From contig NZ_PZJW01000012.1 of the NCBI RefSeq assembly GCF_003206615.1, positions 62,001 to 126,000 on the forward strand: a DNA stretch of 64,000 nt, written 5' to 3'. The translations under genes were made by a program, and so were the position numbers. The stretch is from Salinicola acroporae. GTDB lineage: Bacteria; Pseudomonadota; Gammaproteobacteria; Pseudomonadales; Halomonadaceae. Each line of letters opens with the position of its first letter. Within the stretch, counting starts at the first letter, position 1. The notes below the pieces were generated by a model that did no database searches, was not told where the DNA came from, and saw only the letters and a list, made by a program, of their open reading frames with translations. Of the stretch, positions 1 to 64,000 are shown piece after piece.

Positions 1-493
1 CCCTGGCGACGACCGTATCGGACGCCCGCTGACGATGCTCGAACACCTGCATGAAGCCGACATCGATCTCGCCCCGGTCGATCTGCCCCTCCAGGGAGAG
101 ACTCTGGCCAACGTGGGTCCGCACCGTGACATCCGGATGCCGTCGCGCGAATCGCCCCAGGATACGGGCCACGCCGCCGCTGGTCGTATCCTCGGTCACG
201 CCGAGCCGAACCGTTCCGCGCAACGGCTCCGTCCCCAGGCAGGAGACTGCCTCGTCGTGAAGATCCAGAATGCGCCGGGCGTAACCCAGCAGTTTCTCGC
301 CTTCCGGCGTCAACAGACTCGCCCCGCTGCGCCGGGTCAGCAGCTCGCAGCCGATCGCCATCTCCAGCCGCCGGATCTTGTGGGAGATCGCCGACTGAGA
401 CAGCGCCAACGACTGTGCCGCCCGCGTGACCCCGCCCGTCTCCACGATCGCTGCCAGCGCCTGCAACGCTCCTAGCTCCAGCCTCGCGCTCAC
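1..493 (-). CDS. LysR-family transcriptional regulator (C-terminus cut by window edge)
   Basis: About 164 codons of a LysR-type regulator are visible; the C-terminus lies beyond base 1. The N-terminal winged helix-turn-helix is typical (an AAQSLALSQSAISHKIRRLE stretch), followed by the start of the substrate-binding domain. I chose the GTG at 493-491 because GAGGAG lies about nine bases upstream and the reading then begins with the usual LysR N-terminus. The gene is divergent from the alpha/beta hydrolase at 643, with 149 bases between them, so it probably controls that hydrolase and itself. The inducer is unknown. Confidence 0.88.
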   Translation of the reverse strand, partial: MSARLELGALQALAAIVETGGVTRAAQSLALSQSAISHKIRRLEMAIGCELLTRRSGASLLTPEGEKLLGYARRILDLHDEAVSCLGTEPLRGTVRLGVTEDTTSGGVARILGRFARRHPDVTVRTHVGQSLSLEGQIDRGEIDVGFMQVFEHRQRASDTVVAR

Positions 494-642
494 GTCTTCC
501 GCTCCTCGGCCTGCGGGTCCCGGCCACAATAGCGGCGACCCACCACATGACAAAAACAGATCGATTTCATCATATAACGCATTTGTGTCATGCACGAGGT
601 TTTCGCAAGCTCATCGACACCCACCCAACGCGGAGCCGAACC

Positions 643-1485
643 ATGAACCCGATCGCGACCGACAATGTATTGATCGATGGCAAGCGTATCGCCCACGGCG
701 TCTACGGACAGGGCGAGCCCGTCGTGCTGCTGCACGGCACGCCCTCCTCCTCCCTGATCTGGCGTAACGTCCTGCCCCGGCTGGTCGAGGCCGGATATCG
801 CGTCCATCTCTTCGACCTGCTGGGTTACGGCCACTCCGAGCGACCGCGAGATCCCTCGGTCGATACCTCGATCACGGCCCAGGTCCCGGTGCTGGAAGCC
901 CTGATGGACCACTGGGGACTGGAGACGGCACATATCGTGGCCCACGACTTCGGCGGCGGCATCGCCCAGCGCCTCGGCGTGTTTCACCCGCACCGATTGC
1001 GGTCGCTGACACTGATCGATGTCGTCAGCTACGACAGTTATCCGTCGCCCAGGACTCGCCAGCAGATGGCCGCGGGGCTGGAGCGGCTGATCAAGGTGCC
1101 CGACGACGAACACCGCACGCATTTCCGGGAATGGCTGTTGACCGCGGTCCATGACCCGCAGCGTCTCGAGGCATCCGCGCTCGAGACCTACCTCGACTTC
1201 ATCAGCGGGCCCATCGGCCAGGCCAGCCTGTTCCAGCATCAGATACGCCACTACGACCCGAAGCACACGATGGAGGTCGCCGCCCGCCTGCCGGAGCTCG
1301 GGCGAATGCCGGTCAAGCTGATCTGGGGCGCGGACGATGCCTGGCAGAGTGTCGATTACGCTTATCGCCTGCACACCGACATACCGGGATCGGATCTCAG
1401 CGTACTCGAGAAGTGCGGTCACTTTTCGCCCGAGGACCGGCCGGAAGAGATCGCCCGTCTGGTCATCGAGTTCCTGAAGCGCTAA
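643..1485 (+). CDS. Alpha/beta hydrolase, haloalkane dehalogenase/epoxide hydrolase type
   Basis: A 280-residue alpha/beta-hydrolase. The oxyanion-hole motif HGTPSSS, the strand DLLGYGHSERP, the nucleophile elbow AHDFGG with Asp as nucleophile, an acid strand WGADDAW and the catalytic His in CGHFSPEDRPEE are all present. An Asp rather than Ser nucleophile points to haloalkane dehalogenase or epoxide hydrolase chemistry rather than an esterase. The frame is open upstream to 547, but the ATG at 643 is where family similarity begins and leaves room for a divergent promoter. Substrate unknown; the LysR gene at 493 is the probable regulator. Confidence 0.85.
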   Translation: MNPIATDNVLIDGKRIAHGVYGQGEPVVLLHGTPSSSLIWRNVLPRLVEAGYRVHLFDLLGYGHSERPRDPSVDTSITAQVPVLEALMDHWGLETAHIVAHDFGGGIAQRLGVFHPHRLRSLTLIDVVSYDSYPSPRTRQQMAAGLERLIKVPDDEHRTHFREWLLTAVHDPQRLEASALETYLDFISGPIGQASLFQHQIRHYDPKHTMEVAARLPELGRMPVKLIWGADDAWQSVDYAYRLHTDIPGSDLSVLEKCGHFSPEDRPEEIARLVIEFLKR

Positions 1486-1497
1486 GGACGAGGCCGC

Positions 1498-2448
1498 TCA
1501 GCGCTCGGCGTCATGCCCGGGTTGCGCCGACGCGGAAATCCGCGTGGTGAAATCCTCCTGGCCGAAGTTATCGGCCAGGAAGTCGATCAACTGGCGCACG
1601 GCCGGGAGCAGGCCGCGGCGCGACGGGAAGATCGCCTGGACCACGCCATCGCGAGGCACCCAGTTCGGCAGCACATCCACGAGACGCCCCTCGGCGATAT
1701 CCGGCCCCGCCACCAGCATCGGCAGTTGCACGATCCCCAGACCCGCCAGGGCCGCACGGCGCAGGGTGACCATGTCGTCGGTCACCAGTCGCGGGCGATG
1801 ATCGATCAGTGTATTCACCCCATCCGGCCCTTCCAGGCACCAGGTATGGCCCGTGCCCGGCCGCTCCCAATCGAGCGACGGCAAACCGTGGAGATCCCCC
1901 GGCACGGCCGGGCGGGCGAGACGCTCGAACAGCGCGGGCGACGCCATCAGACGCTGCGGGCTGCGGGAGAGCACACGCTGACTGAGATCGCTGTCCTCAA
2001 TGGGCGGGAATCTCACCCGAATCGCCAGATCGAATCCCTCGCGGACCACGTCCACCCGCCGGCCGCTGGCCTCCAGCTCGACCCGAACCAGCGGATGCCT
2101 CGCCATGAAGGCGGTGAGCAAGTCACCCACGATGAAGCAGAGCAGCCCCGGCGGGCAGCTCATCCGCACCAGCCCCTGAGGTTCGGAGATCGAGCGGTCG
2201 ATGGTCTCCTGGGCCGCCTCGGCCTCCACCACCATGGCGGCGCAGTGGTCGTAGTACGCCCGTCCCAGGTCGGTGACGGTGAGGCTGCGCGTGGTGCGGT
2301 GGATCAGGCGCACGCCGATGCGAGCCTCGAGTTCGGCCACGCGCCGGCTCAGCTTGGACTTCGGCACCCCGATCGCCCGGCTCGCCGGTGCGAAGCCGCC
2401 ATGCTCTACCACCTGGACGAAGTAATAGAGGTCGTTGAGATCCTGCAT
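1498..2448 (-). CDS. LysR-family transcriptional regulator
   Basis: A 316-residue LysR regulator starting MQDLNDLYYFVQVVEHGGF, which is the normal family N-terminus; the frame stays open upstream to 2499 but that extension has no family character. It has the HTH (PASRAIGVPKSKLSRRVAELE) and a full effector domain with the FDLAIRVRF motif common to regulators that act on quinone, aromatic or stress genes. It is divergent from the pirin gene at 2618, so it most likely regulates the pirin/YcaC pair. Its ligand cannot be read from sequence. Confidence 0.88.
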   Translation of the reverse strand: MQDLNDLYYFVQVVEHGGFAPASRAIGVPKSKLSRRVAELEARIGVRLIHRTTRSLTVTDLGRAYYDHCAAMVVEAEAAQETIDRSISEPQGLVRMSCPPGLLCFIVGDLLTAFMARHPLVRVELEASGRRVDVVREGFDLAIRVRFPPIEDSDLSQRVLSRSPQRLMASPALFERLARPAVPGDLHGLPSLDWERPGTGHTWCLEGPDGVNTLIDHRPRLVTDDMVTLRRAALAGLGIVQLPMLVAGPDIAEGRLVDVLPNWVPRDGVVQAIFPSRRGLLPAVRQLIDFLADNFGQEDFTTRISASAQPGHDAER

Positions 2449-2617
2449 ATGATCGTTCCATGAGTGAGACGCTGCGTTGGATTTTACCCCGCTAATCACT
2501 CGAATGTCCTACCTGTAAATTCGACCTATCGATTCAGCCCATCACCGCCTGCCTTCGACACGGCCGGATGATGGCTGACGCATCGCCCGAGGAATCATCG
2601 ACAAACGGGAGGTCAGG

Positions 2618-3484
2618 ATGAAAGACATCACCGGTATCTACTCCGCGCCTCGAGCCCACTGGGTCGGCAACGGCTTTCCCGTGCGCTCGCTTTTCACCTA
2701 CGAACGCCTGGGCGCGCATCACGTCACGCCGTTCCTGATGCTCGCTTACGCCGGACCGAAAGCGTTCAAGCCGGCGGTCAAGCCACGCGGGGTCGGCGCC
2801 CATCCCCATCGCGGCTTCGAGACGGTAACCATCGTCTACGAGGGCGAAGTCGAGCATCGGGACTCCACCGGCAGCGGCGGCGTCATCGGCCCGGGCGATG
2901 TCCAGTGGATGACCGCCGGCAGCGGCATCGTCCACGAGGAGTTCCACTCCCCGGCGTTCACCGAGCGCGGCGGGCGTTTCGAAGTCGTCCAGCTGTGGGT
3001 GAACCTGGCGGCCGCGGACAAGTCGGCGCCCCCGGCGTACCAGTCGCTGAAGGCCGCCGAGATCCCCCGCCTCGAACTGGCGGAAGGGGCAGGACAGCTG
3101 GCGGTGATTGCCGGTGAAGTCGCCGGGAAGCGCGGGCCGGCGCGAACGTTCAGCCCGGTCAACGTCTGGGACCTGCGTCTGAACCAGGGCGGCGCCACCA
3201 CGCTCGACGTGCCGGAGGGCCACACCACGATGATCGTCGTGCTCAGCGGCACCGTGCAGCTCAACGGCAACAAGATCGTCCGCGATGCCGAGCTCGCCCT
3301 GTTCGCCCGCGAGGGCCGAGAGATCGTGGTCGAGGCCAACAACGACGCCAAACTGCTGGTGCTGACCGGCGAACCCATCGACGACCCCGTCGTCGGTTAC
3401 GGACCGTTCGTCATGAACTCGAACGAGGAGATCGAAGAGTCGATCCGCCAGTTCCAGGCCGGAAAGTTCGGCGCCACGGCGTAA
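2618..3484 (+). CDS. Pirin family protein
   Basis: A 288-residue bicupin of the pirin family. The four expected metal ligands are present in the N-terminal cupin: His62 and His64 in GAHPHRGFETV, then His106 and Glu108 in SGIVHEEFHS. A pirin C-terminal domain follows. Bacterial pirins include quercetin 2,3-dioxygenases (YhhW) and redox-sensing regulators; the sequence does not decide between them. A ribosome site (GGGAGGTCAGG) precedes the ATG. It is followed after 90 bases by a YcaC-like hydrolase in the same direction, a common pairing with a divergent LysR gene. Confidence 0.9.
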   Translation: MKDITGIYSAPRAHWVGNGFPVRSLFTYERLGAHHVTPFLMLAYAGPKAFKPAVKPRGVGAHPHRGFETVTIVYEGEVEHRDSTGSGGVIGPGDVQWMTAGSGIVHEEFHSPAFTERGGRFEVVQLWVNLAAADKSAPPAYQSLKAAEIPRLELAEGAGQLAVIAGEVAGKRGPARTFSPVNVWDLRLNQGGATTLDVPEGHTTMIVVLSGTVQLNGNKIVRDAELALFAREGREIVVEANNDAKLLVLTGEPIDDPVVGYGPFVMNSNEEIEESIRQFQAGKFGATA

Positions 3485-3489
3485 AGGAT

Positions 3490-3513
3490 TCGGGCGCTCT
3501 CGGGAGCGCCCGA
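3490..3513 (+). terminator. Stem-loop between pirin gene and ycaC
   Basis: A perfect 10-bp inverted repeat with a TCGG tetraloop lies just after the pirin stop. There is no T-run behind it, so it may be an mRNA-stabilising hairpin or a partial attenuator rather than a full terminator. Confidence 0.5.
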
Positions 3514-3574
3514 TAACTCGCGGGATATCGACGCCGATACCCCGCCGCTTCCAAAAAAATGAAGGAGATGCGTG

Positions 3575-4198
3575 ATGGCCTATTCCTACCAGAGACTCGA
3601 CAAGCACGATGTCGCCGTGCTGATGATCGATCACCAGGCCGGCCTGCTATCGCTGGTTCGCGACTTCGGCCCCGACGAGTTCAAGAACAACGTGATGGCG
3701 CTTGCCGATATCGCCGAGTTCTTCGACCTGCCGACGATCCTGACCACCAGCTTCGAGGATGGCCCCAATGGGCCGCTGGTGCCGGAACTGAAGGCGAAGT
3801 TCCCCGGTGCGGCTTATATTGCCCGCCCCGGCCAGATCAACGCTTGGGACAACGAGGAGTTCGTCCAGGCCGACAAGGAGACCGGCAAAAAGCAGCTGTT
3901 GATCGCCGGTGTGGTCACCGATGTCTGCGTCGCCTTCCCGGCCCTGGCCGCGCGCGAAGCAGGCTACGAGGTCTTCGTCGTCACCGATGCCTCCGGCACC
4001 TTCAACACGTCCGTGCGCGACGCCGCGTGGAGCCGCATGTCCCAGGCCGGCGTGCAGTTGATGAACTGGTTCTCGGTCGCCGGCGAGCTGCACCGCGACT
4101 GGCGTAACGACATCGAAGGCTTCGGCGGCATCCTCGCCAATCACCTCCCCCACTATTCGAACCTGATCCAGAGCCGCGATGCGACGCTGAAAAACTAG
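3575..4198 (+). CDS. ycaC: Isochorismatase-family hydrolase, YcaC-like
   Basis: A 207-residue cysteine hydrolase closely resembling E. coli YcaC over its whole length. The YcaC-type triad is in place: Asp19 (MIDHQ), Arg84 (YIARPG) and Cys118 (GVVTDVCVAFPAL); the C-terminal helix ELHRDWRNDIEGF is also typical. The natural substrate of YcaC proteins is not established. I use the ATG at 3575, preceded by AAGGAG at good spacing, rather than the overlapping GTG at 3572. It probably shares regulation with the pirin gene upstream. Confidence 0.9.
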   Translation: MAYSYQRLDKHDVAVLMIDHQAGLLSLVRDFGPDEFKNNVMALADIAEFFDLPTILTTSFEDGPNGPLVPELKAKFPGAAYIARPGQINAWDNEEFVQADKETGKKQLLIAGVVTDVCVAFPALAAREAGYEVFVVTDASGTFNTSVRDAAWSRMSQAGVQLMNWFSVAGELHRDWRNDIEGFGGILANHLPHYSNLIQSRDATLKN

Positions 4199-4215
4199 CC
4201 GAGAACCGCAACCGT

Positions 4216-4241
4216 GCTGCCGCCCCACCCGGCGCGGCAGC
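4216..4241 (+). terminator. Probable rho-independent terminator after ycaC
   Basis: GCTGCCGC pairs with GCGGCAGC around a 10-base loop, followed by CTCTTT. It lies 18 bases after the ycaC stop, in the region where ycaC and the TauE-family gene converge. Confidence 0.55.
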
Positions 4242-4325
4242 CTCTTTGCGCCGGGGAGCCCCCCCCCCCGGAAGCGAGACGCCAGGCCACGTTGACGCTC
4301 GATCCTGGACATTCGCCCGCCGGCC

Positions 4326-5081
4326 CTACAGCGCGAATGACCCCAGCGCACTCTTGCCCACCAGCACCACGCCGAAGACGATCAGCATCATGAGAACCAC
4401 CTTGCGGAAGGACTCGGCACCCATCCGCTGGCGCACGGCCCCGCCAAGCCGGGTGCCGACATAGACCGGCACCAGCCCCGCCAGCGAAATCCAGATCGAA
4501 TCCGCCGTCATCAGGCCAAGCTTCGCCAGCCCCAGCGCCATGATCAGGCTCGACAGCGTGAAGGAGATATTGATCGCCTGGATGAACCGCTTGGGATCGA
4601 GCCGCAGCGCCAGCACGAACGGCAGAATCGGCATCACCTGCGACCCGGTCGTGCCGTTCACCAACCCGGTCAGGAATCCCGAGACCGGCGCCAGCTTGCG
4701 CCCCAACCGATCCGATAACGGCCGCCCGGGGCGAAACAGCGTGAACGCCCCGTAGACGATCAGCACGACGCCGAGTATCGCGCCGGCCACGAGACTATCG
4801 ATGAGGTCCAGCACGGTGAGGCCGAGCAGCAGGCCGGGAATGGTCGCCAGGAACATCGGCCAGAAGCGCCGCAGCGTCTCGCCGAAGTGCCCCGCCTGCC
4901 GCATCACGATGAGATTGCTGACCAGCGAAGGGATGATCACCAGCGGCATCCCCGACTTCAGACCCAGGCCCAGCGCCAGGATGGGCAGCGCGGAGGTCGA
5001 AAAGCCGAGGCCAGTGGCGCCCTTGACGAAGGCCGCCACCAGATAGGCAAAGGCGATGATAAAAATCGTTTCGAGATTCAC
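4326..5081 (-). CDS. TauE/SafE family permease
   Basis: A 251-residue polytopic membrane protein of the TauE/SafE (DUF81) family, with about eight hydrophobic helices and the repeated glycine-rich signature: FVKGATGLGFSTSALPIL near the N-terminus and GLVNGTTGSQVMPIL in the second half. Members export sulfite, sulfoacetate or related organic anions; the substrate here is not determinable. The open frame extends upstream to 5276, but that part is not membrane-like, and GTG at 5081 (start of VNLETIF) gives the family-typical N-terminus. The ribosome site is weak. Convergent with ycaC. Confidence 0.85.
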   Translation of the reverse strand: MNLETIFIIAFAYLVAAFVKGATGLGFSTSALPILALGLGLKSGMPLVIIPSLVSNLIVMRQAGHFGETLRRFWPMFLATIPGLLLGLTVLDLIDSLVAGAILGVVLIVYGAFTLFRPGRPLSDRLGRKLAPVSGFLTGLVNGTTGSQVMPILPFVLALRLDPKRFIQAINISFTLSSLIMALGLAKLGLMTADSIWISLAGLVPVYVGTRLGGAVRQRMGAESFRKVVLMMLIVFGVVLVGKSALGSFAL

Positions 5082-5184
5082 AACGCATCCATAAGGCACA
5101 GAGCTCGCGCGATGGGTTAGATGGAAAGTGTGTGCCGAGCCCCAGGAGCGGGCCATCCTGCCAGTGCCGGGCGATCCGCCAGCG

Positions 5185-5628
5185 CTAGCCCGGCGAGATC
5201 GATGTTTCGGCCAGCCTTTTGAGCGCGAGCAGATCTTGGCGAACCCAATCGGCATCCCGCTCGAAGGTTGCCTCATCCATGCCGGGCTGCCTGAAGAGGG
5301 TCAACTGAACTTCCGCCCCTGGACCGTTGGCGATTACCCGCAACGGTACATAGACCACCTCGCCCGACGCCAACTCAACCCAATGATCCATGACGCCGTA
5401 AGGGTTGTGGTCCGTAAAGCGGATCAGGACAGATCCCCCTGGCCCTTTTGCCAACCACCTACCTTCCTGCTCGACCAACTCGGCCTGACTCAGTCCGGAT
5501 GCCCAGGTCGGAAAAGCCTCTGGGCGCCAGAAGGCCTCATACAGTGAACGCCAAGGACGATCAACGGTAATGCCAAGCGTGATGGCCTCGTTCATATCGA
5601 TAGCGCCTACGGCATCGGAGGGAATCAT
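5185..5628 (-). CDS. SRPBCC (START-like) family protein
   Basis: A 147-residue single-domain protein with the polyketide cyclase/START-like fold pattern: an opening strand (ITLGITVDRP), the helix with WRSLYEAFWRPEAFPTWASGL, alternating strands, and a long C-terminal helix (ADWVRQDLLALKRLAE). Such proteins bind hydrophobic ligands; none is predictable. A second in-frame Met at 5595 is an alternative start; neither has a strong ribosome site. It marks the GC-rich left border of the AT-rich island that follows. Confidence 0.72.
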   Translation of the reverse strand: MIPSDAVGAIDMNEAITLGITVDRPWRSLYEAFWRPEAFPTWASGLSQAELVEQEGRWLAKGPGGSVLIRFTDHNPYGVMDHWVELASGEVVYVPLRVIANGPGAEVQLTLFRQPGMDEATFERDADWVRQDLLALKRLAETSISPG

Positions 5629-6007
5629 TCTAGCGACGCCATCTCCCGATCAGGATTGGGTATTGGTCGATAGATAGAGAGAAGAGGATGGTTAGCGTTA
5701 CTGGACGTGGCGTATCAGCAGGAATGCCTCATAAGACGATGGCTTGGCCCATAAGCAAAGGTACGAAGCAGGACTAGAAAAACGTCCTAAACATATGATT
5801 TAAGAGTGGAAAGGCGTTATAGAAAAATAGATCTATGCCATTGGGTATGCCACAGGATGCAATCAAAGTGTCACACCTTCCCCTGTGCGATAGCTCGCCT
5901 CGAGGGGGCTTAGGATCATAAACTGATGTCGAGTCAGACCTAATAGAGCGCCAGCCATCAGCCGCGCGAGGTACTAGCGTCGACCGCATGGCCTTGTTGG
6001 ATCGGAT
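5629..6007. other. Intergenic region at left edge of AT-rich island; no supported gene
   Basis: About 380 bases without a convincing gene. A 71-codon minus-strand frame (5774-5989) has no ribosome site, no recognisable domain and an unnatural composition, so I leave it out. Base composition shifts here from GC-rich to clearly AT-richer. I see no tRNA, integrase or clean direct repeat that would define an attachment site. Confidence 0.5.
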
Positions 6008-6646
6008 TCACCAAAATCGCCCTTCCATCAGAGCCAGATGTCGGTCAAGCTCATGCATAAAGCTCGGTCGATTCTCCATTATCCAATTCTGCCCTTCTTC
6101 ATTCAGTCCCCATTGGCCTTCGTCTGTGTGATACACAAACTCTTCCAAATCGAGCAGGTGTGGATTCAGGCGCTTCTCCGCTTCGTCTGAAAGTGAAAGC
6201 GAAAACACAGAACCTACTGTAGTTCTCGATCCCAGACCAGTGGACTGCTCAAGCACGTCGGCATTGAGCAATGCCGACACGGCGGGCTGCTCAATCGGTA
6301 GTTTGACCGTCCGTGAAGCAGCAATAAAGAATTCACGAAGAACGGCTTTTTCAGCTTTATCCATGTTTTCCAAGCGGTTCCGAACAGACTCTCTTCGTCT
6401 TCGCTTGAGAAAATGACCTAGTACTCGATGATACATCCAGACGACACACTCGATGGCCAGGATCGCGACGCTAACAAGGAGCGCAATACCAAAGTACGGA
6501 CCATATTCTTCTCTAAATTGGAGAAGGGAGAGGTACTGCAAAGTCGACGCAGGCGAAAACATCACGAGCGAGGTAAGTAACGCGACTGCGCCTACAAACT
6601 TCGTCGGAACCTTCGCAAGATCGACGATTCGTGAAAACCATTCCAA
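6008..6646 (-). CDS. SieB-like superinfection exclusion family membrane protein
   Basis: A 212-residue protein with two N-terminal membrane helices (about residues 17-36 and 46-70), a basic stretch (RRRRRESVRNRLE) and a soluble C-terminal region with the KAVLREFF...PAVSALLNADVLEQ pattern I associate with the SieB superinfection-exclusion family, known from the lambda/P22/Rac prophages. I place the start at TTG 6646 because a perfect AGGAGG sits six bases before it; a TTG at 6664 lies upstream of that site. It is the third gene of a co-oriented AT-rich set, 81 bases after the HEPN-like membrane gene. The family call is from pattern memory. Confidence 0.62.
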   Translation of the reverse strand: MEWFSRIVDLAKVPTKFVGAVALLTSLVMFSPASTLQYLSLLQFREEYGPYFGIALLVSVAILAIECVVWMYHRVLGHFLKRRRRESVRNRLENMDKAEKAVLREFFIAASRTVKLPIEQPAVSALLNADVLEQSTGLGSRTTVGSVFSLSLSDEAEKRLNPHLLDLEEFVYHTDEGQWGLNEEGQNWIMENRPSFMHELDRHLALMEGRFW

Positions 6647-6727
6647 GTTCAGCCTCCTGTCCAACGCCCGGCCCTGGGGCTAAATGTAGCAAAGCGTAAC
6701 GCAACCTCTAGCAGCCGCTTATTAATA

Positions 6728-7494
6728 CTATTCACCCAAACTTTCAAACTCTTTGAGCATCTTAATACCCATATATATTGCTTCGTGCGCATGCTGTTCT
6801 GATATTTTTTGTCCGTGTATCGCGGCATTGCAAACCTTTAAAATGTAGTCGAATGAACTATGCAGACCTTTGTAGTTCGGTTTTTGGTTTACAAGCTCAC
6901 GAAACAATTGCCTTGCAGACAAGTACTTCGACTTCATAGATAGCGGATCTGCGGTTTGTGTACGCTTCCCTAGAATATCCCTCATGGATTTCTCCAGCTC
7001 CATTCTAAGCTTAGCAAGCGCAAAGTTGGGATCATTTCCAGATTGATTAAGATAAGCTTCTAACTCATCTTCCATCTTATCAGGAGACTCTTGATCATTC
7101 AAAGTTGAATCAAGTTCTTCTTTTGCCTCTTGAACTTGCTCTTTGCCAGGAAGATGCACATTAACCGTTTGGCTTACAGCGTTAGATATTGCAGTAATCA
7201 TATTGCTATAAACATTGAGGAATTCGCGAGCTTCCACTTTGAACTCGGCCACCTCCGCTTTTACCTGAGACATCTCTTTCTCAAAAGTTAGCAATTTTCC
7301 TAGGCTTATTTTTTTGCCATAGGTAGGAGCAAGAAGAAAATAGCCAACACCAATAAAGTCAAAGAAGAGGTCCCAATGTCCTCCTTTGGAGGAATGCCAA
7401 TGCCGTATAGGCCCATTAGAAGAAATCCGACACCTATAAAACGGCATAGAAATGGAAATATATCGAAAAACAATATTGCTCTGATTTTCCCCAC
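6728..7494 (-). CDS. Membrane HEPN-like protein, reading frame split at an A7 tract (needs -1 shift)
   Basis: The N-terminal 62 codons start at GTG 7494 behind a good AAGGAAG ribosome site and encode two membrane helices (about residues 12-31 and 43-60), ending at TAA directly after seven A residues (plus-strand T7 at 7309-7315). Reading on in the -1 frame gives 193 further residues: a coiled-coil-like stretch (LLTFEKEMSQVKAEVAEFK) and a helical C-terminal domain with LRMELEKSMRDILG and CNAAIHG, resembling the DUF4145/HEPN group but without the usual Arg of RNxxxH. The joined product would be 255 residues. The tract is a canonical A AAA AAA slippery heptamer, so programmed frameshifting, transcriptional slippage, true mutation and sequencing error are all possible. 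Confidence 0.62.
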
Positions 7495-7619
7495 TGAGCT
7501 TCCTTTTGATTTTTACCCGACTCGAGGAGCGACCTTTTGATGGCGACTTTTGGGCGTGTTTTTGCACAAAAGATGACGGCGGAAAATTGTCCGGCGCGGC
7601 CGTTTGTTACAAAGCATTC

Positions 7620-8408
7620 TCAGAATACCGTCTTGATCACTTTTTGAATGCCTTCGACGAGCTCAAGCACGTCTTCCTTTGTAGGTTCTCGGTCTTTGTT
7701 GTGATCACAAAGGTTCCGCAAATCACCAAGATGCTGAATAAACCTCCACTTCGGGGTATCTATTATATCGTTCTCTTTCAGCAACTGATAAAAATCGGCT
7801 ATAGATGAGTGCTTCTTTCGAGACTTAAGGCTATGCATCTGGCAAACGTGGCCGAGGTGCTTTTCTAGAACCACGCCAGCAACTGCCCCAGCCCCTCGAA
7901 CAAACCCTTTTTTTGCTAACTCTTGTGCGGCACTGAGCTCGGAATCAAAAAGGTCTGCTTGCAGCACCTCCTGAATGTCAAAAAGCGAACTATCTAAACG
8001 CTTTTCTACAGCAACTAGAATCGAATTTTGCACTTGCATTTTTACTATGGCCGCTGACTTATCTGCTATAACACTCTTCTGATAACCTCTGGTTGTTCTG
8101 AGGCCGTATAAGTAATCCGATATACCGTAGGTGAGAAACGAAACTTCCTTTCTTTTTTCATCCTTGTACTGGCGCTTAAAATCTTCAAGACGATCAGGCA
8201 ATAATTGCTTGATCAAAGCGAGAGCTTCCGAATACCAAGAATCATAATCGGTTGTAAAATTGGGAAGCTTTACCTTGCTCTTTTTCAATTGCGTAGTTAT
8301 CTCATCAGGCAACCCAGAAACTTCGTCAAGCATGACCAGATAAAGGTGATCGCCTCTAGCAACAAGAGAGCGGACTTCCTCTTTAATGGATTCAATTTTA
8401 GATGCCAC
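7620..8408 (-). CDS. HEPN-domain protein with intact RNxxxH motif
   Basis: A 262-residue soluble protein, mostly alpha-helical. The C-terminal part reads as a HEPN domain: a helix with GAGAVAGVVLEKHLGHVCQ, then HLGDLRNLCDHNKDREPTKEDV, which contains the Rx4H ribonuclease motif (Arg-Asn-Leu-Cys-Asp-His). The N-terminal half has no family I recognise. HEPN proteins with this motif are often metal-independent RNases in toxin-antitoxin or abortive-infection systems. Start GTG at 8408, with GGAGAG five bases upstream. First gene of the AT-rich set; 125 bases separate it from the membrane HEPN-like gene. Confidence 0.68.
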   Translation of the reverse strand: MASKIESIKEEVRSLVARGDHLYLVMLDEVSGLPDEITTQLKKSKVKLPNFTTDYDSWYSEALALIKQLLPDRLEDFKRQYKDEKRKEVSFLTYGISDYLYGLRTTRGYQKSVIADKSAAIVKMQVQNSILVAVEKRLDSSLFDIQEVLQADLFDSELSAAQELAKKGFVRGAGAVAGVVLEKHLGHVCQMHSLKSRKKHSSIADFYQLLKENDIIDTPKWRFIQHLGDLRNLCDHNKDREPTKEDVLELVEGIQKVIKTVF

Positions 8409-8970
8409 AGCTCTCTCCTGTGCTCTGTAACAGGAATTAGGTAGCAGGCGCGTTTTCTCACTTGAACGGGCATGCGCGTTTCACATTTTCGTGCCGCCAC
8501 TTTAACTACCTGATCTCCTTGTGAGTTTTGATGAAACTGTTAAATAGCCCTCATAAATGAGCCTGCAGCCTCGCCTATATGCTCCCTGAGTTCGGAACCT
8601 ATCAGACCTCTCAGGTTCTCCCAAGAACACCGTTTGTATCAATTTGCCACATTTCATTTCACTTCTCTATCTAAAGTCTCCCGCCTTTCGTCGAGTGGAC
8701 TGCAAAACGCATCATTCCGCATCGTTTTTCAGGACTCCTGATCGCTCCGCCGCCCCAGTACTGACGCGGCTTAGAGTCCACTGCAACACTGCATCAAAAT
8801 CGACCCATTTAGTGCGCAGGCGGGGCGGGGAGTCGACAGCGCGCAGGCGGGTTGCGGCGAGATAGGGGCAAGATGATGGCCACAGCGGCGTGGCCAACCA
8901 CTTTCCGCGACAGCGACTCAATGATTTTGCAGTCGACCTGCCCGCACGCCCCCGCTAGTCAGGTTGTGAA
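8409..8970. other. 562-base gene-free region, right edge of AT-rich island
   Basis: From 8409 to about 8690 the sequence is AT-rich and presumably holds the promoter of the HEPN gene. From about 8700 to 8960 composition returns to GC-rich, with short frames on both strands (8644-8865 plus, 8712-8921 minus) that lack ribosome sites and recognisable domains. The stretch may be a decayed coding relic. The words GTGGACTGCAAAA near 8694 and AGTCCACTGCAAC near 8774 partly resemble each other, but I do not see a convincing attachment duplication. Confidence 0.45.
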
Positions 8971-9843
8971 CTAGGCAAAGTCGGCATTGCCTTGGAAGAA
9001 GTCGAGGAGCGCGCTGGCCAAAGCCTCCGGCGCTTCCTCAGCCATATGGTGGCCGCAGTCCAGCCCATGCCCCACTACCGATGTCGTCCAGGGACGCCAC
9101 ACCTCCAGCACGTCGCCATAGAGTCGCTCCAGGTCGTCACGTAATGACCACAGCACCATGGCCGGGCACTGGATTCGTCTGCCCTGCTCGCGGTCCTCTC
9201 GGTCGTGCAGGTGATCCACGCTCAGACCGGCGCGGTAATCCTCGATCATGCTGTGAACGGTGGCCGGATCGTGAATGGCTCTATGGAAGTCAGCAAATGA
9301 CGCTTTCCCCATCGCTTCGGGATCGCCGCCGTACCAGGCATCTGGATCGGCCAGGACGGCTCGCTCTGGCTTTTCAAATTGCGCGAAAAAGAACCAGTGC
9401 CACCACTCTGTGGCGAAACGCGCATCGCACCGTTCCAGCGCCTCGAGAATCGGCACGCCATCGAGAATGACGGCTTTTTCGATAGCCTCGGGGTGATCCA
9501 TCGCCGTGCGGAAGGCCGTATAACTCCCTCGGTCGTGGCCGACGATGGAGAAGCGGTCGAAGCCGAGGTGCCGCATCAGCTCGATGCAGTCCCGTGCCTT
9601 GGCGCGTTTGGACGATCCGGAGTGGTCGGGTGTGTCGGCGGGCTTGGAAGACTCTCCGAAACCTCTCAGGTCGGGGCAGACGACGGTGTGATGAGCGGTC
9701 AGTAGCGGCGCCACGCGATGCCAGGTCGTGTGCGTCCGCGGATGGCCATGTAACAACAGGATCGGCGGTCCGGATCCGCCATACCGCACTCTCAAGGTCG
9801 CTTCGGATAGCGCTACCCTCTCCAACTGAAACCCTTCAAACAT
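8971..9843 (-). CDS. Haloacetate (fluoroacetate) dehalogenase-like alpha/beta hydrolase
   Basis: A 290-residue alpha/beta hydrolase resembling fluoroacetate dehalogenases. Present are the oxyanion region HGHPRTHTTWHRVAP, DLRGFGESSKP, the Asp nucleophile in GHDRGSYTAFR, the cap-domain HW pair in WWHWFFFAQF, EDYRAG with the halide-binding Tyr, and a terminal His in CGHHMAEEAP. The first carboxylate-binding Arg (DR) is kept, but the second, normally three residues later (DRGAR), is Tyr here, so haloacetate specificity is uncertain. I use ATG 9843; GTG 9846 overlaps it. It lies downstream of a TetR gene in the same direction with a gap of 127 bases. Confidence 0.82.
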   Translation of the reverse strand: MFEGFQLERVALSEATLRVRYGGSGPPILLLHGHPRTHTTWHRVAPLLTAHHTVVCPDLRGFGESSKPADTPDHSGSSKRAKARDCIELMRHLGFDRFSIVGHDRGSYTAFRTAMDHPEAIEKAVILDGVPILEALERCDARFATEWWHWFFFAQFEKPERAVLADPDAWYGGDPEAMGKASFADFHRAIHDPATVHSMIEDYRAGLSVDHLHDREDREQGRRIQCPAMVLWSLRDDLERLYGDVLEVWRPWTTSVVGHGLDCGHHMAEEAPEALASALLDFFQGNADFA

Positions 9844-9970
9844 CACGCCCCATCCTTGTCCGTGATTGGCACGGATTCAGGGTAGTCGCAACGCCCCCCG
9901 TTCGCTCACCGGGAGAGAGGGGGTTTCCGGGGTTAGGGCACTACGCCGGGTCTCTCCGTGACGGACGAGG

Positions 9971-10522
9971 TCATGTCCGAAGACGCGGCAGCAGTCTGGC
10001 CGCTATCTGCTTGGCTCTCTGAACAGGCTCGAGATTGCCCTCTCGTAGCACGCCCATGACGGCACCATCGATAAGCAGTTGAAAGTCGCAGGCGAGTTCG
10101 TGACTCGGTGAGTGGCCGGCTTGCTCGAGCACTCGAGCGATGATCCGTATCTGCGCCAGCTTGTGCTCTCGGGCGATGCGATGGGTCTCGCTGCCACGGT
10201 CGGCGGCTTCCACCATGGCATTGATGAAGGCACAGCCTCGAAAGTCGGCTTGTCCGTAGCGCTCGGCGATGACATCGAACACACCAAGGAGCGAGCTGTC
10301 ATTGGCGGCGAGACCTGCCTCGAGTGATGCCAGGGCGATCTCATTGCGGTGACGTAGCACGGCATGGACCAGCGCATCCTTGCTGTCGAAGTGACGATAG
10401 AACGACGCACGCCCCACGCCGGAGGTTTCTATCAACTCGCTGATGCCGACCGTATTGATGCCTCGTTGATAGAACAGCGCTTCCGCCGTCGCTATCAATC
10501 GCTCACGAGCCTGTATCGCCAT
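9971..10522 (-). CDS. TetR-family transcriptional repressor
   Basis: A 183-residue TetR protein. The N-terminal HTH is clear (ARERLIATAEALFYQRGINTVGISELIETSGVGRASFYRHF), and the C-terminal part matches TetR ligand-binding domains of the YezE/AcrR-like group (FRGCAFINAMVEAADR). The start is ATG 10522, with AGGGAAG seven bases upstream; an upstream in-frame ATG at 10549 lacks a ribosome site. It is divergent from the LysE-family exporter at 10667, with a 13-bp inverted repeat between them that is the likely operator. It probably represses the exporter and possibly itself and the hydrolase downstream. Confidence 0.9.
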   Translation of the reverse strand: MAIQARERLIATAEALFYQRGINTVGISELIETSGVGRASFYRHFDSKDALVHAVLRHRNEIALASLEAGLAANDSSLLGVFDVIAERYGQADFRGCAFINAMVEAADRGSETHRIAREHKLAQIRIIARVLEQAGHSPSHELACDFQLLIDGAVMGVLREGNLEPVQRAKQIAARLLPRLRT

Positions 10523-10560
10523 GGTCTTCCCTCTATGCGATGTTGACATTGGATGGTAAT

Positions 10561-10593
10561 GATCAGTACCGTTCTACGCAAACGGAACTGATC
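10561..10593. promoter_or_regulatory. Inverted repeat, probable TetR operator
   Basis: GATCAGTACCGTT and AACGGAACTGATC form a 13-bp inverted repeat with one mismatch, separated by seven bases, in the middle of the tetR/lysE divergent promoter. A TTGACA hexamer lies just upstream at 10543-10548. Size, symmetry and place fit a TetR dimer site. Confidence 0.65.
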
Positions 10594-10666
10594 GTTTCCG
10601 TCTCAGGGATAGCGCTTCAGGGTCGCCATCGCTTCGAAAAGACCCTACTCGGAGATTACGAGGCCC

Positions 10667-11260
10667 ATGTCGCAAGTCACTACGCTCGCTATCACGGCAC
10701 TGCTCTTGTTCGGCTCCCCGGGGCCGGGGCCAATGACGATCGTGGCGACATCCGCCACCTTCGGGATCCGCAAGACGCTTTCACTCTATGCGGGCATTTT
10801 GACCGGGCTGGCGATCTCGATGGTGGCCGCGGCCCTGGGCCTGGCTGCGCTACTGGCGGCCTGGCCTAGTGCAAAGCTGACACTGCAAATCGTGGGCGGG
10901 CTCTACGTGCTCTATCTCGCCTACCGCATCGCGTCCACGCCACTCGACACGAACGCAGCCGAAGGCGCCCGCCTGACGATGCGCGATGGCGTTCTCCTCA
11001 ACGTGCTCAACCCCAAGTCCTACGCGGTGTTACTGGTGATCTACTCACAGTTCTTACTGCCGCTATCGCCCACGGCTATCGCTTACGTTGCCACCATGGG
11101 GGTTTGCCTGGCGGTTGCCGTCTTCACCAATATCTTCTGGATGTGCGTCGGCGGCGCCATTCGGCCGCTCGTGCAGCGTCCTTTCTTCTCCAGACTGCTC
11201 CGCCTTACCTTCGCACTGCTGATGATCGGGGCGGTCTCCTGGGCTTTCGTTCAGAGTTGA
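10667..11260 (+). CDS. LysE/RhtB family exporter
   Basis: A 197-residue inner-membrane protein with six hydrophobic segments and the family N-terminus (LLFGSPGPGPMTIVATSATFG), the GLYVLYLAYR motif and LLNVLNPKSYAVLLVI. LysE/RhtB members export amino acids or related small molecules using the proton gradient. The substrate is not predictable. The divergent TetR gene and its operator suggest induction by the exported compound or a toxic analogue. Confidence 0.88.
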   Translation: MSQVTTLAITALLLFGSPGPGPMTIVATSATFGIRKTLSLYAGILTGLAISMVAAALGLAALLAAWPSAKLTLQIVGGLYVLYLAYRIASTPLDTNAAEGARLTMRDGVLLNVLNPKSYAVLLVIYSQFLLPLSPTAIAYVATMGVCLAVAVFTNIFWMCVGGAIRPLVQRPFFSRLLRLTFALLMIGAVSWAFVQS

Positions 11261-11340
11261 GTCCCCATTCATCGCCCGACCGGGCCATGGCCAACAGTGC
11301 CGGGGCCTGACATGGATATCGTCCTAGCGCGACACGAAAA

Positions 11341-11359
11341 GCCCCGCACGTGGCGGGGC
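11341..11359 (+). terminator. GC-rich stem-loop downstream of lysE-family gene
   Basis: GCCCCGC and GCGGGGC form a 7-bp stem around ACGTG. An AAAA run precedes it, so the T-run is better placed for minus-strand transcription; on the plus strand the tail is only GTTGTCTCT. It may work in both directions. Confidence 0.45.
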
Positions 11360-11383
11360 CGTTGTCTCTGCTGAAGCGGAATC

Positions 11384-11716
11384 GTGCATCGCCGCGCGGC
11401 GCTGGCAAGCGTCGCCAATGACTTCGGCTATGAGTCCGTGTTCTCACGCTATATCGAGGCGGTCGGCATGGAAGGCGATGTACTCTTCGGGCTTTCGACC
11501 TCCGGCAACTCCGCCACCATCATCCGAGCCGTCGAAGCGGCCCGAGCGAAGAAGATGCTCGTCATTCTACTGACCGGCAAGGATGGCGGTAAATTGGCGG
11601 GTCTGGCGGATGTGGAGGTTCGCGTGCCCCACTTGGGCGACGCCGACCGGATTCAAGAGATCCATATCAAGGTGATCCACACCATCATCCTGATGGTCGA
11701 GAAGCTGGTGGCCTGA
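11384..11716 (+). pseudogene. gmhA: gmhA 3' fragment (sedoheptulose-7-phosphate isomerase remnant)
   Basis: The 110 residues match the C-terminal half of GmhA-type phosphoheptose isomerases, with the SIS-domain motifs [29 protein letters not shown] and [13 protein letters not shown]. The usual protein is about 190 residues; roughly the first 80, with the N-terminal helices and the CGNGGS motif, are missing. A TGA stop lies 12 bases upstream in frame and the GTG at 11384 has no ribosome site, so this is a truncated relic. The reading frame itself is intact to its stop, suggesting recent truncation. It ends 29 bases before tRNA-Arg. Confidence 0.8.
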
Positions 11717-11745
11717 TCCTGGGATAACGCGGGAGAGGAAATAAC

Positions 11746-11822
11746 TGGCGCCCGAAGCAGGACTCGAACCTGCAACCCACGGCTTCGAAGGCCGGTACTC
11801 TATCCAATTGAGCTATTCGGGC
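11746..11822 (-). tRNA. tRNA-Arg (anticodon UCG)
   Basis: The minus strand folds into a 77-base cloverleaf: 7-bp acceptor GCCCGAA/TTCGGGC, D arm GCTC/GAGT, anticodon stem CCGGC/GCCGT (outer pair mismatched C-U) with loop CTTCGAA, T arm GCAGG/CCTGC with loop TTCGAGT, discriminator G and encoded CCA. The anticodon TCG reads CGA arginine codons. Confidence 0.93.
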
Positions 11823-11914
11823 GCACGGCGCAGAAGATAACATTGCTCGGGCCTCCGATGCGAGTGCATCGGGGCCCGAAATGAAGTGCCCGACCCCTGG
11901 CACTTGTCCGGCGC

Positions 11915-12598
11915 TTAGTGCGCCATCATCTCTTCGGCGACTTCCTCACCGCTCAGGTCGGAGGGGTAGTAGGTCGGCCAGTTGGTGACCTCCTCGAGCA
12001 ATGCTTGTCGGTCGTCGCCCATGTAGAGGTGGTAGTGGTCCGCATCGTTGGGCGCTATGGCGTGATCGCTGAACTGGAAGTATTTCGGCGCTTCCTCGTC
12101 GCCGCCTTCCCGCTCGAAGATATAGCGCACGCCGCGATTGCCGGCTTCATAGGTCAGAATTTCATGGCCGTCGTAGACGTACTCGCCGGTATGCGCTTCG
12201 TCCCCTTCGTAGAAGGTGACATCGTCGCCGTCGATGACGATCCGGCTCACGTCGGTCTGATAGCCCTTCTCGTAGTAGGCCTTGTATTCGGCCGCCGTCT
12301 TGTCGCCGTGCGCCGCCTTGTGGGCAAACACCGGGTCGAGGGTGCCGTCCTGCAGGTAGGGATAGACGGACTGCCAGTCCCCTTCCCAGTCGGAAAGCTG
12401 GCGATCCTCGACCTGGTCGTCGTCGAAGTAGCCGGCGTCAATGTTCTTGTCCTGGCCATGGTCATGAGCATGATCGTGGTCATGGCCGTGATCGTCATGG
12501 CCGTGATTGTGATCCGCCGCCCAGGCGGTTGAATAACTCCCCACCGTCAATAGTCCGACCACCACCACACCCGCGCTGTGCGCTGACAACAATTTCAT
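11915..12598 (-). CDS. zinT: ZinT/YodA-type periplasmic zinc-binding protein
   Basis: A 227-residue protein with a signal peptide (cut predicted after AWA, about residue 27), then a His/Asp-rich metal-catching segment (HNHGHDDHGHDHDHAHDHG), then the ZinT domain: LSDWEGDWQSVYPYL, YKTDVSRIVIDG-like and the C-terminal ligand cluster DHYHLYMGDD. ZinT captures zinc (and cadmium) in the periplasm and helps the ZnuABC importer in zinc shortage. A Zur-like palindrome sits about 54 bases upstream of the start. No znu genes are adjacent. Confidence 0.92.
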   Translation of the reverse strand: MKLLSAHSAGVVVVGLLTVGSYSTAWAADHNHGHDDHGHDHDHAHDHGQDKNIDAGYFDDDQVEDRQLSDWEGDWQSVYPYLQDGTLDPVFAHKAAHGDKTAAEYKAYYEKGYQTDVSRIVIDGDDVTFYEGDEAHTGEYVYDGHEILTYEAGNRGVRYIFEREGGDEEAPKYFQFSDHAIAPNDADHYHLYMGDDRQALLEEVTNWPTYYPSDLSGEEVAEEMMAH

Positions 12599-12651
12599 GA
12601 AGTGACTCTCTTTTGTGAACAGACGAAGATAGAAACGCCACTAAACAATAC

Positions 12652-12664
12652 GTTATATCATAAC
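12652..12664 (-). promoter_or_regulatory. Zur-box-like palindrome upstream of zinT
   Basis: GTTATATCATAAC, a near-perfect inverted repeat of GTTAT/ATAAC, matches the core of the gammaproteobacterial Zur site (GTTATANTATAAC) with one difference. It lies 54-66 bases upstream of the zinT start, in an AT-rich stretch. Confidence 0.7.
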
Positions 12665-12801
12665 ATTACATCAACCATGACAAGCGCTTGTCGACGAAGC
12701 CGCCAGAGAGAAGACGTTACGGATGCAATGCGGCCCTAGCCTCGCCTCGGTTGGGATCCCGGGCGCGAGGCGCGCTGGCAAACAGCGGCCAGCGGACGGG
12801 C

Positions 12802-13608
12802 TCAGACGTAGCTGACACCGAAGGCCCGTCGGTCGAGCAGCCGCTGCATGGCGGCATTGGGCTTTTCGATCTTGTGGTAGAAGCGGCTCGCGGCGTAGCT
12901 TTCGTTGAAGGCGTCGAAGTAGTCGTCGAGCACGTTGGCGGCGTCGGCGTCGCCGGTCTTGCGCAGCAGTTCGGCGGCGACTTCGGCGGTGCAGAGATGG
13001 GAAGCCGAGGCCGGCTTACGAAGCCGATAGCGGGTCAGACGATCCGTATGGAGCGGCAACACCGGCAGGTTTTCCAGATACGGGCTCTTGCGGAAGATGC
13101 GCCGCGCTTGACGCCAAGTCCCGTCGATCAGGATGAACACGGGTATGAAGCCATCCTGCTTGGCGCCGATCACCGCCCGCTCGTCGACCACGCGATGCTG
13201 ATAGTCGGGCTGGTCGTCGGGGAAGACCACGAACGGCACGTAGCGCCGATCCGCCAGCAACTCGAGCAGGCGCGCCTCCGGTGCGGTGCGATACCAAGTG
13301 AAGGTCTCGGTCTGAGGTAGTACGTCGGCGATCAGGCGACCGGTGTTGGTGGGCTTGTTGTGCTCGTAGGGATGAGTCAGCAGCCATACCTGGGCGTCGC
13401 TGGTCGCCGTCACCCGGTAGGGGCAGAGGCAATTGAGCACTGGCAGACGACAGCCCTCGCAGCGCTCGACGAAGCTGCCGCGGGCCTTGAACTCGCGACG
13501 CGGCGGGAACGCCTCTTCGGCCGCCGGTTCACGCCGGGGTGCGGCGTTCGGCGCATCATTCTCGCTCGGCGACCGGTTATCGGTCGTCAGGTCGGCATCG
13601 TTACGCAT
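12802..13608 (-). CDS. tapT: DTW-domain tRNA-uridine aminocarboxypropyltransferase
   Basis: A 268-residue DTW-domain protein with the N-terminal zinc-type cysteines (CEGCRLPVLNCLCPYR), the central HPYEHNKPTNTGRLI motif and the signature LIDGTWRQARRIF. The E. coli relative TapT (YfiP) makes acp3U47 in tRNA using S-adenosylmethionine. The first 45 residues are acidic/proline-rich and not conserved in my memory of the family, so translation could start later. A standalone gene; the terminator upstream (13634) belongs to the next gene. Confidence 0.85.
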   Translation of the reverse strand: MRNDADLTTDNRSPSENDAPNAAPRREPAAEEAFPPRREFKARGSFVERCEGCRLPVLNCLCPYRVTATSDAQVWLLTHPYEHNKPTNTGRLIADVLPQTETFTWYRTAPEARLLELLADRRYVPFVVFPDDQPDYQHRVVDERAVIGAKQDGFIPVFILIDGTWRQARRIFRKSPYLENLPVLPLHTDRLTRYRLRKPASASHLCTAEVAAELLRKTGDADAANVLDDYFDAFNESYAASRFYHKIEKPNAAMQRLLDRRAFGVSYV

Positions 13609-13627
13609 GGCTCGGCGATCTCAGCAC

Positions 13628-13666
13628 AAAAAAAGCGGGGCGCGCATTCTAGCACTTCGCCCCGCT
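13628..13666 (-). terminator. Rho-independent terminator (minus strand)
   Basis: AGCGGGGCG pairs with CGCCCCGCT around a 15-base loop; on the minus strand the stem is followed by seven T (plus-strand A7 at 13628-13634). It should end transcripts from the BASS transporter gene at 13867, beyond the intergenic repeat. Confidence 0.75.
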
Positions 13667-13713
13667 GGCTCGGACCCGCAATCGAGGAAAGATCTGTATC
13701 AATCCCTCAGCGG

Positions 13714-13851
13714 GTGTCTACAACATGCCTGCGCTCGGCAATACGGCGTTGAAATCGACCTCGTGCGCGAGCCCGGTCAAAATACTCATTTACACCATGT
13801 AAACTCCGCTTTTTCGACCGATTTCGCCTTGTCTTGCCTTCGCTCGTCGAA
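13714..13851 (-). repeat. Intergenic repeat, copy 1
   Basis: On the minus strand this stretch runs CGACGAGCGA (13849-13840), AGACAAGGCGAAATCGG, GTAAATGAG, GATTTCAACGCCGTAT and GAGCGCAGGCAT, in the same order and similar spacing as the copy at 36632-36806 on the plus strand. Its centre contains TTTACATGGTGTAAA, itself an inverted repeat. It lies between the stop of the BASS gene and that gene's terminator, so it would be transcribed as a 3' untranslated region. No protein or RNA family recognised. Confidence 0.68.
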
Positions 13852-13866
13852 CTTGTGAACACCCTC

Positions 13867-14820
13867 TCAGCGGCCGAGGCTCTCGCTCGCTTTCGACGTC
13901 TCGCCGTGGGCGGGCACGCCGCGCTGTTTCCAGTATCCCGCCAGCACCGAGCCGGAGACATTGTGCCAGACCGAGAACAGCGCTCCCGGCAGCGCCGCGC
14001 CGGCGGTGAAGAACTGGTTGGCGAGTGTGACCGCCAGCCCGGAATTCTGCAGACCCACCTCGAAGGCGATGGTGCGCGCGGTGCGGATATCGAAGCCCAG
14101 CGCGCGGCTCAGCCAGTAGCCACCGGCGAGGCCGATGCTGTTGTGGGCGATGACGGCGATCGCCACGATCGGCCCCAGCGTTGCCAGGTTGCCGGCGTTG
14201 AGCGCGACCACGATGGCGATGATCAGCACGATGGCGGCCATGGCCAGCGTCGCCAGGGCCGACTCGATCTTGCGGATCCGTGCCCCCAGCAGATGGTGGA
14301 CGACGACCCCCAGCGCAATCGGCGCGATCACCAGTTGCGCGATGCTCATCAGCATGCCCAGAACCGGCACGTCGATGGTCTGGCCGACCAGCAGCCAGGT
14401 GATGAACGGCGTGGCGACGACCGAGATCACGGTGGAAACCATGGTCATCGAGACCGACAGCGCCACGTGGCCGCCGGCGAGCCAGGTCATCACGTTGGAG
14501 GAGGTGCCCCCGGCGGTGGCGCCGACCAGAATCATCCCGGTGGTCAGCTCCGGGCTCAGGCCCAGCACGCGGGACACCAGCAGCGCGGCCACCGGCATGA
14601 TCAGGAACTGCAGCACCACGCCGACGGCGATCGGCTTGGGCGCCTTGATCACGCGGGCGAAATCCTCGCGGGTCAGGGTCAGGCCCATGGCGAACATGAT
14701 CACCACGAGCAGCGTCTTGATATCCGCTTTCAACCCGACGAACAGCTGCGGCTCGAAGGCGGCGATGACGGCCAGCAAGACGGCCCAGACCGGGAACAAC
14801 CGGTTGATGCGTTCAAACAT
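13867..14820 (-). CDS. Bile acid:sodium symporter (BASS) family transporter
   Basis: A 317-residue membrane protein with about ten helices and both BASS signature regions: MFAMGLTLTREDFARV with GATAGGTSSNVMTWLAGG in the first half, and ARTIAFEVGLQNSGLAVTLA in the second. Bacterial members carry organic anions such as pantoate/ketopantoate (PanS) with sodium; the substrate here is not known. It starts at ATG 14820 and is followed by an intergenic repeat and a strong terminator. Confidence 0.88.
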   Translation of the reverse strand: MFERINRLFPVWAVLLAVIAAFEPQLFVGLKADIKTLLVVIMFAMGLTLTREDFARVIKAPKPIAVGVVLQFLIMPVAALLVSRVLGLSPELTTGMILVGATAGGTSSNVMTWLAGGHVALSVSMTMVSTVISVVATPFITWLLVGQTIDVPVLGMLMSIAQLVIAPIALGVVVHHLLGARIRKIESALATLAMAAIVLIIAIVVALNAGNLATLGPIVAIAVIAHNSIGLAGGYWLSRALGFDIRTARTIAFEVGLQNSGLAVTLANQFFTAGAALPGALFSVWHNVSGSVLAGYWKQRGVPAHGETSKASESLGR

Positions 14821-15025
14821 GATGATGTGTCCTAGCGATGGTGTGACTCGCCGATGGGGCGAGCCGGGGCCGCTCGAGCGGCTCTGTCGGGATCGATACG
14901 AAAAGAAGCCACGGTTCCGATATCGACCGGGCGCGCTATTCTGCCGTACCGCGAGCCGCGACTAAATAGGCAAAAGGCGGCAGATGCCGGGGTTTCCCGC
15001 CCCCGGCCGGCAAGTCGATGGGGAT

Positions 15026-15754
15026 TCAGTCGCCGAAACCGCCCTGCTCTCGCCACCGTGCCGCCAGCGCCGGCACGCCCTGGCTGGCCGGTTCCGCAAC
15101 GGGGCTGACGCCGGGCGGCGCCAGGTCGCGGGCGTGGGGATCGACCAGCCAGCACGGCGCCTCCAGCGGGGCCTGTTCCAGCAGCAGCGCCGCCGGCATC
15201 ACCGCCAGCGAGGTGCCGACCACCAGCAGCGCATCGGCCTCGGCGACGATGTCGCAAGCTTCCGCGTAGCGCGGCACCGCCTCGCCGAACCAGACCACGT
15301 CAGGGCGCAACTGGCTACCCTTGTCGCACAGATCGCCGATCGCGATGGTGCCTCGGGCCGAGATCTCCTCCACCGGGTAGCGCAGATTGGCATCGACGGA
15401 CGAGCGCGCCAATCGAATCTCGCCGTGCAGGTGCAGTACATGGCGGGAACCGGCGCGCTCGTGCAGGTCGTCGATATTCTGGGTGACCACGCTGACCCGG
15501 AACCCCGCAGCCTCGAGCTCGGCCAGCGCCAGGTGGGCGGCGTTCGGGCGCGCCCGGCGGGTCTGCTCGCGCCGCTCGTCGTAGAAGCGCAGCACGGTCT
15601 CCGGATCACGCGCCCAGGCTTCGGGCGTTGCTACATCCTCGACACGATGGTTTTCCCACAGGCCGTCGCCGTCGCGGAAGGTCCTGAGGCCGCTCTCGGC
15701 GCTGATGCCGGCACCGGTCAGCACCACCAGATGGGGTTTGGTGTGATCACTCAT
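15026..15754 (-). CDS. cobB: Sir2-family NAD-dependent protein deacylase lacking zinc cysteines
   Basis: A 242-residue sirtuin with the NAD-binding GAGISAESGLRTFRD motif, TQNIDDLHERAG and the catalytic His110 in HLHGE. Tyr58 and Arg61 give the YxxR pair that in CobB and SIRT5 accepts succinyl/malonyl groups. The small domain lacks the usual two CxxC zinc pairs: where cysteines are expected the sequence reads ARSSVDANL. Zinc-less CobB-type proteins of this shape exist in other bacteria, so it is likely functional. The symbol is assigned by family. Confidence 0.85.
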   Translation of the reverse strand: MSDHTKPHLVVLTGAGISAESGLRTFRDGDGLWENHRVEDVATPEAWARDPETVLRFYDERREQTRRARPNAAHLALAELEAAGFRVSVVTQNIDDLHERAGSRHVLHLHGEIRLARSSVDANLRYPVEEISARGTIAIGDLCDKGSQLRPDVVWFGEAVPRYAEACDIVAEADALLVVGTSLAVMPAALLLEQAPLEAPCWLVDPHARDLAPPGVSPVAEPASQGVPALAARWREQGGFGD

Positions 15755-15936
15755 GACGCAATGCGCCTCTCTTCAGGCTGGACCTTCAGCGAGGCTAGCA
15801 TAGGCAGGCGCCGCGAACATCCGACGCCGGTAAAAGCCAAGCGACCCTCGATCCTGTTCGAACGCTCGACAGGCCCTTGAGATAACCCGGCCCAACCCCG
15901 ACAATAGCGACCCGTTCCGCTTTGCGAGCCCATTTC

Positions 15937-16752
15937 ATGACCGCGACGCTTGCCACGACCGTGCGCCCGGCGCCGCTGGCGGTGATCTACCGCGATGCGC
16001 GGCTGGTCGCCGTGGCCAAGCCGCCGGGCATGCTGGTGCATCGCACGGCGCTGGCCCGCGGCGAGACCCGCTTCGTGATGCAGACGCTGCGCGACCAGCT
16101 TGGCCAGCACGTCTATCCGGTCCATCGGCTGGACCGACCCACCGGTGGCGTGCTGCTGTTCGCGCTGGACAGCGAGGCAGCGGCGGCATTGACGCGCTCC
16201 TTCACCGAGCAGCAGGTGAACAAGCGCTATCTGGCCGTGATTCGCGGCTGGGGGCCGGAAGCGATCAGCGTCGACGCCCCGCTGCGTGAGGAGGATGGTA
16301 TTCGACCCAAGGCGGAGATGCCGGCGCAGGCGGCGCTGACCCATTTTCGGCGCCTGGCGACGGCGGAGCTTCCGGTGGCGATCGACCGCTATCCGCAGTC
16401 ACGCTACTCGCTGATGGAAGCGCGGCCGGAAACGGGGCGTCGCCACCAGATCCGTCGCCATCTGGCCAGCTGCGGTCATCCGATCATCAATGACGCCAAG
16501 CACGGCAAGGGCATTCACAACCGCTATTTTCGCGATCACCTGGATTGCCCGCACCTGCTGTTGTCCAGCGTACAATTGACGCTGACACACCCGTTCGAGG
16601 GTCGCCGACTGACGCTGGAGGCGGCCCCCGACGACCATTTCTCCGCCCTGCTCATCCGGTTCGGCTGGCAGGCGCACCTGACGCGAAACGACGCCCGCTG
16701 GCAGACTTCCGACGACAGCATGACGCCAGCCGAACCGAGCGATGCCTTTTGA
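15937..16752 (+). CDS. truC: RluA-family tRNA pseudouridine synthase TruC-like
   Basis: A 271-residue single-domain pseudouridine synthase. The catalytic Asp lies in VHRLDRPTGGVLLFAL; an ETGRRHQIRRHLASCGHPIINDAKHG motif and C-terminal strand LTLTHPFEGR complete the RluA-type fold. No S4 domain is present, which together with length and the KPPGMLVHRTAL opening matches TruC (tRNA psi65). I use ATG 15937; a TTG fifteen bases earlier is in frame. The end overlaps the next gene, suggesting translational coupling with tcdA. Confidence 0.82.
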   Translation: MTATLATTVRPAPLAVIYRDARLVAVAKPPGMLVHRTALARGETRFVMQTLRDQLGQHVYPVHRLDRPTGGVLLFALDSEAAAALTRSFTEQQVNKRYLAVIRGWGPEAISVDAPLREEDGIRPKAEMPAQAALTHFRRLATAELPVAIDRYPQSRYSLMEARPETGRRHQIRRHLASCGHPIINDAKHGKGIHNRYFRDHLDCPHLLLSSVQLTLTHPFEGRRLTLEAAPDDHFSALLIRFGWQAHLTRNDARWQTSDDSMTPAEPSDAF

Positions 16753-17695
16753 TGATCGAGATCCCATGAGCGACGACGCCAAGACGCCTCAGCACGCCCC
16801 CGAATCCGGCAACGACGGCCTGCATGACGACTACGATTTCCGCTTCGGTGGTATTCGGCGTCTCTACGGCACCCGTGCGGCCAGCGCCTTTCGTCACGCC
16901 CACGTGGTGGTGATTGGTGTGGGCGGTGTCGGCAGCTGGAGTGCCGAGGCGCTGGCGCGCTCCGGCATCGGCAAGCTCACGCTGATCGATCTGGATGATG
17001 TCTGCGTCTCCAACGTCAACCGCCAGCTTCACGCCCTGGACGGCCAGATCGGCAAGCCCAAGGTGGCGGTGCTGGCCGAGCGCTGCCGCGCGATCTGGCC
17101 GGGCATCGAGGTGGTTGCCGACGAAGCCTTCATCACCCCGACCAATCTCGCCGACAGGATTCCGGCCGACGCCGACCACGTGATCGACGCCATCGATCAC
17201 GTCGGCGCCAAGGCGGCGCTGATCCACTACTGCAACCGCCGCAAGCTGCCGATCACCGTGACCGGCGGCGCCGGTGGCCAGAGCGATCCGACCCGCATAC
17301 AGGTCGCCGACCTCTCCCGTACCGAACACGACCCGCTGCTGGCCAAGGTGCGCTCGAAGCTGCGCCGGGATTTCGGCTTTTCGCGCAATCCCAAGCGTCG
17401 CTTCGGCGTCGAGTGCGTCTATTCGGACGAGCAGCTGGTCTATCCCGGCGAGGATGGCGAGGTCTGCCTGCAGAAGCCTGCACCGGGCGAGTCGACGCGG
17501 CTCGACTGCGCCGCCGGCTTCGGCGCCGTCAGCGTGGTCACCGGCACCTTCGGTTTCGTGGCGGCCGGGCGCGTGCTGACCCGGCTCGCCGCCAGGGCGA
17601 AACGCTCTGCCGCCCCGGCGAAGGCGCCTGCGTCGCTGAAGGCGTCCCCATCGGCAGCACCGTCAGTCGACATCCAGGAGATCCCCCATGAGTGA
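16742..17695 (+). CDS. tcdA: tRNA threonylcarbamoyladenosine dehydratase TcdA
   Basis: A 317-residue E1-like enzyme that cyclises t6A37 to ct6A in tRNA using ATP. It has the family's FGGIRRLYGTRAASAF N-terminus, the nucleotide-binding VIGVGGVGSWSAEALARSGIG, the DLDDVCVSNVNRQ strand, and C-terminal LDCAAGFGAVSVVTGTFG. ATG 16742 overlaps truC by 11 bases; Met9 at 16766 is an equally plausible start. About 35 extra Ala/Pro/Ser residues form the C-terminus. Operon with truC and the DUF1653 gene. Confidence 0.88.
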   Translation: MPFDDRDPMSDDAKTPQHAPESGNDGLHDDYDFRFGGIRRLYGTRAASAFRHAHVVVIGVGGVGSWSAEALARSGIGKLTLIDLDDVCVSNVNRQLHALDGQIGKPKVAVLAERCRAIWPGIEVVADEAFITPTNLADRIPADADHVIDAIDHVGAKAALIHYCNRRKLPITVTGGAGGQSDPTRIQVADLSRTEHDPLLAKVRSKLRRDFGFSRNPKRRFGVECVYSDEQLVYPGEDGEVCLQKPAPGESTRLDCAAGFGAVSVVTGTFGFVAAGRVLTRLAARAKRSAAPAKAPASLKASPSAAPSVDIQEIPHE

Positions 17696-17918
17696 ACATC
17701 ACAAGCCGGTCCCAGGCATCTACCGTCACTACAAGGGCCAGTTCTACGAGGTGCTCGATGTCGCCCAGCACAGCGAGACCGAGGAGTGGCTGGTGGTCTA
17801 CCGGGCACTCTACGGCGACTACGGGCTGTGGGTGCGCCCGCTCGCCATGTTCTGCGAGCAGGTCAGCGTCAGCGACGAACCGGTGGCACGGTTCGCGCTG
17901 GAGAAAGCATTCCGCTGA
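17688..17918 (+). CDS. DUF1653 small protein
   Basis: A 76-residue DUF1653 protein. The family core is visible: PVPGIYRHYKGQFYEVLDVAQHSETEEWLVVYRALYGD and LWVRPLAMF. Function unknown; the fold is an SH3-like small barrel by family. It begins inside the last codons of tcdA (8-base overlap) with AGGAG seven bases before ATG, so it is translated from the same message as truC-tcdA. Confidence 0.86.
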   Translation: MSEHHKPVPGIYRHYKGQFYEVLDVAQHSETEEWLVVYRALYGDYGLWVRPLAMFCEQVSVSDEPVARFALEKAFR

Positions 17919-17975
17919 CCCGGCCACGGGGCCTGCGGCGCTCGAGAGGCCATCGCCGTCCGCCGACAGGACGGG

Positions 17976-17981
17976 TATAAT
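17976..17981 (+). promoter_or_regulatory. Candidate -10 element of purEK
   Basis: A perfect TATAAT preceded by GGG (GGGTATAAT) lies 86 bases upstream of the purE start, in an otherwise GC-rich gap. No good -35 hexamer is visible at 16-18 bases. Confidence 0.45.
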
Positions 17982-18067
17982 GCGCCGCTTTCCAAGCGAC
18001 GGCCCGACAATTCCACACGGTGGTAGCCACAACAGGGGCCGGCGAATCATTTCCCACGGGAGGAAGC

Positions 18068-18574
18068 ATGAGCGTACGCGTCGGCGTGATCATGGGTTCG
18101 AAGTCGGATTGGTCGACTCTCTGCCATACCGTCGAGACCCTCGAAAAGCTGGGTATCGAGCATGAAACCAAGGTGGTCTCCGCCCACCGCACGCCGGACC
18201 TGCTGTTCGAATACGCCGAGACCGCTGCCGACCGGGGCCTGGAAGTGATCATCGCCGGTGCCGGCGGCGCGGCTCATCTGCCCGGCATGTGCGCCGCCAA
18301 GACGCGCCTGCCGGTCCTGGGCGTGCCGGTGAAGTCGAGCACGCTCTCCGGGGTCGACTCGCTGCTCTCCATCGTCCAGATGCCGGCCGGCATTCCCACC
18401 GCGACACTAGCGATCGGCCGCGCCGGGGCGATCAACGCCGCCCTGCTCGCCGCCGCCATGCTGGCCAACCACGACGAGCGCATCCGCGAGGCGCTGGAGG
18501 CCTTCCGCGCCGAACAGACGCAGCAGGTGCTCGACAACCCCGATCCTCGACCCGCAGATCAGGAGCCCTCATGA
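18068..18574 (+). CDS. purE: 5-(carboxyamino)imidazole ribonucleotide mutase PurE
   Basis: A 168-residue class I PurE converting N5-CAIR to CAIR in purine synthesis. Motifs [32 protein letters not shown] and [19 protein letters not shown] are all intact. ATG 18068 has GGAGGAAGC directly before it; an in-frame extension to 18020 has no ribosome site. The stop overlaps the purK start (ATGA), the usual coupled purEK arrangement. Confidence 0.96.
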
Positions 18575-19662
18575 GAATCGGTATCGTCGGCGGCGGCCAG
18601 CTCGGCCGCATGCTCGCCCAGGCGGGCGCGCCAATGGATCTTCGCTTCACCTTCCTAGACCCCGGCAGCGAGCCGTGTGCCGCCGTCCATGGCCAGCATC
18701 TGCAGGCAGACTGGCAGGACACGGAGGCGTTGAACACGCTGACCGCCAGCTGTGATGCCATCACCTTCGAATTCGAGAACGTGCCGGCCGAGGCGGTCGA
18801 ACGGCTGGCCGAACGCCGCCCTGCCTATCCGCCCGCCTCGGCGCTGGCCACGGCAAGGGATCGTTGGCTCGAGAAATCGCTGTTCCGTTCGCTGGATATC
18901 GACGTGCCGCCCATCGCCCGGGTCGACAGTCAGGCCGACCTCGATACCGCGGTGGACGAGATCGGCCTGCCGGTGGTGATCAAGACCCGAACCCTGGGCT
19001 ACGACGGCAAGGGCCAGAAGGTGCTGCGCGCGCCGGAAGAGGTCGCCGGCACCTTCGATGAACTCGGCGGCGTGCCGTTGATCCTCGAGGGTTTCATCGA
19101 CTTCGACCATGAGATCTCGGTGATTGCCGTGCGCGGCCGCGACGGCGAGATCCGCCACTGGCCGGTGGTGCGCAATGAGCATCGCCAGGGCATCCTGCAC
19201 TGCTCGGTGCCGCAGATCGCGCACCCGCTGCAGGCCCAGGCCGAGGATTACGCCAGCCGGGTCATGAACGAACTCGATTATGTCGGGGTGATGGCGTTCG
19301 AGTTCTTCGTCACCGCCGCCGGGCTGCTCGCCAACGAGATCGCGCCCCGGGTCCACAACTCCGGCCACTGGAGTATCGAGGGCGCGGTGACCAGCCAGTT
19401 CGAGAACCACGTCCGCGCCGTCGCCGGCCTGCCACTGGGCGAGACCGCCCGCCTGGCGCCGTGCGCGATGCTCAACGTGATCGGCGCCTTCCCGGAACGC
19501 GACGCCGTGCTCGCCCTGCCCGGCACCCGCTGGCACGACTACGGCAAGGCGCCCCGGCCGGGCCGCAAGATCGGTCATGTCACGGTGCTGGCCGCGGACG
19601 ACGAGACGCTGAAGACGCGTATCGAGGCGGTCGAGGCGCTGCTGGTCAACGACCTGGGTTGA
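18571..19662 (+). CDS. purK: 5-(carboxyamino)imidazole ribonucleotide synthase PurK
   Basis: A 363-residue ATP-grasp enzyme making N5-CAIR from AIR, bicarbonate and ATP. It opens [15 protein letters not shown]; the ATP-grasp part has [15 protein letters not shown] and the metal site [24 protein letters not shown]. The start overlaps purE by four bases with AGGAG upstream. An open frame runs back to 18289 through purE out of frame and is not coding. A strong hairpin follows the stop. Confidence 0.96.
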
Positions 19663-19697
19663 GTCTCGGCGTCGATCACGCCCGGCCCGGCAACGAA

Positions 19698-19730
19698 GAA
19701 GGCCCCGATGTCGCTGACATCGGGGCCTTC
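19698..19730 (+). terminator. Rho-independent-type hairpin after purK
   Basis: A perfect 15-bp stem (GAAGGCCCCGATGTC and its complement) with a 3-base loop, 35 bases after the purK stop and 34 bases before the end of the convergent bfr gene. It likely acts in both directions. Confidence 0.75.
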
Positions 19731-19764
19731 TGGTTGAAGCATGCGCCGGGTCAGGCGCAGCGCC

Positions 19765-20247
19765 TCACTCCTTGTCCGTCGTGAACATGTGCTTCTGCAG
19801 GTAGTTCTGGATGCCGACCTTGTCGATCAGGCCCAGTTCCGCCTCGAGCTTGTCGATGTGTTCTTCTTCGTCATCGAGAATCTTGATGAACAGATCGCGG
19901 CTGACATAGTCACGCACGGATTCGCAGTAGGGAATCGCTTCCTGCAGGTCGGCGCGGGCCTTGTGCTCGATCTTGAGATCGCTCTCGAGCATCTCATGGC
20001 AGTTCTCGCCGATATTGAGCTTGCCCAGGTCCTGCAGGTTGGGGATGCCTTCCAGGAACAGGATGCGCTCGATCAGCTTGTCGGCGTGCTGCATCTCTTC
20101 GATGGACTCTTCATACTCCCACTTGGCCAGCACGCTGAGCCCCCAGTCCTTGTACATCTTGCTGTGCAGGAAGTACTGGTTGATCGCGACCAGCTCGTTG
20201 CCGAGCACGGTATTGAGATAGGTGATGACCTTGGCGTCGCCTTTCAT
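19765..20247 (-). CDS. bfr: Bacterioferritin
   Basis: A 160-residue bacterioferritin storing iron in a 24-mer shell with haem. All ferroxidase residues are in register: Glu18, Tyr25, Glu51, His54, Glu94, Glu127 and His130, plus Met52 as haem ligand. The start [12 protein letters not shown] is the family N-terminus at ATG 20247, behind AGGAGAACACGACA; the open frame to 20319 is an extension without family character. bfd lies upstream on the same strand, 291 bases away. Confidence 0.96.
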
Positions 20248-20377
20248 TGTCGTGTTCTCCTCATGGTGTCTCTGGCGATGGGGAGGCACGTTCTGGCTAC
20301 GCACTCCCGTCGGATCCACGCTACCCGGCCGGGCGGCATCGATCCAGTGACGGCAGTATCACTCATGCGATCCAGAA

Positions 20378-20406
20378 ATTACAACCATTACAGTGGGTTA
20401 CGACAA
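20378..20406 (-). promoter_or_regulatory. Candidate sigma-70 promoter of bfr
   Basis: On the minus strand TTGTCG and TGTAAT are separated by 17 bases, about 130 bases upstream of the bfr start. This would let bfr be transcribed apart from bfd. Confidence 0.4.
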
Positions 20407-20538
20407 TATCTCATCTGCAAGCCGTTGGCAGATGGGAACGCGGCTGATAACGACTCGCGCTATCGCAAGCACCGCGTCATGGCGAAAATCGGTTTGTAAT
20501 CAAGCAGAAGCCGTAGCCGAAGGAGGGACCGAGCGCGC

Positions 20539-20748
20539 TCAGACCGCGTAGGCGAGGTCGGGGTCCATTGCCATTTCCTGGCTGATTGCCTCGCGCATCA
20601 CGCTCTTGCCGGTGCAGGCGCACTTGCCGCATTGGCCGGCACAACCGGTGCTCTCGCGAACTTCACGCCAGCTGCGAGCGCCGTCCGCAACGGCATTTTC
20701 GATATCGCGGTCAGTGACCCCTACACAGAGACAGACGTACACGGGCAA
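20539..20748 (-). CDS. bfd: Bacterioferritin-associated ferredoxin
   Basis: A 69-residue [2Fe-2S] protein with the Bfd cysteine pattern: CLC near residue 6-8 and CAGQCGKC later (four ligand cysteines). It reduces the ferric core of Bfr so iron can be released. A Fur-box-like sequence lies about 20-40 bases upstream, consistent with expression in iron shortage. Confidence 0.93.
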   Translation of the reverse strand: MPVYVCLCVGVTDRDIENAVADGARSWREVRESTGCAGQCGKCACTGKSVMREAISQEMAMDPDLAYAV

Positions 20749-20768
20749 ACCTCACTGGTAACGTGATA

Positions 20769-20787
20769 GCAAATGTAAATGATTCGC
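20769..20787 (-). promoter_or_regulatory. Fur-box-like site upstream of bfd
   Basis: On the minus strand GCGAATCATTTACATTTGC resembles the 19-bp Fur consensus GATAATGATAATCATTATC in its AATCATTT core. It lies just upstream of bfd, where iron-responsive control is expected. Confidence 0.6.
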
Positions 20788-20934
20788 ATAGGCAATTTCA
20801 ACCCGCAATCGAAATCATCTCGCCAGACATTACTCGAGGCTGACTTAACGCAACCTGATGCCACCGTCGACGCTCGCCACCTCCCCGTCCCCGGATACCT
20901 CGCCGCTGCCGAACGTCACCTCCCGACGCAAGAA

Positions 20935-20958
20935 CGCCGCGCCTTGTGGGGCGCGGCG
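20935..20958 (-). terminator. GC-rich hairpin downstream of lptFG
   Basis: CGCCGCGCC and GGCGCGGCG form a perfect 9-bp stem around TTGTGG. On the minus strand it is followed by TTCTTG. It could end the lptF-lptG transcript. Confidence 0.45.
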
Positions 20959-21135
20959 CACTGATAATCCGCTCTGCTTTCGATGTCTGTCAGGAGCCGT
21001 TCACGAGCAGGCGAGCGAGGGCCAACACGTGAGAGAACGACCGGGCTTGCGCACGCGTTCACCTCGGGTCAACGAGAATACCGAACCTGTTCCCACCCGT
21101 GGCTGGTCAGCGCTCGGCCGGGCATGAACGGGTTC

Positions 21136-22200
21136 TCAGCCGGTACGACGCAACAGCCAGAAGCCCAGCAGGTAGCAGGCCGCCGTCGGCACCACCACCG
21201 CCAGCGATGGCGAAAAGCCGAACAGCACCGACGCCGGCGCCAGCAGGTCCTGCAGGTACTTGAAGGTCAGGCCGACGATCACGCCATAGAAGATACGCGT
21301 CCCCGCGGCAACGCTGCGCAGCGGACCAAATACGAACGAGGCCGCCAGCAGTACCAGGCCGGCCAGCGTCACCGGCAGCAGGCTCTTCTGCCAGAAGTAG
21401 AGCACTGGCTGCGTGGCTTCCTGCCCCTGCGCTCGCAGATAGTCGGCATAGCGCCAGAGGCTGGCGATGGGCTGGCTGTCCAGGGGGCGCAGCAAGCGGT
21501 TCAACTGGGCCGGCGTCAGCGCCGTGTCCCAGCTCTCGCTGGGCAGGGTCTCGGCACGCGTTGCACCCTCTTCGAAATGGGTGATCCTGACGTCTTCCAG
21601 CGTCCAGGCGCCGCCATCCCATACCGCTCGCGCCGCCTGGGTAGCATCGACCAGGCGCTGGCCTTCGAAGTGGTACCAGGTGACGTTGATCAGGGTATCG
21701 TCGGCGCGGATGGTGCCGAAGCGGTAGAAATCATCGCCCTCCCGCTGCCAGCCACCGCGATGCGACAGCACGGCCTCCGAGCCCTCGGACTGCTCCAGCC
21801 GCCACGCCTCGGCATGCTGCTCCGTCGCCGGGCTGACGAACTCGCCTATCGCCATGGTCAGCAGGATCACCAGCACCAGCGGCTTGAGCACGCCCAGCAG
21901 GATTCGCCCCAGTGAACGGCCCGAGGCACGCATCACCGTCAGCTCGTTGTTGGACGCCATGCCACCGAGACCGACCAGCGCACCGATCAGCACCGCAACG
22001 GGAGCGTATTCGTAGAAGCGCCAGGGCAGCCGCATGACCAGGTAGATCAACACATCCAGCGCGGTGTACCCCCCCGAGACGTCTCCCAGGTCGTTGATGT
22101 AGGAGATCACCAGGTCCAGGCCCAGCACCATGACCTGAACCACCAGCATCGCGCCGAGCACGTTGCGGGCGATGTAACGGTCGAGACGATCGATCAACAT
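21136..22200 (-). CDS. lptG: LPS export ABC transporter permease LptG
   Basis: A 354-residue inner-membrane permease of the LptB2FG complex that extracts lipopolysaccharide and feeds it to LptC. Six membrane helices (three at each end) flank a periplasmic jellyroll (about residues 125-260). Family motifs MASNNELTVMRASG and FWQKSLLPVTLAGLVLLAASFVFGPLRS are present. Its ATG overlaps the lptF stop by one base, giving tight coupling. Confidence 0.94.
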   Translation of the reverse strand: MLIDRLDRYIARNVLGAMLVVQVMVLGLDLVISYINDLGDVSGGYTALDVLIYLVMRLPWRFYEYAPVAVLIGALVGLGGMASNNELTVMRASGRSLGRILLGVLKPLVLVILLTMAIGEFVSPATEQHAEAWRLEQSEGSEAVLSHRGGWQREGDDFYRFGTIRADDTLINVTWYHFEGQRLVDATQAARAVWDGGAWTLEDVRITHFEEGATRAETLPSESWDTALTPAQLNRLLRPLDSQPIASLWRYADYLRAQGQEATQPVLYFWQKSLLPVTLAGLVLLAASFVFGPLRSVAAGTRIFYGVIVGLTFKYLQDLLAPASVLFGFSPSLAVVVPTAACYLLGFWLLRRTG

Positions 22201-23279
22201 CAGCGGCCCCCCCGTGCCTGGTCACGACGAATCAGGAAAACGCCCAGCATCAGGTAGACCAGGTGGATCGGCCACATACCGATACTGGCCGGCAAGCTTC
22301 CTCGTGCGATCGCGTCCTGCGCCGCCAGCAGCAGGCTGAGGTAGCTGATGTGCAGGAAGATCGCCGGCAGCAGCTTGGCGAAGCGCCCCTGGCGGGGATT
22401 GACCCGCGACAGCGGCAGCGCCAGCAGGGTCAGGATGGGAATCATCAGCGGCATGGAGATACGCCACTGCAGTTGCGCCATGGACTCGTCGTCGCCGTCG
22501 GCGATCAGTGCCGGCGTGCTCATCAACTCGCTGTCGACATCGACCTCTCCGGTATCGTCGGTCGCCAGGCGAACGCCGTAGCTGCCGAATTCCAGCCTTT
22601 CCGCGACTGGGCTGCCGGGTTCGACGCTGTAGCGCTGGCCATTCTCGAGGACCAGGTAGCGGCTGCCGGTATCCGGATCGGTGGTCTGGTAGCCACCCTC
22701 GGCCCGCGTCACTACCTGTTGCGGCGAACCGTTGCCGCCGGTCTGGCGCTCGCTGATGAAGACATTCCGCATGCGCGACCGGTCATCGTTGAGAGACTGG
22801 GTGTAGGCGGTGCGGTCGTTGCCGAAATCCTGGAACCGACCCGGCGTCAGCAGCGAGAAGTCGAGCTGACTCTGCTGCTCGTCGATCAGGCGCTCGTTGT
22901 AGGCGGCGCCCGCCGGCGTCAGCCACAGGCTGCAAAGACCGACCAGCACCGCGATCAGGGCCGCCGGCAGCAGGGTGACCTGCAACAGCCGATTGGGACT
23001 GATGCCGCAGGCGACCAGCACGGTGATTTCGCTGTTCAGGTAGAGCTGGCCGTAGGCGAGCAGAATCGCGAGGAAGAACGACAGCGGCAGCACCAGCTCG
23101 AGGAAGCTGGGCATATGGAACAGCATCAGCGTGCCCAGCGCGCTGAGCGGCAGTTCGCCCTGGGCCGCGTCGGTGAAATAGCGAATGAAGCGACTGCCCA
23201 TGATCACCAGCAACAGCACGCCGGCCACCGCCGACATGGTCAGCAGAATCTCGCGTGTCAAATAACGGGATACAATCAA
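22200..23279 (-). CDS. lptF: LPS export ABC transporter permease LptF
   Basis: A 359-residue partner of LptG with the same plan: N-terminal helices, periplasmic jellyroll, C-terminal helices. Motifs LNSEITVLVACGISPNRLLQ and QWRISMPLMIPILTLLALPLSRVNPRQGRFAKL are typical. The start is TTG 23279, supported by AGGAG six bases upstream. It is divergent from pepA, the standard gammaproteobacterial arrangement. Confidence 0.94.
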   Translation of the reverse strand: MIVSRYLTREILLTMSAVAGVLLLVIMGSRFIRYFTDAAQGELPLSALGTLMLFHMPSFLELVLPLSFFLAILLAYGQLYLNSEITVLVACGISPNRLLQVTLLPAALIAVLVGLCSLWLTPAGAAYNERLIDEQQSQLDFSLLTPGRFQDFGNDRTAYTQSLNDDRSRMRNVFISERQTGGNGSPQQVVTRAEGGYQTTDPDTGSRYLVLENGQRYSVEPGSPVAERLEFGSYGVRLATDDTGEVDVDSELMSTPALIADGDDESMAQLQWRISMPLMIPILTLLALPLSRVNPRQGRFAKLLPAIFLHISYLSLLLAAQDAIARGSLPASIGMWPIHLVYLMLGVFLIRRDQARGGR

Positions 23280-23634
23280 CTTCGACTCCTGATTTGGCTT
23301 CCTGCCGCAGCTCGACCCTGCACTCGGGCTGGACGATCCTGGCCATCGGACTTGCTGCCGGGAAAACGGTCACTGCTTGTCACCACGTCCCGAGGATACG
23401 AATCACCGACACGTCTTGTGCAACGCGCTTGGGCTTTGCGTAAACTGGCCCATCGATGGGCCATTCATCGGCGGCGATGGTTTGGCTGCTCGAGAACGTT
23501 TGCGATAGCGTTCCCGACGCACTGTCATTGCCGCGCACCTTTATCCGGCGCCATTATCCTGAATCACCGCTCGCTTGTCTCGTTGCCGACAGGCATGTGA
23601 CGTGAAGCCAGCGCAATCGTTCATTGGAGACGAC
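23280..23634. other. lptF/pepA divergent intergenic region
   Basis: About 355 bases with no gene. It holds the perfect 18-bp palindrome at 23446-23463 and, just before it, a TAAACT that could be a -10. The rest presumably carries the two divergent promoters and the long pepA leader. Confidence 0.5.
23446..23463. promoter_or_regulatory. Perfect 18-bp palindrome upstream of pepA
   Basis: TGGCCCATCGATGGGCCA is its own reverse complement. It directly follows a possible -10 (TAAACT, 23441-23446) and sits between divergent lptF and pepA, a place fit for an operator. The binding protein is unknown. Confidence 0.5.
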
Positions 23635-25152
23635 ATGGAATTTTCCGTACTGACCGTCAATCCGGCCAAGGTCGAGACAGCCTGCCTCGTGGTGCCGCTA
23701 TTTCAGGACGGCGAACTGCTGTCTGCCGCGGCCAAGCTGGATGACGCCAGCGAGCGCTTGATCGCACAGCTCGTCGAGCGCGGCGATTTCACCCCGGAGC
23801 TGGCCAATGTCCAGTTGATTCCATTCGCGCCGGGTCTGGCCGCCGAGCGCTTGCTGCTGGTCGGCCTGGGCAAGCGCGACGCTTTCAATGAAGGCGCCTT
23901 GCGCAAGGCGCTGGATGGCGCCTTCACCACGCTCGCCAAACTGCCGGTGGATAGCGCCGCGGTGGCCTTCACCGATGCCGAGGTCGAGGATCGCGATGCC
24001 GCCTGGAACGCGCAGATGACGCTGGAAGCCGCCACTCGCGCCGTCTACCGCTTCACCGAGTGCAAGTCCACCCAGCCGACACTGCCGCAGTTGCGCACGA
24101 TCGAACTGCTGGTCTCGGAGGCCAATCAGGCCGATGGCGCCAAGGCCGGCGCCCGCATCGGCGCGGCCCTGGGCGATGGCGTCAACCTCGCTCGCACGCT
24201 GGGCAATCTGCCCGGCAATATCTGCACCCCGAGCTATCTCGCCAGTCAGGCCGAGACCCTGGCGGGAGAATCCGCCGGTTCGCTGACGGTGGAGATTCTC
24301 GACGAAGCCGAACTGGAAGCGCTGGGCGCCCACTCGCTGCTGGCGGTCGGTCGCGGCAGCGCGGAACCCTCGAAGCTGATCGTGATGAAGTACCAGGGCG
24401 CCGAGGACTCCGAGGAGTCGCCCCACGTTCTGGTCGGCAAGGGCATCACCTTCGATACCGGCGGCATCTCGCTCAAGCCCGGCGCCGGCATGGATGAGAT
24501 GAAGTTCGACATGTGCGGTGCCGCCAGCGTGTTCGGCGCCATGAAGAGCGTGATCGCGCTGAAGCCGAAGCTCAACGTGGTGGCGATCGTCGCCAGCGCC
24601 GAGAACATGCCGGACGGCCGCGCGATCAAGCCCGGCGATATCGTCACCACGCTCAAGGGGCTGACCGTCGAGATTCTCAATACCGATGCCGAAGGCCGGC
24701 TGGTGCTGTGCGATGCCCTGACCTATGCCGAGCGTTTCACGCCGGCCAGCGTGGTCGACATCGCCACGCTCACCGGTGCCTGCGTCATTGCCCTGGGCGA
24801 TCACGCCAGTGGCCTGTTCTCCAACGATGACGATCTCGCGCTGGACCTGCTCGAAGCCGGCGAGGCTTCCTGGGATCGGGCCTGGCACATGCCGCTGTGG
24901 GACGACTATCAGCAGCAGCTCGAGTCCAACTTCGCCGACCTCGCCAATATCGGCGGGCGTCCGGCCGGCAGCATCACCGCCGCCTGCTTCCTGTCACGTT
25001 TCGCCGACAGCTACCCGTGGGCGCATCTCGACATTGCAGGCACCGCCTGGGACAGCGGCAAGCAGAAAGGCGCCACCGGCCGGCCCGTGGGTCTGCTGAC
25101 CCGCTACCTGCTGGATCGCGAGAGCGAGCGGGTGGTAACGCAGGAGGCGTAA
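23635..25152 (+). CDS. pepA: Leucyl aminopeptidase PepA
   Basis: A 505-residue M17 aminopeptidase with two-metal active site. The metal/catalytic region GKGITFDTGGISLKPGAGMDEMKFDMCGAASV and the signature NTDAEGRLVL are intact. In E. coli PepA also binds DNA (Xer recombination, carAB control). The start MEFSVLTVNPAK at 23635 has GGAGA upstream and matches the family; the extension to 23575 does not. Confidence 0.96.
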   Translation: MEFSVLTVNPAKVETACLVVPLFQDGELLSAAAKLDDASERLIAQLVERGDFTPELANVQLIPFAPGLAAERLLLVGLGKRDAFNEGALRKALDGAFTTLAKLPVDSAAVAFTDAEVEDRDAAWNAQMTLEAATRAVYRFTECKSTQPTLPQLRTIELLVSEANQADGAKAGARIGAALGDGVNLARTLGNLPGNICTPSYLASQAETLAGESAGSLTVEILDEAELEALGAHSLLAVGRGSAEPSKLIVMKYQGAEDSEESPHVLVGKGITFDTGGISLKPGAGMDEMKFDMCGAASVFGAMKSVIALKPKLNVVAIVASAENMPDGRAIKPGDIVTTLKGLTVEILNTDAEGRLVLCDALTYAERFTPASVVDIATLTGACVIALGDHASGLFSNDDDLALDLLEAGEASWDRAWHMPLWDDYQQQLESNFADLANIGGRPAGSITAACFLSRFADSYPWAHLDIAGTAWDSGKQKGATGRPVGLLTRYLLDRESERVVTQEA

Positions 25153-25237
25153 TGCCGAATCACGAACCGGGCTGCTCACGCCCGGTTCGTCGTTCAAAGC
25201 ATCACCGATACTCCCCTCTCAACAAGGAAAATCCGAC

Positions 25238-25522
25238 GTGTTCATCGTTTCGCTCTCCTACAAGGTGTCGATCGACCAGGTCGAGGCGCATCTCGAAGGC
25301 CACATCGCTTGGCTGAAAAGCGCCTATCAACGCGAGATACTGCTGGCATCGGGGCGCAAGGTGCCACGTACCGGCGGCGTTCTGCTCGCTCGCGGGGATC
25401 GTGCCGCGCTCGAGGCATGTCTGGCCGAGGATCCGTTCAAAGTCCACGATCTTGCCGAGTACGAGATCGTCGAGTTCGAGCCTTCCCTCACGGCGCCAGG
25501 CCTGGAAGGGCTGCTGGAATAA
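25238..25522 (+). CDS. YciI-family protein
   Basis: A 94-residue YciI-like protein starting MFIVSLSYKVSIDQVEAHLEGHIAWLK, with the His of the EGHIAWL helix that is the proposed active site, and a closing strand pattern (FKVHDLAEYEIVEFEP). Function of the family is poorly known (small ferredoxin-like fold, some linked to dehydrochlorination). The start is GTG 25238 with AAGGA about nine bases upstream. Confidence 0.78.
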   Translation: MFIVSLSYKVSIDQVEAHLEGHIAWLKSAYQREILLASGRKVPRTGGVLLARGDRAALEACLAEDPFKVHDLAEYEIVEFEPSLTAPGLEGLLE

Positions 25523-25672
25523 GCCGCTATCCGCCACTACCCACACCAACGCTTTGCATGCTAATTTGGATGGTCCGCTGCCTGGGGTCCCGGGCAGTTC
25601 CCAACCGAGGTCGTCGACCGCCTGCCGCCCCACTCGCGGGTCAGGCATCATGGACTGTCAGGAGAAGTCGCA

Positions 25673-26773
25673 GTGTCCACTTCAGGTTTCGAAGCCCGCC
25701 TTTCTTCCAACCCTCTCGATGCCATGCTGCGCAACGAGATTCTTGCCAACCCGGGCTTCGGCCGCTACTTCACCGATCATATGGTACATGTACGCTGGAC
25801 CAAGTCGGACGGTTGGCAACGTGGCGAGATTCGCCCCTACGGACCGCTGCTGATCGACCCGGCCTCGCCGGTGCTGCACTACGGCCAGGAGATCTTCGAG
25901 GGCATCAAGGCCTACCGCCATGCCGACGGCTCGGTCTGGACCTTCCGCCCGGAGAAGAACGCGGCGCGCTTCCGCGCTTCCGCCCGCCGCCTGGCTCTGC
26001 CGCAACTCGACGACGAGACGTTCCTCGGATCGCTCAGAGCGCTGGTCGCCCAGGATGCCGACTGGGTGCCGACCCCGCGGAACGACACCGAGGAGTGCAG
26101 CCTCTACCTGCGTCCGTTCATGATCGGCAACGGCAAGTCGCTCGGCGTGAAGCCGGCCGCCGAGGTCGACTACTACCTGATCGCCTCGCCCGCCGCGTCC
26201 TATTTCAAGGGCGGCGGCAAGCCGGTCTCGATCTGGCTCTCCCAGCACTACAATCGCGCCGCGCCCGGCGGTACCGGCGCCGCCAAGTGCGGGGGCAACT
26301 ACGCGGCCTCCCTGCTGGCCCAGGCCGAGGCCGAATCCCACGGCTGCGACCAGGTCGCGTTTCTCGACGCGGCGGAGAACAAGTGGATCGAGGAGCTGGG
26401 TGGCATGAACCTGTTCTTCGTCTACCGCGATGGCCGTCTGGTGACGCCCGCGCTGACCGGCACGATCCTGGAAGGCGTCACCCGCGACTCGATCCTGGAG
26501 CTGGCCCGCGACGAAGGCCTCACGCCGGAGGAGCGCCCGATCAGCATCGACGAGTGGCGTGAAGGGGTCGCGAGCGGCGACATCGTCGAAGTGTTCGCCT
26601 GCGGCACCGCCGCCGTGATCACCCAGATCGGCCAGTTGCTGACCGAGGAAGACCGGATCGTGACGCCGCCCACCGATGGGGAGCCGGTCAGCGCGAAGCT
26701 GCGCAAGCGCCTGCTCGACATCCAGTACGGTCGCAGCGAGGACACCCGCGGCTGGCTGATGCAATTGGCCTGA
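25673..26773 (+). CDS. ilvE: Branched-chain amino acid aminotransferase IlvE
   Basis: A 366-residue fold-type IV PLP enzyme for the last step of Ile/Leu/Val synthesis, of the longer eukaryotic-like type. The PLP lysine is Lys205 in TGAAKCGGNYAAS; other family motifs are LHYGQEIFEGIKAYR, EECSLYLRPFMIG and EELGGMNLFFV. The start GTG 25673 is preceded by AGGAGAAGTCGCA. Large open frames in other frames and on the opposite strand here are shadows. It has its own 150-base leader. Confidence 0.94.
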   Translation: MSTSGFEARLSSNPLDAMLRNEILANPGFGRYFTDHMVHVRWTKSDGWQRGEIRPYGPLLIDPASPVLHYGQEIFEGIKAYRHADGSVWTFRPEKNAARFRASARRLALPQLDDETFLGSLRALVAQDADWVPTPRNDTEECSLYLRPFMIGNGKSLGVKPAAEVDYYLIASPAASYFKGGGKPVSIWLSQHYNRAAPGGTGAAKCGGNYAASLLAQAEAESHGCDQVAFLDAAENKWIEELGGMNLFFVYRDGRLVTPALTGTILEGVTRDSILELARDEGLTPEERPISIDEWREGVASGDIVEVFACGTAAVITQIGQLLTEEDRIVTPPTDGEPVSAKLRKRLLDIQYGRSEDTRGWLMQLA

Positions 26774-26901
26774 TGCGAGTGGCCCGATTTCGTCCTAAGC
26801 TGCTGTAAGCACTGGATCGCTCGCCGGTCCCGAAACGACCGCCCTCCGGCGGTCGCTTCGTCTGGAGAGCCTCGACGCCCATTGATGAAAAGGATGATGC
26901 A

Positions 26902-27642
26902 ATGAAACCCGTGATGATCATCACCGGTGCCGGCCGCGGCATTGGCGCCGCTACTGCGATCATGGCCGCCCAGAAAGGCTACGCCGTGGCCGTGAACTAT
27001 CGCAGCGACAAGGCTTCCGCCGACAAGGTGGTCGCCGAGATCGAATCCGATGGCGGCCGCGCCATCGCGGTTCAGGCCGATGTCGTCGACGAAGCCGCCA
27101 TCGTCGCCATGTTCGAGACGGTCGATCGCGAGCTGGGCCGGGTCGACGTGCTGGTCAACAACGCCGGAGTGGTCGACCAGATCGGCCGTGTCGACGAGAT
27201 GAGCTTCGAACGCGTCGACCGGATGATGAAGATCAACGTGGTCGGACCGTTCATCTGTGCGCGAGAGGCGATCAAGCGCATGTCCACCCGCCACGGCGGC
27301 AACGGCGGCGCCATCGTCAACGTCGGTTCCGCCGCCTCGCACCTCGGCGGTGCCGGCGAGTACGTCGACTACGCCGCTTCCAAGGGCGCCATCGACACCA
27401 TGACCGAGGGCCTGGCCAAGGAGGTCGCCGGCGAGGGCATCCGCGTCAACACCGTGCGCCCCGGGGTGATCCGCACCACCATCCACGCCAGCGGCGGCAA
27501 CCCGGACAAGCCCAATGTCGCCGGCTCGGTGATTCCGATGGGCCGTATCGGCGAGCCGGAAGAGATCGCCAACGCGGTACTATGGCTGGCCGAAGCCGGG
27601 TTCACGACCGGGGCGCTGGTCGACGTCGACGGCGGCGTTTAG
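26902..27642 (+). CDS. SDR-family oxidoreductase
   Basis: A 246-residue classical short-chain dehydrogenase/reductase. NAD(P)-binding TGAGRGIGAA, the NNAG motif, Ser in VNVGSAAS and the catalytic YAASK are present, with C-terminal GALVDVDGGV. The sequence VNYRSDKASADKVV after strand two favours NADPH. The substrate is unknown; it resembles the YgfF/glucose-1-dehydrogenase-like sugar group. A simple monocistronic gene with AGGATGATGCA before ATG. Confidence 0.88.
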   Translation: MKPVMIITGAGRGIGAATAIMAAQKGYAVAVNYRSDKASADKVVAEIESDGGRAIAVQADVVDEAAIVAMFETVDRELGRVDVLVNNAGVVDQIGRVDEMSFERVDRMMKINVVGPFICAREAIKRMSTRHGGNGGAIVNVGSAASHLGGAGEYVDYAASKGAIDTMTEGLAKEVAGEGIRVNTVRPGVIRTTIHASGGNPDKPNVAGSVIPMGRIGEPEEIANAVLWLAEAGFTTGALVDVDGGV

Positions 27643-27885
27643 GAGAGGTCGGGCCTGCGCGAGCGACTGGCGTTGTTGCACGCCGCGTGCGGGCCTCGCC
27701 GAACCCCCTGTCATGTCTCGTTCCTTACGCGTCGCGCGCCTAGCCATTCATCTCGCCCGGCGCCGATTCAGGTAACATTGGTAACTCGCAACCCGGGCTC
27801 TTAGCTCTTAGCCGGGATTGGCTTTCTTCCCGCTTCCAGGCGCGAAGCGCCGCTCTTACCGCTTAACGCTCCCCGAAGGGGATTT

Positions 27886-28317
27886 ATGACCAAGGTCGAT
27901 TTCTACATCCTGCCCGATACCACGCTGGAAGCCCGGCTGACCTTCGCCTGTCGACTGGCGGAGACGATCTATCGCAAGGGTTACCAGCTGCATATCCACA
28001 CCCAGGACGAAGCCATGGCTCGCGAGCTCGACGAGCTGTTGTGGACGTTCCGCGAGGATAGCTACGTCCCGCATCGGGTCGCGGGAGACGAGATGGACCC
28101 TGCCCCACCGGTCACCATCGGCTGGGAAGCCGTGCCGGAACCGGGCGTGCAGGCGATGCTCAATCTGAACGACGAGATTCCCGAGTGGTTCTCGCGGCTG
28201 GAGCGCGTCGCCGAGATCATCAACCAGCACCAGGACGTGCTGCGCACCAAGCGCGCCTGCTGGAAGACCTACAAGGATCGGGGGTATCGGGTCGAGGCGC
28301 ACAAGCTGGGGCAGTGA
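27886..28317 (+). CDS. holC: DNA polymerase III chi subunit HolC
   Basis: A 143-residue chi subunit that links the clamp loader to SSB. It opens TKVDFYILPDTTLEARLTFACRLAETIYRKG and has the HTQDEAMARELDELLWTFREDSYVPHR motif typical of the family. In relatives it sits between pepA and valS; here three genes separate it from pepA and one from valS. The ribosome site is GAAGGGGATTT. Confidence 0.92.
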   Translation: MTKVDFYILPDTTLEARLTFACRLAETIYRKGYQLHIHTQDEAMARELDELLWTFREDSYVPHRVAGDEMDPAPPVTIGWEAVPEPGVQAMLNLNDEIPEWFSRLERVAEIINQHQDVLRTKRACWKTYKDRGYRVEAHKLGQ

Positions 28318-28355
28318 GCCCCAGCCTGGCGCCTGCCTCTCGATGAGGGCGTGAT

Positions 28356-29993
28356 CTACAGCTTGAAGATCTGAATCGCCTCGCGCATTGCTACCGATCG
28401 CTCCCGCAGGACATCCGCCATGCTCGAGGTCTGCTCGACCAGCGCGGCGTTCTGCTGAGTGGTCTGGTCGAGCTGGGACACGGCGTCGTTGATCTGCTCG
28501 ATACCACCGGTCTGTTCCAGTGCTGCATTGGCAATCTGGTCGAACAGCGTATCGATCTCGCGGATCTGGCCATCGATTTCCTGCATCTGCGCCTTGGCAT
28601 CGTTGACTCGCGTCGCGCCGGTGGCCACCTGAGCATTGGAGGTCTCGATCAGCCGCTTGATGTCCTGTGCGGCCGTCGCCGAGCGGTTGGCCAACTGCCT
28701 CACCTCACCGGCCACGACCGCGAAGCCGCGTCCATGCTCACCGGCACGCGCCGCCTCGACCGACGCATTCAATGCCAGGATATTGGTCTGGAACGCGATG
28801 TTGTCGATCAACCCGATGATCTCGGTGATCTGATTGGCGCCATGGCGAATCTCCTGCATCGACTCCACCGCGCCGAGAATCGCCCGCTGGCCGGTCTGAG
28901 AGGTCTCTCCGGTCAGCTCCACCAGCGCACGGGCGCGCTTGGCGTTATCAGCGCTGTGACGGGTCGTCGCGGTCATCTCTTCCATGCTGGTCGAGGTCTG
29001 CTGGAGCGCCGCGGCCTGTTCCTCGGTGCGCGATGCCAACTCCTGATTGCCGGCCGCGATCTCCTCGGCGCCCTGGCCAACGTCCAGACTCGACGCCTGG
29101 ATATTCCCCACGGCCGCCCGCAGGCGATCCCGCATGCGCTGGATATCGCCCAGCAGGCTGTGCGCGTACCGACGATCCAGCGCGATATCGACACCCAGAT
29201 CGCCACCGGCGATACGTTCCACCACGCCGGCGGTGTAGGCCGGCTCGCCGCCGAGCCGGCGCAGTACCTGAGCGATCATGAACCAGAAAGCGATCGTCAC
29301 CAGAGCACCGGCAATCAGGCTGACGAGTGCCGAACGCAGCAGTTGCGCCATGACATGAACGTCGACGTCGCCCATGAAGACACCACTGGCCGCGTAGACG
29401 CCCCAGGGTTTGAAAGCTTCCACGAACGAGTGAACGCGTGGCTGCGCCGATGAGCCACGGGCGAAGTTGGAGCGATAGTCGACAAAGCCCTGACCGTTGG
29501 CCCGCGCTGCCTGGATCATATCGACGAAGATCAGCTTGCCGGTGGGGTCCGTCGCCTTGGACACGTCCTGGCCCTGCTCACGCTTGGGATGGGCACGAAT
29601 ATGCAGATCCTTGCCGAAGACGTAGATGTAGTTGTTGCCGCCCTCGAAGCGAATCTCCCGAATGGCGTCGAACGCCTGCGCCTGCGCCTCGGCTTCACTG
29701 ATTTCGCCGCGTTCGGCGCGCTGCCGGTAATGCGCCATCAATGACACCGACATCTCCACCGCGGTCATCATGCGCTTCTCACGCTCCTTGATCAGCGCAC
29801 TACGCATCTGCAACGCATTGGTGACCAGCATCGCGATCAGGATCAGCCACAGCACGGCGATGCCGATCCATCGCTGCCGGCGCAGCGACACGCCCCTGCG
29901 CGCCGTGCCATCGGCCGGCAGTAAGACGTCACTCCTGCCCGCCTCTCCCTCGATGCCGCCCGCGGCAGCCTGATATTCCGTTGCCTGGTTCAT
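28356..29993 (-). CDS. Methyl-accepting chemotaxis protein with Cache sensor domain
   Basis: A 545-residue chemoreceptor: N-terminal cytoplasmic tail, membrane helix about residues 43-61, a periplasmic single-Cache (sCache_2-like) domain about 65-215 (NNYIYVFGKDLHIRAHP, GFVDYRSNFARG), a second helix about 222-245, HAMP, and the signalling hairpin with EIIGLIDNIAFQTNILALNA. There is no C-terminal NWETF-type pentapeptide. Ligand unknown; Cache domains of this form often bind small organic acids. A perfect palindrome lies about 40 bases upstream. Convergent with holC. Confidence 0.92.
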   Translation of the reverse strand: MNQATEYQAAAGGIEGEAGRSDVLLPADGTARRGVSLRRQRWIGIAVLWLILIAMLVTNALQMRSALIKEREKRMMTAVEMSVSLMAHYRQRAERGEISEAEAQAQAFDAIREIRFEGGNNYIYVFGKDLHIRAHPKREQGQDVSKATDPTGKLIFVDMIQAARANGQGFVDYRSNFARGSSAQPRVHSFVEAFKPWGVYAASGVFMGDVDVHVMAQLLRSALVSLIAGALVTIAFWFMIAQVLRRLGGEPAYTAGVVERIAGGDLGVDIALDRRYAHSLLGDIQRMRDRLRAAVGNIQASSLDVGQGAEEIAAGNQELASRTEEQAAALQQTSTSMEEMTATTRHSADNAKRARALVELTGETSQTGQRAILGAVESMQEIRHGANQITEIIGLIDNIAFQTNILALNASVEAARAGEHGRGFAVVAGEVRQLANRSATAAQDIKRLIETSNAQVATGATRVNDAKAQMQEIDGQIREIDTLFDQIANAALEQTGGIEQINDAVSQLDQTTQQNAALVEQTSSMADVLRERSVAMREAIQIFKL

Positions 29994-30031
29994 GTGTTAT
30001 CGAATGCTCCCTGTCATCTATCCAGCTATCA

Positions 30032-30051
30032 CATACGACTAAAGTCGTATG
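30032..30051 (-). promoter_or_regulatory. Inverted repeat upstream of the chemoreceptor gene
   Basis: CATACGAC and GTCGTATG form a perfect 8-bp inverted repeat with TAAA between, 39-58 bases upstream of the chemoreceptor start. The form suits a dimeric regulator such as a LuxR-type response regulator. The regulator is not identified. Confidence 0.5.
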
Positions 30052-30115
30052 CCGAAGCGGCTTTATCGCCCCGAGAGCAAGGAGATTGAGTTTTGTTGCT
30101 AAATAAAGCGGCTCC

Positions 30116-30145
30116 CTGACGCCACCCTTGCTCAAGCGTTATAAT
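30116..30145 (+). promoter_or_regulatory. Candidate sigma-70 promoter of valS
   Basis: CTGACG (30116-30121) and TATAAT (30140-30145) are 18 bases apart, ending 119 bases upstream of the valS start. No T-box or other leader structure was recognised. Confidence 0.5.
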
Positions 30146-30264
30146 CCCCGCCATTTTCGCGACGCCACGCCTCGATCCCGCGTCCGGGATGCTGCAATCC
30201 CGGACCGAGACCCGAGGCGCGGCGCCTGCCATCGACACCGATTGCCGAGCCCGATATAGCCGCC

Positions 30265-33120
30265 ATGGACAAGACCTACCAACCCGATCAGATCGAAACC
30301 CGCTGGTACGAGAGCTGGGAAGCCGACAACCGTTTCGCCCCGAGTGGTCAGGGCGAGCCGTTCTCGATCATGATCCCGCCGCCCAACGTGACCGGCAGCC
30401 TGCACATGGGCCACGCCTTCCAGGACACGATCATGGACACGCTGGTGCGCTGGAAGCGCATGCGCGGCAACAACACCCTGTGGCAGGTGGGAACGGATCA
30501 CGCCGGCATCGCCACCCAGATGCTGGTAGAGCGCAAGCTGGCCGCGGAGACCGGCCAGTCGCGTCACGACCTGGGGCGCGAGGCGTTCATCGACAAGATC
30601 TGGGAATGGAAGGAAGAGTCCGGCGGCCATATCACCCGCCAGTTGCGCCGGATGGGCGCCAGCGTCGACTGGAGCCGCGAGCGCTTCACCATGGACGACG
30701 GCTTCTACCAGGCGGTGCAGGAGGTCTTCGTCAAGCTGTTCGACGAGGGCCTGATCTATCGCGGCAAGCGCCTGGTCAACTGGGACCCGACCCTGCATAC
30801 CGCGATCTCCGACCTGGAGGTGGAAAACCGCGAGCAGCAGGGCCAGTTCTGGCACTTCCGCTATCCGCTGGCCGATGGCGTCACCACCGCCGACGGCAAG
30901 GACTACCTGGTCGTCGCCACCACCCGTCCGGAGACGCTGCTGGGCGATACCGGCGTGGCGGTCAATCCGGAAGACCCGCGCTATGCGTCGCTGATCGGCA
31001 AGTTCATCGAGCTGCCGCTGGTCGGCCGCCGGATTCCGGTGATCGCCGACGAGCATGCCGACATGGAGAAGGGCTCGGGTTGCGTCAAGATCACCCCGGC
31101 CCACGACTTCAACGACTACGAGGTCGGCAAGCGCCACGACCACGCCCTGATCAACGTATTCTCGCAGGATGCGACCATTCTCGAACGCGCCGAGGCGTTC
31201 GACCTGCAGGGACGCCCGCTGCCGGACGTCGACGTCACGCTGCCTGGCGCCTACGCGGGGCTGGATCGTTACGTGGCGCGGGAACGCATCGTCGCCGACA
31301 TGGAAGCCGCCGGGCTGCTCGAGCAGATCGAGACGGTCACCAATACCCTGCCCTACGGAGACCGCTCCGGCGATGTCATCGAGCCGCTGCTGACGGACCA
31401 GTGGTTCGTCGCCGTCGAGAAGCTGGCCAAGCCGGCCATCGAAGCGGTGGAGAACGGCGACATCGAGTTCGTGCCCAAGAACTACGAGAACATGTACTTC
31501 GCCTGGATGCGCGACCTGCAGGACTGGTGTATCTCCCGCCAGCTGTGGTGGGGCCACCGCATTCCCGCCTGGTACGACGCCGAGGGTAATATCTTCGTCG
31601 CCCGAACCGAGCAGGAGGCCCGCGAGAAGTACGCCATCGCAGACGGGGTGACCCTGACCCAGGACGACGATGTCCTCGACACCTGGTTCAGCTCCGGGCT
31701 ATGGACCTTCGGCACCCTGGGCTGGCCCGAGAAGACACCGGAGCTCGAGACCTTCCACTCCACCAGCGTGCTGGTGACCGGCTTCGACATCATCTTCTTC
31801 TGGGTCGCCCGGATGATCATGCTGACCGGCCACTTCACCGGCCAGGTGCCGTTCAAGACCGTCTATGTCCACGGCCTGGTGCGCGACAGCCAGGGCCAGA
31901 AGATGTCCAAGTCCAAGGGTAACGTGCTCGACCCCATCGATCTGATCGACGGCATCGACCTCGAGACCCTGGTGGCCAAGCGCACCGGCAACATGATGCA
32001 GCCGCAGAAGGCACGGGCGATCGAGAAGGCCACTCGTAGCGAGTTCCCCGACGGCATCGAGGCCCACGGCACCGATGCCCTGCGCTACACCTTCCTGTCG
32101 CTGGCCACCACCGGTCGCGACATCAAGTTCGACATGGGCCGCCTCGACGGCTACCGCAACTTCTGCAACAAGCTGTGGAACGCCTCCCGTTACGTGCTGA
32201 TGAACGCCGAGGACCAGGATGTCGGCCTCGGCGGCGAGAGCGTGGCGCTGTCGCTGGCGGATCGCTGGATCATCTCCCGACTGCAGCAGACCGAAGCGCA
32301 GGTCACCCGGGCGCTGGAGGAGTATCGCTTCGACCACGCCTCCCAGGCGCTCTACGACTTCGTCTGGAACGAGTACTGCGACTGGTACCTGGAGCTCTCC
32401 AAGCCGGTACTGTGGGACGAGAACGCCTCGGCGGAGGCTAAGCGCGGCACCCGCCGCACCCTGGTACGCGTGCTCGAGGTGATTCTGCGCCTGGCGCACC
32501 CGATGATGCCGTTCATCAGCGAGGAGATCTGGCAGCGCGTGGCGCCCCTTGCGGGCACGGCCTCCGCCAAGGATGCGACGAGCCTGATGATCCAGCCGTG
32601 GCCGGAAGCGGATGACTCGCGCATCGACGAGCAATCCATTCGCGATATCGAATGGCTCAAGGGGGTGATCGTCGCGGTGCGCAACATCCGCGCCGAGATG
32701 AACATCGCCCCCGGCAAGCCGCTGGATGCGCTGCTGACCAAGGGCGTTGCCGGCGACCGCGAGCGCCTCGCCGCCAACCGGTTGTTCCTGGCCAAGCTGG
32801 CCAAGCTGGAAAGCGTGACCTGGCTCGACGACCCGGCCGAGGCGCCCCTGTCCGCCACCCAGTTGGTGGGCGACATGGAAGTGCTGGTACCGATGGCCGA
32901 CCTGATCGACAAGGACGCCGAGATGCAACGGCTGGCCAAGGAGATCGACAAGCAGGACAAGCTGATCGTCGGCATCGAGAAGAAGCTCGGCAACGAGAGC
33001 TTCACTGCCAAGGCACCCGAGGCCGTGGTCGAGAAGGAGCGCGGCAAGCTCAAGGAGTACCTGGCGGCGCGCCAGCACCTGGTCGAGCAGCGCAACAAGA
33101 TCGCCGAACTCGGCAACTAG
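30265..33120 (+). CDS. valS: Valyl-tRNA synthetase
   Basis: A 951-residue class I synthetase. The HIGH motif appears as HMGH (residues 47-50, in [15 protein letters not shown]) and KMSKS at about residues 546-550. The editing domain ([22 protein letters not shown]) and the C-terminal valine-type coiled coil (residues about 885-950, [20 protein letters not shown]) are complete. Normal length for ValRS. A terminator follows at 33146. Confidence 0.97.
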
Positions 33121-33145
33121 GCGCTTCCCCCCCTCGCGCCAGTCG

Positions 33146-33177
33146 GACGCCGGCCCTGCCAAGGGCCGGCGTCTTTT
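33146..33177 (+). terminator. Rho-independent terminator of valS
   Basis: A perfect 12-bp stem (GACGCCGGCCCT) with a GCCA loop followed by TTTT, 25 bases after the valS stop. Confidence 0.85.
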
Positions 33178-33288
33178 CGTCCAGGCCAATGAAAAAAGCG
33201 GCGGCGGCGAATCGGGACCAGTTTAGAAACACTGTTCCTTATGCTGGGCTTAAATTATAATGGCGAAAAGTCACACCGAGCCTTCGTC

Positions 33289-34002
33289 ATGAATATCCGC
33301 CGAATCCTCTTCTACAACCTGCTCGCCCTCGTGCTGGTCATCAGTTGGTGGCTCCCGACCGTGCTGTTCTGGACCCGGCTGGACGACGACGTGTTTTTCT
33401 TCTTCAACCAGTTCATCGGGCCCGTCTACCCCCACTGGACGGAGCTCCTGGCGGTACTCAACACCCGAGCGTTCGACAAGATCCTGTTCGGTATGCTGCT
33501 GGGGATCCTGTGCATGGCCATGCTTCGCGACCGTAACGGCGGGTGGCCGAAGTGGCTGGCCATTGGCCTGGTCATGTCCGCCGTTGCCGCGACGCTTGGT
33601 GCGCTGCTGCACGAGCATCTGCTGATGGTGCGCCCCAGCCCGACGTTGTGGCACGGCCAGGTCAACCTCCTGAGCGATTACACCTCGCTCCACGCCAAGG
33701 ATTCGGCATCCGACAGCTTCCCGAGCGATCACGGGCTGATGGCGATGGTCTTCGCCAGCTTCATGCTGCGCTTCGCCGACCGGCTGACGGCAGCGCTGGC
33801 CGTCACCCTGACGGGCTTGGTCACGCTGCCGCGAATCATGGTCGGCGCGCACTGGGTCAGCGATGTCTATCTGGGGTCGCTGGCGATCGCCCTGGTGGTC
33901 CTGCCCTGGGTACTTTGCAACGCCTGGATCGTGCGGCTGATCAACGGCATGGCAGCGGCATTCGACACCCTCTATCGGCGCTTTCGCCCGAGCCACTTCT
34001 GA
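33289..34002 (+). CDS. lpxT: LpxT-like PAP2 family protein (first of two)
   Basis: A 237-residue membrane protein with the PAP2 phosphatase signature: RPSPT, the SFPSDHG central His, and RIMVGAHWVSD (Rx5Hx3D). The overall plan (FFFFNQF, LAVLNTRAFDKI, KDSASDSFPSDHG, LPWVL) closely follows E. coli LpxT, which moves a phosphate from undecaprenyl diphosphate to lipid A at the periplasmic face. Start taken at ATG 33289; the frame is open to 33241 and neither start has a strong ribosome site. Tandem with a paralogue. Confidence 0.78.
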   Translation: MNIRRILFYNLLALVLVISWWLPTVLFWTRLDDDVFFFFNQFIGPVYPHWTELLAVLNTRAFDKILFGMLLGILCMAMLRDRNGGWPKWLAIGLVMSAVAATLGALLHEHLLMVRPSPTLWHGQVNLLSDYTSLHAKDSASDSFPSDHGLMAMVFASFMLRFADRLTAALAVTLTGLVTLPRIMVGAHWVSDVYLGSLAIALVVLPWVLCNAWIVRLINGMAAAFDTLYRRFRPSHF

Positions 34003-34012
34003 GGAATTGGTC

Positions 34013-34729
34013 ATGACAACGACGCGGATAGACCTCAAACGCATCATCGCCTTCAACCTGGCCGGCCTCGTGCTGCTGCTGAGCTGGGCGCTGCCCCACG
34101 GGCTGCCCTGGACCGACCTGGACGACAGGATCTTCTGGGCTTTCAACCAGTGGATCACCCCCGAAAATGGACTCTGGAACGATACGCTGGCACTACTCAA
34201 CACGCGCTTCTTCGATGCCGCGTCGTTTGGCGTCATGGGCGTGCTGTTCGCCGTCGCCATGCGCCGCGATCCGCGACCCGACCGGGTGCGTCGCTGGTTC
34301 GGCATCGGCGTGACGATGCTGCTGACCGCCGGCGTCATTGCGGTAGTCACCAACAAGGCGATCACCTACGGGCATCCCAGCCCGACACGATTCTTCGCAC
34401 ACGCCGCCCACCTGACGGATATCGTCTCGATCCCCACCAAGGATTCGGCGTCGAACAGTTTCCCCGGTGACCATGGGCTGATGTTGATGATCTTCGCCGG
34501 ATTCATGCTGCGCTTTGCCGATCGCCGCACTGCCGGCTGGAGCGTGGCCTTCGTGATGCTGCTGAGCGCACCAAGGATCATGGTCGGCGCGCACTGGTTC
34601 AGCGATGTCTACATGGGCGCGCTTAGCATCGCGCTGCTGGCCCTGCCCTGGGTCCTGTGCACGCCGGTGGCGACCACCGTGACGACGCTGGTCCAGCGCG
34701 GGCTTTCACGCCTGCCACTGCCCCGCTGA
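34013..34729 (+). CDS. lpxT: LpxT-like PAP2 family protein (second of two)
   Basis: A 238-residue paralogue of the preceding gene, starting ten bases after its stop with GAGGAA before the ATG. It is closer to E. coli LpxT: GHPSPTRFF, SIPTKDSASNSFPGDHGLMLMIF, RIMVGAHWFSDVYMGALSIALLALPWVLCTP. All PAP2 residues are intact. Role by family: lipid A 1-diphosphate formation coupled to undecaprenyl phosphate recycling. Two co-transcribed copies are unusual and may differ in acceptor lipid. Confidence 0.82.
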   Translation: MTTTRIDLKRIIAFNLAGLVLLLSWALPHGLPWTDLDDRIFWAFNQWITPENGLWNDTLALLNTRFFDAASFGVMGVLFAVAMRRDPRPDRVRRWFGIGVTMLLTAGVIAVVTNKAITYGHPSPTRFFAHAAHLTDIVSIPTKDSASNSFPGDHGLMLMIFAGFMLRFADRRTAGWSVAFVMLLSAPRIMVGAHWFSDVYMGALSIALLALPWVLCTPVATTVTTLVQRGLSRLPLPR

Positions 34730-34791
34730 GCGCACACCGGCCTGAGGTGGAAACGAAGCGCTTCCCTCCGCCGCTTCAGCGGCGATTCCCT

Positions 34792-35931
34792 TCAGACGCG
34801 GTCCGTCTCCAGCGCTCGCTCGACCCCTTGGGCGAGGCGCTGCGAGTTTCGTGACGTCGCGGCATCGGCGTGTCCTTCGGCCACCACTTGATCGCGCCCG
34901 GCGGACTTGGCGGCGTAGAGCCGCCGATCGGCCAGTTCGATCAGCTCGCGCAGATGCAGGGCCTCGTCGGAAGTGGCGATTCCCATCGATAGCGTAACCG
35001 GCAGCTCGATGCTGTCGAGCCGGCAGGGATAGTGTGCCAGTCGATTACGCATACGCGTGGCGGCTTCGATGCCCTGGCTCTTGCCAGCACCGGGCAGCAA
35101 TATCAGAAACTCCTCCCCGCCGACCCGCCCGACGCTGTCGTCACTGCGCAGCGTCTCCCGCAACAGGGTGGCCAAGTGGCGCAGAACGGCATCGCCGGCA
35201 GAGTGCCCGTGGTTATCGTTGATCTCCTTGAAGCGGTCGGCATCCACCAGCACCAAGGCAAACTCGCGATTGGTCTTCCAGTAGAGGGAGGCCCGATCGA
35301 AGATCGCACGTCGATTGAGCACCCGCGTCAGCGAGTCATGCATGGCGTCACGTCGATAGCGATGCTCATGGTGGTCGGTGATCGCCAGCACGCGCAGAAT
35401 CACGATGCATAGCATGATGAAGACCAGCCCCAGACCCAGTTCGGCAAGAAACATATCGACACCGGAAGCCTGCCGGGGCGCACCAGGCAATGGGGGCAAA
35501 TGGAGGACACCGAGAGAAAACATGACGAGACAACCGGTCGCGATGATCTTGGTGCGACGCCGAAGGTCGGCAAGCATCATTTCGACTTCGGCAAACAGGA
35601 GAAAGTAGATCAGACTGGTCTGATTGGCGGTGACGACGGCACCGACAATGACGAAAACCAGAAACGCGCCCAGCTTGACCGCCAGCGCGGTCGCCACGAA
35701 CAGGCGACGATGCAGTACCAGGGTCACCACGTAACCGACAAGACAGGCCAGATTGAGCCAACCGAGGATCGGACGGCCGACGAGAAACAGCACAGGCGCG
35801 ATCATCAACTGCACACAGAGTGCCAGCAGATAGATCTCGGCCATGATCTCGAAACTTCGCCGACGCTCCGCCGGGAGGGAGTCGGGCGCTTCGGTGCATT
35901 TCCGCCAAAGGGAGAAGAACTGGCTCCGCAT
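34792..35931 (-). CDS. Membrane-bound GGDEF diguanylate cyclase
   Basis: A 379-residue protein with about six membrane helices (residues 30-185) and a C-terminal GGDEF domain. The active-site motif is GGEEF (271-275), preceded by the inhibitory I-site RSDD (262-265), so it should make cyclic di-GMP with product inhibition. The membrane part has no sensor family I recognise. It is convergent with the second lpxT gene. Confidence 0.9.
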   Translation of the reverse strand: MRSQFFSLWRKCTEAPDSLPAERRRSFEIMAEIYLLALCVQLMIAPVLFLVGRPILGWLNLACLVGYVVTLVLHRRLFVATALAVKLGAFLVFVIVGAVVTANQTSLIYFLLFAEVEMMLADLRRRTKIIATGCLVMFSLGVLHLPPLPGAPRQASGVDMFLAELGLGLVFIMLCIVILRVLAITDHHEHRYRRDAMHDSLTRVLNRRAIFDRASLYWKTNREFALVLVDADRFKEINDNHGHSAGDAVLRHLATLLRETLRSDDSVGRVGGEEFLILLPGAGKSQGIEAATRMRNRLAHYPCRLDSIELPVTLSMGIATSDEALHLRELIELADRRLYAAKSAGRDQVVAEGHADAATSRNSQRLAQGVERALETDRV

Positions 35932-36217
35932 TTACGACTCGTTGTTGTGTTTGGGTAGGACCTTTCTACGAACACTTTGCTCGAACAAGCGCCAGAAGAG
36001 ACCCCGGCCCGGCGGGCCGATGCTCCCCTCTCATCGAAGAATCGGCACAAGTATTACCGTTTTCGGCGACAGAGGACATTGTCAGAATCGCCATCGGCAA
36101 TGTAATCCAGCGCTTACAAAAAGATACCAATATCCCCGCGCCACGAATCCAGCGCAAGTTCTGTTAGCCTATGCGCGACAATAAGGCACTGGAACCTTGG
36201 ACAATACGGAACCCCCT

Positions 36218-36619
36218 ATGCGCTTCCTGCAAAACGATGATCTAGGCAAGCTGCTGCTGCGCCTGTGCGTTGGCGTCCTGATACTGCTGCATGGCATCAG
36301 CAAGCTGATGGATCCGACCAGTCTCAACGGGATTGCCCATCAGCTATCGGGCATGGGCCTGCCCTCCTTCGTCGCCTACGGCGTTCTGGTCGGCGAGATC
36401 GTCGCCCCGCTGATGGCGATCGTCGGCTGGCAAGCGCGGATTGGCGGGTTGCTGATGGCGGTCAACATGATCGTGGCACTGATACTGGTCCACATGTCCC
36501 AATTGTGGACACTCAATAGCCAGGGAGGATGGACGCTGGAGCTGCAGGGCATGTTCCTGTTCGGCGCCCTGGCGATCATGTTCCTGGGAAGCGGGCGTAT
36601 GGCGGCCCGCCCGGACTAA
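36218..36619 (+). CDS. DoxX family membrane protein
   Basis: A 133-residue four-helix membrane protein: LLLRLCVGVLILLHGISKL, GLPSFVAYGVLVGEIVAPLMAIVGW, RIGGLLMAVNMIVALILVH and GMFLFGALAIMFLGSGRM. This is the DoxX/YphA-type pattern. Function of such proteins is poorly defined (quinone or thiosulfate related in archaea, redox stress in others). ATG 36218 is taken; a TTG 21 bases earlier is in frame. An intergenic repeat follows. Confidence 0.83.
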   Translation: MRFLQNDDLGKLLLRLCVGVLILLHGISKLMDPTSLNGIAHQLSGMGLPSFVAYGVLVGEIVAPLMAIVGWQARIGGLLMAVNMIVALILVHMSQLWTLNSQGGWTLELQGMFLFGALAIMFLGSGRMAARPD

Positions 36620-36631
36620 GCTCTATCTGAA

Positions 36632-36806
36632 AAATCGACGAGCGATAGCCGGACAAGGCAAGAATCGGCGAAAGACGGACCGGACTGGCGCTCCAGTTGA
36701 CGGGGGTAAATGAGCATCTTGACGGGGGCGCCGAGCTCGGCTGGCGTTCCAGCCGATTTTTAACGCCGTATGGTTGAGCGCAGGCATTTTTCGGACAACG
36801 CGTAGC
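36632..36806 (+). repeat. Intergenic repeat, copy 2
   Basis: Blocks CGACGAGCGA (36636-36645), GACAAGGCAAGAATCGG, GTAAATGAGCATCTTGACGG (36706-36725), GATTTTTAACGCCGTAT and GAGCGCAGGCAT (36776-36787) occur in the same order as in the copy at 13714-13851. This copy is longer, with extra GC-rich segments (GGCTGGCGTTCCAGCC is a palindrome). It lies directly after the doxX stop in the gene's own direction and just before the end of the convergent UDG-like gene. Confidence 0.68.
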
Positions 36807-36814
36807 CAAGCCGG

Positions 36815-37501
36815 TCAGGTCCCGAGCGCCGACAGCCGCCGGTCCAGCAGATCGGGAAAGCGCTTGAACCAGCGCTGGTTGAGCGGCGAGGGGTGCGGAA
36901 GCGGTGCAAGGGTGAAGCGGCGGATCTCGCCGGTCGGTAGCGTCAGCGCCGTGACACAGGTCGCGGTAAAACGATCTTCGCGGGCCCAGAACGCCTCCAA
37001 CCCGTCTCGCACCTCGCGCGACTGGCCGATACCGAACCACAGGAAGGCTTCCCGTCCGAGTGTGATCACCTGATCGCCGGACCACTGCTGCGCCAGCAGT
37101 GCCGCGATCAGCGGCTGGAAGCGCCGCTTCACCGCCATCGGCCAGGCCTTGTTGCCTAGCGGCTTGTAGGGGACCGTGTTGATCCAGAACAGATCCTCTC
37201 CCACCTCCAGCGAGGATTCGAAATCCGGCAATGCTCGTCCGTGGCGGTGCCGATAGAGCGCGTCGCGAACCTTCTGCCCGCCGGCGCCGACGAACGGCTG
37301 CCCCATCTCGACCTCTTTCCCGCCGGGATCGCGGCCGAAGATGGCCAGTCTTGCCTCTCTGGGCCCCAAGCCGACGATCGGCGCCAGAGGGTCGCGGTCG
37401 TAGTGGTGATAGACCTCTCGATCCAGCCGCTCGAGCCCGGCTGCCTCGCGGCGCATCGCGGCCTCGATATCGGCAGGCAGCGGTCGTGTCGTCTGGGTCA
37501 T
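36815..37501 (-). CDS. Uracil-DNA glycosylase superfamily protein
   Basis: A 228-residue protein with UDG-fold motifs: LAIFGRDPGGKEVEMGQPFVGAGGQ near residue 52 (like the GxxPGxxEDxxGxPFVG motif of family 4), a central NTVPYKP strand, ITLGREAFLWF, and LPHPSPLNQRWF near the end. The iron-sulfur cysteines of family 4 are absent. It may be a DNA repair glycosylase or a related non-repair member; activity is uncertain. Confidence 0.75.
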   Translation of the reverse strand: MTQTTRPLPADIEAAMRREAAGLERLDREVYHHYDRDPLAPIVGLGPREARLAIFGRDPGGKEVEMGQPFVGAGGQKVRDALYRHRHGRALPDFESSLEVGEDLFWINTVPYKPLGNKAWPMAVKRRFQPLIAALLAQQWSGDQVITLGREAFLWFGIGQSREVRDGLEAFWAREDRFTATCVTALTLPTGEIRRFTLAPLPHPSPLNQRWFKRFPDLLDRRLSALGT

Positions 37502-37565
37502 GATGACGGCTCCCGGGGCCAGTCGAGATAACGCCGATCGGCGACTGCCGCGAGGCGCCGCGCTA

Positions 37566-38039
37566 TCAGCCCCATGGCGCGTTGAGTATCAATACTCCCG
37601 CGTTGAGATAGGCGGCGAAGCTCACCCATATCAGGTAGGGCACCAGCAAGCCGGCCGCGAAGCGTGAATGGCGAGAGAATGTCACGATCGTCCATACGAT
37701 CAGCCCCCACAGCAGCAGCAGGTCGAGCAGACCGATCAACATCCAGTGGGCGGCGAAAAACAGCCACGACCACACGCCGTTGGCGACCAACTGCAGCACG
37801 AACGGCGCCAAGGCTGACCAACGCGCCCCCTGGGGCACCGCCAGCGTCGCTTTCGTCGCCGCGACCGCCATCATCAGGTAGAGCAGCGTCCAGGCCGTTG
37901 GAAACAGCCAGTCCGGTGGCGTCAGGGGTGGCTTGGCCAGCGCCGCGTACCACGCGCCGGGCGGCGCGAGGATGCCGCTGCTGGCAGCGATCGCCACCAG
38001 CAGCAGCCAGCCGAGAAAGATACGCGTCGAGCGATGCAC
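37566..38039 (-). CDS. tspO: TspO/MBR family protein
   Basis: A 157-residue five-helix membrane protein of the TspO/benzodiazepine receptor family: SSGILAPPGAWYAALAKPPLTPPDWLFPTAWTLLYLMM, VANGVWSWLFFAAHWM and VPYLIWVSFAAYLNAGVLILN are diagnostic. It binds porphyrins and may control tetrapyrrole or stress responses. I start at GTG 38039, four bases after the gloA stop, with GGTGA in the overlap acting as a weak ribosome site; an open extension to 38132 runs through gloA out of frame. Confidence 0.88.
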   Translation of the reverse strand: MHRSTRIFLGWLLLVAIAASSGILAPPGAWYAALAKPPLTPPDWLFPTAWTLLYLMMAVAATKATLAVPQGARWSALAPFVLQLVANGVWSWLFFAAHWMLIGLLDLLLLWGLIVWTIVTFSRHSRFAAGLLVPYLIWVSFAAYLNAGVLILNAPWG

Positions 38040-38043
38040 GGGA

Positions 38044-38484
38044 TCACCAGCTACCGGTGTTTTCCATCGAGGCCCACGGCTCCTTCGGTGCCTGCGCCTC
38101 GCCCTTCTGGAGTAGTTCGATCGAAATGCCATCGGGAGAGCGCACGAAAGCCATGTGCCCGTCCCGCGGCGGCCGGTTGATGGTCACGCCAGCCGCCTGC
38201 AGCTTTTCGCAGAGGGCATAGATATCGTCGACCCGATAGGCCAGGTGGCCGAAATTGCGACCGCCGGTGTAGGTTTCCGGATCCCAGTTGTAGGTCAGCT
38301 CGACCATCGGCGACTGTTCGGCCTTGGCGCGTGGCGTGTCATTGGGCGTGGCCAGGAAAACCAGCGTGAAACGCCCCTTCTCGCTCTCCTTGCGTGACAC
38401 TTCCTGCAGGCCCAGCAAGTCGCAGTAGAAGTGCAGCGACGCGTCGAGATCGGCGACGCGAACCATCGTGTGCAGGTATTCCAT
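38044..38484 (-). CDS. gloA: Lactoylglutathione lyase (glyoxalase I)
   Basis: A 146-residue glyoxalase I that converts the methylglyoxal-glutathione adduct to lactoylglutathione. The family opening [22 protein letters not shown], then [26 protein letters not shown] and [11 protein letters not shown] hold the metal ligands His5, a Glu in the ELTYNW strand, His in FGHLAY and Glu in ISIELLQ. Short form of the nickel type. Followed immediately by tspO. Confidence 0.94.
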
Positions 38485-38657
38485 GGATTTGTTCCTGATT
38501 CGTCAGTGAGTTGGACCATCCCATGGTAGACCACCACCGTCGATCGGTGAATGACACGCCGTTGGTTACGTTCGAGTCGACGCGGTGGCCAACCTCGCAC
38601 ACACTGCGACTTTCGGCAGATGCCTTCACCCTCGACCGCCCACGATAGGGAGATCGT

Positions 38658-39683
38658 ATGGACTCCGTTACCCAAGCCTGCCTGGGCGCCGCCATCGGCG
38701 GCGTGGTCATGCCTCGACTCGGCCGGCGCGCGCTGTTGATCGGGGCCGCTCTCGGTACCCTGCCGGATCTCGACGTGCTGATCGACTATGGAGACGCCGT
38801 TGCCGACTACACCCGTCATCGCGGCTTCAGTCACTCGCTGATCGTGCTGACCGGTGTCGCGACGCTTCTCGCGGGGCTCGCCGCACGATGGTCGCGCACG
38901 CGCGAGATCGCCTCCTTCCAGCACTGGTGGTGGCTATTCACCCTCTGCCTGACGACGCATCCGTTACTCGATGCCTTCACGACCTATGGCACTCAACTGC
39001 TGTGGCCGATTCCGTTGCGACCGATCAGTTGGCACACGCTGTTCATCATCGACCCGCTCTATACGCTTCCCTTGCTGACCGGGGTGATTGCGTTCGCGAT
39101 ACGTCCCGGCACTCACCGACTGTTGGCCGCAATGCTGGGGCTGTCCTGCCTCTACATCGGTTTCAGCCTGGCCGCCCAGGCGTTCGTCGAGCAACGACTC
39201 GCGCCCGTCCTGGCCCAGCGGGGCATGAGCAGCGACCCCATCCTGGTCCAACCCGCCCCCCTGACCACCCTGCTCTGGCGCGTCACCGTCATTCATGACG
39301 GCGCGGCCTACGAAGGCTGGGTCAGCCTGCTGGACGGCGACACCCCGCCGACGCTGGCACCCTGGCCACTGGGCGATGAATGGCAGGGAACTGCGCAGCG
39401 GACGCAGGATGGCCAGCGCCTCTCCTGGTTCAGCGGCCCGTTCCTGCGTTACCAGACCCGCCGCGAGGCGGGCAGAGAAAGGCTCCTGGCCACCGACCTT
39501 CGCCTGGGCGTGCCGGGAGCCCACCCGTTCACCTTCTCGATTGCCGAGCGCGAGGATGACGGCCGGTGGCGGCCGGTGACCAGCGAGCGCGCGGGTTCGG
39601 CCCGACCGGACCGGGCCGTCATGCAGCGTCTGCTGGCGCGAATCACCTCGTCCCGGGTCGAGCCGATCACCGCCCCCGACTGA
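38658..39683 (+). CDS. Membrane-bound metal-dependent hydrolase (YdjM/DUF457 type)
   Basis: A 341-residue protein. The N-terminal half has YdjM-like motifs: MDSVTQACLGAAIGG, LGTLPDLDVLIDYG, RHRGFSHSLIVL and THPLLDAFTTYGTQLLWP, i.e. conserved Asp and His metal residues on a set of membrane helices. The last 150 residues are soluble and presumably periplasmic. The biochemical reaction is unknown for the family. Divergent from gloA. Confidence 0.83.
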   Translation: MDSVTQACLGAAIGGVVMPRLGRRALLIGAALGTLPDLDVLIDYGDAVADYTRHRGFSHSLIVLTGVATLLAGLAARWSRTREIASFQHWWWLFTLCLTTHPLLDAFTTYGTQLLWPIPLRPISWHTLFIIDPLYTLPLLTGVIAFAIRPGTHRLLAAMLGLSCLYIGFSLAAQAFVEQRLAPVLAQRGMSSDPILVQPAPLTTLLWRVTVIHDGAAYEGWVSLLDGDTPPTLAPWPLGDEWQGTAQRTQDGQRLSWFSGPFLRYQTRREAGRERLLATDLRLGVPGAHPFTFSIAEREDDGRWRPVTSERAGSARPDRAVMQRLLARITSSRVEPITAPD

Positions 39684-39689
39684 AACGAG

Positions 39690-39721
39690 AGCCGCCCGCT
39701 ACATCGGTAGCGGGCGGCTCG
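39690..39721. terminator. Bidirectional hairpin between convergent genes
   Basis: A perfect 14-bp stem (GAGCCGCCCGCTAC) with an ATCG loop lies between the convergent hydrolase and azoR stops. T-runs are weak on both sides. Confidence 0.65.
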
Positions 39722-39748
39722 GGTCGACGCTGGAGCGCGGTTCGACGA

Positions 39749-40357
39749 TCAGAAATGCGAAGCGACGTAGTGGCCGATCGCCTGCTTGGCTTCGGTCAGG
39801 GACTGATGCTTGCGATCGTCGCCCATGTTCAGGCCTTCGGCATAGATGGCGTCGACCTCCTTGATGCCGATCAGGCCCAGCATGTGCCTGAGATGTGGCG
39901 TTTGCGAGTCCATCTCGGTGCCGGCGTACATGCCACCGCGGGCGGCCAGAATCAGCGCCGACTTGCCCTCCAGCAGCCCTACCGGGCCATTGGCGGTGTA
40001 CTGGAAGGTCTTGCCGGCGCGCAGGATACGGTCGAACCATGACTTGAGCTGACTCGGAATGCCCAGGTTGTAGAGCGGCACCGCCAGCACCAGCACATCA
40101 CAGGCATCGATCTCGGCCAGCAGTTCGTCAGACACCTGGGCCAGTTGCCGCTGCTCGTCACTGCGCTCGGAGGGGTCGGTCATCCAGCTCGTCATTTCGG
40201 CGCCGGTCAGGTGTGGCAGCGGCTGCTCGACCACGTTGCGCTCGGTCAACTCGACGTCCCGCCCCTGCAAGGCGTCCTTGAACGATGCTGCCAGCACTCG
40301 GGACTGGCCACCCTCGCCGAAGAGGGAACTGGTGATGAGAAGAACACGTCGTGTCAT
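39749..40357 (-). CDS. azoR: FMN-dependent NADH-azoreductase
   Basis: A 202-residue flavodoxin-fold quinone/azo reductase. It starts MTRRVLLITSSLFGEGGQSRVLA at ATG 40357 (an upstream frame to 40414 is non-conserved) and contains VLVLAVPLYNLGIPSQLKSWFDRILRAGKTFQYTANGPVGL, the FMN-binding signature of AzoR, and ILAARGG. By family it reduces quinones in two-electron steps, protecting from thiol and quinone stress. Confidence 0.93.
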   Translation of the reverse strand: MTRRVLLITSSLFGEGGQSRVLAASFKDALQGRDVELTERNVVEQPLPHLTGAEMTSWMTDPSERSDEQRQLAQVSDELLAEIDACDVLVLAVPLYNLGIPSQLKSWFDRILRAGKTFQYTANGPVGLLEGKSALILAARGGMYAGTEMDSQTPHLRHMLGLIGIKEVDAIYAEGLNMGDDRKHQSLTEAKQAIGHYVASHF

Positions 40358-40517
40358 GAAGCCGTCTCCACTATTGAAGTCACACCCAATCAAGATGCCG
40401 TCGATGAGCGGCAAGCGTTGCAGGGATTATTCGTTGCACTTCATGAAATAAAAACCGCTAAAAATAGCATCAATCGTTCGACAATTTCGTTCGTTCTCCC
40501 CTCATGGGCCGGGTCGC

Positions 40518-41306
40518 TCAGCGGCTGGCCTCCACGCCCTGCCCACAGCCCTGGAACTCGCGCGCTCCATAGCGCAGCGTCACCTTGACCGGCCACGGCT
40601 GACCATTCATGTCATCGAAACAGGCGCCGGCGCGGAGATCGAGTTCCATGGGGTATCGGCCGCTGTCGCTGACCAGCACCATGCGCGCGTCACCTCCGTT
40701 CTTCACCGAGGCGACCCGGTAGTCGAACGTATCGGTAGCCTGGCCATAATCGGACACCAGCGTCAGCGAATGGCTATTGCGATCTAGCGAGACGTTCCAG
40801 CCGGGCTCGTTACCGCTGGCGTAGAAGATGGTGTCCGGATGCGCCTTGCGCGTCGTCGTCGGGCGCTCGCTGGCCAGCGTGCAGACCAACCGGCCGTTGT
40901 CGCTCTCGACACGGGCATCGCGCCCCTGGCGCCAGAACGAAACCCCGCCGAGTTGGTAGCGGGAGCCGGCGCCCACCACGGCGCTCGGCAGTTCGGTCTC
41001 CCCCAGCGCGGTCCACAATCGCAGGCGCCGATCATCGGGCGTGGTGGTGACCAGATCCTGGGATGGCGTGCAGCGCCAGGCAGTGAACGTCTCGCCACCG
41101 TCGGCGAAGAAGGCACTCGGCATCAGCGGTGACTTGAGCGCAGCCAGGCCTGACGACGGCGCGGCGGACGTCACCCCTTGCTGGGTTCCACCGGCACAGG
41201 CCGTGAGCAGAAGCGACGCGGCCGACAGGGCCAGCCAGCGAACCGAGAGTCGATAACGAGGGATGAAGGCGCGGCGGTCTTTGCCAGCCTGGAGCGCATT
41301 GGGCAT
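40518..41306 (-). CDS. Lipoprotein with MliC-type lysozyme inhibitor domain and COG3650-like domain
   Basis: A 262-residue predicted lipoprotein (lipobox LLLTACAG; modified Cys about residue 37). The first domain matches the MliC/PliC lysozyme-inhibitor fold: FTAWRCTPSQDL, RLRLWTALGETELPSAVVGAGSRYQLGGVSFWRQG, NGRLVCTL with its paired cysteines. The second contains FYASGNEPGWNVSLD and DMNGQPWPVKVTLRYGAREFQGCG, like COG3650 proteins. I start at ATG 41306 (GGGAA upstream); a GTG at 41336 is also open. The N-terminal basic region before the lipobox is unusually long. Confidence 0.75.
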   Translation of the reverse strand: MPNALQAGKDRRAFIPRYRLSVRWLALSAASLLLTACAGGTQQGVTSAAPSSGLAALKSPLMPSAFFADGGETFTAWRCTPSQDLVTTTPDDRRLRLWTALGETELPSAVVGAGSRYQLGGVSFWRQGRDARVESDNGRLVCTLASERPTTTRKAHPDTIFYASGNEPGWNVSLDRNSHSLTLVSDYGQATDTFDYRVASVKNGGDARMVLVSDSGRYPMELDLRAGACFDDMNGQPWPVKVTLRYGAREFQGCGQGVEASR

Positions 41307-41349
41307 TTGCAAGGTTCCCGAGAGATGTCTGAACACGGATAGCCATCAT

Positions 41350-41380
41350 AAAAAAGCGCCGCGGGATCGTCCCGCGGCGC
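41350..41380 (-). terminator. Rho-independent terminator of metE
   Basis: An 11-bp perfect stem (GCGCCGCGGGA) with TCG loop at 41356-41380; on the minus strand six T follow (A6 at 41350-41355). It lies 67 bases after the metE stop. Confidence 0.85.
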
Positions 41381-41446
41381 AACGCTCAGCCTAACATGCC
41401 AGGCACGCTGGCGGGCCAGACCATGAACCCGTTCATCGCTCGATGC

Positions 41447-43735
41447 TCATGCGTAACGCTTGCGCAGCTCGTGGGCCGCTTCGACCATGTTGGCCAGTGC
41501 GGGCTCCACTTCTGCCCAGCCACGCGTCTTGAGGCCGCAGTCCGGATTGACCCAGAGTCGCTCGGGCGCGATCTTCTCCGCGGCCTTGGCCATCAGGTCG
41601 ACCATCCAGGCGCGCTCGGGAATGTTCGGCGAATGAATGTCGTAGACGCCGGGCCCGATCTCGTTGGGGTAGTCGAAGTCCTGGAACGCATCCAGCAACT
41701 CCATGTCGGAGCGCGAGGTCTCTATGGTGATGACGTCGGCATCCATGGCCGCGATGGCGCCGATGATGTCGTTGAACTCGGCGTAGCACATGTGGGTGTG
41801 GATCTGGGTCTGGTCGGCGGCGACGGCAGCGCTCAACTGGAAGCACTCAACCGCCCAGTCGAGATACGCCTGCCACTCGGCCTGGCGCAGCGGCAGCCCC
41901 TCCCGCAGCGCCGGCTCGTCGATCTGAATGATGGCGATACCCGCGTGCTCGAGGTCGGCGACTTCATCGCGCAGTGCCAGCGCAATCTGTCGACAGGTCT
42001 CGGCGCGCGGCTGGTCGTCGCGTACGAACGACCACTGCAGAATGGTGACCGGGCCGGTCAGCATTCCCTTCATCGGCTTGTCGGTGAGCGACTGGGCATA
42101 CTGGCTCCAGCGCACCGTCATCGCCTCTGGCCGCGCCACGTCGCCAAAGATCACCGGCGGCTTGACGCAGCGTGAACCGTAGCTCTGCACCCAGCCGTTC
42201 TGGGTGAAGGCGAAGCCATCGAGCTGCTCGCCGAAGTACTCGACCATATCGTTGCGCTCGGCTTCACCGTGCACCGGCACATCGAGCCCGAGCTGCGCCT
42301 GGCGCTCGACGACCATTGCGATCTCTTCCCGCATGCGGGCCTCGTAATCGGCCACGTCGAGGGTCCCCTTCTTGAAGTCGCGGCGTGCCGCGCGGATCTC
42401 CTGGGTCTGCGGGAAGGAGCCGATCGACGTGGTCGGGAACAGCGGCAGGGCGAGTCGCTTCCGCTGGGCGCTCGCTCTTGTCGCATAGGCGTTGCCACGG
42501 CGCGTGTCGGCGGCGACCACCCTGGCCAGACGCTCGGCGACCCGGGGCTTGTGGATGCGCCGCGATGCTCGGCGCGCCGCCACGGCCTGGTTGGCCTCCT
42601 CCACCCGCTGGCGGTCCGTCGCCGTTTCGTTGCCGTCGAGCACGTGGGCGAGCGTCACCACTTCACCCAGCTTCTGCCGCGCGAAGGCCAGCCAGCGCTT
42701 CAATTCGGAATCGAGTCCGGTCTCGTTGTCCAGGTCGACGGGGACGTGAAGCAGCGAGCAACTCGGCGCCAGCCACAGGCGGTCGCCCAGGCGAGCCTTG
42801 GCGTCCGCGAGCTCGCCGGCGAGTCGGGTGAGATCGGCACGCCAGATGTTGCGGCCATCGATGGCGCCTACCGAGAGCACCTTGTCGGATGGCAGCCTGT
42901 CGAGCACCGCGCCCAGTTGCCGCGGCGCCCGCACCACATCCACGTGCAGCCCCTCGACCGGCAGCGCGGTGGCCAACCCCAGATTGTCGCCGAGACCGCC
43001 GAAGTAGCTTGCCACCAGCAGCTTGACCGGTGTCGACTGGAGCGTGGCGTAGGCCGACTCGAAGGCGCGCTGCCAGTCGCCCGGCAAGTCCTGCACCAGC
43101 GCCGGCTCGTCGAGTTGCACCCATTCGACGCCCGTGCTTGCGAGGCGACTCAGGATGTCGTTGTAGGTCGCGACGAGCTCGCCGAGCAGCGAGAGGCGTT
43201 CGAGCCCGTCGCTCTTGGCCTTGGATAACCACAGCCAGGTCACCGGGCCGGTCAACACTACCTTGACGGGGTGACCTTCGGCCCGGGCTTCCGCGACCTC
43301 GTCGAACAGCCGCTCGCTTGCGATGCGGAATGTCTGTCCCTGATAGAGCTCCGGCACCAGGTAGTGGTAGTTGGTATCGAAGTACTTGGTCATCTCGCAG
43401 GCCGCTGCCGGCTCGCCGCTGGGCGCGCGGCCACGTGCCATCCGGAAGCCGGTATCGAGATCGACCTCGCCGCCGCTGTGACCGAAGCGCGGCGGAACGG
43501 CGCCGATCATCACCGAGACATTGAGCACCTGGTCGTAAAAGGCGAAGTCACCCACCGTCACCAGATCCAGGCCTGCGTCGACCTGATCCTGCCAGTGCGT
43601 TTTGCGAAGGCGCGCACCTTCCCGCTCGAGTCCATCGCGGTCGAGCTCGCCCCTCCAGTAGGCCTCGACGGCTTTCTTCAGCTCGCGATGGGCACCGATT
43701 CTCGGGTAGCCCAGAGTATGCACCAGCGTGGTCAT
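41447..43735 (-). CDS. metE: Cobalamin-independent methionine synthase MetE
   Basis: A 762-residue MetE transferring a methyl group from methyltetrahydropteroyl-triglutamate to homocysteine. The N-terminal [19 protein letters not shown] opening, [16 protein letters not shown] and the C-terminal zinc region ([28 protein letters not shown]) are complete. Divergent from its usual activator gene metR, 107-125 bases away. Confidence 0.97.
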
Positions 43736-43843
43736 GTGTGGGGTCTCTCAGCGTTAGCGGTTAGAATGGTGAAGATCATGGCTTGGCGGGCAGTGTCCCC
43801 GGCGACACATCCTGAATCAAACGCGTTTACCTAATCCTCAACG

Positions 43844-43856
43844 TGAGCAAAATTCA
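43844..43856. promoter_or_regulatory. MetR-box-like site between metE and metR
   Basis: TGAGCAAAATTCA matches the MetR consensus TGAANNNNNTTCA with one difference. It lies in the metE/metR gap, immediately before the chosen metR start. Confidence 0.5.
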
Positions 43857-43860
43857 TAGC

Positions 43861-44790
43861 ATGCTCGAACTCCGCCACCTCCGCACGCTGATCGCCCTGC
43901 GCGATACCGGTTCCCTGGTCGAAGCGGCGGAGCGTGTCCACCTGACCCAGTCGGCGCTGTCCCACCAGATCAAGGATCTGGAGTCGCGCCTCGGCATGCC
44001 GCTGTTCACGCGCAAGACACGTCCGGTGTCGTTCACGCGTGCCGGGGAACGCCTGCTGACACTGGCCGAACAGGTTCTGCCTCAGTTGCGTCTGGCAGAG
44101 CGAGACCTGGCTCGGCTGGCAGGACACGAACAGGGACGCCTGCACATGGCGATCGAGTGCCACAGCTGCTTTCAGTGGCTGATGCCGACGGTCGACCACT
44201 TTCGCAATCACTGGCCGGAAGTCGAGGTCGACATCCCCAGCGGCCAGAATTTCGACCTGCTGCCCGGCCTGACCCGCGAAGTTCTCGATCTGGTCATTAC
44301 CGACAATCCCGAGCCGCTGCCGGGTGTGCATTACGAACCGCTGTTCCGCTACGAGGGCTTGCTGGCAGTGGCCAAACAGCACGCCCTGGCCACCCGAAGC
44401 TGGGTCGAGCCATCGGACTTGATCGAGGAGACACTGATCGTCTACCCGGTGGACCACTCCCGGCTGGACGTCTTCACCCAGTTTCTCGACCCGGTCAGCG
44501 TGCGGCCGAAGGAGATCCGCAGCGCGGAGCTGACGGTGATGATGATGCAGTTGGTCGCCAGCGGTCGGGGGGTATGCGCCCTGCCCAACTGGGCACTGAC
44601 CGAGTATCTGGAGCGCGACTACGTCAAGGCGTTGCCGCTGGGCAAGGAAGGGGTATGGAGCACGCTGTACGCAGCGATCCGAGAGGAAAACCTGGCGTTG
44701 CCCTGGATGGAAGACTTCATTCGCACCGCGAGAGACACGTCATTTTCGGTGCTTAGCGGCATCAAGCCGGCAGTCACGGAACCCGCCTGA
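43861..44790 (+). CDS. metR: LysR-family activator MetR
   Basis: A 309-residue LysR regulator that by family activates metE with homocysteine as co-inducer. It starts MLELRHLRTLIALRDTGSL like E. coli MetR; the HTH is AAERVHLTQSALSHQIKDLE and the effector domain has ECHSCFQWLMPTVDHFR, typical of MetR. I prefer ATG 43861; GTG 43843 is in frame but overlaps the likely MetR box. Neither has a strong ribosome site. Confidence 0.92.
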   Translation: MLELRHLRTLIALRDTGSLVEAAERVHLTQSALSHQIKDLESRLGMPLFTRKTRPVSFTRAGERLLTLAEQVLPQLRLAERDLARLAGHEQGRLHMAIECHSCFQWLMPTVDHFRNHWPEVEVDIPSGQNFDLLPGLTREVLDLVITDNPEPLPGVHYEPLFRYEGLLAVAKQHALATRSWVEPSDLIEETLIVYPVDHSRLDVFTQFLDPVSVRPKEIRSAELTVMMMQLVASGRGVCALPNWALTEYLERDYVKALPLGKEGVWSTLYAAIREENLALPWMEDFIRTARDTSFSVLSGIKPAVTEPA

Positions 44791-44838
44791 ACGACGAGCC
44801 ACGAGGCGGGCGCGGAAGCGCGTGCCGGCGCTGGCTCC

Positions 44839-46473
44839 TCAGGACGACTCCTCGTCGAAGGTCAGCGGATGAATCGCCTCCCGCCCATGGAGCGGTAGCA
44901 GCAGGCTGAATCGGGCGCCTCCCAGGCTGGCGCTGCGATCGACCACGACATTGCCTCCGTGCCAGGCCATGATCTTCTGCACGATGGAAAGCCCCAAACC
45001 GTAGCCGCCGGAGCGGCGAGTGCGGCTATCGTCCAGCCGGGCGAATGGCTTGAAGATGGCGATCCGCTTTTCTTCCGGCACCCCCGGACCATCGTCCTCG
45101 ACATCGATCCGGACGGCCCTCGGCTCGCGGTGGACCGTCACCATGACCCGGGATTCGGCATGGCGGCAGGCATTGGCGACCAGGTTCTGTACCGCGCGCT
45201 GGAGGTAGCGCGGCTCCGCTTCCACCTCGAGTTCCTCGCCATCGACCACGCCGAGTTCGAGATGCGGATGCAGCGGGCTCAGCGTGTCCAGCACTCGCCA
45301 GGCAACCGCCCGGCACTCCATGCTCTCCGTCTTGAGCGTGACGCCTTGCGCGTTCTCGCTGTCGAGCTTGGCATAGGTGAGGATCTCGTCGATCAACCGG
45401 TCGAGTTCGGATATGTCCTCGTCGATCCCCGCCAGCTGGCGCTGGGCGCTTTCATCCTTGCTGAGATCCTCGAGCATCTGGACCGCGAAGCGAATGCGGG
45501 CCACCGGCGTGCGCAACTCGTGGGAAACGGCACGAATCATCTCCTGCTGGCTGCGCAGTAGCGACTGGACCTGCGCGGCCATGCCGTTGAGCGCCATGCC
45601 CAGCCGGCCGACGAAGTCGTTGCTGTCGACCCGCACCCGCGAGTTGAGATGCCCGGCGGCAATCCTCGTCGCGGCGCGTTCCAGCCGCCCCACGCGCCCT
45701 TCGACACTCCACACGATGAGATAGATGGCCCCCGCCAGGGTCAAGAGCACCATGATCAGCAGCGCCAGCGCCAGCGATAGCGGCATCGACTCGAAACTGG
45801 GCAGTGGACCGATTCGCAACCAGCGATCCGGACCGACTCGGGCGTGGATATAGAGCGCACTGAGACCCGTTTCGAGACGCACCACCACTTCGCCGGCGTC
45901 GAGGCGCGTCGCCTGGATGGGGTCGACATCCGTCGGCGGCGAGGTGTAGAGACCGAGCGGCACGTGGAACTGCCGTGTGACCCGCTCGAAGCGTCGAGCC
46001 TGGATCTCGTCCGTCTCGCCACTGAGCCAGCTTCGCAGCACCTCGGTAATGCCGCGCAGCTGCATCTCGTTGAGACTGTTGATGCGCGCCGCCAGCACCC
46101 ACTGGGAGTGCGGCAACTGGTAGAGAGAGCGCCAGCCCTTGTCGGTCGACTCGATGACGGGCCGGTTCTCGCGCAAGCGGGCCCGCTCGAAGTAGTTGAG
46201 CGAAAGCTCATCGAGCTTGAACAGCCCCAACGGCATGCCCAGTGTCGATGCCATTGATGCCAGCCAGTCGTTGCGCTGCGCCAACGGTTGGCGAGAGACG
46301 AGATCGGAAAGCAGCGCCAGCGGACCGCTGACGAGGTTCTCCCGATAATGTTCCTGGCGCACCTTGTCGACCATCAGGAACCCGAGCAGCACCAGCGCGA
46401 AGGTGATGACCAACGCCGCCAGCAACGACACGTAGAACCGAAAGAATGTGCTGTCGGTAAAGGAACGACGCAT
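44839..46473 (-). CDS. Sensor histidine kinase, RstB-like
   Basis: A 544-residue inner-membrane kinase: helix about residues 10-33, a periplasmic sensor of about 215 residues, second helix about 251-273, HAMP, HisKA with the phosphorylated His in RAVSHELRTPVARIRF, and HATPase motifs NLVANACRHAE, DDGPGVPEE and GGYGLGLSIVQKI. The opening (STFFRFYVSLLAAL) and phosphoacceptor wording resemble RstB. Start set at ATG 46473; the frame stays open to 46536. The partner response regulator lies 282 bases upstream. Confidence 0.9.
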   Translation of the reverse strand: MRRSFTDSTFFRFYVSLLAALVITFALVLLGFLMVDKVRQEHYRENLVSGPLALLSDLVSRQPLAQRNDWLASMASTLGMPLGLFKLDELSLNYFERARLRENRPVIESTDKGWRSLYQLPHSQWVLAARINSLNEMQLRGITEVLRSWLSGETDEIQARRFERVTRQFHVPLGLYTSPPTDVDPIQATRLDAGEVVVRLETGLSALYIHARVGPDRWLRIGPLPSFESMPLSLALALLIMVLLTLAGAIYLIVWSVEGRVGRLERAATRIAAGHLNSRVRVDSNDFVGRLGMALNGMAAQVQSLLRSQQEMIRAVSHELRTPVARIRFAVQMLEDLSKDESAQRQLAGIDEDISELDRLIDEILTYAKLDSENAQGVTLKTESMECRAVAWRVLDTLSPLHPHLELGVVDGEELEVEAEPRYLQRAVQNLVANACRHAESRVMVTVHREPRAVRIDVEDDGPGVPEEKRIAIFKPFARLDDSRTRRSGGYGLGLSIVQKIMAWHGGNVVVDRSASLGGARFSLLLPLHGREAIHPLTFDEESS

Positions 46474-46755
46474 GATGAATCTCGCGCGGCAATCGGCTTC
46501 GTGGATGGCCAGAAGGCTAGTTTCGCCCGTCTCCACGAAGAGACGGGGGCCTGCTGCAGGAGGCGATCGATATCCGCCGTGCGGTACCCGGGATCCCGCG
46601 CTCGGTCGGCTTCACGACGACTTGCCCATCGTTCCCGCCTGGCATGGCCGGCCGAGAGACGATAGCCGTGATCGCGTGGGTCCTGACCGAGAAAGCCCGG
46701 CAATCTGCCGGTTCACGGCGCGGGAGACCCGAGCGGATACCGTTGTCGGTTCGCT

Positions 46756-47475
46756 TCAGCTATCCCTGACGAATAGATACCCTTTGCTCCGCACGGTCTT
46801 GATACGATGGGGGTGGTTGGGGTCGTCACCGATCTTGGGACGAATCCGCGAGACGCGCACGTCGATGGAGCGATCCTGTCCATCGTATTTGATGCCGCGC
46901 AGTTGGGAAAATATCTCTTCCCGGGTCAACACCCGGCCGGCGTTGTCAGCCAGTAGCCAGAGCAGGTCGAACTCGGCGCTGGTGAGATCGACCCGCTCCT
47001 CCTCCAGCCAGGCTTCGCGAGTGGCGCTGTCGATGACCAGATTGTCGAACGTCAGGCGGGTCGCTCCGCTGGAGGAGACCAGGCTGTCGGCGCGGCGCAT
47101 CAGCGCTCTCATGCGCGCCAGCAGCACCCTGGGCTGAACCGGCTTGGGCACGTAGTCGTCGGCGCCCATCTCCAGGCCGAGGACCTGGTCCATGTCGTCG
47201 GTGCGAGCCGTCAGCATCAGGATGGGCCCGGCATAGTGCGGTCGCGCCCGCCGGCAGATGGACAGGCCATCCTCGCCGGGCAGCATCAGATCGAGGATCA
47301 CCATGTCCGGCTGCTCCTCGACAATACGCTCCACGCCATGCGCGCCATCATGCTCCAGCCCGACCTGGAACCCGTTGGCCTCCAGATACTCACGCGTCAG
47401 ATGTGCCAGACGCTCGTCGTCTTCGATGATCAATACGCGATCTTGATGTGCAGTGCTGTCCAAGCTGTCATCCAT
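46756..47475 (-). CDS. OmpR/PhoB-family response regulator, RstA-like
   Basis: A 239-residue response regulator: receiver domain with acidic pocket IIEDDERL, phospho-acceptor Asp in MVILDLMLPGEDG, LTART and the Lys in VPKPVQPRVLLARMRA; then a winged-helix DNA-binding domain ending RPKIGDDPNHPHRIKTVRSKGYLF. The KPVQPRVLLAR wording resembles RstA. ATG 47475 has AAAGGG upstream; the extension to 47559 is non-conserved. Paired with the kinase downstream. Confidence 0.92.
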   Translation of the reverse strand: MDDSLDSTAHQDRVLIIEDDERLAHLTREYLEANGFQVGLEHDGAHGVERIVEEQPDMVILDLMLPGEDGLSICRRARPHYAGPILMLTARTDDMDQVLGLEMGADDYVPKPVQPRVLLARMRALMRRADSLVSSSGATRLTFDNLVIDSATREAWLEEERVDLTSAEFDLLWLLADNAGRVLTREEIFSQLRGIKYDGQDRSIDVRVSRIRPKIGDDPNHPHRIKTVRSKGYLFVRDS

Positions 47476-47801
47476 CCCTTTGAGTTGGCCTCGAAACCCT
47501 GCATACCGGTGTTCATTTATTCTGTGGCAGCTCACGCAATCACGGTTCAGCGACTGCATTATTGGCTGGCCATCATGGTACTACTGTCTCTGAAAACCGA
47601 CTTCGAAAACAAAGACTGACGCTACGCTTAAAAACAGAACATAGCGAATTAAACAGCATCATACCCGAATTATTCCCTTTGTAACCCAGTATCGCTGGCG
47701 GCCAAAGTACCTTGGTTCGGAATCCTCCAGGCGCGCGCCGCCATCATGCCCGTTGCGACGCGGTACCTGATGTTGCAACGGGCAGATTCCGTCGCACGAG
47801 A
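47476..47801. other. Promoter region of the two-component system; no gene
   Basis: About 325 bases, AT-rich in its middle. On the minus strand TTACAA (47684-47679) and TATGAT (47663-47658) could form a promoter with a 15-base spacer. A 9-bp inverted repeat (GCCCGTTGC at 47748-47756 with GCAACGGGC at 47775-47783) lies after the GST gene but has no T-run. Confidence 0.4.
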
Positions 47802-48449
47802 TCAGTAAGTCAGGCGTCCGTAGAGTTCGCCAAAGGCGCGCATGACGTGGCGTTGATAGGGTGGTCGCTGCTGCAGCCGTCGATACCACGCTTCCACGTT
47901 GGGCAGCGACGGTCGCGGTATCTCGAGTTCAAAGTAACGATAGAGCGTGGTGCCGGCCGGAATGTCGGCCAACCCCAGCCGATCTCCGCTGAGGAACGGA
48001 CTCTGGGCCAGGCGCTCGTCGAGGATGCGGTAGAGCCGGTCGCACTTGGCCAGCGAACGTTCGATGGCGACATCGTCGTGCTGGTCGCCCGGCGTCCGAT
48101 AGAAGCCCCAGAAGATACCACCGAAAAAAGCCGGCTCCAGCTCGGAAAGCGACCAATCGAGCCAGCGATCGATCAGCGATTGGGCTGCCGGAGAGGCGCG
48201 CCGAAAATCCTGTCCGCCATGCGCCGAAGCCAGGTAGCGAAGGATTGCGTGCGTTTCCCAGATGATGGTCTCGCCGTCCTCGATCACGGGAATCCGACCA
48301 TTGGGATTCATCGCCAGGAACGCCGCGTCGCCCAGGCCGCCCTGCTCGCCCCCCGCCGGTCGATGGCTGTAGTCGAGTCCCAGTTCGTCAGCCAACCACA
48401 GCACTTTCTGGACGTTGTATGAGCTTTCACGCCCCCAGATCGTCAACAT
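47802..48449 (-). CDS. Glutathione S-transferase family protein
   Basis: A 215-residue GST: thioredoxin-like N-terminal domain (LTIWGRESSYNVQKVLWLADELGLDYSHRPAGG, NPNGRIPVIEDG, the WETHAILRYLA glutathione-binding strand) and all-helical C-terminal domain with FLSGDRLGLADIPAGTTLYRY. Bacterial members detoxify electrophiles; the substrate is unknown. It stands alone. Confidence 0.9.
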   Translation of the reverse strand: MLTIWGRESSYNVQKVLWLADELGLDYSHRPAGGEQGGLGDAAFLAMNPNGRIPVIEDGETIIWETHAILRYLASAHGGQDFRRASPAAQSLIDRWLDWSLSELEPAFFGGIFWGFYRTPGDQHDDVAIERSLAKCDRLYRILDERLAQSPFLSGDRLGLADIPAGTTLYRYFELEIPRPSLPNVEAWYRRLQQRPPYQRHVMRAFGELYGRLTY

Positions 48450-48515
48450 CGTTCGCCCCTCCTGTTCACGGCCCGTCTCTCGCGCCGTCTCGACCTCCGT
48501 TGCCCATCGCCAACC

Positions 48516-49055
48516 TCAGCGGCTCAAATCCACGTCCCGGGTCTGCCCCTCGCCGAGTTCGATCTGCTTGATGATGATCGGACTGCGCGAGTTGCCACCG
48601 GGAAGCAACACGCTGCCGGCGACATAGAAGACTCCGGAGGGGATGCCGCGCACGACGAAGTAGCCGTTGTCGTCGGTCTTGGCGTAGTGCGTATATTCCC
48701 GGGCCCGTGGGTCGGCAGGTTCGATCTTGCGCCCCGAGAGCGCCACGTCGGCGGCTTCGGCGGCGTAACGGGTCGCGGGCGCTACCGATACCGTCTCGTC
48801 GGCGCCGATCAACGTCCGGCCATCGGAGGTCTCGTAGGTCAAGCGCCCCTGCACGGCAGAAGTCCCCTTTTTCTCCAGCTTCGCGTACTCGTCGGCCGGA
48901 AAGGGAATCTGGCGCTTCACCACGGCCTCGTCGCTGCCGGAACCACCGAAGATATCGGGCATCTGAAACGATCCCGTCGACAGGCTCTCGCAGCCCGCCA
49001 GCACCAGCGTCATCGTCAGCGCCATGACGCCAAGCCGAAGATTTCCCGCCACCAT
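48516..49055 (-). CDS. Lipoprotein with carboxypeptidase-regulatory-like (beta-sandwich) domain
   Basis: A 179-residue predicted lipoprotein with signal MVAGNLRLGVMALTMTLVLAGC (Cys at 22). The rest is beta-rich, with VQGRLTYETSDGRTLIGADETVSVAP and AKTDDNGYFVVRGIPSGVFYVAGSVLLPGG, the pattern of a CarboxypepD_reg-like domain. ATG 49055 has AAGGAGAG ten bases upstream; the frame is open to 49148. Function unknown; its gene follows gcd in the same direction at 117 bases. Confidence 0.72.
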   Translation of the reverse strand: MVAGNLRLGVMALTMTLVLAGCESLSTGSFQMPDIFGGSGSDEAVVKRQIPFPADEYAKLEKKGTSAVQGRLTYETSDGRTLIGADETVSVAPATRYAAEAADVALSGRKIEPADPRAREYTHYAKTDDNGYFVVRGIPSGVFYVAGSVLLPGGNSRSPIIIKQIELGEGQTRDVDLSR

Positions 49056-49171
49056 CGATTCTCTCCTTGAATGATTGACACTGGTCGTCAGCGTCACACG
49101 CCCCATCCTGCCCGCCAATCGGGCAACAAGTTCGCAAGCCGTCACCAACCCGATGACGGCATGCCGTTCGC

Positions 49172-51610
49172 TTACGGCAGCGCGTAAGCAACGACATAGT
49201 CTCCCATGCGGGAGCCGAAAGTCCCGTGCCCACCAGCCGTGACGACCACGTACTGGCGGCCGTCCGCGCCGCGGTAGGTCATCGGCGTGGCCTGTCCGCC
49301 TGCGGGGAGCCGCGCTTTCCAGAGTTCGCGACCACCGGTCAGGTCGTAAGCCCGCAGATATTGATCCAGCGTGCCGCTGAGAAAGCTGACGCCACCGGCG
49401 GTGGTGATCGGCCCGCCCAGCGCCGGGACGCCGACGGCCAACGGGATCGGTAGGTCGAACGGCATGCTGTCTCTCGTCGTGCCGTTGCGATGCCGCCAGA
49501 CCACTTCATGACTGCCGAGATCGATTCCCGCGACCTGGCCCCAGGGCGGCGCCTGGCAAGGCAGGCCGAGTATCGACAGGAATGGCCTCAGTTCGACGGC
49601 ATATGGCGCCCCGTGATTGGGTCGAACGCCCTGTTCGCTGGCGGACGACGCCGGATTCCCCTCGCCGTCGCGGGGGATCAGACGCGAGACGAAGGCGAGA
49701 TAGTTGGGGCTGGTGAACATGGCCTGACGCGCCGGATCGACGGCCACCCCGCTCCAGTTGAAAACGCCGACATTGCCGGGATAGGCGAGACTTCCCTTCA
49801 GCGATGGCGGCGTGTACTGCCCTCGATAGTCGAGGGAGTGGAACTGGATGCGGCACAGCATCTGATCGATCGGCGAGGCGCCCCACATGTCGCTGCCGGT
49901 GAGTGGCGGCGGCAGCAGGTTGAGTGTCGAACGCGGCTGGGTCGCCGCGGTGAAGTCACCCTCGACCGCACCGCTGGGCGCCTTGACCTCCTCGATCGGC
50001 ACGATCGGCTCCCCGGTCCGCCGGTCGAGCACGTAGAGGCTGCCCTGCTTGGTCGGTTGAATCACCGCCGACAACATGCCATCGGGCGTCTGCAGATCAA
50101 GCAGGACGGGCTGCGCGGGGGTATCCATGTCCCAAAGGTCGTGGTGGACGAACTGTCGTCGCCAGCGGACTTCGCCGGTGGCGAGATCCAGCGCCACCAG
50201 TGCCGCGCCGTAGGTCTCGTCGTTCTCGTCGCGATCGGCACCGTACTGGTCCGGCGTGGCGTTGCCGGTCGGCAGATAGACCAGCCCGAGGCGCTCGTCG
50301 ACGCTGAACGGCGCCCAGACATTGGGGGAGTTGCGAGTATAGGTCGCCTCGGGCGCAATGGGAGTGGTGGCTTCCGGATTGCCGCTGTCCCAGTTCCAGA
50401 CCAGCGCCCCCGTACCGACATCGTAGGCCCGAACGACCCCTGAGGGCTCGTCGGTGGAGCCATTGTCGGTGACGTGACCGCCGACGATGACCAGGTGCTC
50501 GGTGACCACCGGCGGCGACGTGGTGTAGTAACCGCCGGGCGCGAAATCGCCGATGTTGCGCGTCAGGTCGACCTCGCCATCGATCCCGAAACCGGGACAG
50601 CGCTCGCCGCTTTGGGCGTCCAGCGCGATCAGCCTGGCATCGGCCGTCGGCACGAAGAGTCGTCGCGGGCACATCACGTCCGTCTGACTAATCGACGGCA
50701 CCCGCGGCACGACGGGCCCTTCGTCACCCACGGCAGCGCCATCCTCGGTCGCAACGCCACTCCCAGCCATGTCGGCGTAATCGGACACGTCGTAGTAGGC
50801 AATACCTCGACAGGTCATGTGCGCCCAGCCAGAGAAGTCGTCGGCGCCCATCCTGCTGAGCTCGGGGTCGAAGGTCCATCGGACGTCGCCGGTTTCCGGC
50901 GCCACCGCCATCACTCGGCTATGGGAAGTGCACAGGAATAGATTGCCGCCCACCTTCAGCGGCGTGTTCTCGTTGGTCATCTCCGGTGGCGAGGTGGACG
51001 TCGCGATGTCACCGGTTCGAAGGCGCCAGGCTTCCTGGAGCCTGCCGACATTCTCCGGCGTGATCTGGTCGAGGGACGAATAGTGGGTACCGGCATTGGT
51101 GCCGCCGTAGGCGGGCCAGTTCTCTCCTGCCACCTGCGCCTCGTTGATCACCTGCGCCCTGCGTTCGGGATCGAGTCGTCCCTCGATGATGCCCGGTGCG
51201 GTGAACTGCGCGACCACCGCAACCCCGATCGTCAGGCCGACGGCCAGCGCCAGCGCGCCGCTTCCCAGCGGCGAGGCCAACGGCCTTCTCCACCACGGCA
51301 ACAGCAGCAGGATCCCGAGCACGCAGGGTAGCGCGACCCGCGGCACCAGTTGCCACCAGTCGAGCCCCACCTCCCACAGCGACCAGGCCAGGGTCGCCAG
51401 CAGTACCAGCGCATAGAGCGGCAGTGCCGCCGGATGGCGACGAATCAGCAACCCGCCGCTGGCCAGTAGCCCGAGACCGGCGAGCAGATAGTAGCCGCTG
51501 CCGCGCAGGACGATCAGCCAGGCCCCGCCCACGACCAGAATCAGCCCCACGACCACCATGACGGCGCCCAGCACCCAGGCGGCGAGCCGATACGGTTTGC
51601 GTGCGCTCAT
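49172..51610 (-). CDS. gcd: Membrane-bound PQQ-dependent dehydrogenase, glucose dehydrogenase type
   Basis: An 812-residue quinoprotein: five membrane helices in the first 145 residues, then a periplasmic eight-bladed propeller with repeated W-motifs (VGRLQEAWRLRTGD, GALVWNWDSGN, TGEVRWRRQFVHHDLWDMDTPAQPVL). The HDLWDMDTPAQPVLLD segment contains the catalytic Asp of the Gcd group. It would oxidise glucose to gluconate and pass electrons to ubiquinone. PQQ synthesis genes are not in this window. Confidence 0.92.
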   Translation of the reverse strand: MSARKPYRLAAWVLGAVMVVVGLILVVGGAWLIVLRGSGYYLLAGLGLLASGGLLIRRHPAALPLYALVLLATLAWSLWEVGLDWWQLVPRVALPCVLGILLLLPWWRRPLASPLGSGALALAVGLTIGVAVVAQFTAPGIIEGRLDPERRAQVINEAQVAGENWPAYGGTNAGTHYSSLDQITPENVGRLQEAWRLRTGDIATSTSPPEMTNENTPLKVGGNLFLCTSHSRVMAVAPETGDVRWTFDPELSRMGADDFSGWAHMTCRGIAYYDVSDYADMAGSGVATEDGAAVGDEGPVVPRVPSISQTDVMCPRRLFVPTADARLIALDAQSGERCPGFGIDGEVDLTRNIGDFAPGGYYTTSPPVVTEHLVIVGGHVTDNGSTDEPSGVVRAYDVGTGALVWNWDSGNPEATTPIAPEATYTRNSPNVWAPFSVDERLGLVYLPTGNATPDQYGADRDENDETYGAALVALDLATGEVRWRRQFVHHDLWDMDTPAQPVLLDLQTPDGMLSAVIQPTKQGSLYVLDRRTGEPIVPIEEVKAPSGAVEGDFTAATQPRSTLNLLPPPLTGSDMWGASPIDQMLCRIQFHSLDYRGQYTPPSLKGSLAYPGNVGVFNWSGVAVDPARQAMFTSPNYLAFVSRLIPRDGEGNPASSASEQGVRPNHGAPYAVELRPFLSILGLPCQAPPWGQVAGIDLGSHEVVWRHRNGTTRDSMPFDLPIPLAVGVPALGGPITTAGGVSFLSGTLDQYLRAYDLTGGRELWKARLPAGGQATPMTYRGADGRQYVVVTAGGHGTFGSRMGDYVVAYALP

Positions 51611-51714
51611 ATTGATGGCACTCCCTCGCTGGCAAGCTTCCCCGTGGGGACCTCGATGTCGCTCGTGTCCGGGGGCCTTTCTCCGACACCGCCGAATCTC
51701 CAGTATGGCTCAAA

Positions 51715-52239
51715 TCAAGGGTCGGGCGGACCGACGATCATCTGACTGCCGCGTATCTGGATATCGAACCGGCCCAGAAAGCTCATGCCGAGCAGCACCA
51801 CGTCGTCGCCGATACCGGCATGGATCGAACCGGGCACCTGTCGGGCGATCAGGCCCCCCAACCTCACACTCTCCAGCGTGGCCAGATTGCCACTGACGCG
51901 ACCGTTGGCCGTGGTGAACATGACCTCTGGCCCGGGTTCGATCTGCAAGGTGCGAGCGAGAGACTGCGAGAGCGAGACGTAGGTGGCCCCGGTATCGATC
52001 AGGAACGTCACCGCCTGGCCATCGACCTCCCCCGGCGCCACGAAATGACCCTGCCCATTACGCTCCAGGGTGACCGGCGCCTGATCCGCGAACGTCGCGG
52101 TCGCCAGTTCCGCGTTGGGATGACTACGCCGCTGCTCCACCCCACGAAACCACCAGCCCGCCAGCAGCAGCAGGAGCACCCAGAACAGCACCATCATGCC
52201 GACGCCGGTGCGGCGGACACCTCGAGCGTCGTCATCCAT
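51715..52239 (-). CDS. Membrane-anchored retropepsin-like aspartic protease
   Basis: A 174-residue protein with one N-terminal membrane helix (about residues 12-33) and a clan AA protease domain: the active-site triad in FLIDTGATYVSLS, then LLGMSFLGRFDIQ as the second conserved turn. This is the TIGR02281/retropepsin-like group of proteobacterial periplasmic proteases; substrates unknown. The start ATG 52239 overlaps the DUF3253 gene by eight bases, so the two are coupled. Confidence 0.85.
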   Translation of the reverse strand: MDDDARGVRRTGVGMMVLFWVLLLLLAGWWFRGVEQRRSHPNAELATATFADQAPVTLERNGQGHFVAPGEVDGQAVTFLIDTGATYVSLSQSLARTLQIEPGPEVMFTTANGRVSGNLATLESVRLGGLIARQVPGSIHAGIGDDVVLLGMSFLGRFDIQIRGSQMIVGPPDP

Positions 52240-52501
52240 CGCGATCGGCCGGCGACTGCAGCCGGATCGCGCCGTGCCAGGGCGCCTCCGGCGACAGCGT
52301 CCGTCCTCGCTGGAGCACATCGAGACGCCCCTCGCGAGCCAGCTCGCGCGAACTGGCCCGCACCGGCGCCATCAGCGGGCGCCAGTCGTCATCCAACTGG
52401 CGTGCGACCTCCGAAGGACAGAAGGTCTTGGCGGGACCGCGCGATTCAGCCATCGCCAGGATGGCGCGTCGCAGCGCCGCCGGATCGGGTGACGACGCCA
52501 T
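52232..52501 (-). CDS. DUF3253 protein
   Basis: An 89-residue DUF3253 protein, a winged-helix-like small domain: LRRAILAMAESRGPAKTFCPSEVARQLDDDWRPLM and ASSRELAREGRLDVLQRGRTL are diagnostic. Function unknown. It begins six bases after the stop of the PEBP gene and overlaps the protease gene, so three small genes form one operon. Confidence 0.85.
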   Translation of the reverse strand: MASSPDPAALRRAILAMAESRGPAKTFCPSEVARQLDDDWRPLMAPVRASSRELAREGRLDVLQRGRTLSPEAPWHGAIRLQSPADRDG

Positions 52502-52507
52502 GACGAC

Positions 52508-53131
52508 TCAGCGCAGGTCCGGATTGAGCGTATAGGTCCCGGTGACGCTGGATTCGGCCAGTACGTGACCGGCCATCGCCTCGCGGACCTGCTCCCCGGT
52601 GAACTCCCCCGCCAGCCCCAGCGTCGGAACGTCCAGCGCGAACAGGCTGAACGTGTAGCGGTGGACGACCTCGTCGTTCCACGGCGGACAGGGACCGTCG
52701 TAGCCACCGTAGACACCCGCCATGTCGGGATCGCCGGCCAGGAACCCGGTGTAGCCGTTGATGCCGCTGATCCCCTTGGCGGTCTGTCCCGGTGGTTTCC
52801 CCTTGGGTACCACGCCGTCGGCCATCTCACCTTCCTCCAGCAGGTTGACCTCCGCCGGAATGTCGACCAGCACCCAATGATAGAAGTCGACTCGCGGCAG
52901 TTCCGGCGGCAACGTCTTGCCTTCCTGGTTGACGTCATCCGCCACGCCGGGAACGTCGGGGTCGGTCACCAGCATCACGAAGCTCCGCGTCTCCGATGGC
53001 GCATCCAGCCAGCGCACTTCCGGGTTGCGATTGTCGCTGAGGCGCATGTGCTGCTCCGGATCCGGGACGGCAAAAGCGAAGGTCGCCGGAATCGGCTTGC
53101 CCTCCTCGATACCCTTGATGGTCAGACGCAT
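52508..53131 (-). CDS. YbhB/YbcL-family (PEBP, Raf-kinase-inhibitor-like) protein
   Basis: A 207-residue PEBP-fold protein: AFAVPDPEQHMRLSDNRNPEVRW, SFVMLVTDPDVP, FYHWVLVDIPA, GGYDGPCPPWNDEVVHRYTF are the ligand-pocket motifs of the YbhB/YbcL family. No signal peptide, so cytoplasmic. Role unclear in bacteria (phospholipid or small-ligand binding). First gene of the PEBP-DUF3253-protease run. Confidence 0.9.
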   Translation of the reverse strand: MRLTIKGIEEGKPIPATFAFAVPDPEQHMRLSDNRNPEVRWLDAPSETRSFVMLVTDPDVPGVADDVNQEGKTLPPELPRVDFYHWVLVDIPAEVNLLEEGEMADGVVPKGKPPGQTAKGISGINGYTGFLAGDPDMAGVYGGYDGPCPPWNDEVVHRYTFSLFALDVPTLGLAGEFTGEQVREAMAGHVLAESSVTGTYTLNPDLR

Positions 53132-53284
53132 GGACTACTCCTCTCGGTCGGAAAACAGGATCGAATGGAAGCGAACGTCTCGTCACTATCGATGACAAGC
53201 ACATCCGCGAGAGATACCGACAACCTTAGGTCCCTGCGAGGTTTTTGTCATGACCGAAGCCAGCGACGGCGTCGAGCGGGCAGG

Positions 53285-53983
53285 TTAGCGACAAAACGAG
53301 ATACCTCGCATGCCGAGATGAAAATGGTTGGCATGGGCGGCGTTGTACTCGGGCCCCAGGGTGGTTCCGAAGTAGTGGCAGGCACCCTGCTGGGCCTCCT
53401 CGAGGAACCGGCCGCGTTCGCCACCGTCCCGCCAATCGTCGAGCACGCTGATACTGCGACCATCCTCCAGCCCGAAGGCGGCGACGTCCAGCGCCGACGC
53501 CGTGGCATGATCGCTTCGTCTCGCGTTCTCCCGATGGTAGATGTTGCGGCAGGCGAAGGAGCCATAGTGGCGGACGCTGGCGACCCGCTCGCCGAAGATC
53601 CGCTGCGACAGCGGTTGCAACTCGTGCTGCTCGTACAGGGTCCAGGCCAGGGCCAAGGGACAACTGGCGACGAAACTGGCATTGAACCGGACCTGGGTGT
53701 GGCTCACGCGCACGACGTTCTCCAACGGACAACCGGCGGTCGGCGTGTAGTCCGCAAGGGAGACGTAGCGAATGTCTGGCGCGGTGTCGAGCGCGTCCAG
53801 ACAAGCGTCGCGATCCCCGGATAGCGCCTTCAGCTTCCAGCGCGTGACTGGTGTTATGGGGTCGCTGACGACCAGTGGCGCCAGCGGATTCCACTCCCGC
53901 GGAACCTCCCAGACGCCTTTGTCGAGGGCGACGCCCAACGCGATCAGCACCATATAGAAGAGAGTAGCCGGGGACGGTTTCAT
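53285..53983 (-). CDS. Extensin-family (peptidase M15-like fold) protein
   Basis: A 232-residue protein with an N-terminal membrane/signal helix (LFYMVLIALGVAL) and the bacterial extensin-like C-terminal domain: CPLALAWTLYEQHELQPLSQ, SFACRNIYHRENARRSDHATASALDVAAFGLEDG and HANHFHLGMRG. The SDHATASALDVAAF and HFH motifs match zinc-peptidase-like cell-wall enzymes. Six Cys suggest a periplasmic disulfide-bonded protein. Start at ATG 53983; the frame is open to 54085. Confidence 0.85.
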   Translation of the reverse strand: MKPSPATLFYMVLIALGVALDKGVWEVPREWNPLAPLVVSDPITPVTRWKLKALSGDRDACLDALDTAPDIRYVSLADYTPTAGCPLENVVRVSHTQVRFNASFVASCPLALAWTLYEQHELQPLSQRIFGERVASVRHYGSFACRNIYHRENARRSDHATASALDVAAFGLEDGRSISVLDDWRDGGERGRFLEEAQQGACHYFGTTLGPEYNAAHANHFHLGMRGISFCR

Positions 53984-54226
53984 AGACCTCGCGAATGGAA
54001 GAAGAGATTCGTCATTGGGCGGCAGCGCTCGAAAGCGCCCTTCATGTGCGACAAGACCGTCGGCGTTCAGCGACGTTCCTTGCACCAGGATTCACACTTA
54101 CCTACCAAATCACCGCTATTCGATCATAGTCATCTATTCTAAGCTTGGTTAACTTGTCGGAACCGCAATGGAGTGCGTTGCTGGCAAGGCTCATCATGGC
54201 AGTGCATGTCGTCAGGGAGGACAACA

Positions 54227-55003
54227 ATGCCGGGTTGCGCCAGACACGATGACGTTTGCGGACGCTGCGATGCGCCGCTGGATTTCGATTTCACCATGGC
54301 ATTCCAGCCGCTCGTCGACCTCGACGAGGGCCGCGTCTACGGCTACGAGTCCCTCGTCAGAGGCCCCGAAGGAGAGCCCGCCGCCGCCGTGCTGGCCAAA
54401 GTCGATGACAGGACACGCTATCGGTTCGATCAGGCCTGTCGTGTCAAGGCGATCGAGATCGCCCACCGACTGAACGCGCGGGGCGTGCTGTCGATCAATT
54501 TCCTGCCCAACGCCGTCTACGAACCCGAAGCCTGTATCCAGGCAACGCTGGCAGCCGCCGAGCGCGTCGGGTGGCCGGTCAGCCGGCTGTGTTTCGAGAT
54601 CGTCGAAAGCGAGAGCGTCACGGACCGGCCCCACCTGCAAAATATCGTGGCCAGCTACCGTGCCAGGGGCATGAAGACGGCGCTCGACGACTTCGGCACC
54701 GGCTACGCCAACCTCGACCTGCTGGCAGACATCTCGCCCGACATGTTGAAGATCGACCGCCGGCTGATCAGCCACATCGATACGTTACCCCGAAAACAAA
54801 TCGTGATCCGCCATCTCGTCGACCTGGCGCGCCATCTCGACATCAAGCTGGTTGCCGAAGGCATCGAGACCTTGGAAGAGGTTCGCTGGCTCTATCGGCA
54901 CGGTATTGCAAGGCAGCAGGGATACTGGTTTGCCCGGCCGGTCGCGGAACAGCTACCCGTCTGCCCGGACTCGCGCTTCGCGCTGGTCAAGGGACGGTAC
55001 TAG
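54227..55003 (+). CDS. EAL-domain cyclic di-GMP phosphodiesterase
   Basis: A 258-residue stand-alone EAL protein. The catalytic set is complete: Glu41 (YESLVRG, a variant of the EAL signature), Asn91 (SINFLPN), Glu124 (CFEIVES), Asp154-Asp155 (LDDFGTG), Lys175, Glu211 (AEGIE) and Gln231, so it should hydrolyse c-di-GMP to pGpG. A short N-terminal Cys cluster (Cys4, Cys11, Cys14) is unusual. Start ATG 54227 has GGGAGG upstream. It precedes a PAS-GGDEF gene by 57 bases. Confidence 0.9.
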   Translation: MPGCARHDDVCGRCDAPLDFDFTMAFQPLVDLDEGRVYGYESLVRGPEGEPAAAVLAKVDDRTRYRFDQACRVKAIEIAHRLNARGVLSINFLPNAVYEPEACIQATLAAAERVGWPVSRLCFEIVESESVTDRPHLQNIVASYRARGMKTALDDFGTGYANLDLLADISPDMLKIDRRLISHIDTLPRKQIVIRHLVDLARHLDIKLVAEGIETLEEVRWLYRHGIARQQGYWFARPVAEQLPVCPDSRFALVKGRY

Positions 55004-55060
55004 CAGTCGCAGGACGCTCGGCAGCTCTTTCCACCGTACGAACTCACGGTACCCTGGCTC

Positions 55061-56422
55061 ATGGTTGCATCGAAAAGACGATTGTCACGACAGGAACGTC
55101 CCTCGGCGCCGGATGGTCTGGACACGCTGGATATCGCGGCACTGATCTACCGGCTCGACAACGGCGTACCGATACTGGTCGACGCCAATGCAACGGCGAA
55201 ACGCCAGTTGCGCCTGGATGGACGCTTCCCCATGGCCGATCCCTGGCAGTGGCTCAATGCCGGACGGCATCCGGCCGCAGGACGAGATCACCCCGCCCTG
55301 CTGAGTGTCGCCTACGACGATTCACGACAATGGCACAGCTTCTACATCCGTCAGCACCGACAGCCGCCGCTGGCCGTGAAGCTCAAGGTTTCCTCGCTCG
55401 AGGCGCCTGGCGATACCGAATCCTCACGCCACGTATTGATCGCCATCGGCGAGGTAGCCGCTGACGACGCCGAGCCGAGCCTGCTGCCTCAGCACCAGCC
55501 CCAACTGCGTCAGATCCTCGAGAACCTGCCCATGGGCGTCTGCACGATCGATGCGGGCGGATACCTGCGCCAGGTGAATCGCGCATTCTGCGAGTTCTTC
55601 GGCTACGCGGAAAGCGAACTGCTCAACGCCCACTTTCGCAAACTGCTCCCCCCGCAGAGCCGACAGGCTGCGGAAAAACGTCATGCCGCCAGCTTTCCCC
55701 ATGCCTTGAACCGGCGCCATTCGCTGGAGGTGAGGCTTCACGACGGCACCCCGCGCACCGTGATGCTCGAGGACACGGTCAGCCGTGACGAACGGGGTAA
55801 TCCCCAGCGAGTCGCCTTTCTGGTCGACATCACCCAGCGGCGCGACGTCGAACGTCGACTGGAAGAGAAGAATCGGCGTCTCGAGTACCTCGCGACGCGT
55901 GACGACCTGACAGGTCTGCATAACCGTCGGATGGGCGGGGAGTTGCTCGAGCAGGCGCTGGAGCGCGGCAAGCGGGTTGGCGACAAGGTCGCCGTCGCGA
56001 TGCTGGACCTGGATCATTTCAAGGCGATCAACGATCGCTACGGCCACGCCGTCGGCGACACGGTGCTGAAGGAATTCAGCCATTTCGTCGCCGGCGCGCT
56101 GCGCTCCAGCGACACGTTGATTCGGTGGGGCGGAGAGGAGTTCCTGATGATCCTGCCGGGGGTCGATCGCTTTTCGGCACAGGCGACGGTGAACCGTGTG
56201 CTGGCCCAGCTCCGCCACCAGGCGTTGAGTACACTGAACCTGCGCGTCAGCTTCTCCGCGGGTGTCGGCGAACACCGCCACCAGACTTCCAAGGGGCTGC
56301 TTGAGGAGGTCGATCTGGCACTCTATCAGGCCAAGTCCGCGGGCCGTGGCTGCGTTGCCATCGCACCGGTCCCGGCGTCCCGTCCGGGTCGGTGTCTCAA
56401 CCGGGCGTTCTCGTCACCGTAG
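55061..56422 (+). CDS. PAS-GGDEF diguanylate cyclase
   Basis: A 453-residue cytoplasmic protein: an N-terminal region (about 20-140) that may be a degenerate sensor fold, a PAS domain about 148-260 (LENLPMGVCTIDAGGYLRQVNRAFCEFFGY), a coiled linker and a GGDEF domain with GGEEF at 357-361 and I-site RSSD at 348-351. It should synthesise c-di-GMP. Together with the EAL gene just upstream it forms a make/break pair, probably co-transcribed. Confidence 0.9.
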   Translation: MVASKRRLSRQERPSAPDGLDTLDIAALIYRLDNGVPILVDANATAKRQLRLDGRFPMADPWQWLNAGRHPAAGRDHPALLSVAYDDSRQWHSFYIRQHRQPPLAVKLKVSSLEAPGDTESSRHVLIAIGEVAADDAEPSLLPQHQPQLRQILENLPMGVCTIDAGGYLRQVNRAFCEFFGYAESELLNAHFRKLLPPQSRQAAEKRHAASFPHALNRRHSLEVRLHDGTPRTVMLEDTVSRDERGNPQRVAFLVDITQRRDVERRLEEKNRRLEYLATRDDLTGLHNRRMGGELLEQALERGKRVGDKVAVAMLDLDHFKAINDRYGHAVGDTVLKEFSHFVAGALRSSDTLIRWGGEEFLMILPGVDRFSAQATVNRVLAQLRHQALSTLNLRVSFSAGVGEHRHQTSKGLLEEVDLALYQAKSAGRGCVAIAPVPASRPGRCLNRAFSSP

Positions 56423-56456
56423 CAGAGCGGCCGGCTCACGGCCGGCCACCCTTCTC

Positions 56457-57218
56457 TCAGAAGATCGCCCTCACGGCGAGAAACAGCACCGTCGGCGCCA
56501 GCAGGATGCCGAGCCCGGTGTAGAACGTCGCGGTCATCGCTCCGTAGGGCACCAGGCGCGCGTCAGTGGCAGCCAGACCCGCGGCCACGCCACTGGTGGT
56601 ACCGATCAGGCCGCCAAAAATCATCGCCGAGCGCGGATTGTCCAGGCCGATCAATCTGGCCGTCAACGGTGTCGCGATCATGGTGAGAATCGATTTCACC
56701 AGACCGGCAGCGATCGACAGCGCGATCACCTCCGAACTCGCGCCCAGGGTGGCACCGGTCACCGGCCCGACGATGTAGGTCACCGCGCCGGCCGCGATGG
56801 TGGTGATGTCCACCGGGTCGGTGTAGCCGAAGCCGATCGCCACGGCGGCACCGGCGACGAACGACACCAGCACGCCGAGGAACAGTGCGATCACGCCGCG
56901 CAGGCCAGCTTTCTTGATCTCCTGAAAACGCACGCCATAGGCGGTGGCGATAATCGCCAGGTCCCGCAGCATGCCGCCGCCCATCAGGCCGAGGCCGGAA
57001 AACAGCGTGACGTCGGAAAGCCCCTTGCTGCCGCCGGTGGACACGCCGCCGACGTATGCCAATGCCAGGCCGATAATGATCGCGATTGCCGAGCCGTGCA
57101 GGCGTCCGGCGGTCAGATGTCGACTCAGCCAATAGGCGACGTACATGGTCAGACCGACCACCGCAAACGCAGCGATCAGGTGGTATTTGTCGACCAGAGA
57201 GACGATGGAATCGTTCAT
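56457..57218 (-). CDS. madM: Malonate transporter subunit MadM
   Basis: A 253-residue membrane protein, the larger subunit of the two-part MadLM malonate carrier: HLIAAFAVVGLTMYVAYWLSRHLT, GGMLRDLAIIATAYGVRFQEIKKAG, VTYIVGPVTGATLGASSEVIALSIAAGLVKSI and FGGLIGTTSGVAAGLAATD are family hallmarks. In Malonomonas, MadLM imports malonate with sodium. It follows madL by 14 bases at the end of the malonate operon. Confidence 0.93.
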   Translation of the reverse strand: MNDSIVSLVDKYHLIAAFAVVGLTMYVAYWLSRHLTAGRLHGSAIAIIIGLALAYVGGVSTGGSKGLSDVTLFSGLGLMGGGMLRDLAIIATAYGVRFQEIKKAGLRGVIALFLGVLVSFVAGAAVAIGFGYTDPVDITTIAAGAVTYIVGPVTGATLGASSEVIALSIAAGLVKSILTMIATPLTARLIGLDNPRSAMIFGGLIGTTSGVAAGLAATDARLVPYGAMTATFYTGLGILLAPTVLFLAVRAIF

Positions 57219-57232
57219 GTCGGCATCCTCTC

Positions 57233-57634
57233 TCAGTGACCGCTAGGGGTGGTTGGGGCCGACTCGAGCGGGCTCGCATCGTCGACTTTCTTGCCGGTCA
57301 GCACCGGAACCAGTGCCAGCCCCAGCACCACCGCGAGGACGCCGGCGAGGATCGCCACCATGCCTCCGCTGAAGGCCGCGGCCACGTTCTGGCTCGCCGC
57401 CATGGCGACGACGATGGGAATGTACATCGCGTTCCAGAAGTTGATGCCACTTTCGGTCGTTTCCGGCAGTTTGCCGCGATCCTTGAGATATCCGGTCACG
57501 AAGATCAGCAGCAGCATGGCGATACCCACGCCACCCAGGTTGGCATCGATTCCCAGCAACTGGCCGAGTACGTCGCCGATGATCAGCCCGGCCAGCATGC
57601 AGCCGGCCAGGAGTGCTACACCGTAAATCACCAT
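57233..57634 (-). CDS. madL: Malonate transporter subunit MadL
   Basis: A 133-residue membrane protein, the small subunit of MadLM: MVIYGVALLAGCMLAGLIIGDVLGQLLGIDANLGGVGIAMLLL and FWNAMYIPIVVAMAASQNVAAAFSGG. About four helices. I use ATG 57634, with GAGGTGAT six bases before it, rather than GTG 57643. A gap of 143 bases separates it from matB upstream. Confidence 0.92.
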   Translation of the reverse strand: MVIYGVALLAGCMLAGLIIGDVLGQLLGIDANLGGVGIAMLLLIFVTGYLKDRGKLPETTESGINFWNAMYIPIVVAMAASQNVAAAFSGGMVAILAGVLAVVLGLALVPVLTGKKVDDASPLESAPTTPSGH

Positions 57635-57777
57635 CGTTATCACCTCATGGGGCGTTATTGTCGAGAATGGTCATGATTAGCCCGGCTATCGGAGCTTGGC
57701 GTGTGTCGAGACAGCCACTCACGCGTGGCTGTCGTGCCGCGTTACCCACGCGGCGGGGTCAACAGTGAAAAGGCAGG

Positions 57778-59316
57778 CTACTTGCCGACCGTTTCGGCAC
57801 TACGGTAGATATCGGCATAGCGGTCGCGCAGCGCGTTCTTCTGCACCTTGCCCATGACGTTGCGCGGCAGGCTGTCGATGAAGAACACTCGCTTGGGCTG
57901 CTTGTAGCGCGCCACCTTGTCCTCGAGCGCCGCCAGCACCTGGGATTCGTCGAGCGACTCACCGGGCTTCAGCACCACCGCAGCGGTCACGCCCTCGCCG
58001 AGATCGGGATGAGCCACGCCGATGACGGCCGACTCGGCGACCTGCGGCATCTCGTCGATCCACTGCTCGATCTCCTTCGGATAGACGTTGTAGCCGCCGG
58101 AGATCACCAGATCCTTGTCGCGCCCAACGATCTGCAGGTAGCCATCCGCATCGATCAGGCCGAGATCGCCGGTGATGAAGAAACCGTCGTCGCGGAACTC
58201 GGTGGCGGTCTTTTCCGGCATTCGCCAATAACCCTGGAAGACGTTCGGGCCGCGGACCTCCACCAGCCCCGTCTCTCCGGCCGCCACGCTCTTGCCGCTC
58301 TCGCGGTCCGTGATACGAACCTCGCTGCCCGGCAGCGCGAAACCGACCGTGCCCGGACGACGCTCGCCGTCATAGGGGTTGGAAGTGTTCATGTTGGTTT
58401 CGGTCATGCCGTAGCGCTCGAGAATGGCATGCCCGGTTCGCTCGGAGAATTCGCGATGGGTTTCCGCCAGCAGCGGCGCGGAACCGGAGACGAACAGCCG
58501 CATGTTGGCGGTCGTCGTCCTGTCCAGGCGCGGGCTGGCGAGCAGGCGGGTGTAGAAGGTCGGCACGCCCATCAACACCGTCGCCCGAGGCATCAGGTCG
58601 AGCAGTTGCTCGGGGTCGAGCTTGGGCAGGAAGGTCATCGACGCGCCCACTGTCAGAACGATGTTGCACGCCACGAACAATCCATGGGTATGGAAGATAG
58701 GCAGCGCATGCAGCAGATGATCATCGGCGCTGAAGCGCCAGGTCTGCGCCAGCGCCTGGCTGTTGGCCGCCAGGTTGCCGTGGCTGAGCATCGCCCCCTT
58801 GGAGCGCCCGGTGGTGCCGGAGGTGTAGAGAATCGACGCGAGCTCGTCGGCTTCGAGCTCGGCAATGCTGGTCTCCTCCTCGGCGCGCGCTACCCGCTCC
58901 ATCAGAGATCCATCGGCCTCGCTGCCCAGGCTCTCGACGGCCGACACACCGCAGCGTCGCGCCAGCTCCCGAGCGGTTTCGATGTCGGCCGGACGACAGA
59001 CATAGAGCCGCGGCTCGGCGTCGGTCAGGAAATACTCGACCTCGGCTTCGGTGTAGGCGGTGTTGAGCGGCAGATAGACGGCCCCCGTCTGCAGGCAGGC
59101 CAGATAGAGCATGATCGCCTGCGGGCTCTTGTCGACCTGGACGACGACCCGATCGCCCCGCTCGACCCCGAGGTCGAGCAGCACCCGCGCCAGCCGCCGC
59201 GATGTGGACAGCACGTCGCGATAGCGATACGCCTCGCCACTCGGCGTGTCGATCAGAACCTTGTCTGGGTCGCGCTCGAAGTTGCCGGAAAACTGCAGAT
59301 ACAAGTTGTGATTCAT
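57778..59316 (-). CDS. matB: Malonyl-CoA synthetase MatB
   Basis: A 512-residue AMP-forming acyl-CoA synthetase making malonyl-CoA from malonate, ATP and CoA. The P-loop ILYTSGTTGRSKGAMLSHGNL, YGMTETNMN, the hinge GRDKDLVISGGYNVYPKEIE and the catalytic Lys in PRNVMGKVQKNALR are present; TETNMNTSNPYDGERRPGTVG is specific to MatB. Start at ATG 59316, behind AGGAGAGG. Follows matA by 31 bases. Confidence 0.95.
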   Translation of the reverse strand: MNHNLYLQFSGNFERDPDKVLIDTPSGEAYRYRDVLSTSRRLARVLLDLGVERGDRVVVQVDKSPQAIMLYLACLQTGAVYLPLNTAYTEAEVEYFLTDAEPRLYVCRPADIETARELARRCGVSAVESLGSEADGSLMERVARAEEETSIAELEADELASILYTSGTTGRSKGAMLSHGNLAANSQALAQTWRFSADDHLLHALPIFHTHGLFVACNIVLTVGASMTFLPKLDPEQLLDLMPRATVLMGVPTFYTRLLASPRLDRTTTANMRLFVSGSAPLLAETHREFSERTGHAILERYGMTETNMNTSNPYDGERRPGTVGFALPGSEVRITDRESGKSVAAGETGLVEVRGPNVFQGYWRMPEKTATEFRDDGFFITGDLGLIDADGYLQIVGRDKDLVISGGYNVYPKEIEQWIDEMPQVAESAVIGVAHPDLGEGVTAAVVLKPGESLDESQVLAALEDKVARYKQPKRVFFIDSLPRNVMGKVQKNALRDRYADIYRSAETVGK

Positions 59317-59347
59317 TCCACCTCTCCTGCTTTGAATGCGCGACCGA

Positions 59348-60712
59348 TCAGGCATCGGTGCGGGAGCCATGACGGCAACGTGAGCGCCCCTGCTTGGCAT
59401 CGCGGCGGATGTCGCTGGTACAGACCACCGTGCCCTCGCGACTGAACGCTTCGTGGTTCTGCTCGATCCGGTCGAGCTCGTAGAGATAGTTGACCATCAG
59501 GCCATGGGACTGGCGGCGGCCATTCTCGGACGTGTCGCCGGGCCAGTTGAGCCGATGGAGACTGGCGCCATTGCCCAGATGAAAGCGAGCGACCGGATCC
59601 AGCGGCAGGCCATTGTCGCGCTTGGCATCGATCAGATAGTGCGCCCCCAGGCCGCGCACCTCCGGCGCGAGCTTCTCGCGCAGCTTGGGGTTCTCGACCC
59701 AGCCTTCGGCATCCAGGCCGTCGGCGACCTCATCGGCCAGCTGGCAGGCACCGCTGTCACGCTCGGCCGCCAACCACTTGGCGAAGCCCGGGACGGGTGA
59801 CAGCGTCACGAACTTCTCCAGGTTGGGGAGTTCGCGCTTGAGCTCCTGAACCACCTGCTTGATCAGGAAGTTGCCGAACGAGATACCCCGCAGGCCAGCC
59901 TGGCAGTTGCTGATGCTGTAGAACGCGGCCGTATCGGCCTCTTCCGGGCGCACGTCGTCGCCCCCCTCGAGAATCGTCTGGATACTGTTGGGAATGCCCT
60001 TGCACAGCGCCACTTCGACGAAGATCAGCGGCTCGTCTCCCGTGGCCGGGTGAAAGAAGGCGTAGCAGTGACGATCCCCCGGGTCCAGGCGGCGGCGCAG
60101 GTCCGACCAGTCGCCGATCGCATGCACGGCCTCGTAGTGAATGATCTTCTCGAGTACCGCCGCGGGCGTGTTCCAGTCAATGCTCTCGAGCACCAGGAAA
60201 CCGCGATTGAACCAGGAGGCGAACAGGTGCTCGAAGTCGGCGTCCAGCGGGGCCAGTTCGGGATGGGTCTTGAGACAGCGCAACAGGTCCGCTCGCATCT
60301 TGACCAGTTCATAGGTGCCGCCGGGGCACAGGTTCAGCCGGCGCAGCAGATGCTGTCTTCGCGGCTCGCAGGCGGAGAACAGTCGCTGCAGACTGGCGTT
60401 GTCCCCCGTATCGCGATACGCGGCATAGGCTTGATGGATGGCATCGGGTTCGGCGGCGTAGCGCTCTCCCAGCAGTTGGAAGAAGGCGACGCGATCGCTG
60501 TCATCCAGCGAAGCGTAGCGCTCCAGCGCCTCCTGGGCGATCAGGATCTGGGAGGCTTCGCCACCGGGGTGCATCAGGGTCTCGCACACCGAGGTCAATC
60601 TCGCCAGACTGCTCGGCTTGTCGCCGCCCTCGCCACCGAACAGGTACTGGCCTCGGGTTCGGCGGCCGATACTGGAGAGCAGATCCTGCAGAAAATTCAT
60701 GTTGACGTTCAT
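59348..60712 (-). CDS. matA: Malonyl-CoA decarboxylase MatA
   Basis: A 454-residue malonyl-CoA decarboxylase producing acetyl-CoA and CO2. The helical N-terminal domain is followed by the GNAT-like catalytic domain with YSISNCQAGLRGISFGNFLIKQV, FVTLSPVPGFAKWL and the catalytic His in VARFHLGNGASLHRLNW. Start at ATG 60712 (GAGAGGG upstream); another Met lies four codons later. First gene of the mat/mad operon, facing the regulator gene across a palindrome. Confidence 0.95.
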   Translation of the reverse strand: MNVNMNFLQDLLSSIGRRTRGQYLFGGEGGDKPSSLARLTSVCETLMHPGGEASQILIAQEALERYASLDDSDRVAFFQLLGERYAAEPDAIHQAYAAYRDTGDNASLQRLFSACEPRRQHLLRRLNLCPGGTYELVKMRADLLRCLKTHPELAPLDADFEHLFASWFNRGFLVLESIDWNTPAAVLEKIIHYEAVHAIGDWSDLRRRLDPGDRHCYAFFHPATGDEPLIFVEVALCKGIPNSIQTILEGGDDVRPEEADTAAFYSISNCQAGLRGISFGNFLIKQVVQELKRELPNLEKFVTLSPVPGFAKWLAAERDSGACQLADEVADGLDAEGWVENPKLREKLAPEVRGLGAHYLIDAKRDNGLPLDPVARFHLGNGASLHRLNWPGDTSENGRRQSHGLMVNYLYELDRIEQNHEAFSREGTVVCTSDIRRDAKQGRSRCRHGSRTDA

Positions 60713-60855
60713 GCCGGCCCTCTCGGATCGGAGGCTGAAGCTTCCACCGGTGCCGCGCGACGTCACCGGTGAGCGTGAACGGAGCGAGACAGCCGACCGG
60801 AAACTCATCCGATCACGCGAATCGGAAACCGGCAGTTAACATACATGTCATCGCT

Positions 60856-60871
60856 CTGTTATATATAACAG
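60856..60871. promoter_or_regulatory. Perfect 16-bp palindrome, probable MatR operator
   Basis: CTGTTATATATAACAG is its own reverse complement, centred between the divergent matA and matR genes. GntR/FCD dimers bind short AT-centred palindromes of this kind. Confidence 0.7.
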
Positions 60872-60915
60872 TTATGCCCCCGCCGACCGGGTGTCAATAT
60901 AGGAGAAAGTCTAAT

Positions 60916-61590
60916 ATGGCCCGCATCCCGCATGCCCAGCGGCTTCGCGACCTGCTCGAGGATGCCATTGTCGACGGCCATTACGCGCCGGGGGACAAAC
61001 TGGACCCGGAAGCCCTGGCCAGGGAGTACGACTGCTCGCGCACCCCGATTCGCGAAGCACTGCAGCAATTGGCGGCATCGGGCATGGTGCGCGTCCTGCC
61101 GAAACGCGGCACCTTCGTCGCGCAGTTGAGCGTGACCGAGCTGGTCGAGCGGTTCGAGGTCATGGCGGAACTGGAGGGCATGTGCGCCCGGCTGGCGGCG
61201 CGCCGCGCCACCCCCGAAGAGCTGGCGGCACTGCATCGTGCCCAGGCGGCCTGTCGGGCGTGCATGCGTTCGGGAGACGCCGACGGCTACTACTACGAGA
61301 ACGGCATCTTTCACCACCTGATCTACGAGGCCAGCCACAACGACTTTCTGACCCAGGAAGCGGCCCGCCTGCATGCCATCCTGAAACCCTATCGTCGCCT
61401 GCAGCTACACGCCCGCCACCGCCTCGCCAGCAGTTTCGACGAGCACGAGGCCATCATGGCGGCACTGGAGAGGGGCGAAGCCGACGCTGCCGAGGCTGCG
61501 ATCAAGGCCCATGTGCAGGTTCAGGGGGAGCGGTTCAACGATCTGGTGGCGTCAATGCAACGCCTGCAGGCCAGGCGCCGCGAAGGCTAG
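60916..61590 (+). CDS. matR: GntR-family (FCD) regulator of malonate catabolism
   Basis: A 224-residue GntR/FCD regulator: winged HTH (LRDLLEDAIVDGHYAPGDKLDPEALAREYDCSRTPIREALQQLA) and an FCD ligand domain (ELEGMCARLAARRAT, FHHLIYEASHNDFL, SSFDEHEAIMAALERGEADAAEAAIKAHV) with the His/Asp metal residues. By position and family it is the malonate-responsive repressor MatR/MdcY type. ATG 60916 has AGGAG ten bases upstream; the open frame back to 60769 runs through the operator and is not coding. Confidence 0.92.
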   Translation: MARIPHAQRLRDLLEDAIVDGHYAPGDKLDPEALAREYDCSRTPIREALQQLAASGMVRVLPKRGTFVAQLSVTELVERFEVMAELEGMCARLAARRATPEELAALHRAQAACRACMRSGDADGYYYENGIFHHLIYEASHNDFLTQEAARLHAILKPYRRLQLHARHRLASSFDEHEAIMAALERGEADAAEAAIKAHVQVQGERFNDLVASMQRLQARRREG

Positions 61591-61674
61591 CGAGTCACGC
61601 CACAGGACATTGCCGGCGGCCTTGCACCGACGGCCTCGAGATGGCGGGTCGGGGCCGGTCCGACCTCGGGCGAT

Positions 61675-61845
61675 TCAGAACAGCAGGGTAACGAGCAGCG
61701 CGGCGCCGCCGACGATCAGCGCCGTGACCACGAACAGGCTGACCAGCACATCGAGCCATCGGTCGATCCGGGAATCGGCAGACGGCACGTCGCGGCGAGT
61801 GGCGCCATGACGCGGTTGTCGGGAAGACTTCAAGGCCGGTGGCAT
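61675..61845 (-). CDS. Small (56-residue) single-helix membrane protein
   Basis: Read directly on the minus strand: a 56-codon frame with GGAG eight bases before ATG 61845 and a TGA stop. The N-terminal 30 residues are basic (MPPALKSSRQPRHGATRRDV) and the C-terminal half is one strong membrane helix (about residues 31-56, WLDVLVSLFVVTALIVGGAA). It lies downstream of the BCCT gene beyond that gene's terminator and convergent with matR. No family recognised; it could be an accessory subunit or an orphan. Confidence 0.6.
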   Translation of the reverse strand: MPPALKSSRQPRHGATRRDVPSADSRIDRWLDVLVSLFVVTALIVGGAALLVTLLF

Positions 61846-61995
61846 GGATGAGCTCCGCGAGGCTTTATCGTCTTATTAACGGCGGCGTGAGGAAGAAATC
61901 CAGTCACAAATTAAGCCGTTTCCCCATTTTTCGCCACCGATGCCGGATTCACCCGGCTCTCCTCCGCGCGTGCCAGCCGTCCGGATCCTGCGACG

Positions 61996-62028
61996 AAAAA
62001 CGGCCCCGATCCTCAGGGACCGGGGCCG
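61996..62028 (-). terminator. Rho-independent terminator of the BCCT gene
   Basis: CGGCCCCG and CGGGGCCG form an 8-bp stem around 12 bases (62001-62028); five T follow on the minus strand (A5 at 61996-62000), 20 bases after the BCCT stop. Confidence 0.8.
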
Positions 62029-62047
62029 GGATTCACCACGCCGGCGA

Positions 62048-63682
62048 TCAGCGCGGGTTGATGCGGCGGTTCTTGATATCGGGGGCACGCCGGTAGCGAT
62101 CCTCTTCGCCCAGCTCCTCGGCCTCGAAGGCATCGGCCCCGACCGGGGTATCGCTATGGCGCCGGTAGAGTGCGGTCAGCATGGCCTTGCGATCGGCGCG
62201 CAGCTCTTTCAACGTCACGAATATCATCCCGTAGAGGATGAAGGTGAAGGGCAACGCCGCCAACACCGAGGCCGACTGCAGCCCTTTCAGTCCGTTCTCG
62301 CCCCCGGCGGAGAGCAGCGTCAGGCAGATCGCCGCGATCAATACCCCCCAGATGATACGTTTCATCAACGGCGGATTGAGCGAGCCGTTGTCCGTCATCT
62401 GCGACACGATGTAGGTCGCCGAATCTGCCGACGTCACCAGGAAGATGAAGATCAGGCAGAGTGCGACGACCGACAGCACGTTCGAGAACGGCATCAGGTC
62501 GAACATGCGGAACAGCGCCGACGTGATGTTGTCCGCCGTTGCCTGGGCAAGACCTGCGTCGCTGTTCATCTCCATCTGGATGGCGGCACCGCCGAAGATT
62601 CCGATCCACAGGCAAGCCAGCAGCGGCGGTACCACGAGCACCCCGAAAACATACTGTTTGATGGTTCGCCCGCGCGAGATTCGCGCCACGAACGTTCCCA
62701 CGAACGGTGACCAGGCAATCACCCAGGCCCAGTAGAAGATGGTCCAGTTCGAGGCCCACTGACTGTCATCGTAGGGCGACATCCGCAGACTCATGCCGAT
62801 GAAGTTCTGCAGATAGTCGCCGATGCCCAGCGTGATGGTCTCGAGAATCGCGATGGTCGGCCCCGTGAACAGGATGTAGAACATCAGCGCGAAGCAGATG
62901 ATCAGATTGAGGTTGGAGAGGTTCTTGATGCCCTTGTCGAGGCCCGATGTGGCCGAGACCATGTAGCAGATGAACATCGCGCCCATGATGATGAACTGCC
63001 ACATCATGTTTTCGGGCACGTCGAACACCGAGTGCAGGCCACCATTGATCTGCAGCACCGCCAAGCCGATGGAGGTCGCCACGCCCATCACCGTCGCGAC
63101 GACCGCGAAGATATCGAGGACCGGCCCGAGACGGCGCAATTTCGGGCGTTTCGCGGTGACCGACGACAGCACGTTGGAGACCATGCCCGCCTGCCCCTTG
63201 CGAAACTGGTAGTAGGCGATGATCAGACCGACGACCGAGAACGCCGCCCACTGGTGAATCCCCCAGTTGAAGAAGGCGTACTGAATCGCATAACGCGCCG
63301 ATTCGGCGGACTCCGGTTCCACGTCACCATAGGGTGGCGTCATGTAATGCGTCATGGGCTCCGCCATGCCGTAGAACACCAGGCCGACCCCGAAGCCCGC
63401 CGCCAGCAGCATGCTGACCCATGAGAAGAAACCGTAAGTCGGTTTGCTGTCCTGGGGCCCCAGGCGAATCTTGCCGTACTTGCTGAATGCCAGGCCGACC
63501 AGAAAAATGACGAACCCGAACACGGAAATCAGGTAGAACCACCCGAAGTAATGTGTGGTCGCCCCCAGTGCCGCATTGGCGATATTTCCGAACCCTGTCG
63601 GGAAAATCGCGCCTAAGGCCACGATCGCCGCGATCACCACCGCCGAGACGATGAATACGCCTTGCTTGCCGAGTTTGGGCAT
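62048..63682 (-). CDS. BCCT-family betaine/carnitine/choline transporter
   Basis: A 544-residue carrier with twelve predicted membrane helices. The BCCT motifs are GFGVGLVFYGMAEPMTHY, the signature FYWAWVIAWSPFVGTFVARISRGRT, and LFLVTSADSATYIVSQM-like sequence (FLVTSADSATYIV). It would import compatible solutes or their precursors with sodium, fitting a halophilic lifestyle. The acidic C-terminal tail (DAFEAEELGEEDRYRRAPD) may sense osmotic state as in BetP, but it is short. Start ATG 63682. Confidence 0.94.
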   Translation of the reverse strand: MPKLGKQGVFIVSAVVIAAIVALGAIFPTGFGNIANAALGATTHYFGWFYLISVFGFVIFLVGLAFSKYGKIRLGPQDSKPTYGFFSWVSMLLAAGFGVGLVFYGMAEPMTHYMTPPYGDVEPESAESARYAIQYAFFNWGIHQWAAFSVVGLIIAYYQFRKGQAGMVSNVLSSVTAKRPKLRRLGPVLDIFAVVATVMGVATSIGLAVLQINGGLHSVFDVPENMMWQFIIMGAMFICYMVSATSGLDKGIKNLSNLNLIICFALMFYILFTGPTIAILETITLGIGDYLQNFIGMSLRMSPYDDSQWASNWTIFYWAWVIAWSPFVGTFVARISRGRTIKQYVFGVLVVPPLLACLWIGIFGGAAIQMEMNSDAGLAQATADNITSALFRMFDLMPFSNVLSVVALCLIFIFLVTSADSATYIVSQMTDNGSLNPPLMKRIIWGVLIAAICLTLLSAGGENGLKGLQSASVLAALPFTFILYGMIFVTLKELRADRKAMLTALYRRHSDTPVGADAFEAEELGEEDRYRRAPDIKNRRINPR

Positions 63683-63874
63683 GTCGTCCCCTTTTGATTG
63701 TGCTGATTTCCTTCGACGTCAATAGTGTAGACGACCCCGCCGCGCTCTGCGGAAGCCCCATCGCCCGCCTGGTCCGAACGGGGGCGAGAGATTCCCCCAT
63801 CGGGTTCCGGCGTAAGACTTCGTTAAGCCCCTGCCCTTCAAGCTAGCCTCCATCATCTTGTCGGAGGGCTATCG

Positions 63875-64000
63875 ATGTCGGGTTTACCTGCTTCAGCGGC
63901 GGATACCGTCTGGCGTGAAAGTCGCGGCGATCGAGAGCGAGCCACGCTCGAGAAATTCATTGCCGACACTTACCGGCAGCAGCATGGTGCGTCGATCGGC
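63875..64000 (+). CDS. Start of a gene cut by the window edge, possibly thermostable-hemolysin family
   Basis: The first 42 codons of a plus-strand gene. ATG 63875 is preceded by GGAGG at good spacing. The visible part, with LEKFIADTYRQQHGAS, resembles the N-terminus of the thermostable hemolysin family (an acyltransferase-like group) in the Y-x(3)-GA pattern, but too little is visible to be sure. It is divergent from the BCCT gene. Confidence 0.45.
   Translation, partial: MSGLPASAADTVWRESRGDRERATLEKFIADTYRQQHGASIG

Follow-up and report, generated by a model that had tools for sequence, protein, structure and literature searches.

Origin of the three-gene insert

Three minus-strand reading frames, listed at 6008-6664, 6728-7567 and 7620-8408 of the 64,000-nucleotide stretch of DNA that was analyzed (the window), raise the question of whether neighboring defense-like genes form one system or were collected separately. 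The frames correspond to a SieB-family membrane protein (G3), a membrane protein with a HEPN-like tail (G2) and a soluble HEPN-type protein (G1), respectively, and the original prediction took them to be one undescribed anti-phage system. As predicted, the GC content was lower than that of both flanks (43-48% across 6001-8500 as compared to about 58-69% outside 5001-9500, in 1-kb steps) and the insert itself lacked housekeeping context. The predicted three co-oriented genes were there as three frames of the minus strand, but G2 was not one open gene. Flanks common with sister species placed the whole insert, to which no strand is assigned, at 5938..8592. The flank at 8592/8639-8938 was common to the window and four sister species, while the flank at 5764-5937 matched one sister species, G011, at 73%, so that the border on the 5937 side was matched in that species only. 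A search of Rfam across 4000-12000 yielded nothing but tRNA at the gathering score and an NCBIfam search yielded nothing useful. A promoter and terminator scan found 6 and 3, respectively, relative to 4.1 and 3.6 in shuffles, and recognized no promoter above G1.

The common strand, the common low GC content and the fact that all three gene types are plausible defense proteins speak for a single three-gene anti-phage system, in which the membrane proteins would sense infection and restrain the HEPN RNase. However, the co-occurrence check that had been set in advance went against it, since, among the 80 loci compared and the G203, G047 and G039 regions, only the window's own locus carried more than one of the genes. 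In 369 genomes of the class, G1 was found in seven (five of the matches besides G594 were weak) and G2 in three, of which two, in G596 and G463, were marginal and were not counted as G2; both genes were found together only in the genome of the window (G000). In 201 genomes of the family, G1 was found in ten and G3 in six, with both present only in G000 and in G177, where the two genes lie on different contigs and the G3 match is weak. G2 was detected in 2 of 146 relatives, the own genome included. Moreover, close relatives of each gene were separate cassettes beside attC, in different company, and G2 is broken in the window. The view that the membrane proteins hold the RNase in check was not supported. 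An operon-like system was rejected as no co-occurrence was found, and we consider the single-system reading very improbable. We conclude with high confidence that the locus is instead an integron remnant without an integrase, carrying three independent cassettes at a defense hotspot, among them a probable RNase (G1) and a probable exclusion protein (G3).

The attI site and the attC-like sites

The conserved core of an attI site was located just upstream of G1 at 8428..8480 on the minus strand (query 8395-8490). The attI block occurred in 38 of the 201 family genomes, the own included; this count is a lower bound because the copy beside the G2 gene of C. moromii, to which the window attI is 81% identical over 53 bases, was absent from that listing. 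We compared the neighborhoods of 25 attI places, one of them our own (the own place on contig 11 and that of G011 were fetched later). In 11 of the 24 outside loci, an integron integrase, whole or cut, lay 65-256 bp upstream of attI, and it was divergent in all 11. In contrast, the first 20 kb of the window contained no integrase, and no match to TIGR02249 exceeded the cut-off of 265 in the own genome. The best match in G000 (80.5 bits, model positions 237-303) resembled the short TIGR02249 matches that are nearly universal, being found in 95 of 97 genomes at E 0.001. An attI shared with integrase-bearing arrays is in line with an integron remnant, while the intI that defines a complete integron is lacking.

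An initial attC search with strict criteria recovered no site after any of the genes in the window, and the sites were scored by their halves. The site after G1 (7532..7612, minus strand, lower end approximate) is decayed; its 5' half at 7612-7589 was recognizable (p=0.005, within the 30 bases that follow the stop) whereas its 3' half was not (p=0.88), and G1 ranked 6 by the 5' half and 24 by both halves among the 195 ORFs of the window. The site after G2 (6659..6727, minus strand) is decayed at the 5' core, with p-values of 0.0013 for the 3' half and 0.02 for the 5' half; it corresponds to the attC found with the Salinivibrio cassette, with 52 of 72 aligned bases identical. The site after G3 (5938..6002, minus strand) had a 5' half with a p-value of 0.0002 and a decayed 3' end (p=0.23), and G3 ranked first among the 195 ORFs. 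The last base of this site borders the G011-shared flank at 5937. The 5' half-site test was not very sensitive: of 10 genes in known arrays, it failed to detect 6, with the 3' halves giving high scores for 8. For training, 3 of 19 regions without a pair of ends were dropped; the 3' ends of the G203 downstream site and of G039b look wrong, and the ORF ranking left out both of these as well as the Salinivibrio site.

We propose that the locus descends from a small chromosomal integron in which attI lost the integrase gene and three cassettes follow. Each cassette would have a separate ribosome-binding site and an attC-like site of its own, the genes would have been gathered one by one, and their expression may start from a promoter on the attI side. 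We also considered whether the genes could be prophage cargo. Two relatives of G1 (L040 and L041) occur in IMG/VR virus contigs beside phage genes, and SieB is by name a phage family. On the other hand, inspection by eye of the ORFs in the insert and the near flanks revealed no phage gene, the attI and attC-like sites are present, and the nearest relatives lie in integron arrays. We rejected prophage cargo as phage genes were not seen, and its probability appears very small.

Features of the three genes

The gene nearest to attI, G1 (cassette 1, 7620..8408, minus strand), encodes a soluble 262-aa protein with a C-terminal HEPN-type domain. It carries the Rx4H motif as R-N-L-C-D-H; RN[LI]CDH was present, and R, N, C, D and H were invariant, in all eight aligned rows (the window and seven relatives), so that the intact motif predicted for the soluble HEPN protein was confirmed. 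The structural model had a pLDDT of 61, and Foldseek aligned it with the HEPN chains 2hsb and 1o3u at TM values (by target) of 0.74 and 0.69, with weak E-values of 0.11-0.14. Pfam HEPN matched at E=0.024, below the cut-off. All five family relatives that matched beyond the HEPN tail adjoined attC; four weak matches to the tail (G232, G234, G040 and G147) were left out of this count. The relatives in G203, G089, G196 and G177 had attC on both sides (spacers read by eye), the downstream site of G089 being eroded, while the one in G190, incomplete at the end of a contig, has attC upstream. Of the relatives outside the family, those inspected had no adjacent attC; none was seen in Paraburkholderia or G594. 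Judging by the motif, G1 is probably an RNase effector, and it would most likely stop growth or cut RNA on phage infection. A family called 'integron cassette HEPN' was reportedly described by Anantharaman et al. in 2013. In the relevant portion of PMC3710099, this family (PDB 3jrt) is proposed to act as an RNase that induces dormancy under stress. G1 resembles the family as portrayed there in having a HEPN domain with Rx4-6H on an integron cassette, but it differs in its extra N-terminal helical half, and a sequence search of PDB gave no convincing match to any chain.

G3 (cassette 3, 6008..6646, minus strand) encodes a membrane protein of 212 aa when read from TTG at 6646. Although the ORF is listed from 6664, TTG is most likely the start since AGGAGG precedes it and it gives the length of the nearest relative. 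G3 matched Pfam SieB (PF14163) with an E-value of 4.1e-32 and 111.2 bits, relative to a cut-off of 26, and has two N-terminal hydrophobic stretches, in agreement with the predicted SieB-like two-helix protein. The match spans nearly the whole model. Unlike SieB, G3 is on an integron cassette and not in a prophage, and it extends about 50 C-terminal residues past the Pfam match. Both close relatives of G3 were cassettes. In G039, attC flanks the gene on both sides, and in G047 it follows the gene and a cut integrase lies in the vicinity; weak matches in the family genomes G177, G246 and G212 were left out of this count. From its family assignment, G3 is probably an exclusion protein, and its most likely role is to exclude phage in the inner membrane in the manner of SieB.

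For G2, a membrane protein of two helices and a HEPN-like tail had been described. We found that the helices and the tail lie in different frames. The first piece (7306..7494, minus strand) is a 62-aa frame with two hydrophobic stretches and a GTG start behind AGGAAG, and shares 49-63% identity with the beginnings of four relatives that are in frame. The second piece (cassette 2, 6728..7315, minus strand) is a helical HEPN-like tail of 195 aa, in the frame of ORF 6728-7567, with 82% identity to Salinivibrio sharmensis. The frame changes at a run of seven A (7309..7315, minus strand), read as A AAA AAA and followed by TAA, while the four relatives have no such run at that place and read straight through. 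The tail contains C-N-A-A-I-H in the window and in all four relatives; because this sequence is without arginine, it does not constitute an Rx4-6H motif. Pfam DUF4145 matched at E-values of 0.04-0.1, under the cut-off. An IMG/VR search with the tail gave no match, a sequence search of PDB with G2 gave no convincing match, and Foldseek gave nothing at E 0.001, with HepT as a weak match. We suggest that G2 would be a HEPN-like protein that is anchored in the membrane and lacks the catalytic arginine. It resembles the membrane-associated HEPN proteins as given in section 15 of PMC3710099 in having a membrane segment and a HEPN-type helical domain, but differs from those of that section in its two helices, the motif without arginine and the sub-threshold DUF4145 match.

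Since the frame is broken in the assembly, G2 may be dead, may be made in small amounts via slippage on the A run, or may have been misread. The heptamer A AAA AAA is of the classic slippery type. Its position coincides exactly with the frame change and immediately precedes the stop. The frame of the tail has remained open across 195 codons, as compared to 13 and 18 stops in the two remaining frames of the same strand; these features are consistent with programmed -1 frameshifting, or with phase variation of the A run, giving one protein. Against this, the run is missing from the four relatives that read through, no folding signal was found downstream of it (z=0.64), and no Shine-Dalgarno-like stimulator was seen upstream by eye. 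The window branch also had 15 changes and the Salinivibrio branch 7, a hint of relaxed constraint on G2 in the window; in an NG86 dN/dS analysis, synonymous sites were saturated. Frameshifting or phase variation thus seems unlikely, and a programmed frameshift was rejected as the main reading of G2, as the slippery run was not conserved and no structure was found. Homopolymer runs are error-prone. A sequencing or assembly error at the run would leave G2 an ordinary in-frame cassette gene, and the rest of the frame is intact, but the run is short, and the window has three more seven-base runs of A or T; we view such an error as doubtful. G2 is probably disabled in the window.

A cassette origin of G2 was supported by its relatives, as attC was present on at least one side in all four (C. 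moromii, a Vibrio alginolyticus plasmid, Salinivibrio and Pseudomonas BMS12). The C. moromii locus also carried a cut integrase (88% over 67 aa). Among 20 loci compared, only two (L025 and L037), both covering that C. moromii stretch, had a neighborhood in common with the C. moromii integron (BASS, Sir2 and RluA genes).

Defense-like genes at the same position and in other arrays

Integron cassettes can be anti-phage genes, and integrons have been described as libraries of anti-phage genes (Darracq et al. 2025, Getz et al. 2025 and Kieffer et al. 2025, as cited in PMC12409362 and PMC12444791). The locus is like these libraries, as far as the cited portions describe them, in its attI, its cassettes with attC-like sites and the several putative defense types in one array. 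It differs in being tiny, integrase-less, on a Halomonadaceae chromosome and partly decayed in its attC sites, with the comparison to named systems being made through PADLOC 2.0.0 (2023). PADLOC gave no good match (best E-values of 0.0017 for G2 and 0.0065 for G1, none for G3), and such weak scores are unspecific since a flanking merR gene of G010 also matched at 9e-8.

Beyond the shared flank, the four sister species carry other AT-rich, defense-like inserts. These contain GmrSD_N with HEPN, HSDR_N with a sub-threshold HNH match, a Stk2-like gene with an ApeA-like HEPN, and LmuA/C/B-like genes. Seven attI places of the genus were included (our own two, G009, G014, G017, G004 and G011), with the family scan covering some of the genes and G011 being only read. 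The five other scanned arrays all had defense matches, namely PD-T4-7-like with Lamassu, PsyrTA, AbiJ_NTD5 with Mrr, PDC-S39 (ThsB lies close by on the opposite strand) and PD-T4-3-like. The anti-phage function originally predicted for the locus thus gained indirect support from the SieB family, the HEPN motif, the integron context and the defense-like genes at the same spot in sister species. The cassettes could serve roles other than against phage, such as stress dormancy, plasmid exclusion or toxin-antitoxin activity, and integron HEPN proteins are indeed proposed to induce dormancy under stress in the relevant portion of PMC3710099. The defense-like company at the hotspot and in the other attI arrays of the genus argues against such roles, which we regard as possible but less probable.

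We tentatively suggest that the small integrons of this halophile genus may be dedicated immune loci in which the integrase was often lost and the set of cassettes frozen, with G1 as a new single-gene HEPN RNase defense and G2 as a new sensor without the arginine. If so, attI would be loaded with one to a few defense cassettes, either single genes or operons (Lamassu, PsyrTA), G1 would have spread on cassettes as well as in the cargo of prophages, and G2 would be membrane-bound and HEPN-like. The integron reading itself makes the supposed multi-gene system a set of separately testable cassette genes and extends the idea of the anti-phage integron library to small, integrase-less Halomonadaceae arrays, in which attI may mark spots of defense genes. 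If G1 protects alone, it would represent a compact single-gene HEPN defense common to integrons and prophages. In G203, the attC upstream of the G1 relative is preceded by two genes that match a CBASS cyclase and NucC.

Three probable cassettes behind an attI site

The window corresponds to positions 62001-126000 of contig C4 in genome G000, a member of the Halomonadaceae. Three minus-strand frames occupy positions 6008-8408 with a GC content of 43-48% as compared to about 58-69% outside 5001-9500, confirming the original prediction of a GC content lower than that of both flanks. As had also been predicted, the first gene, G1 (7620-8408; 262 aa), encodes an intact Rx4H motif (RNLCDH) and the third, G3 (6008-6646/6664), matched SieB (PF14163, E=4.1e-32). 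The block upstream of G1 aligned (81% over 53 bases) to a stretch of Chromohalobacter moromii (G056, of the same family) that is bordered on one side by a cut integrase gene (88% identity to a family integrase across 67 aa) and on the other by the cassette carrying a relative of the second gene, G2. A 96-base query (window 8395-8490) was present in at least 38 of the 201 family genomes searched, our own genome included, a lower bound because the C. moromii copy is missing from that list. Among 24 outside loci fetched, 11 had an integron integrase, whole or cut, 65-256 bp upstream of the block and in all 11 it was divergent; none was found within the stretch fetched at the other 13. Because of these 11 integrases, the block is placed, by sequence comparison, at the attI position. 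No integron integrase over the cut-off was found in our own genome.

Sites resembling attC, the cassette recombination site, trail all three genes. With profiles of the site ends, built from 16 attC sites in relatives (the Salinivibrio site included), and a 30-base search, we located the 5' halves 8, 1 and 6 bases past the stops of G1, G2 and G3 (p=0.005, 0.02 and 0.0002, respectively). The 3' half scored well after G2 (p=0.0013); after G1 (p=0.88) and G3 (p=0.23) it was no better than chance. When, as a control, the 195 window ORFs of at least 100 aa were ranked with profiles lacking the Salinivibrio site, G3, G2 and G1 came 1, 4 and 24 by both halves and 1, 18 and 6 by the 5' half alone. For genes of known arrays this control test found the 5' half in 4/10 and a high 3' half in 8/10. 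The G2 site is the one that also follows G2 in Salinivibrio (52 of 72 bases identical), with the AAC core altered. The G3 site extends to 5938, and the flank common to G011, a sister species, begins at 5937.

Gene products and the broken frame of G2

The structure model of G1 had a pLDDT of 61, and its C-terminal half was placed on the HEPN chains 2hsb and 1o3u with TM scores (by target) of 0.74 and 0.69 at weak E values (0.11-0.14). Because of this placement and the invariant RNxCDH, G1 is taken as a putative HEPN RNase acting on infection; sensing probably falls to its helical N-terminal half. G3 may act in exclusion at the inner membrane, as its SieB family suggests.

G2 had been described as a two-helix membrane protein with a HEPN-like tail; the helices and the tail are present, but not in a single open frame. 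The two hydrophobic stretches are encoded by a minus-strand ORF at 7306-7494, and the tail lies in the different frame of the minus-strand ORF 6728-7567, the first ~80 residues of which have no counterpart in G2 relatives. The frame changes on that strand at 7309-7315, a run of seven A immediately 5' of TAA. The relatives in C. moromii, Salinivibrio sharmensis, Pseudomonas sp. BMS12 and a Vibrio alginolyticus plasmid are in frame across the break and lack the A run. The tail frame is still open in the window, and the tail has accumulated 15 changes along the branch leading to the window, compared with 7 along that leading to Salinivibrio. The break may be a sequencing error, or G2 may be made by slippage at the run, although no RNA folding signal was detected 3' of it (z=0.64) and the relatives do without the run. 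Most probably, G2 is disabled in this strain. All five G2 sequences (window plus four relatives) carry C-N-A-A-I-H and therefore lack the catalytic arginine. G2 joins a membrane anchor to a helical HEPN-like domain without that arginine; if made, its role would be binding or sensing, not cleavage.

Separate travel of the three genes

Relatives of G1 had attC on both sides in G203 (83%), G089 (57%; downstream site eroded), G196 and G177 (52%), and in G190 an incomplete gene at the edge of its contig had attC upstream. All five family relatives matching beyond the HEPN tail were thus beside attC, with spacers judged by eye; none was found beside the relatives in Paraburkholderia and G594, a genome of the class set. 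Cut integrases also occurred in the G203 and G177 stretches, and in G203 (L071 8418-10806) a CBASS cyclase (6.8e-85) and NucC (6.2e-88) lie directly before the attC upstream of the G1 cassette. Two further relatives are cargo in virus contigs (L041 1-816 and L040 4989-5777), one with what we take to be a phage-type integrase, the other adjoining presumably P2-type portal- and terminase-like genes. G2 relatives had attC on at least one side in 4/4 cases, and both close G3 relatives (G039 and G047) were cassettes with attC. The original prediction of a three-gene system did not hold, as G1, G2 and G3 do not travel together in the genomes and loci compared. The G2 relative's cassette array in Pseudomonas sp. 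BMS12 (L039 4339-11729) also has several small HEPN-like proteins, with Pfam HEPN and MtlR over the cut-off and RiboL-PSP-HEPN below it.

Defence-like genes at attI and in sister species

Anti-phage libraries in integron cassettes have been published (PMC12409362 and PMC12444791 report or cite Darracq, Getz and Kieffer), and PMC3710099 describes membrane-bound HEPN proteins as well as integron-borne ones, for which a role in dormancy is proposed. Judged by title and abstract opening, none of the few papers found on integrons of Halomonas/Halomonadaceae has defence cassettes as its subject. The part worth following is the linkage of defence genes to attI in this genus.

Our own genome has a second, integrase-less attI on contig 11 (L123; about 8100-8152), followed by five genes (8080 down to 4059) with attC-like spacers after them; these include an Mrr nuclease (2.7e-26) and AbiJ_NTD5 (2e-31), the latter also showing a TIR-type match, and two of the four genes scanned had no match in either library. 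In G014 (L125, contig C29, 2484-7760), an integrase over the cut-off, its N-terminus in another frame, precedes attI, a PD-T4-7-like gene (5.3e-14), LmuA (1.5e-149), LmuB (3.4e-248) and a clear attC; this two-gene Lamassu unit is apparently a whole operon carried as one cassette. The arrays of G009 (an Mrr match below threshold, attC, then PsyrT, 6.2e-255, and PsyrA, 2.4e-128), G017 (PDC-S39, 5.2e-41; close by, on the opposite strand, ThsB is matched at 7.8e-155) and G004 (a PD-T4-3-like gene, 4.3e-13) complete the tally of attI arrays scanned. At least one defence match was found in each of these five arrays besides the window, with weak PADLOC matches being unspecific, since the flanking merR gene was also matched (9e-8). 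The scan gave no match for three C. moromii cassette genes or, in G203, for two of four genes.

Four sister species (G010, G011, G009 and G016) share the abhydrolase side, where a flank equivalent to window 8592/8639-8938 is followed by differing inserts of 39-44% GC; the far border was matched directly in G011 alone. One insert holds GmrSD_N (NsnA model, 8.5e-49) and a HEPN protein; another, HSDR_N plus an HNH match below threshold; a third, an Stk2-like gene (3.1e-12) and an ApeA-like HEPN protein (PDC-S58, 8.1e-90); and the fourth, LmuA/LmuC/LmuB-like genes (LmuB, 3.2e-118). TauE- or START-type neighbours lie farther away in G010, G011 and G016, and neither was found in the G009 stretch. 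No attC signal followed any of the nine insert genes that were scored (sensitivity 4/10 for the 5' half and 8/10 for the 3' half), so the hotspot does not hold an integron in every species. Between its abhydrolase gene (8971-9846) and the insert, the window (at 8939-8950) is missing two things present in G010: a cation-efflux-like gene (judged by eye) and the greater part of a merR gene. Genes of the RluA, Sir2 and bile-acid-symporter types are found within a few kb of the integron in C. moromii (L025 16410-19986) as well as in the window (13867-16752), in opposite order.
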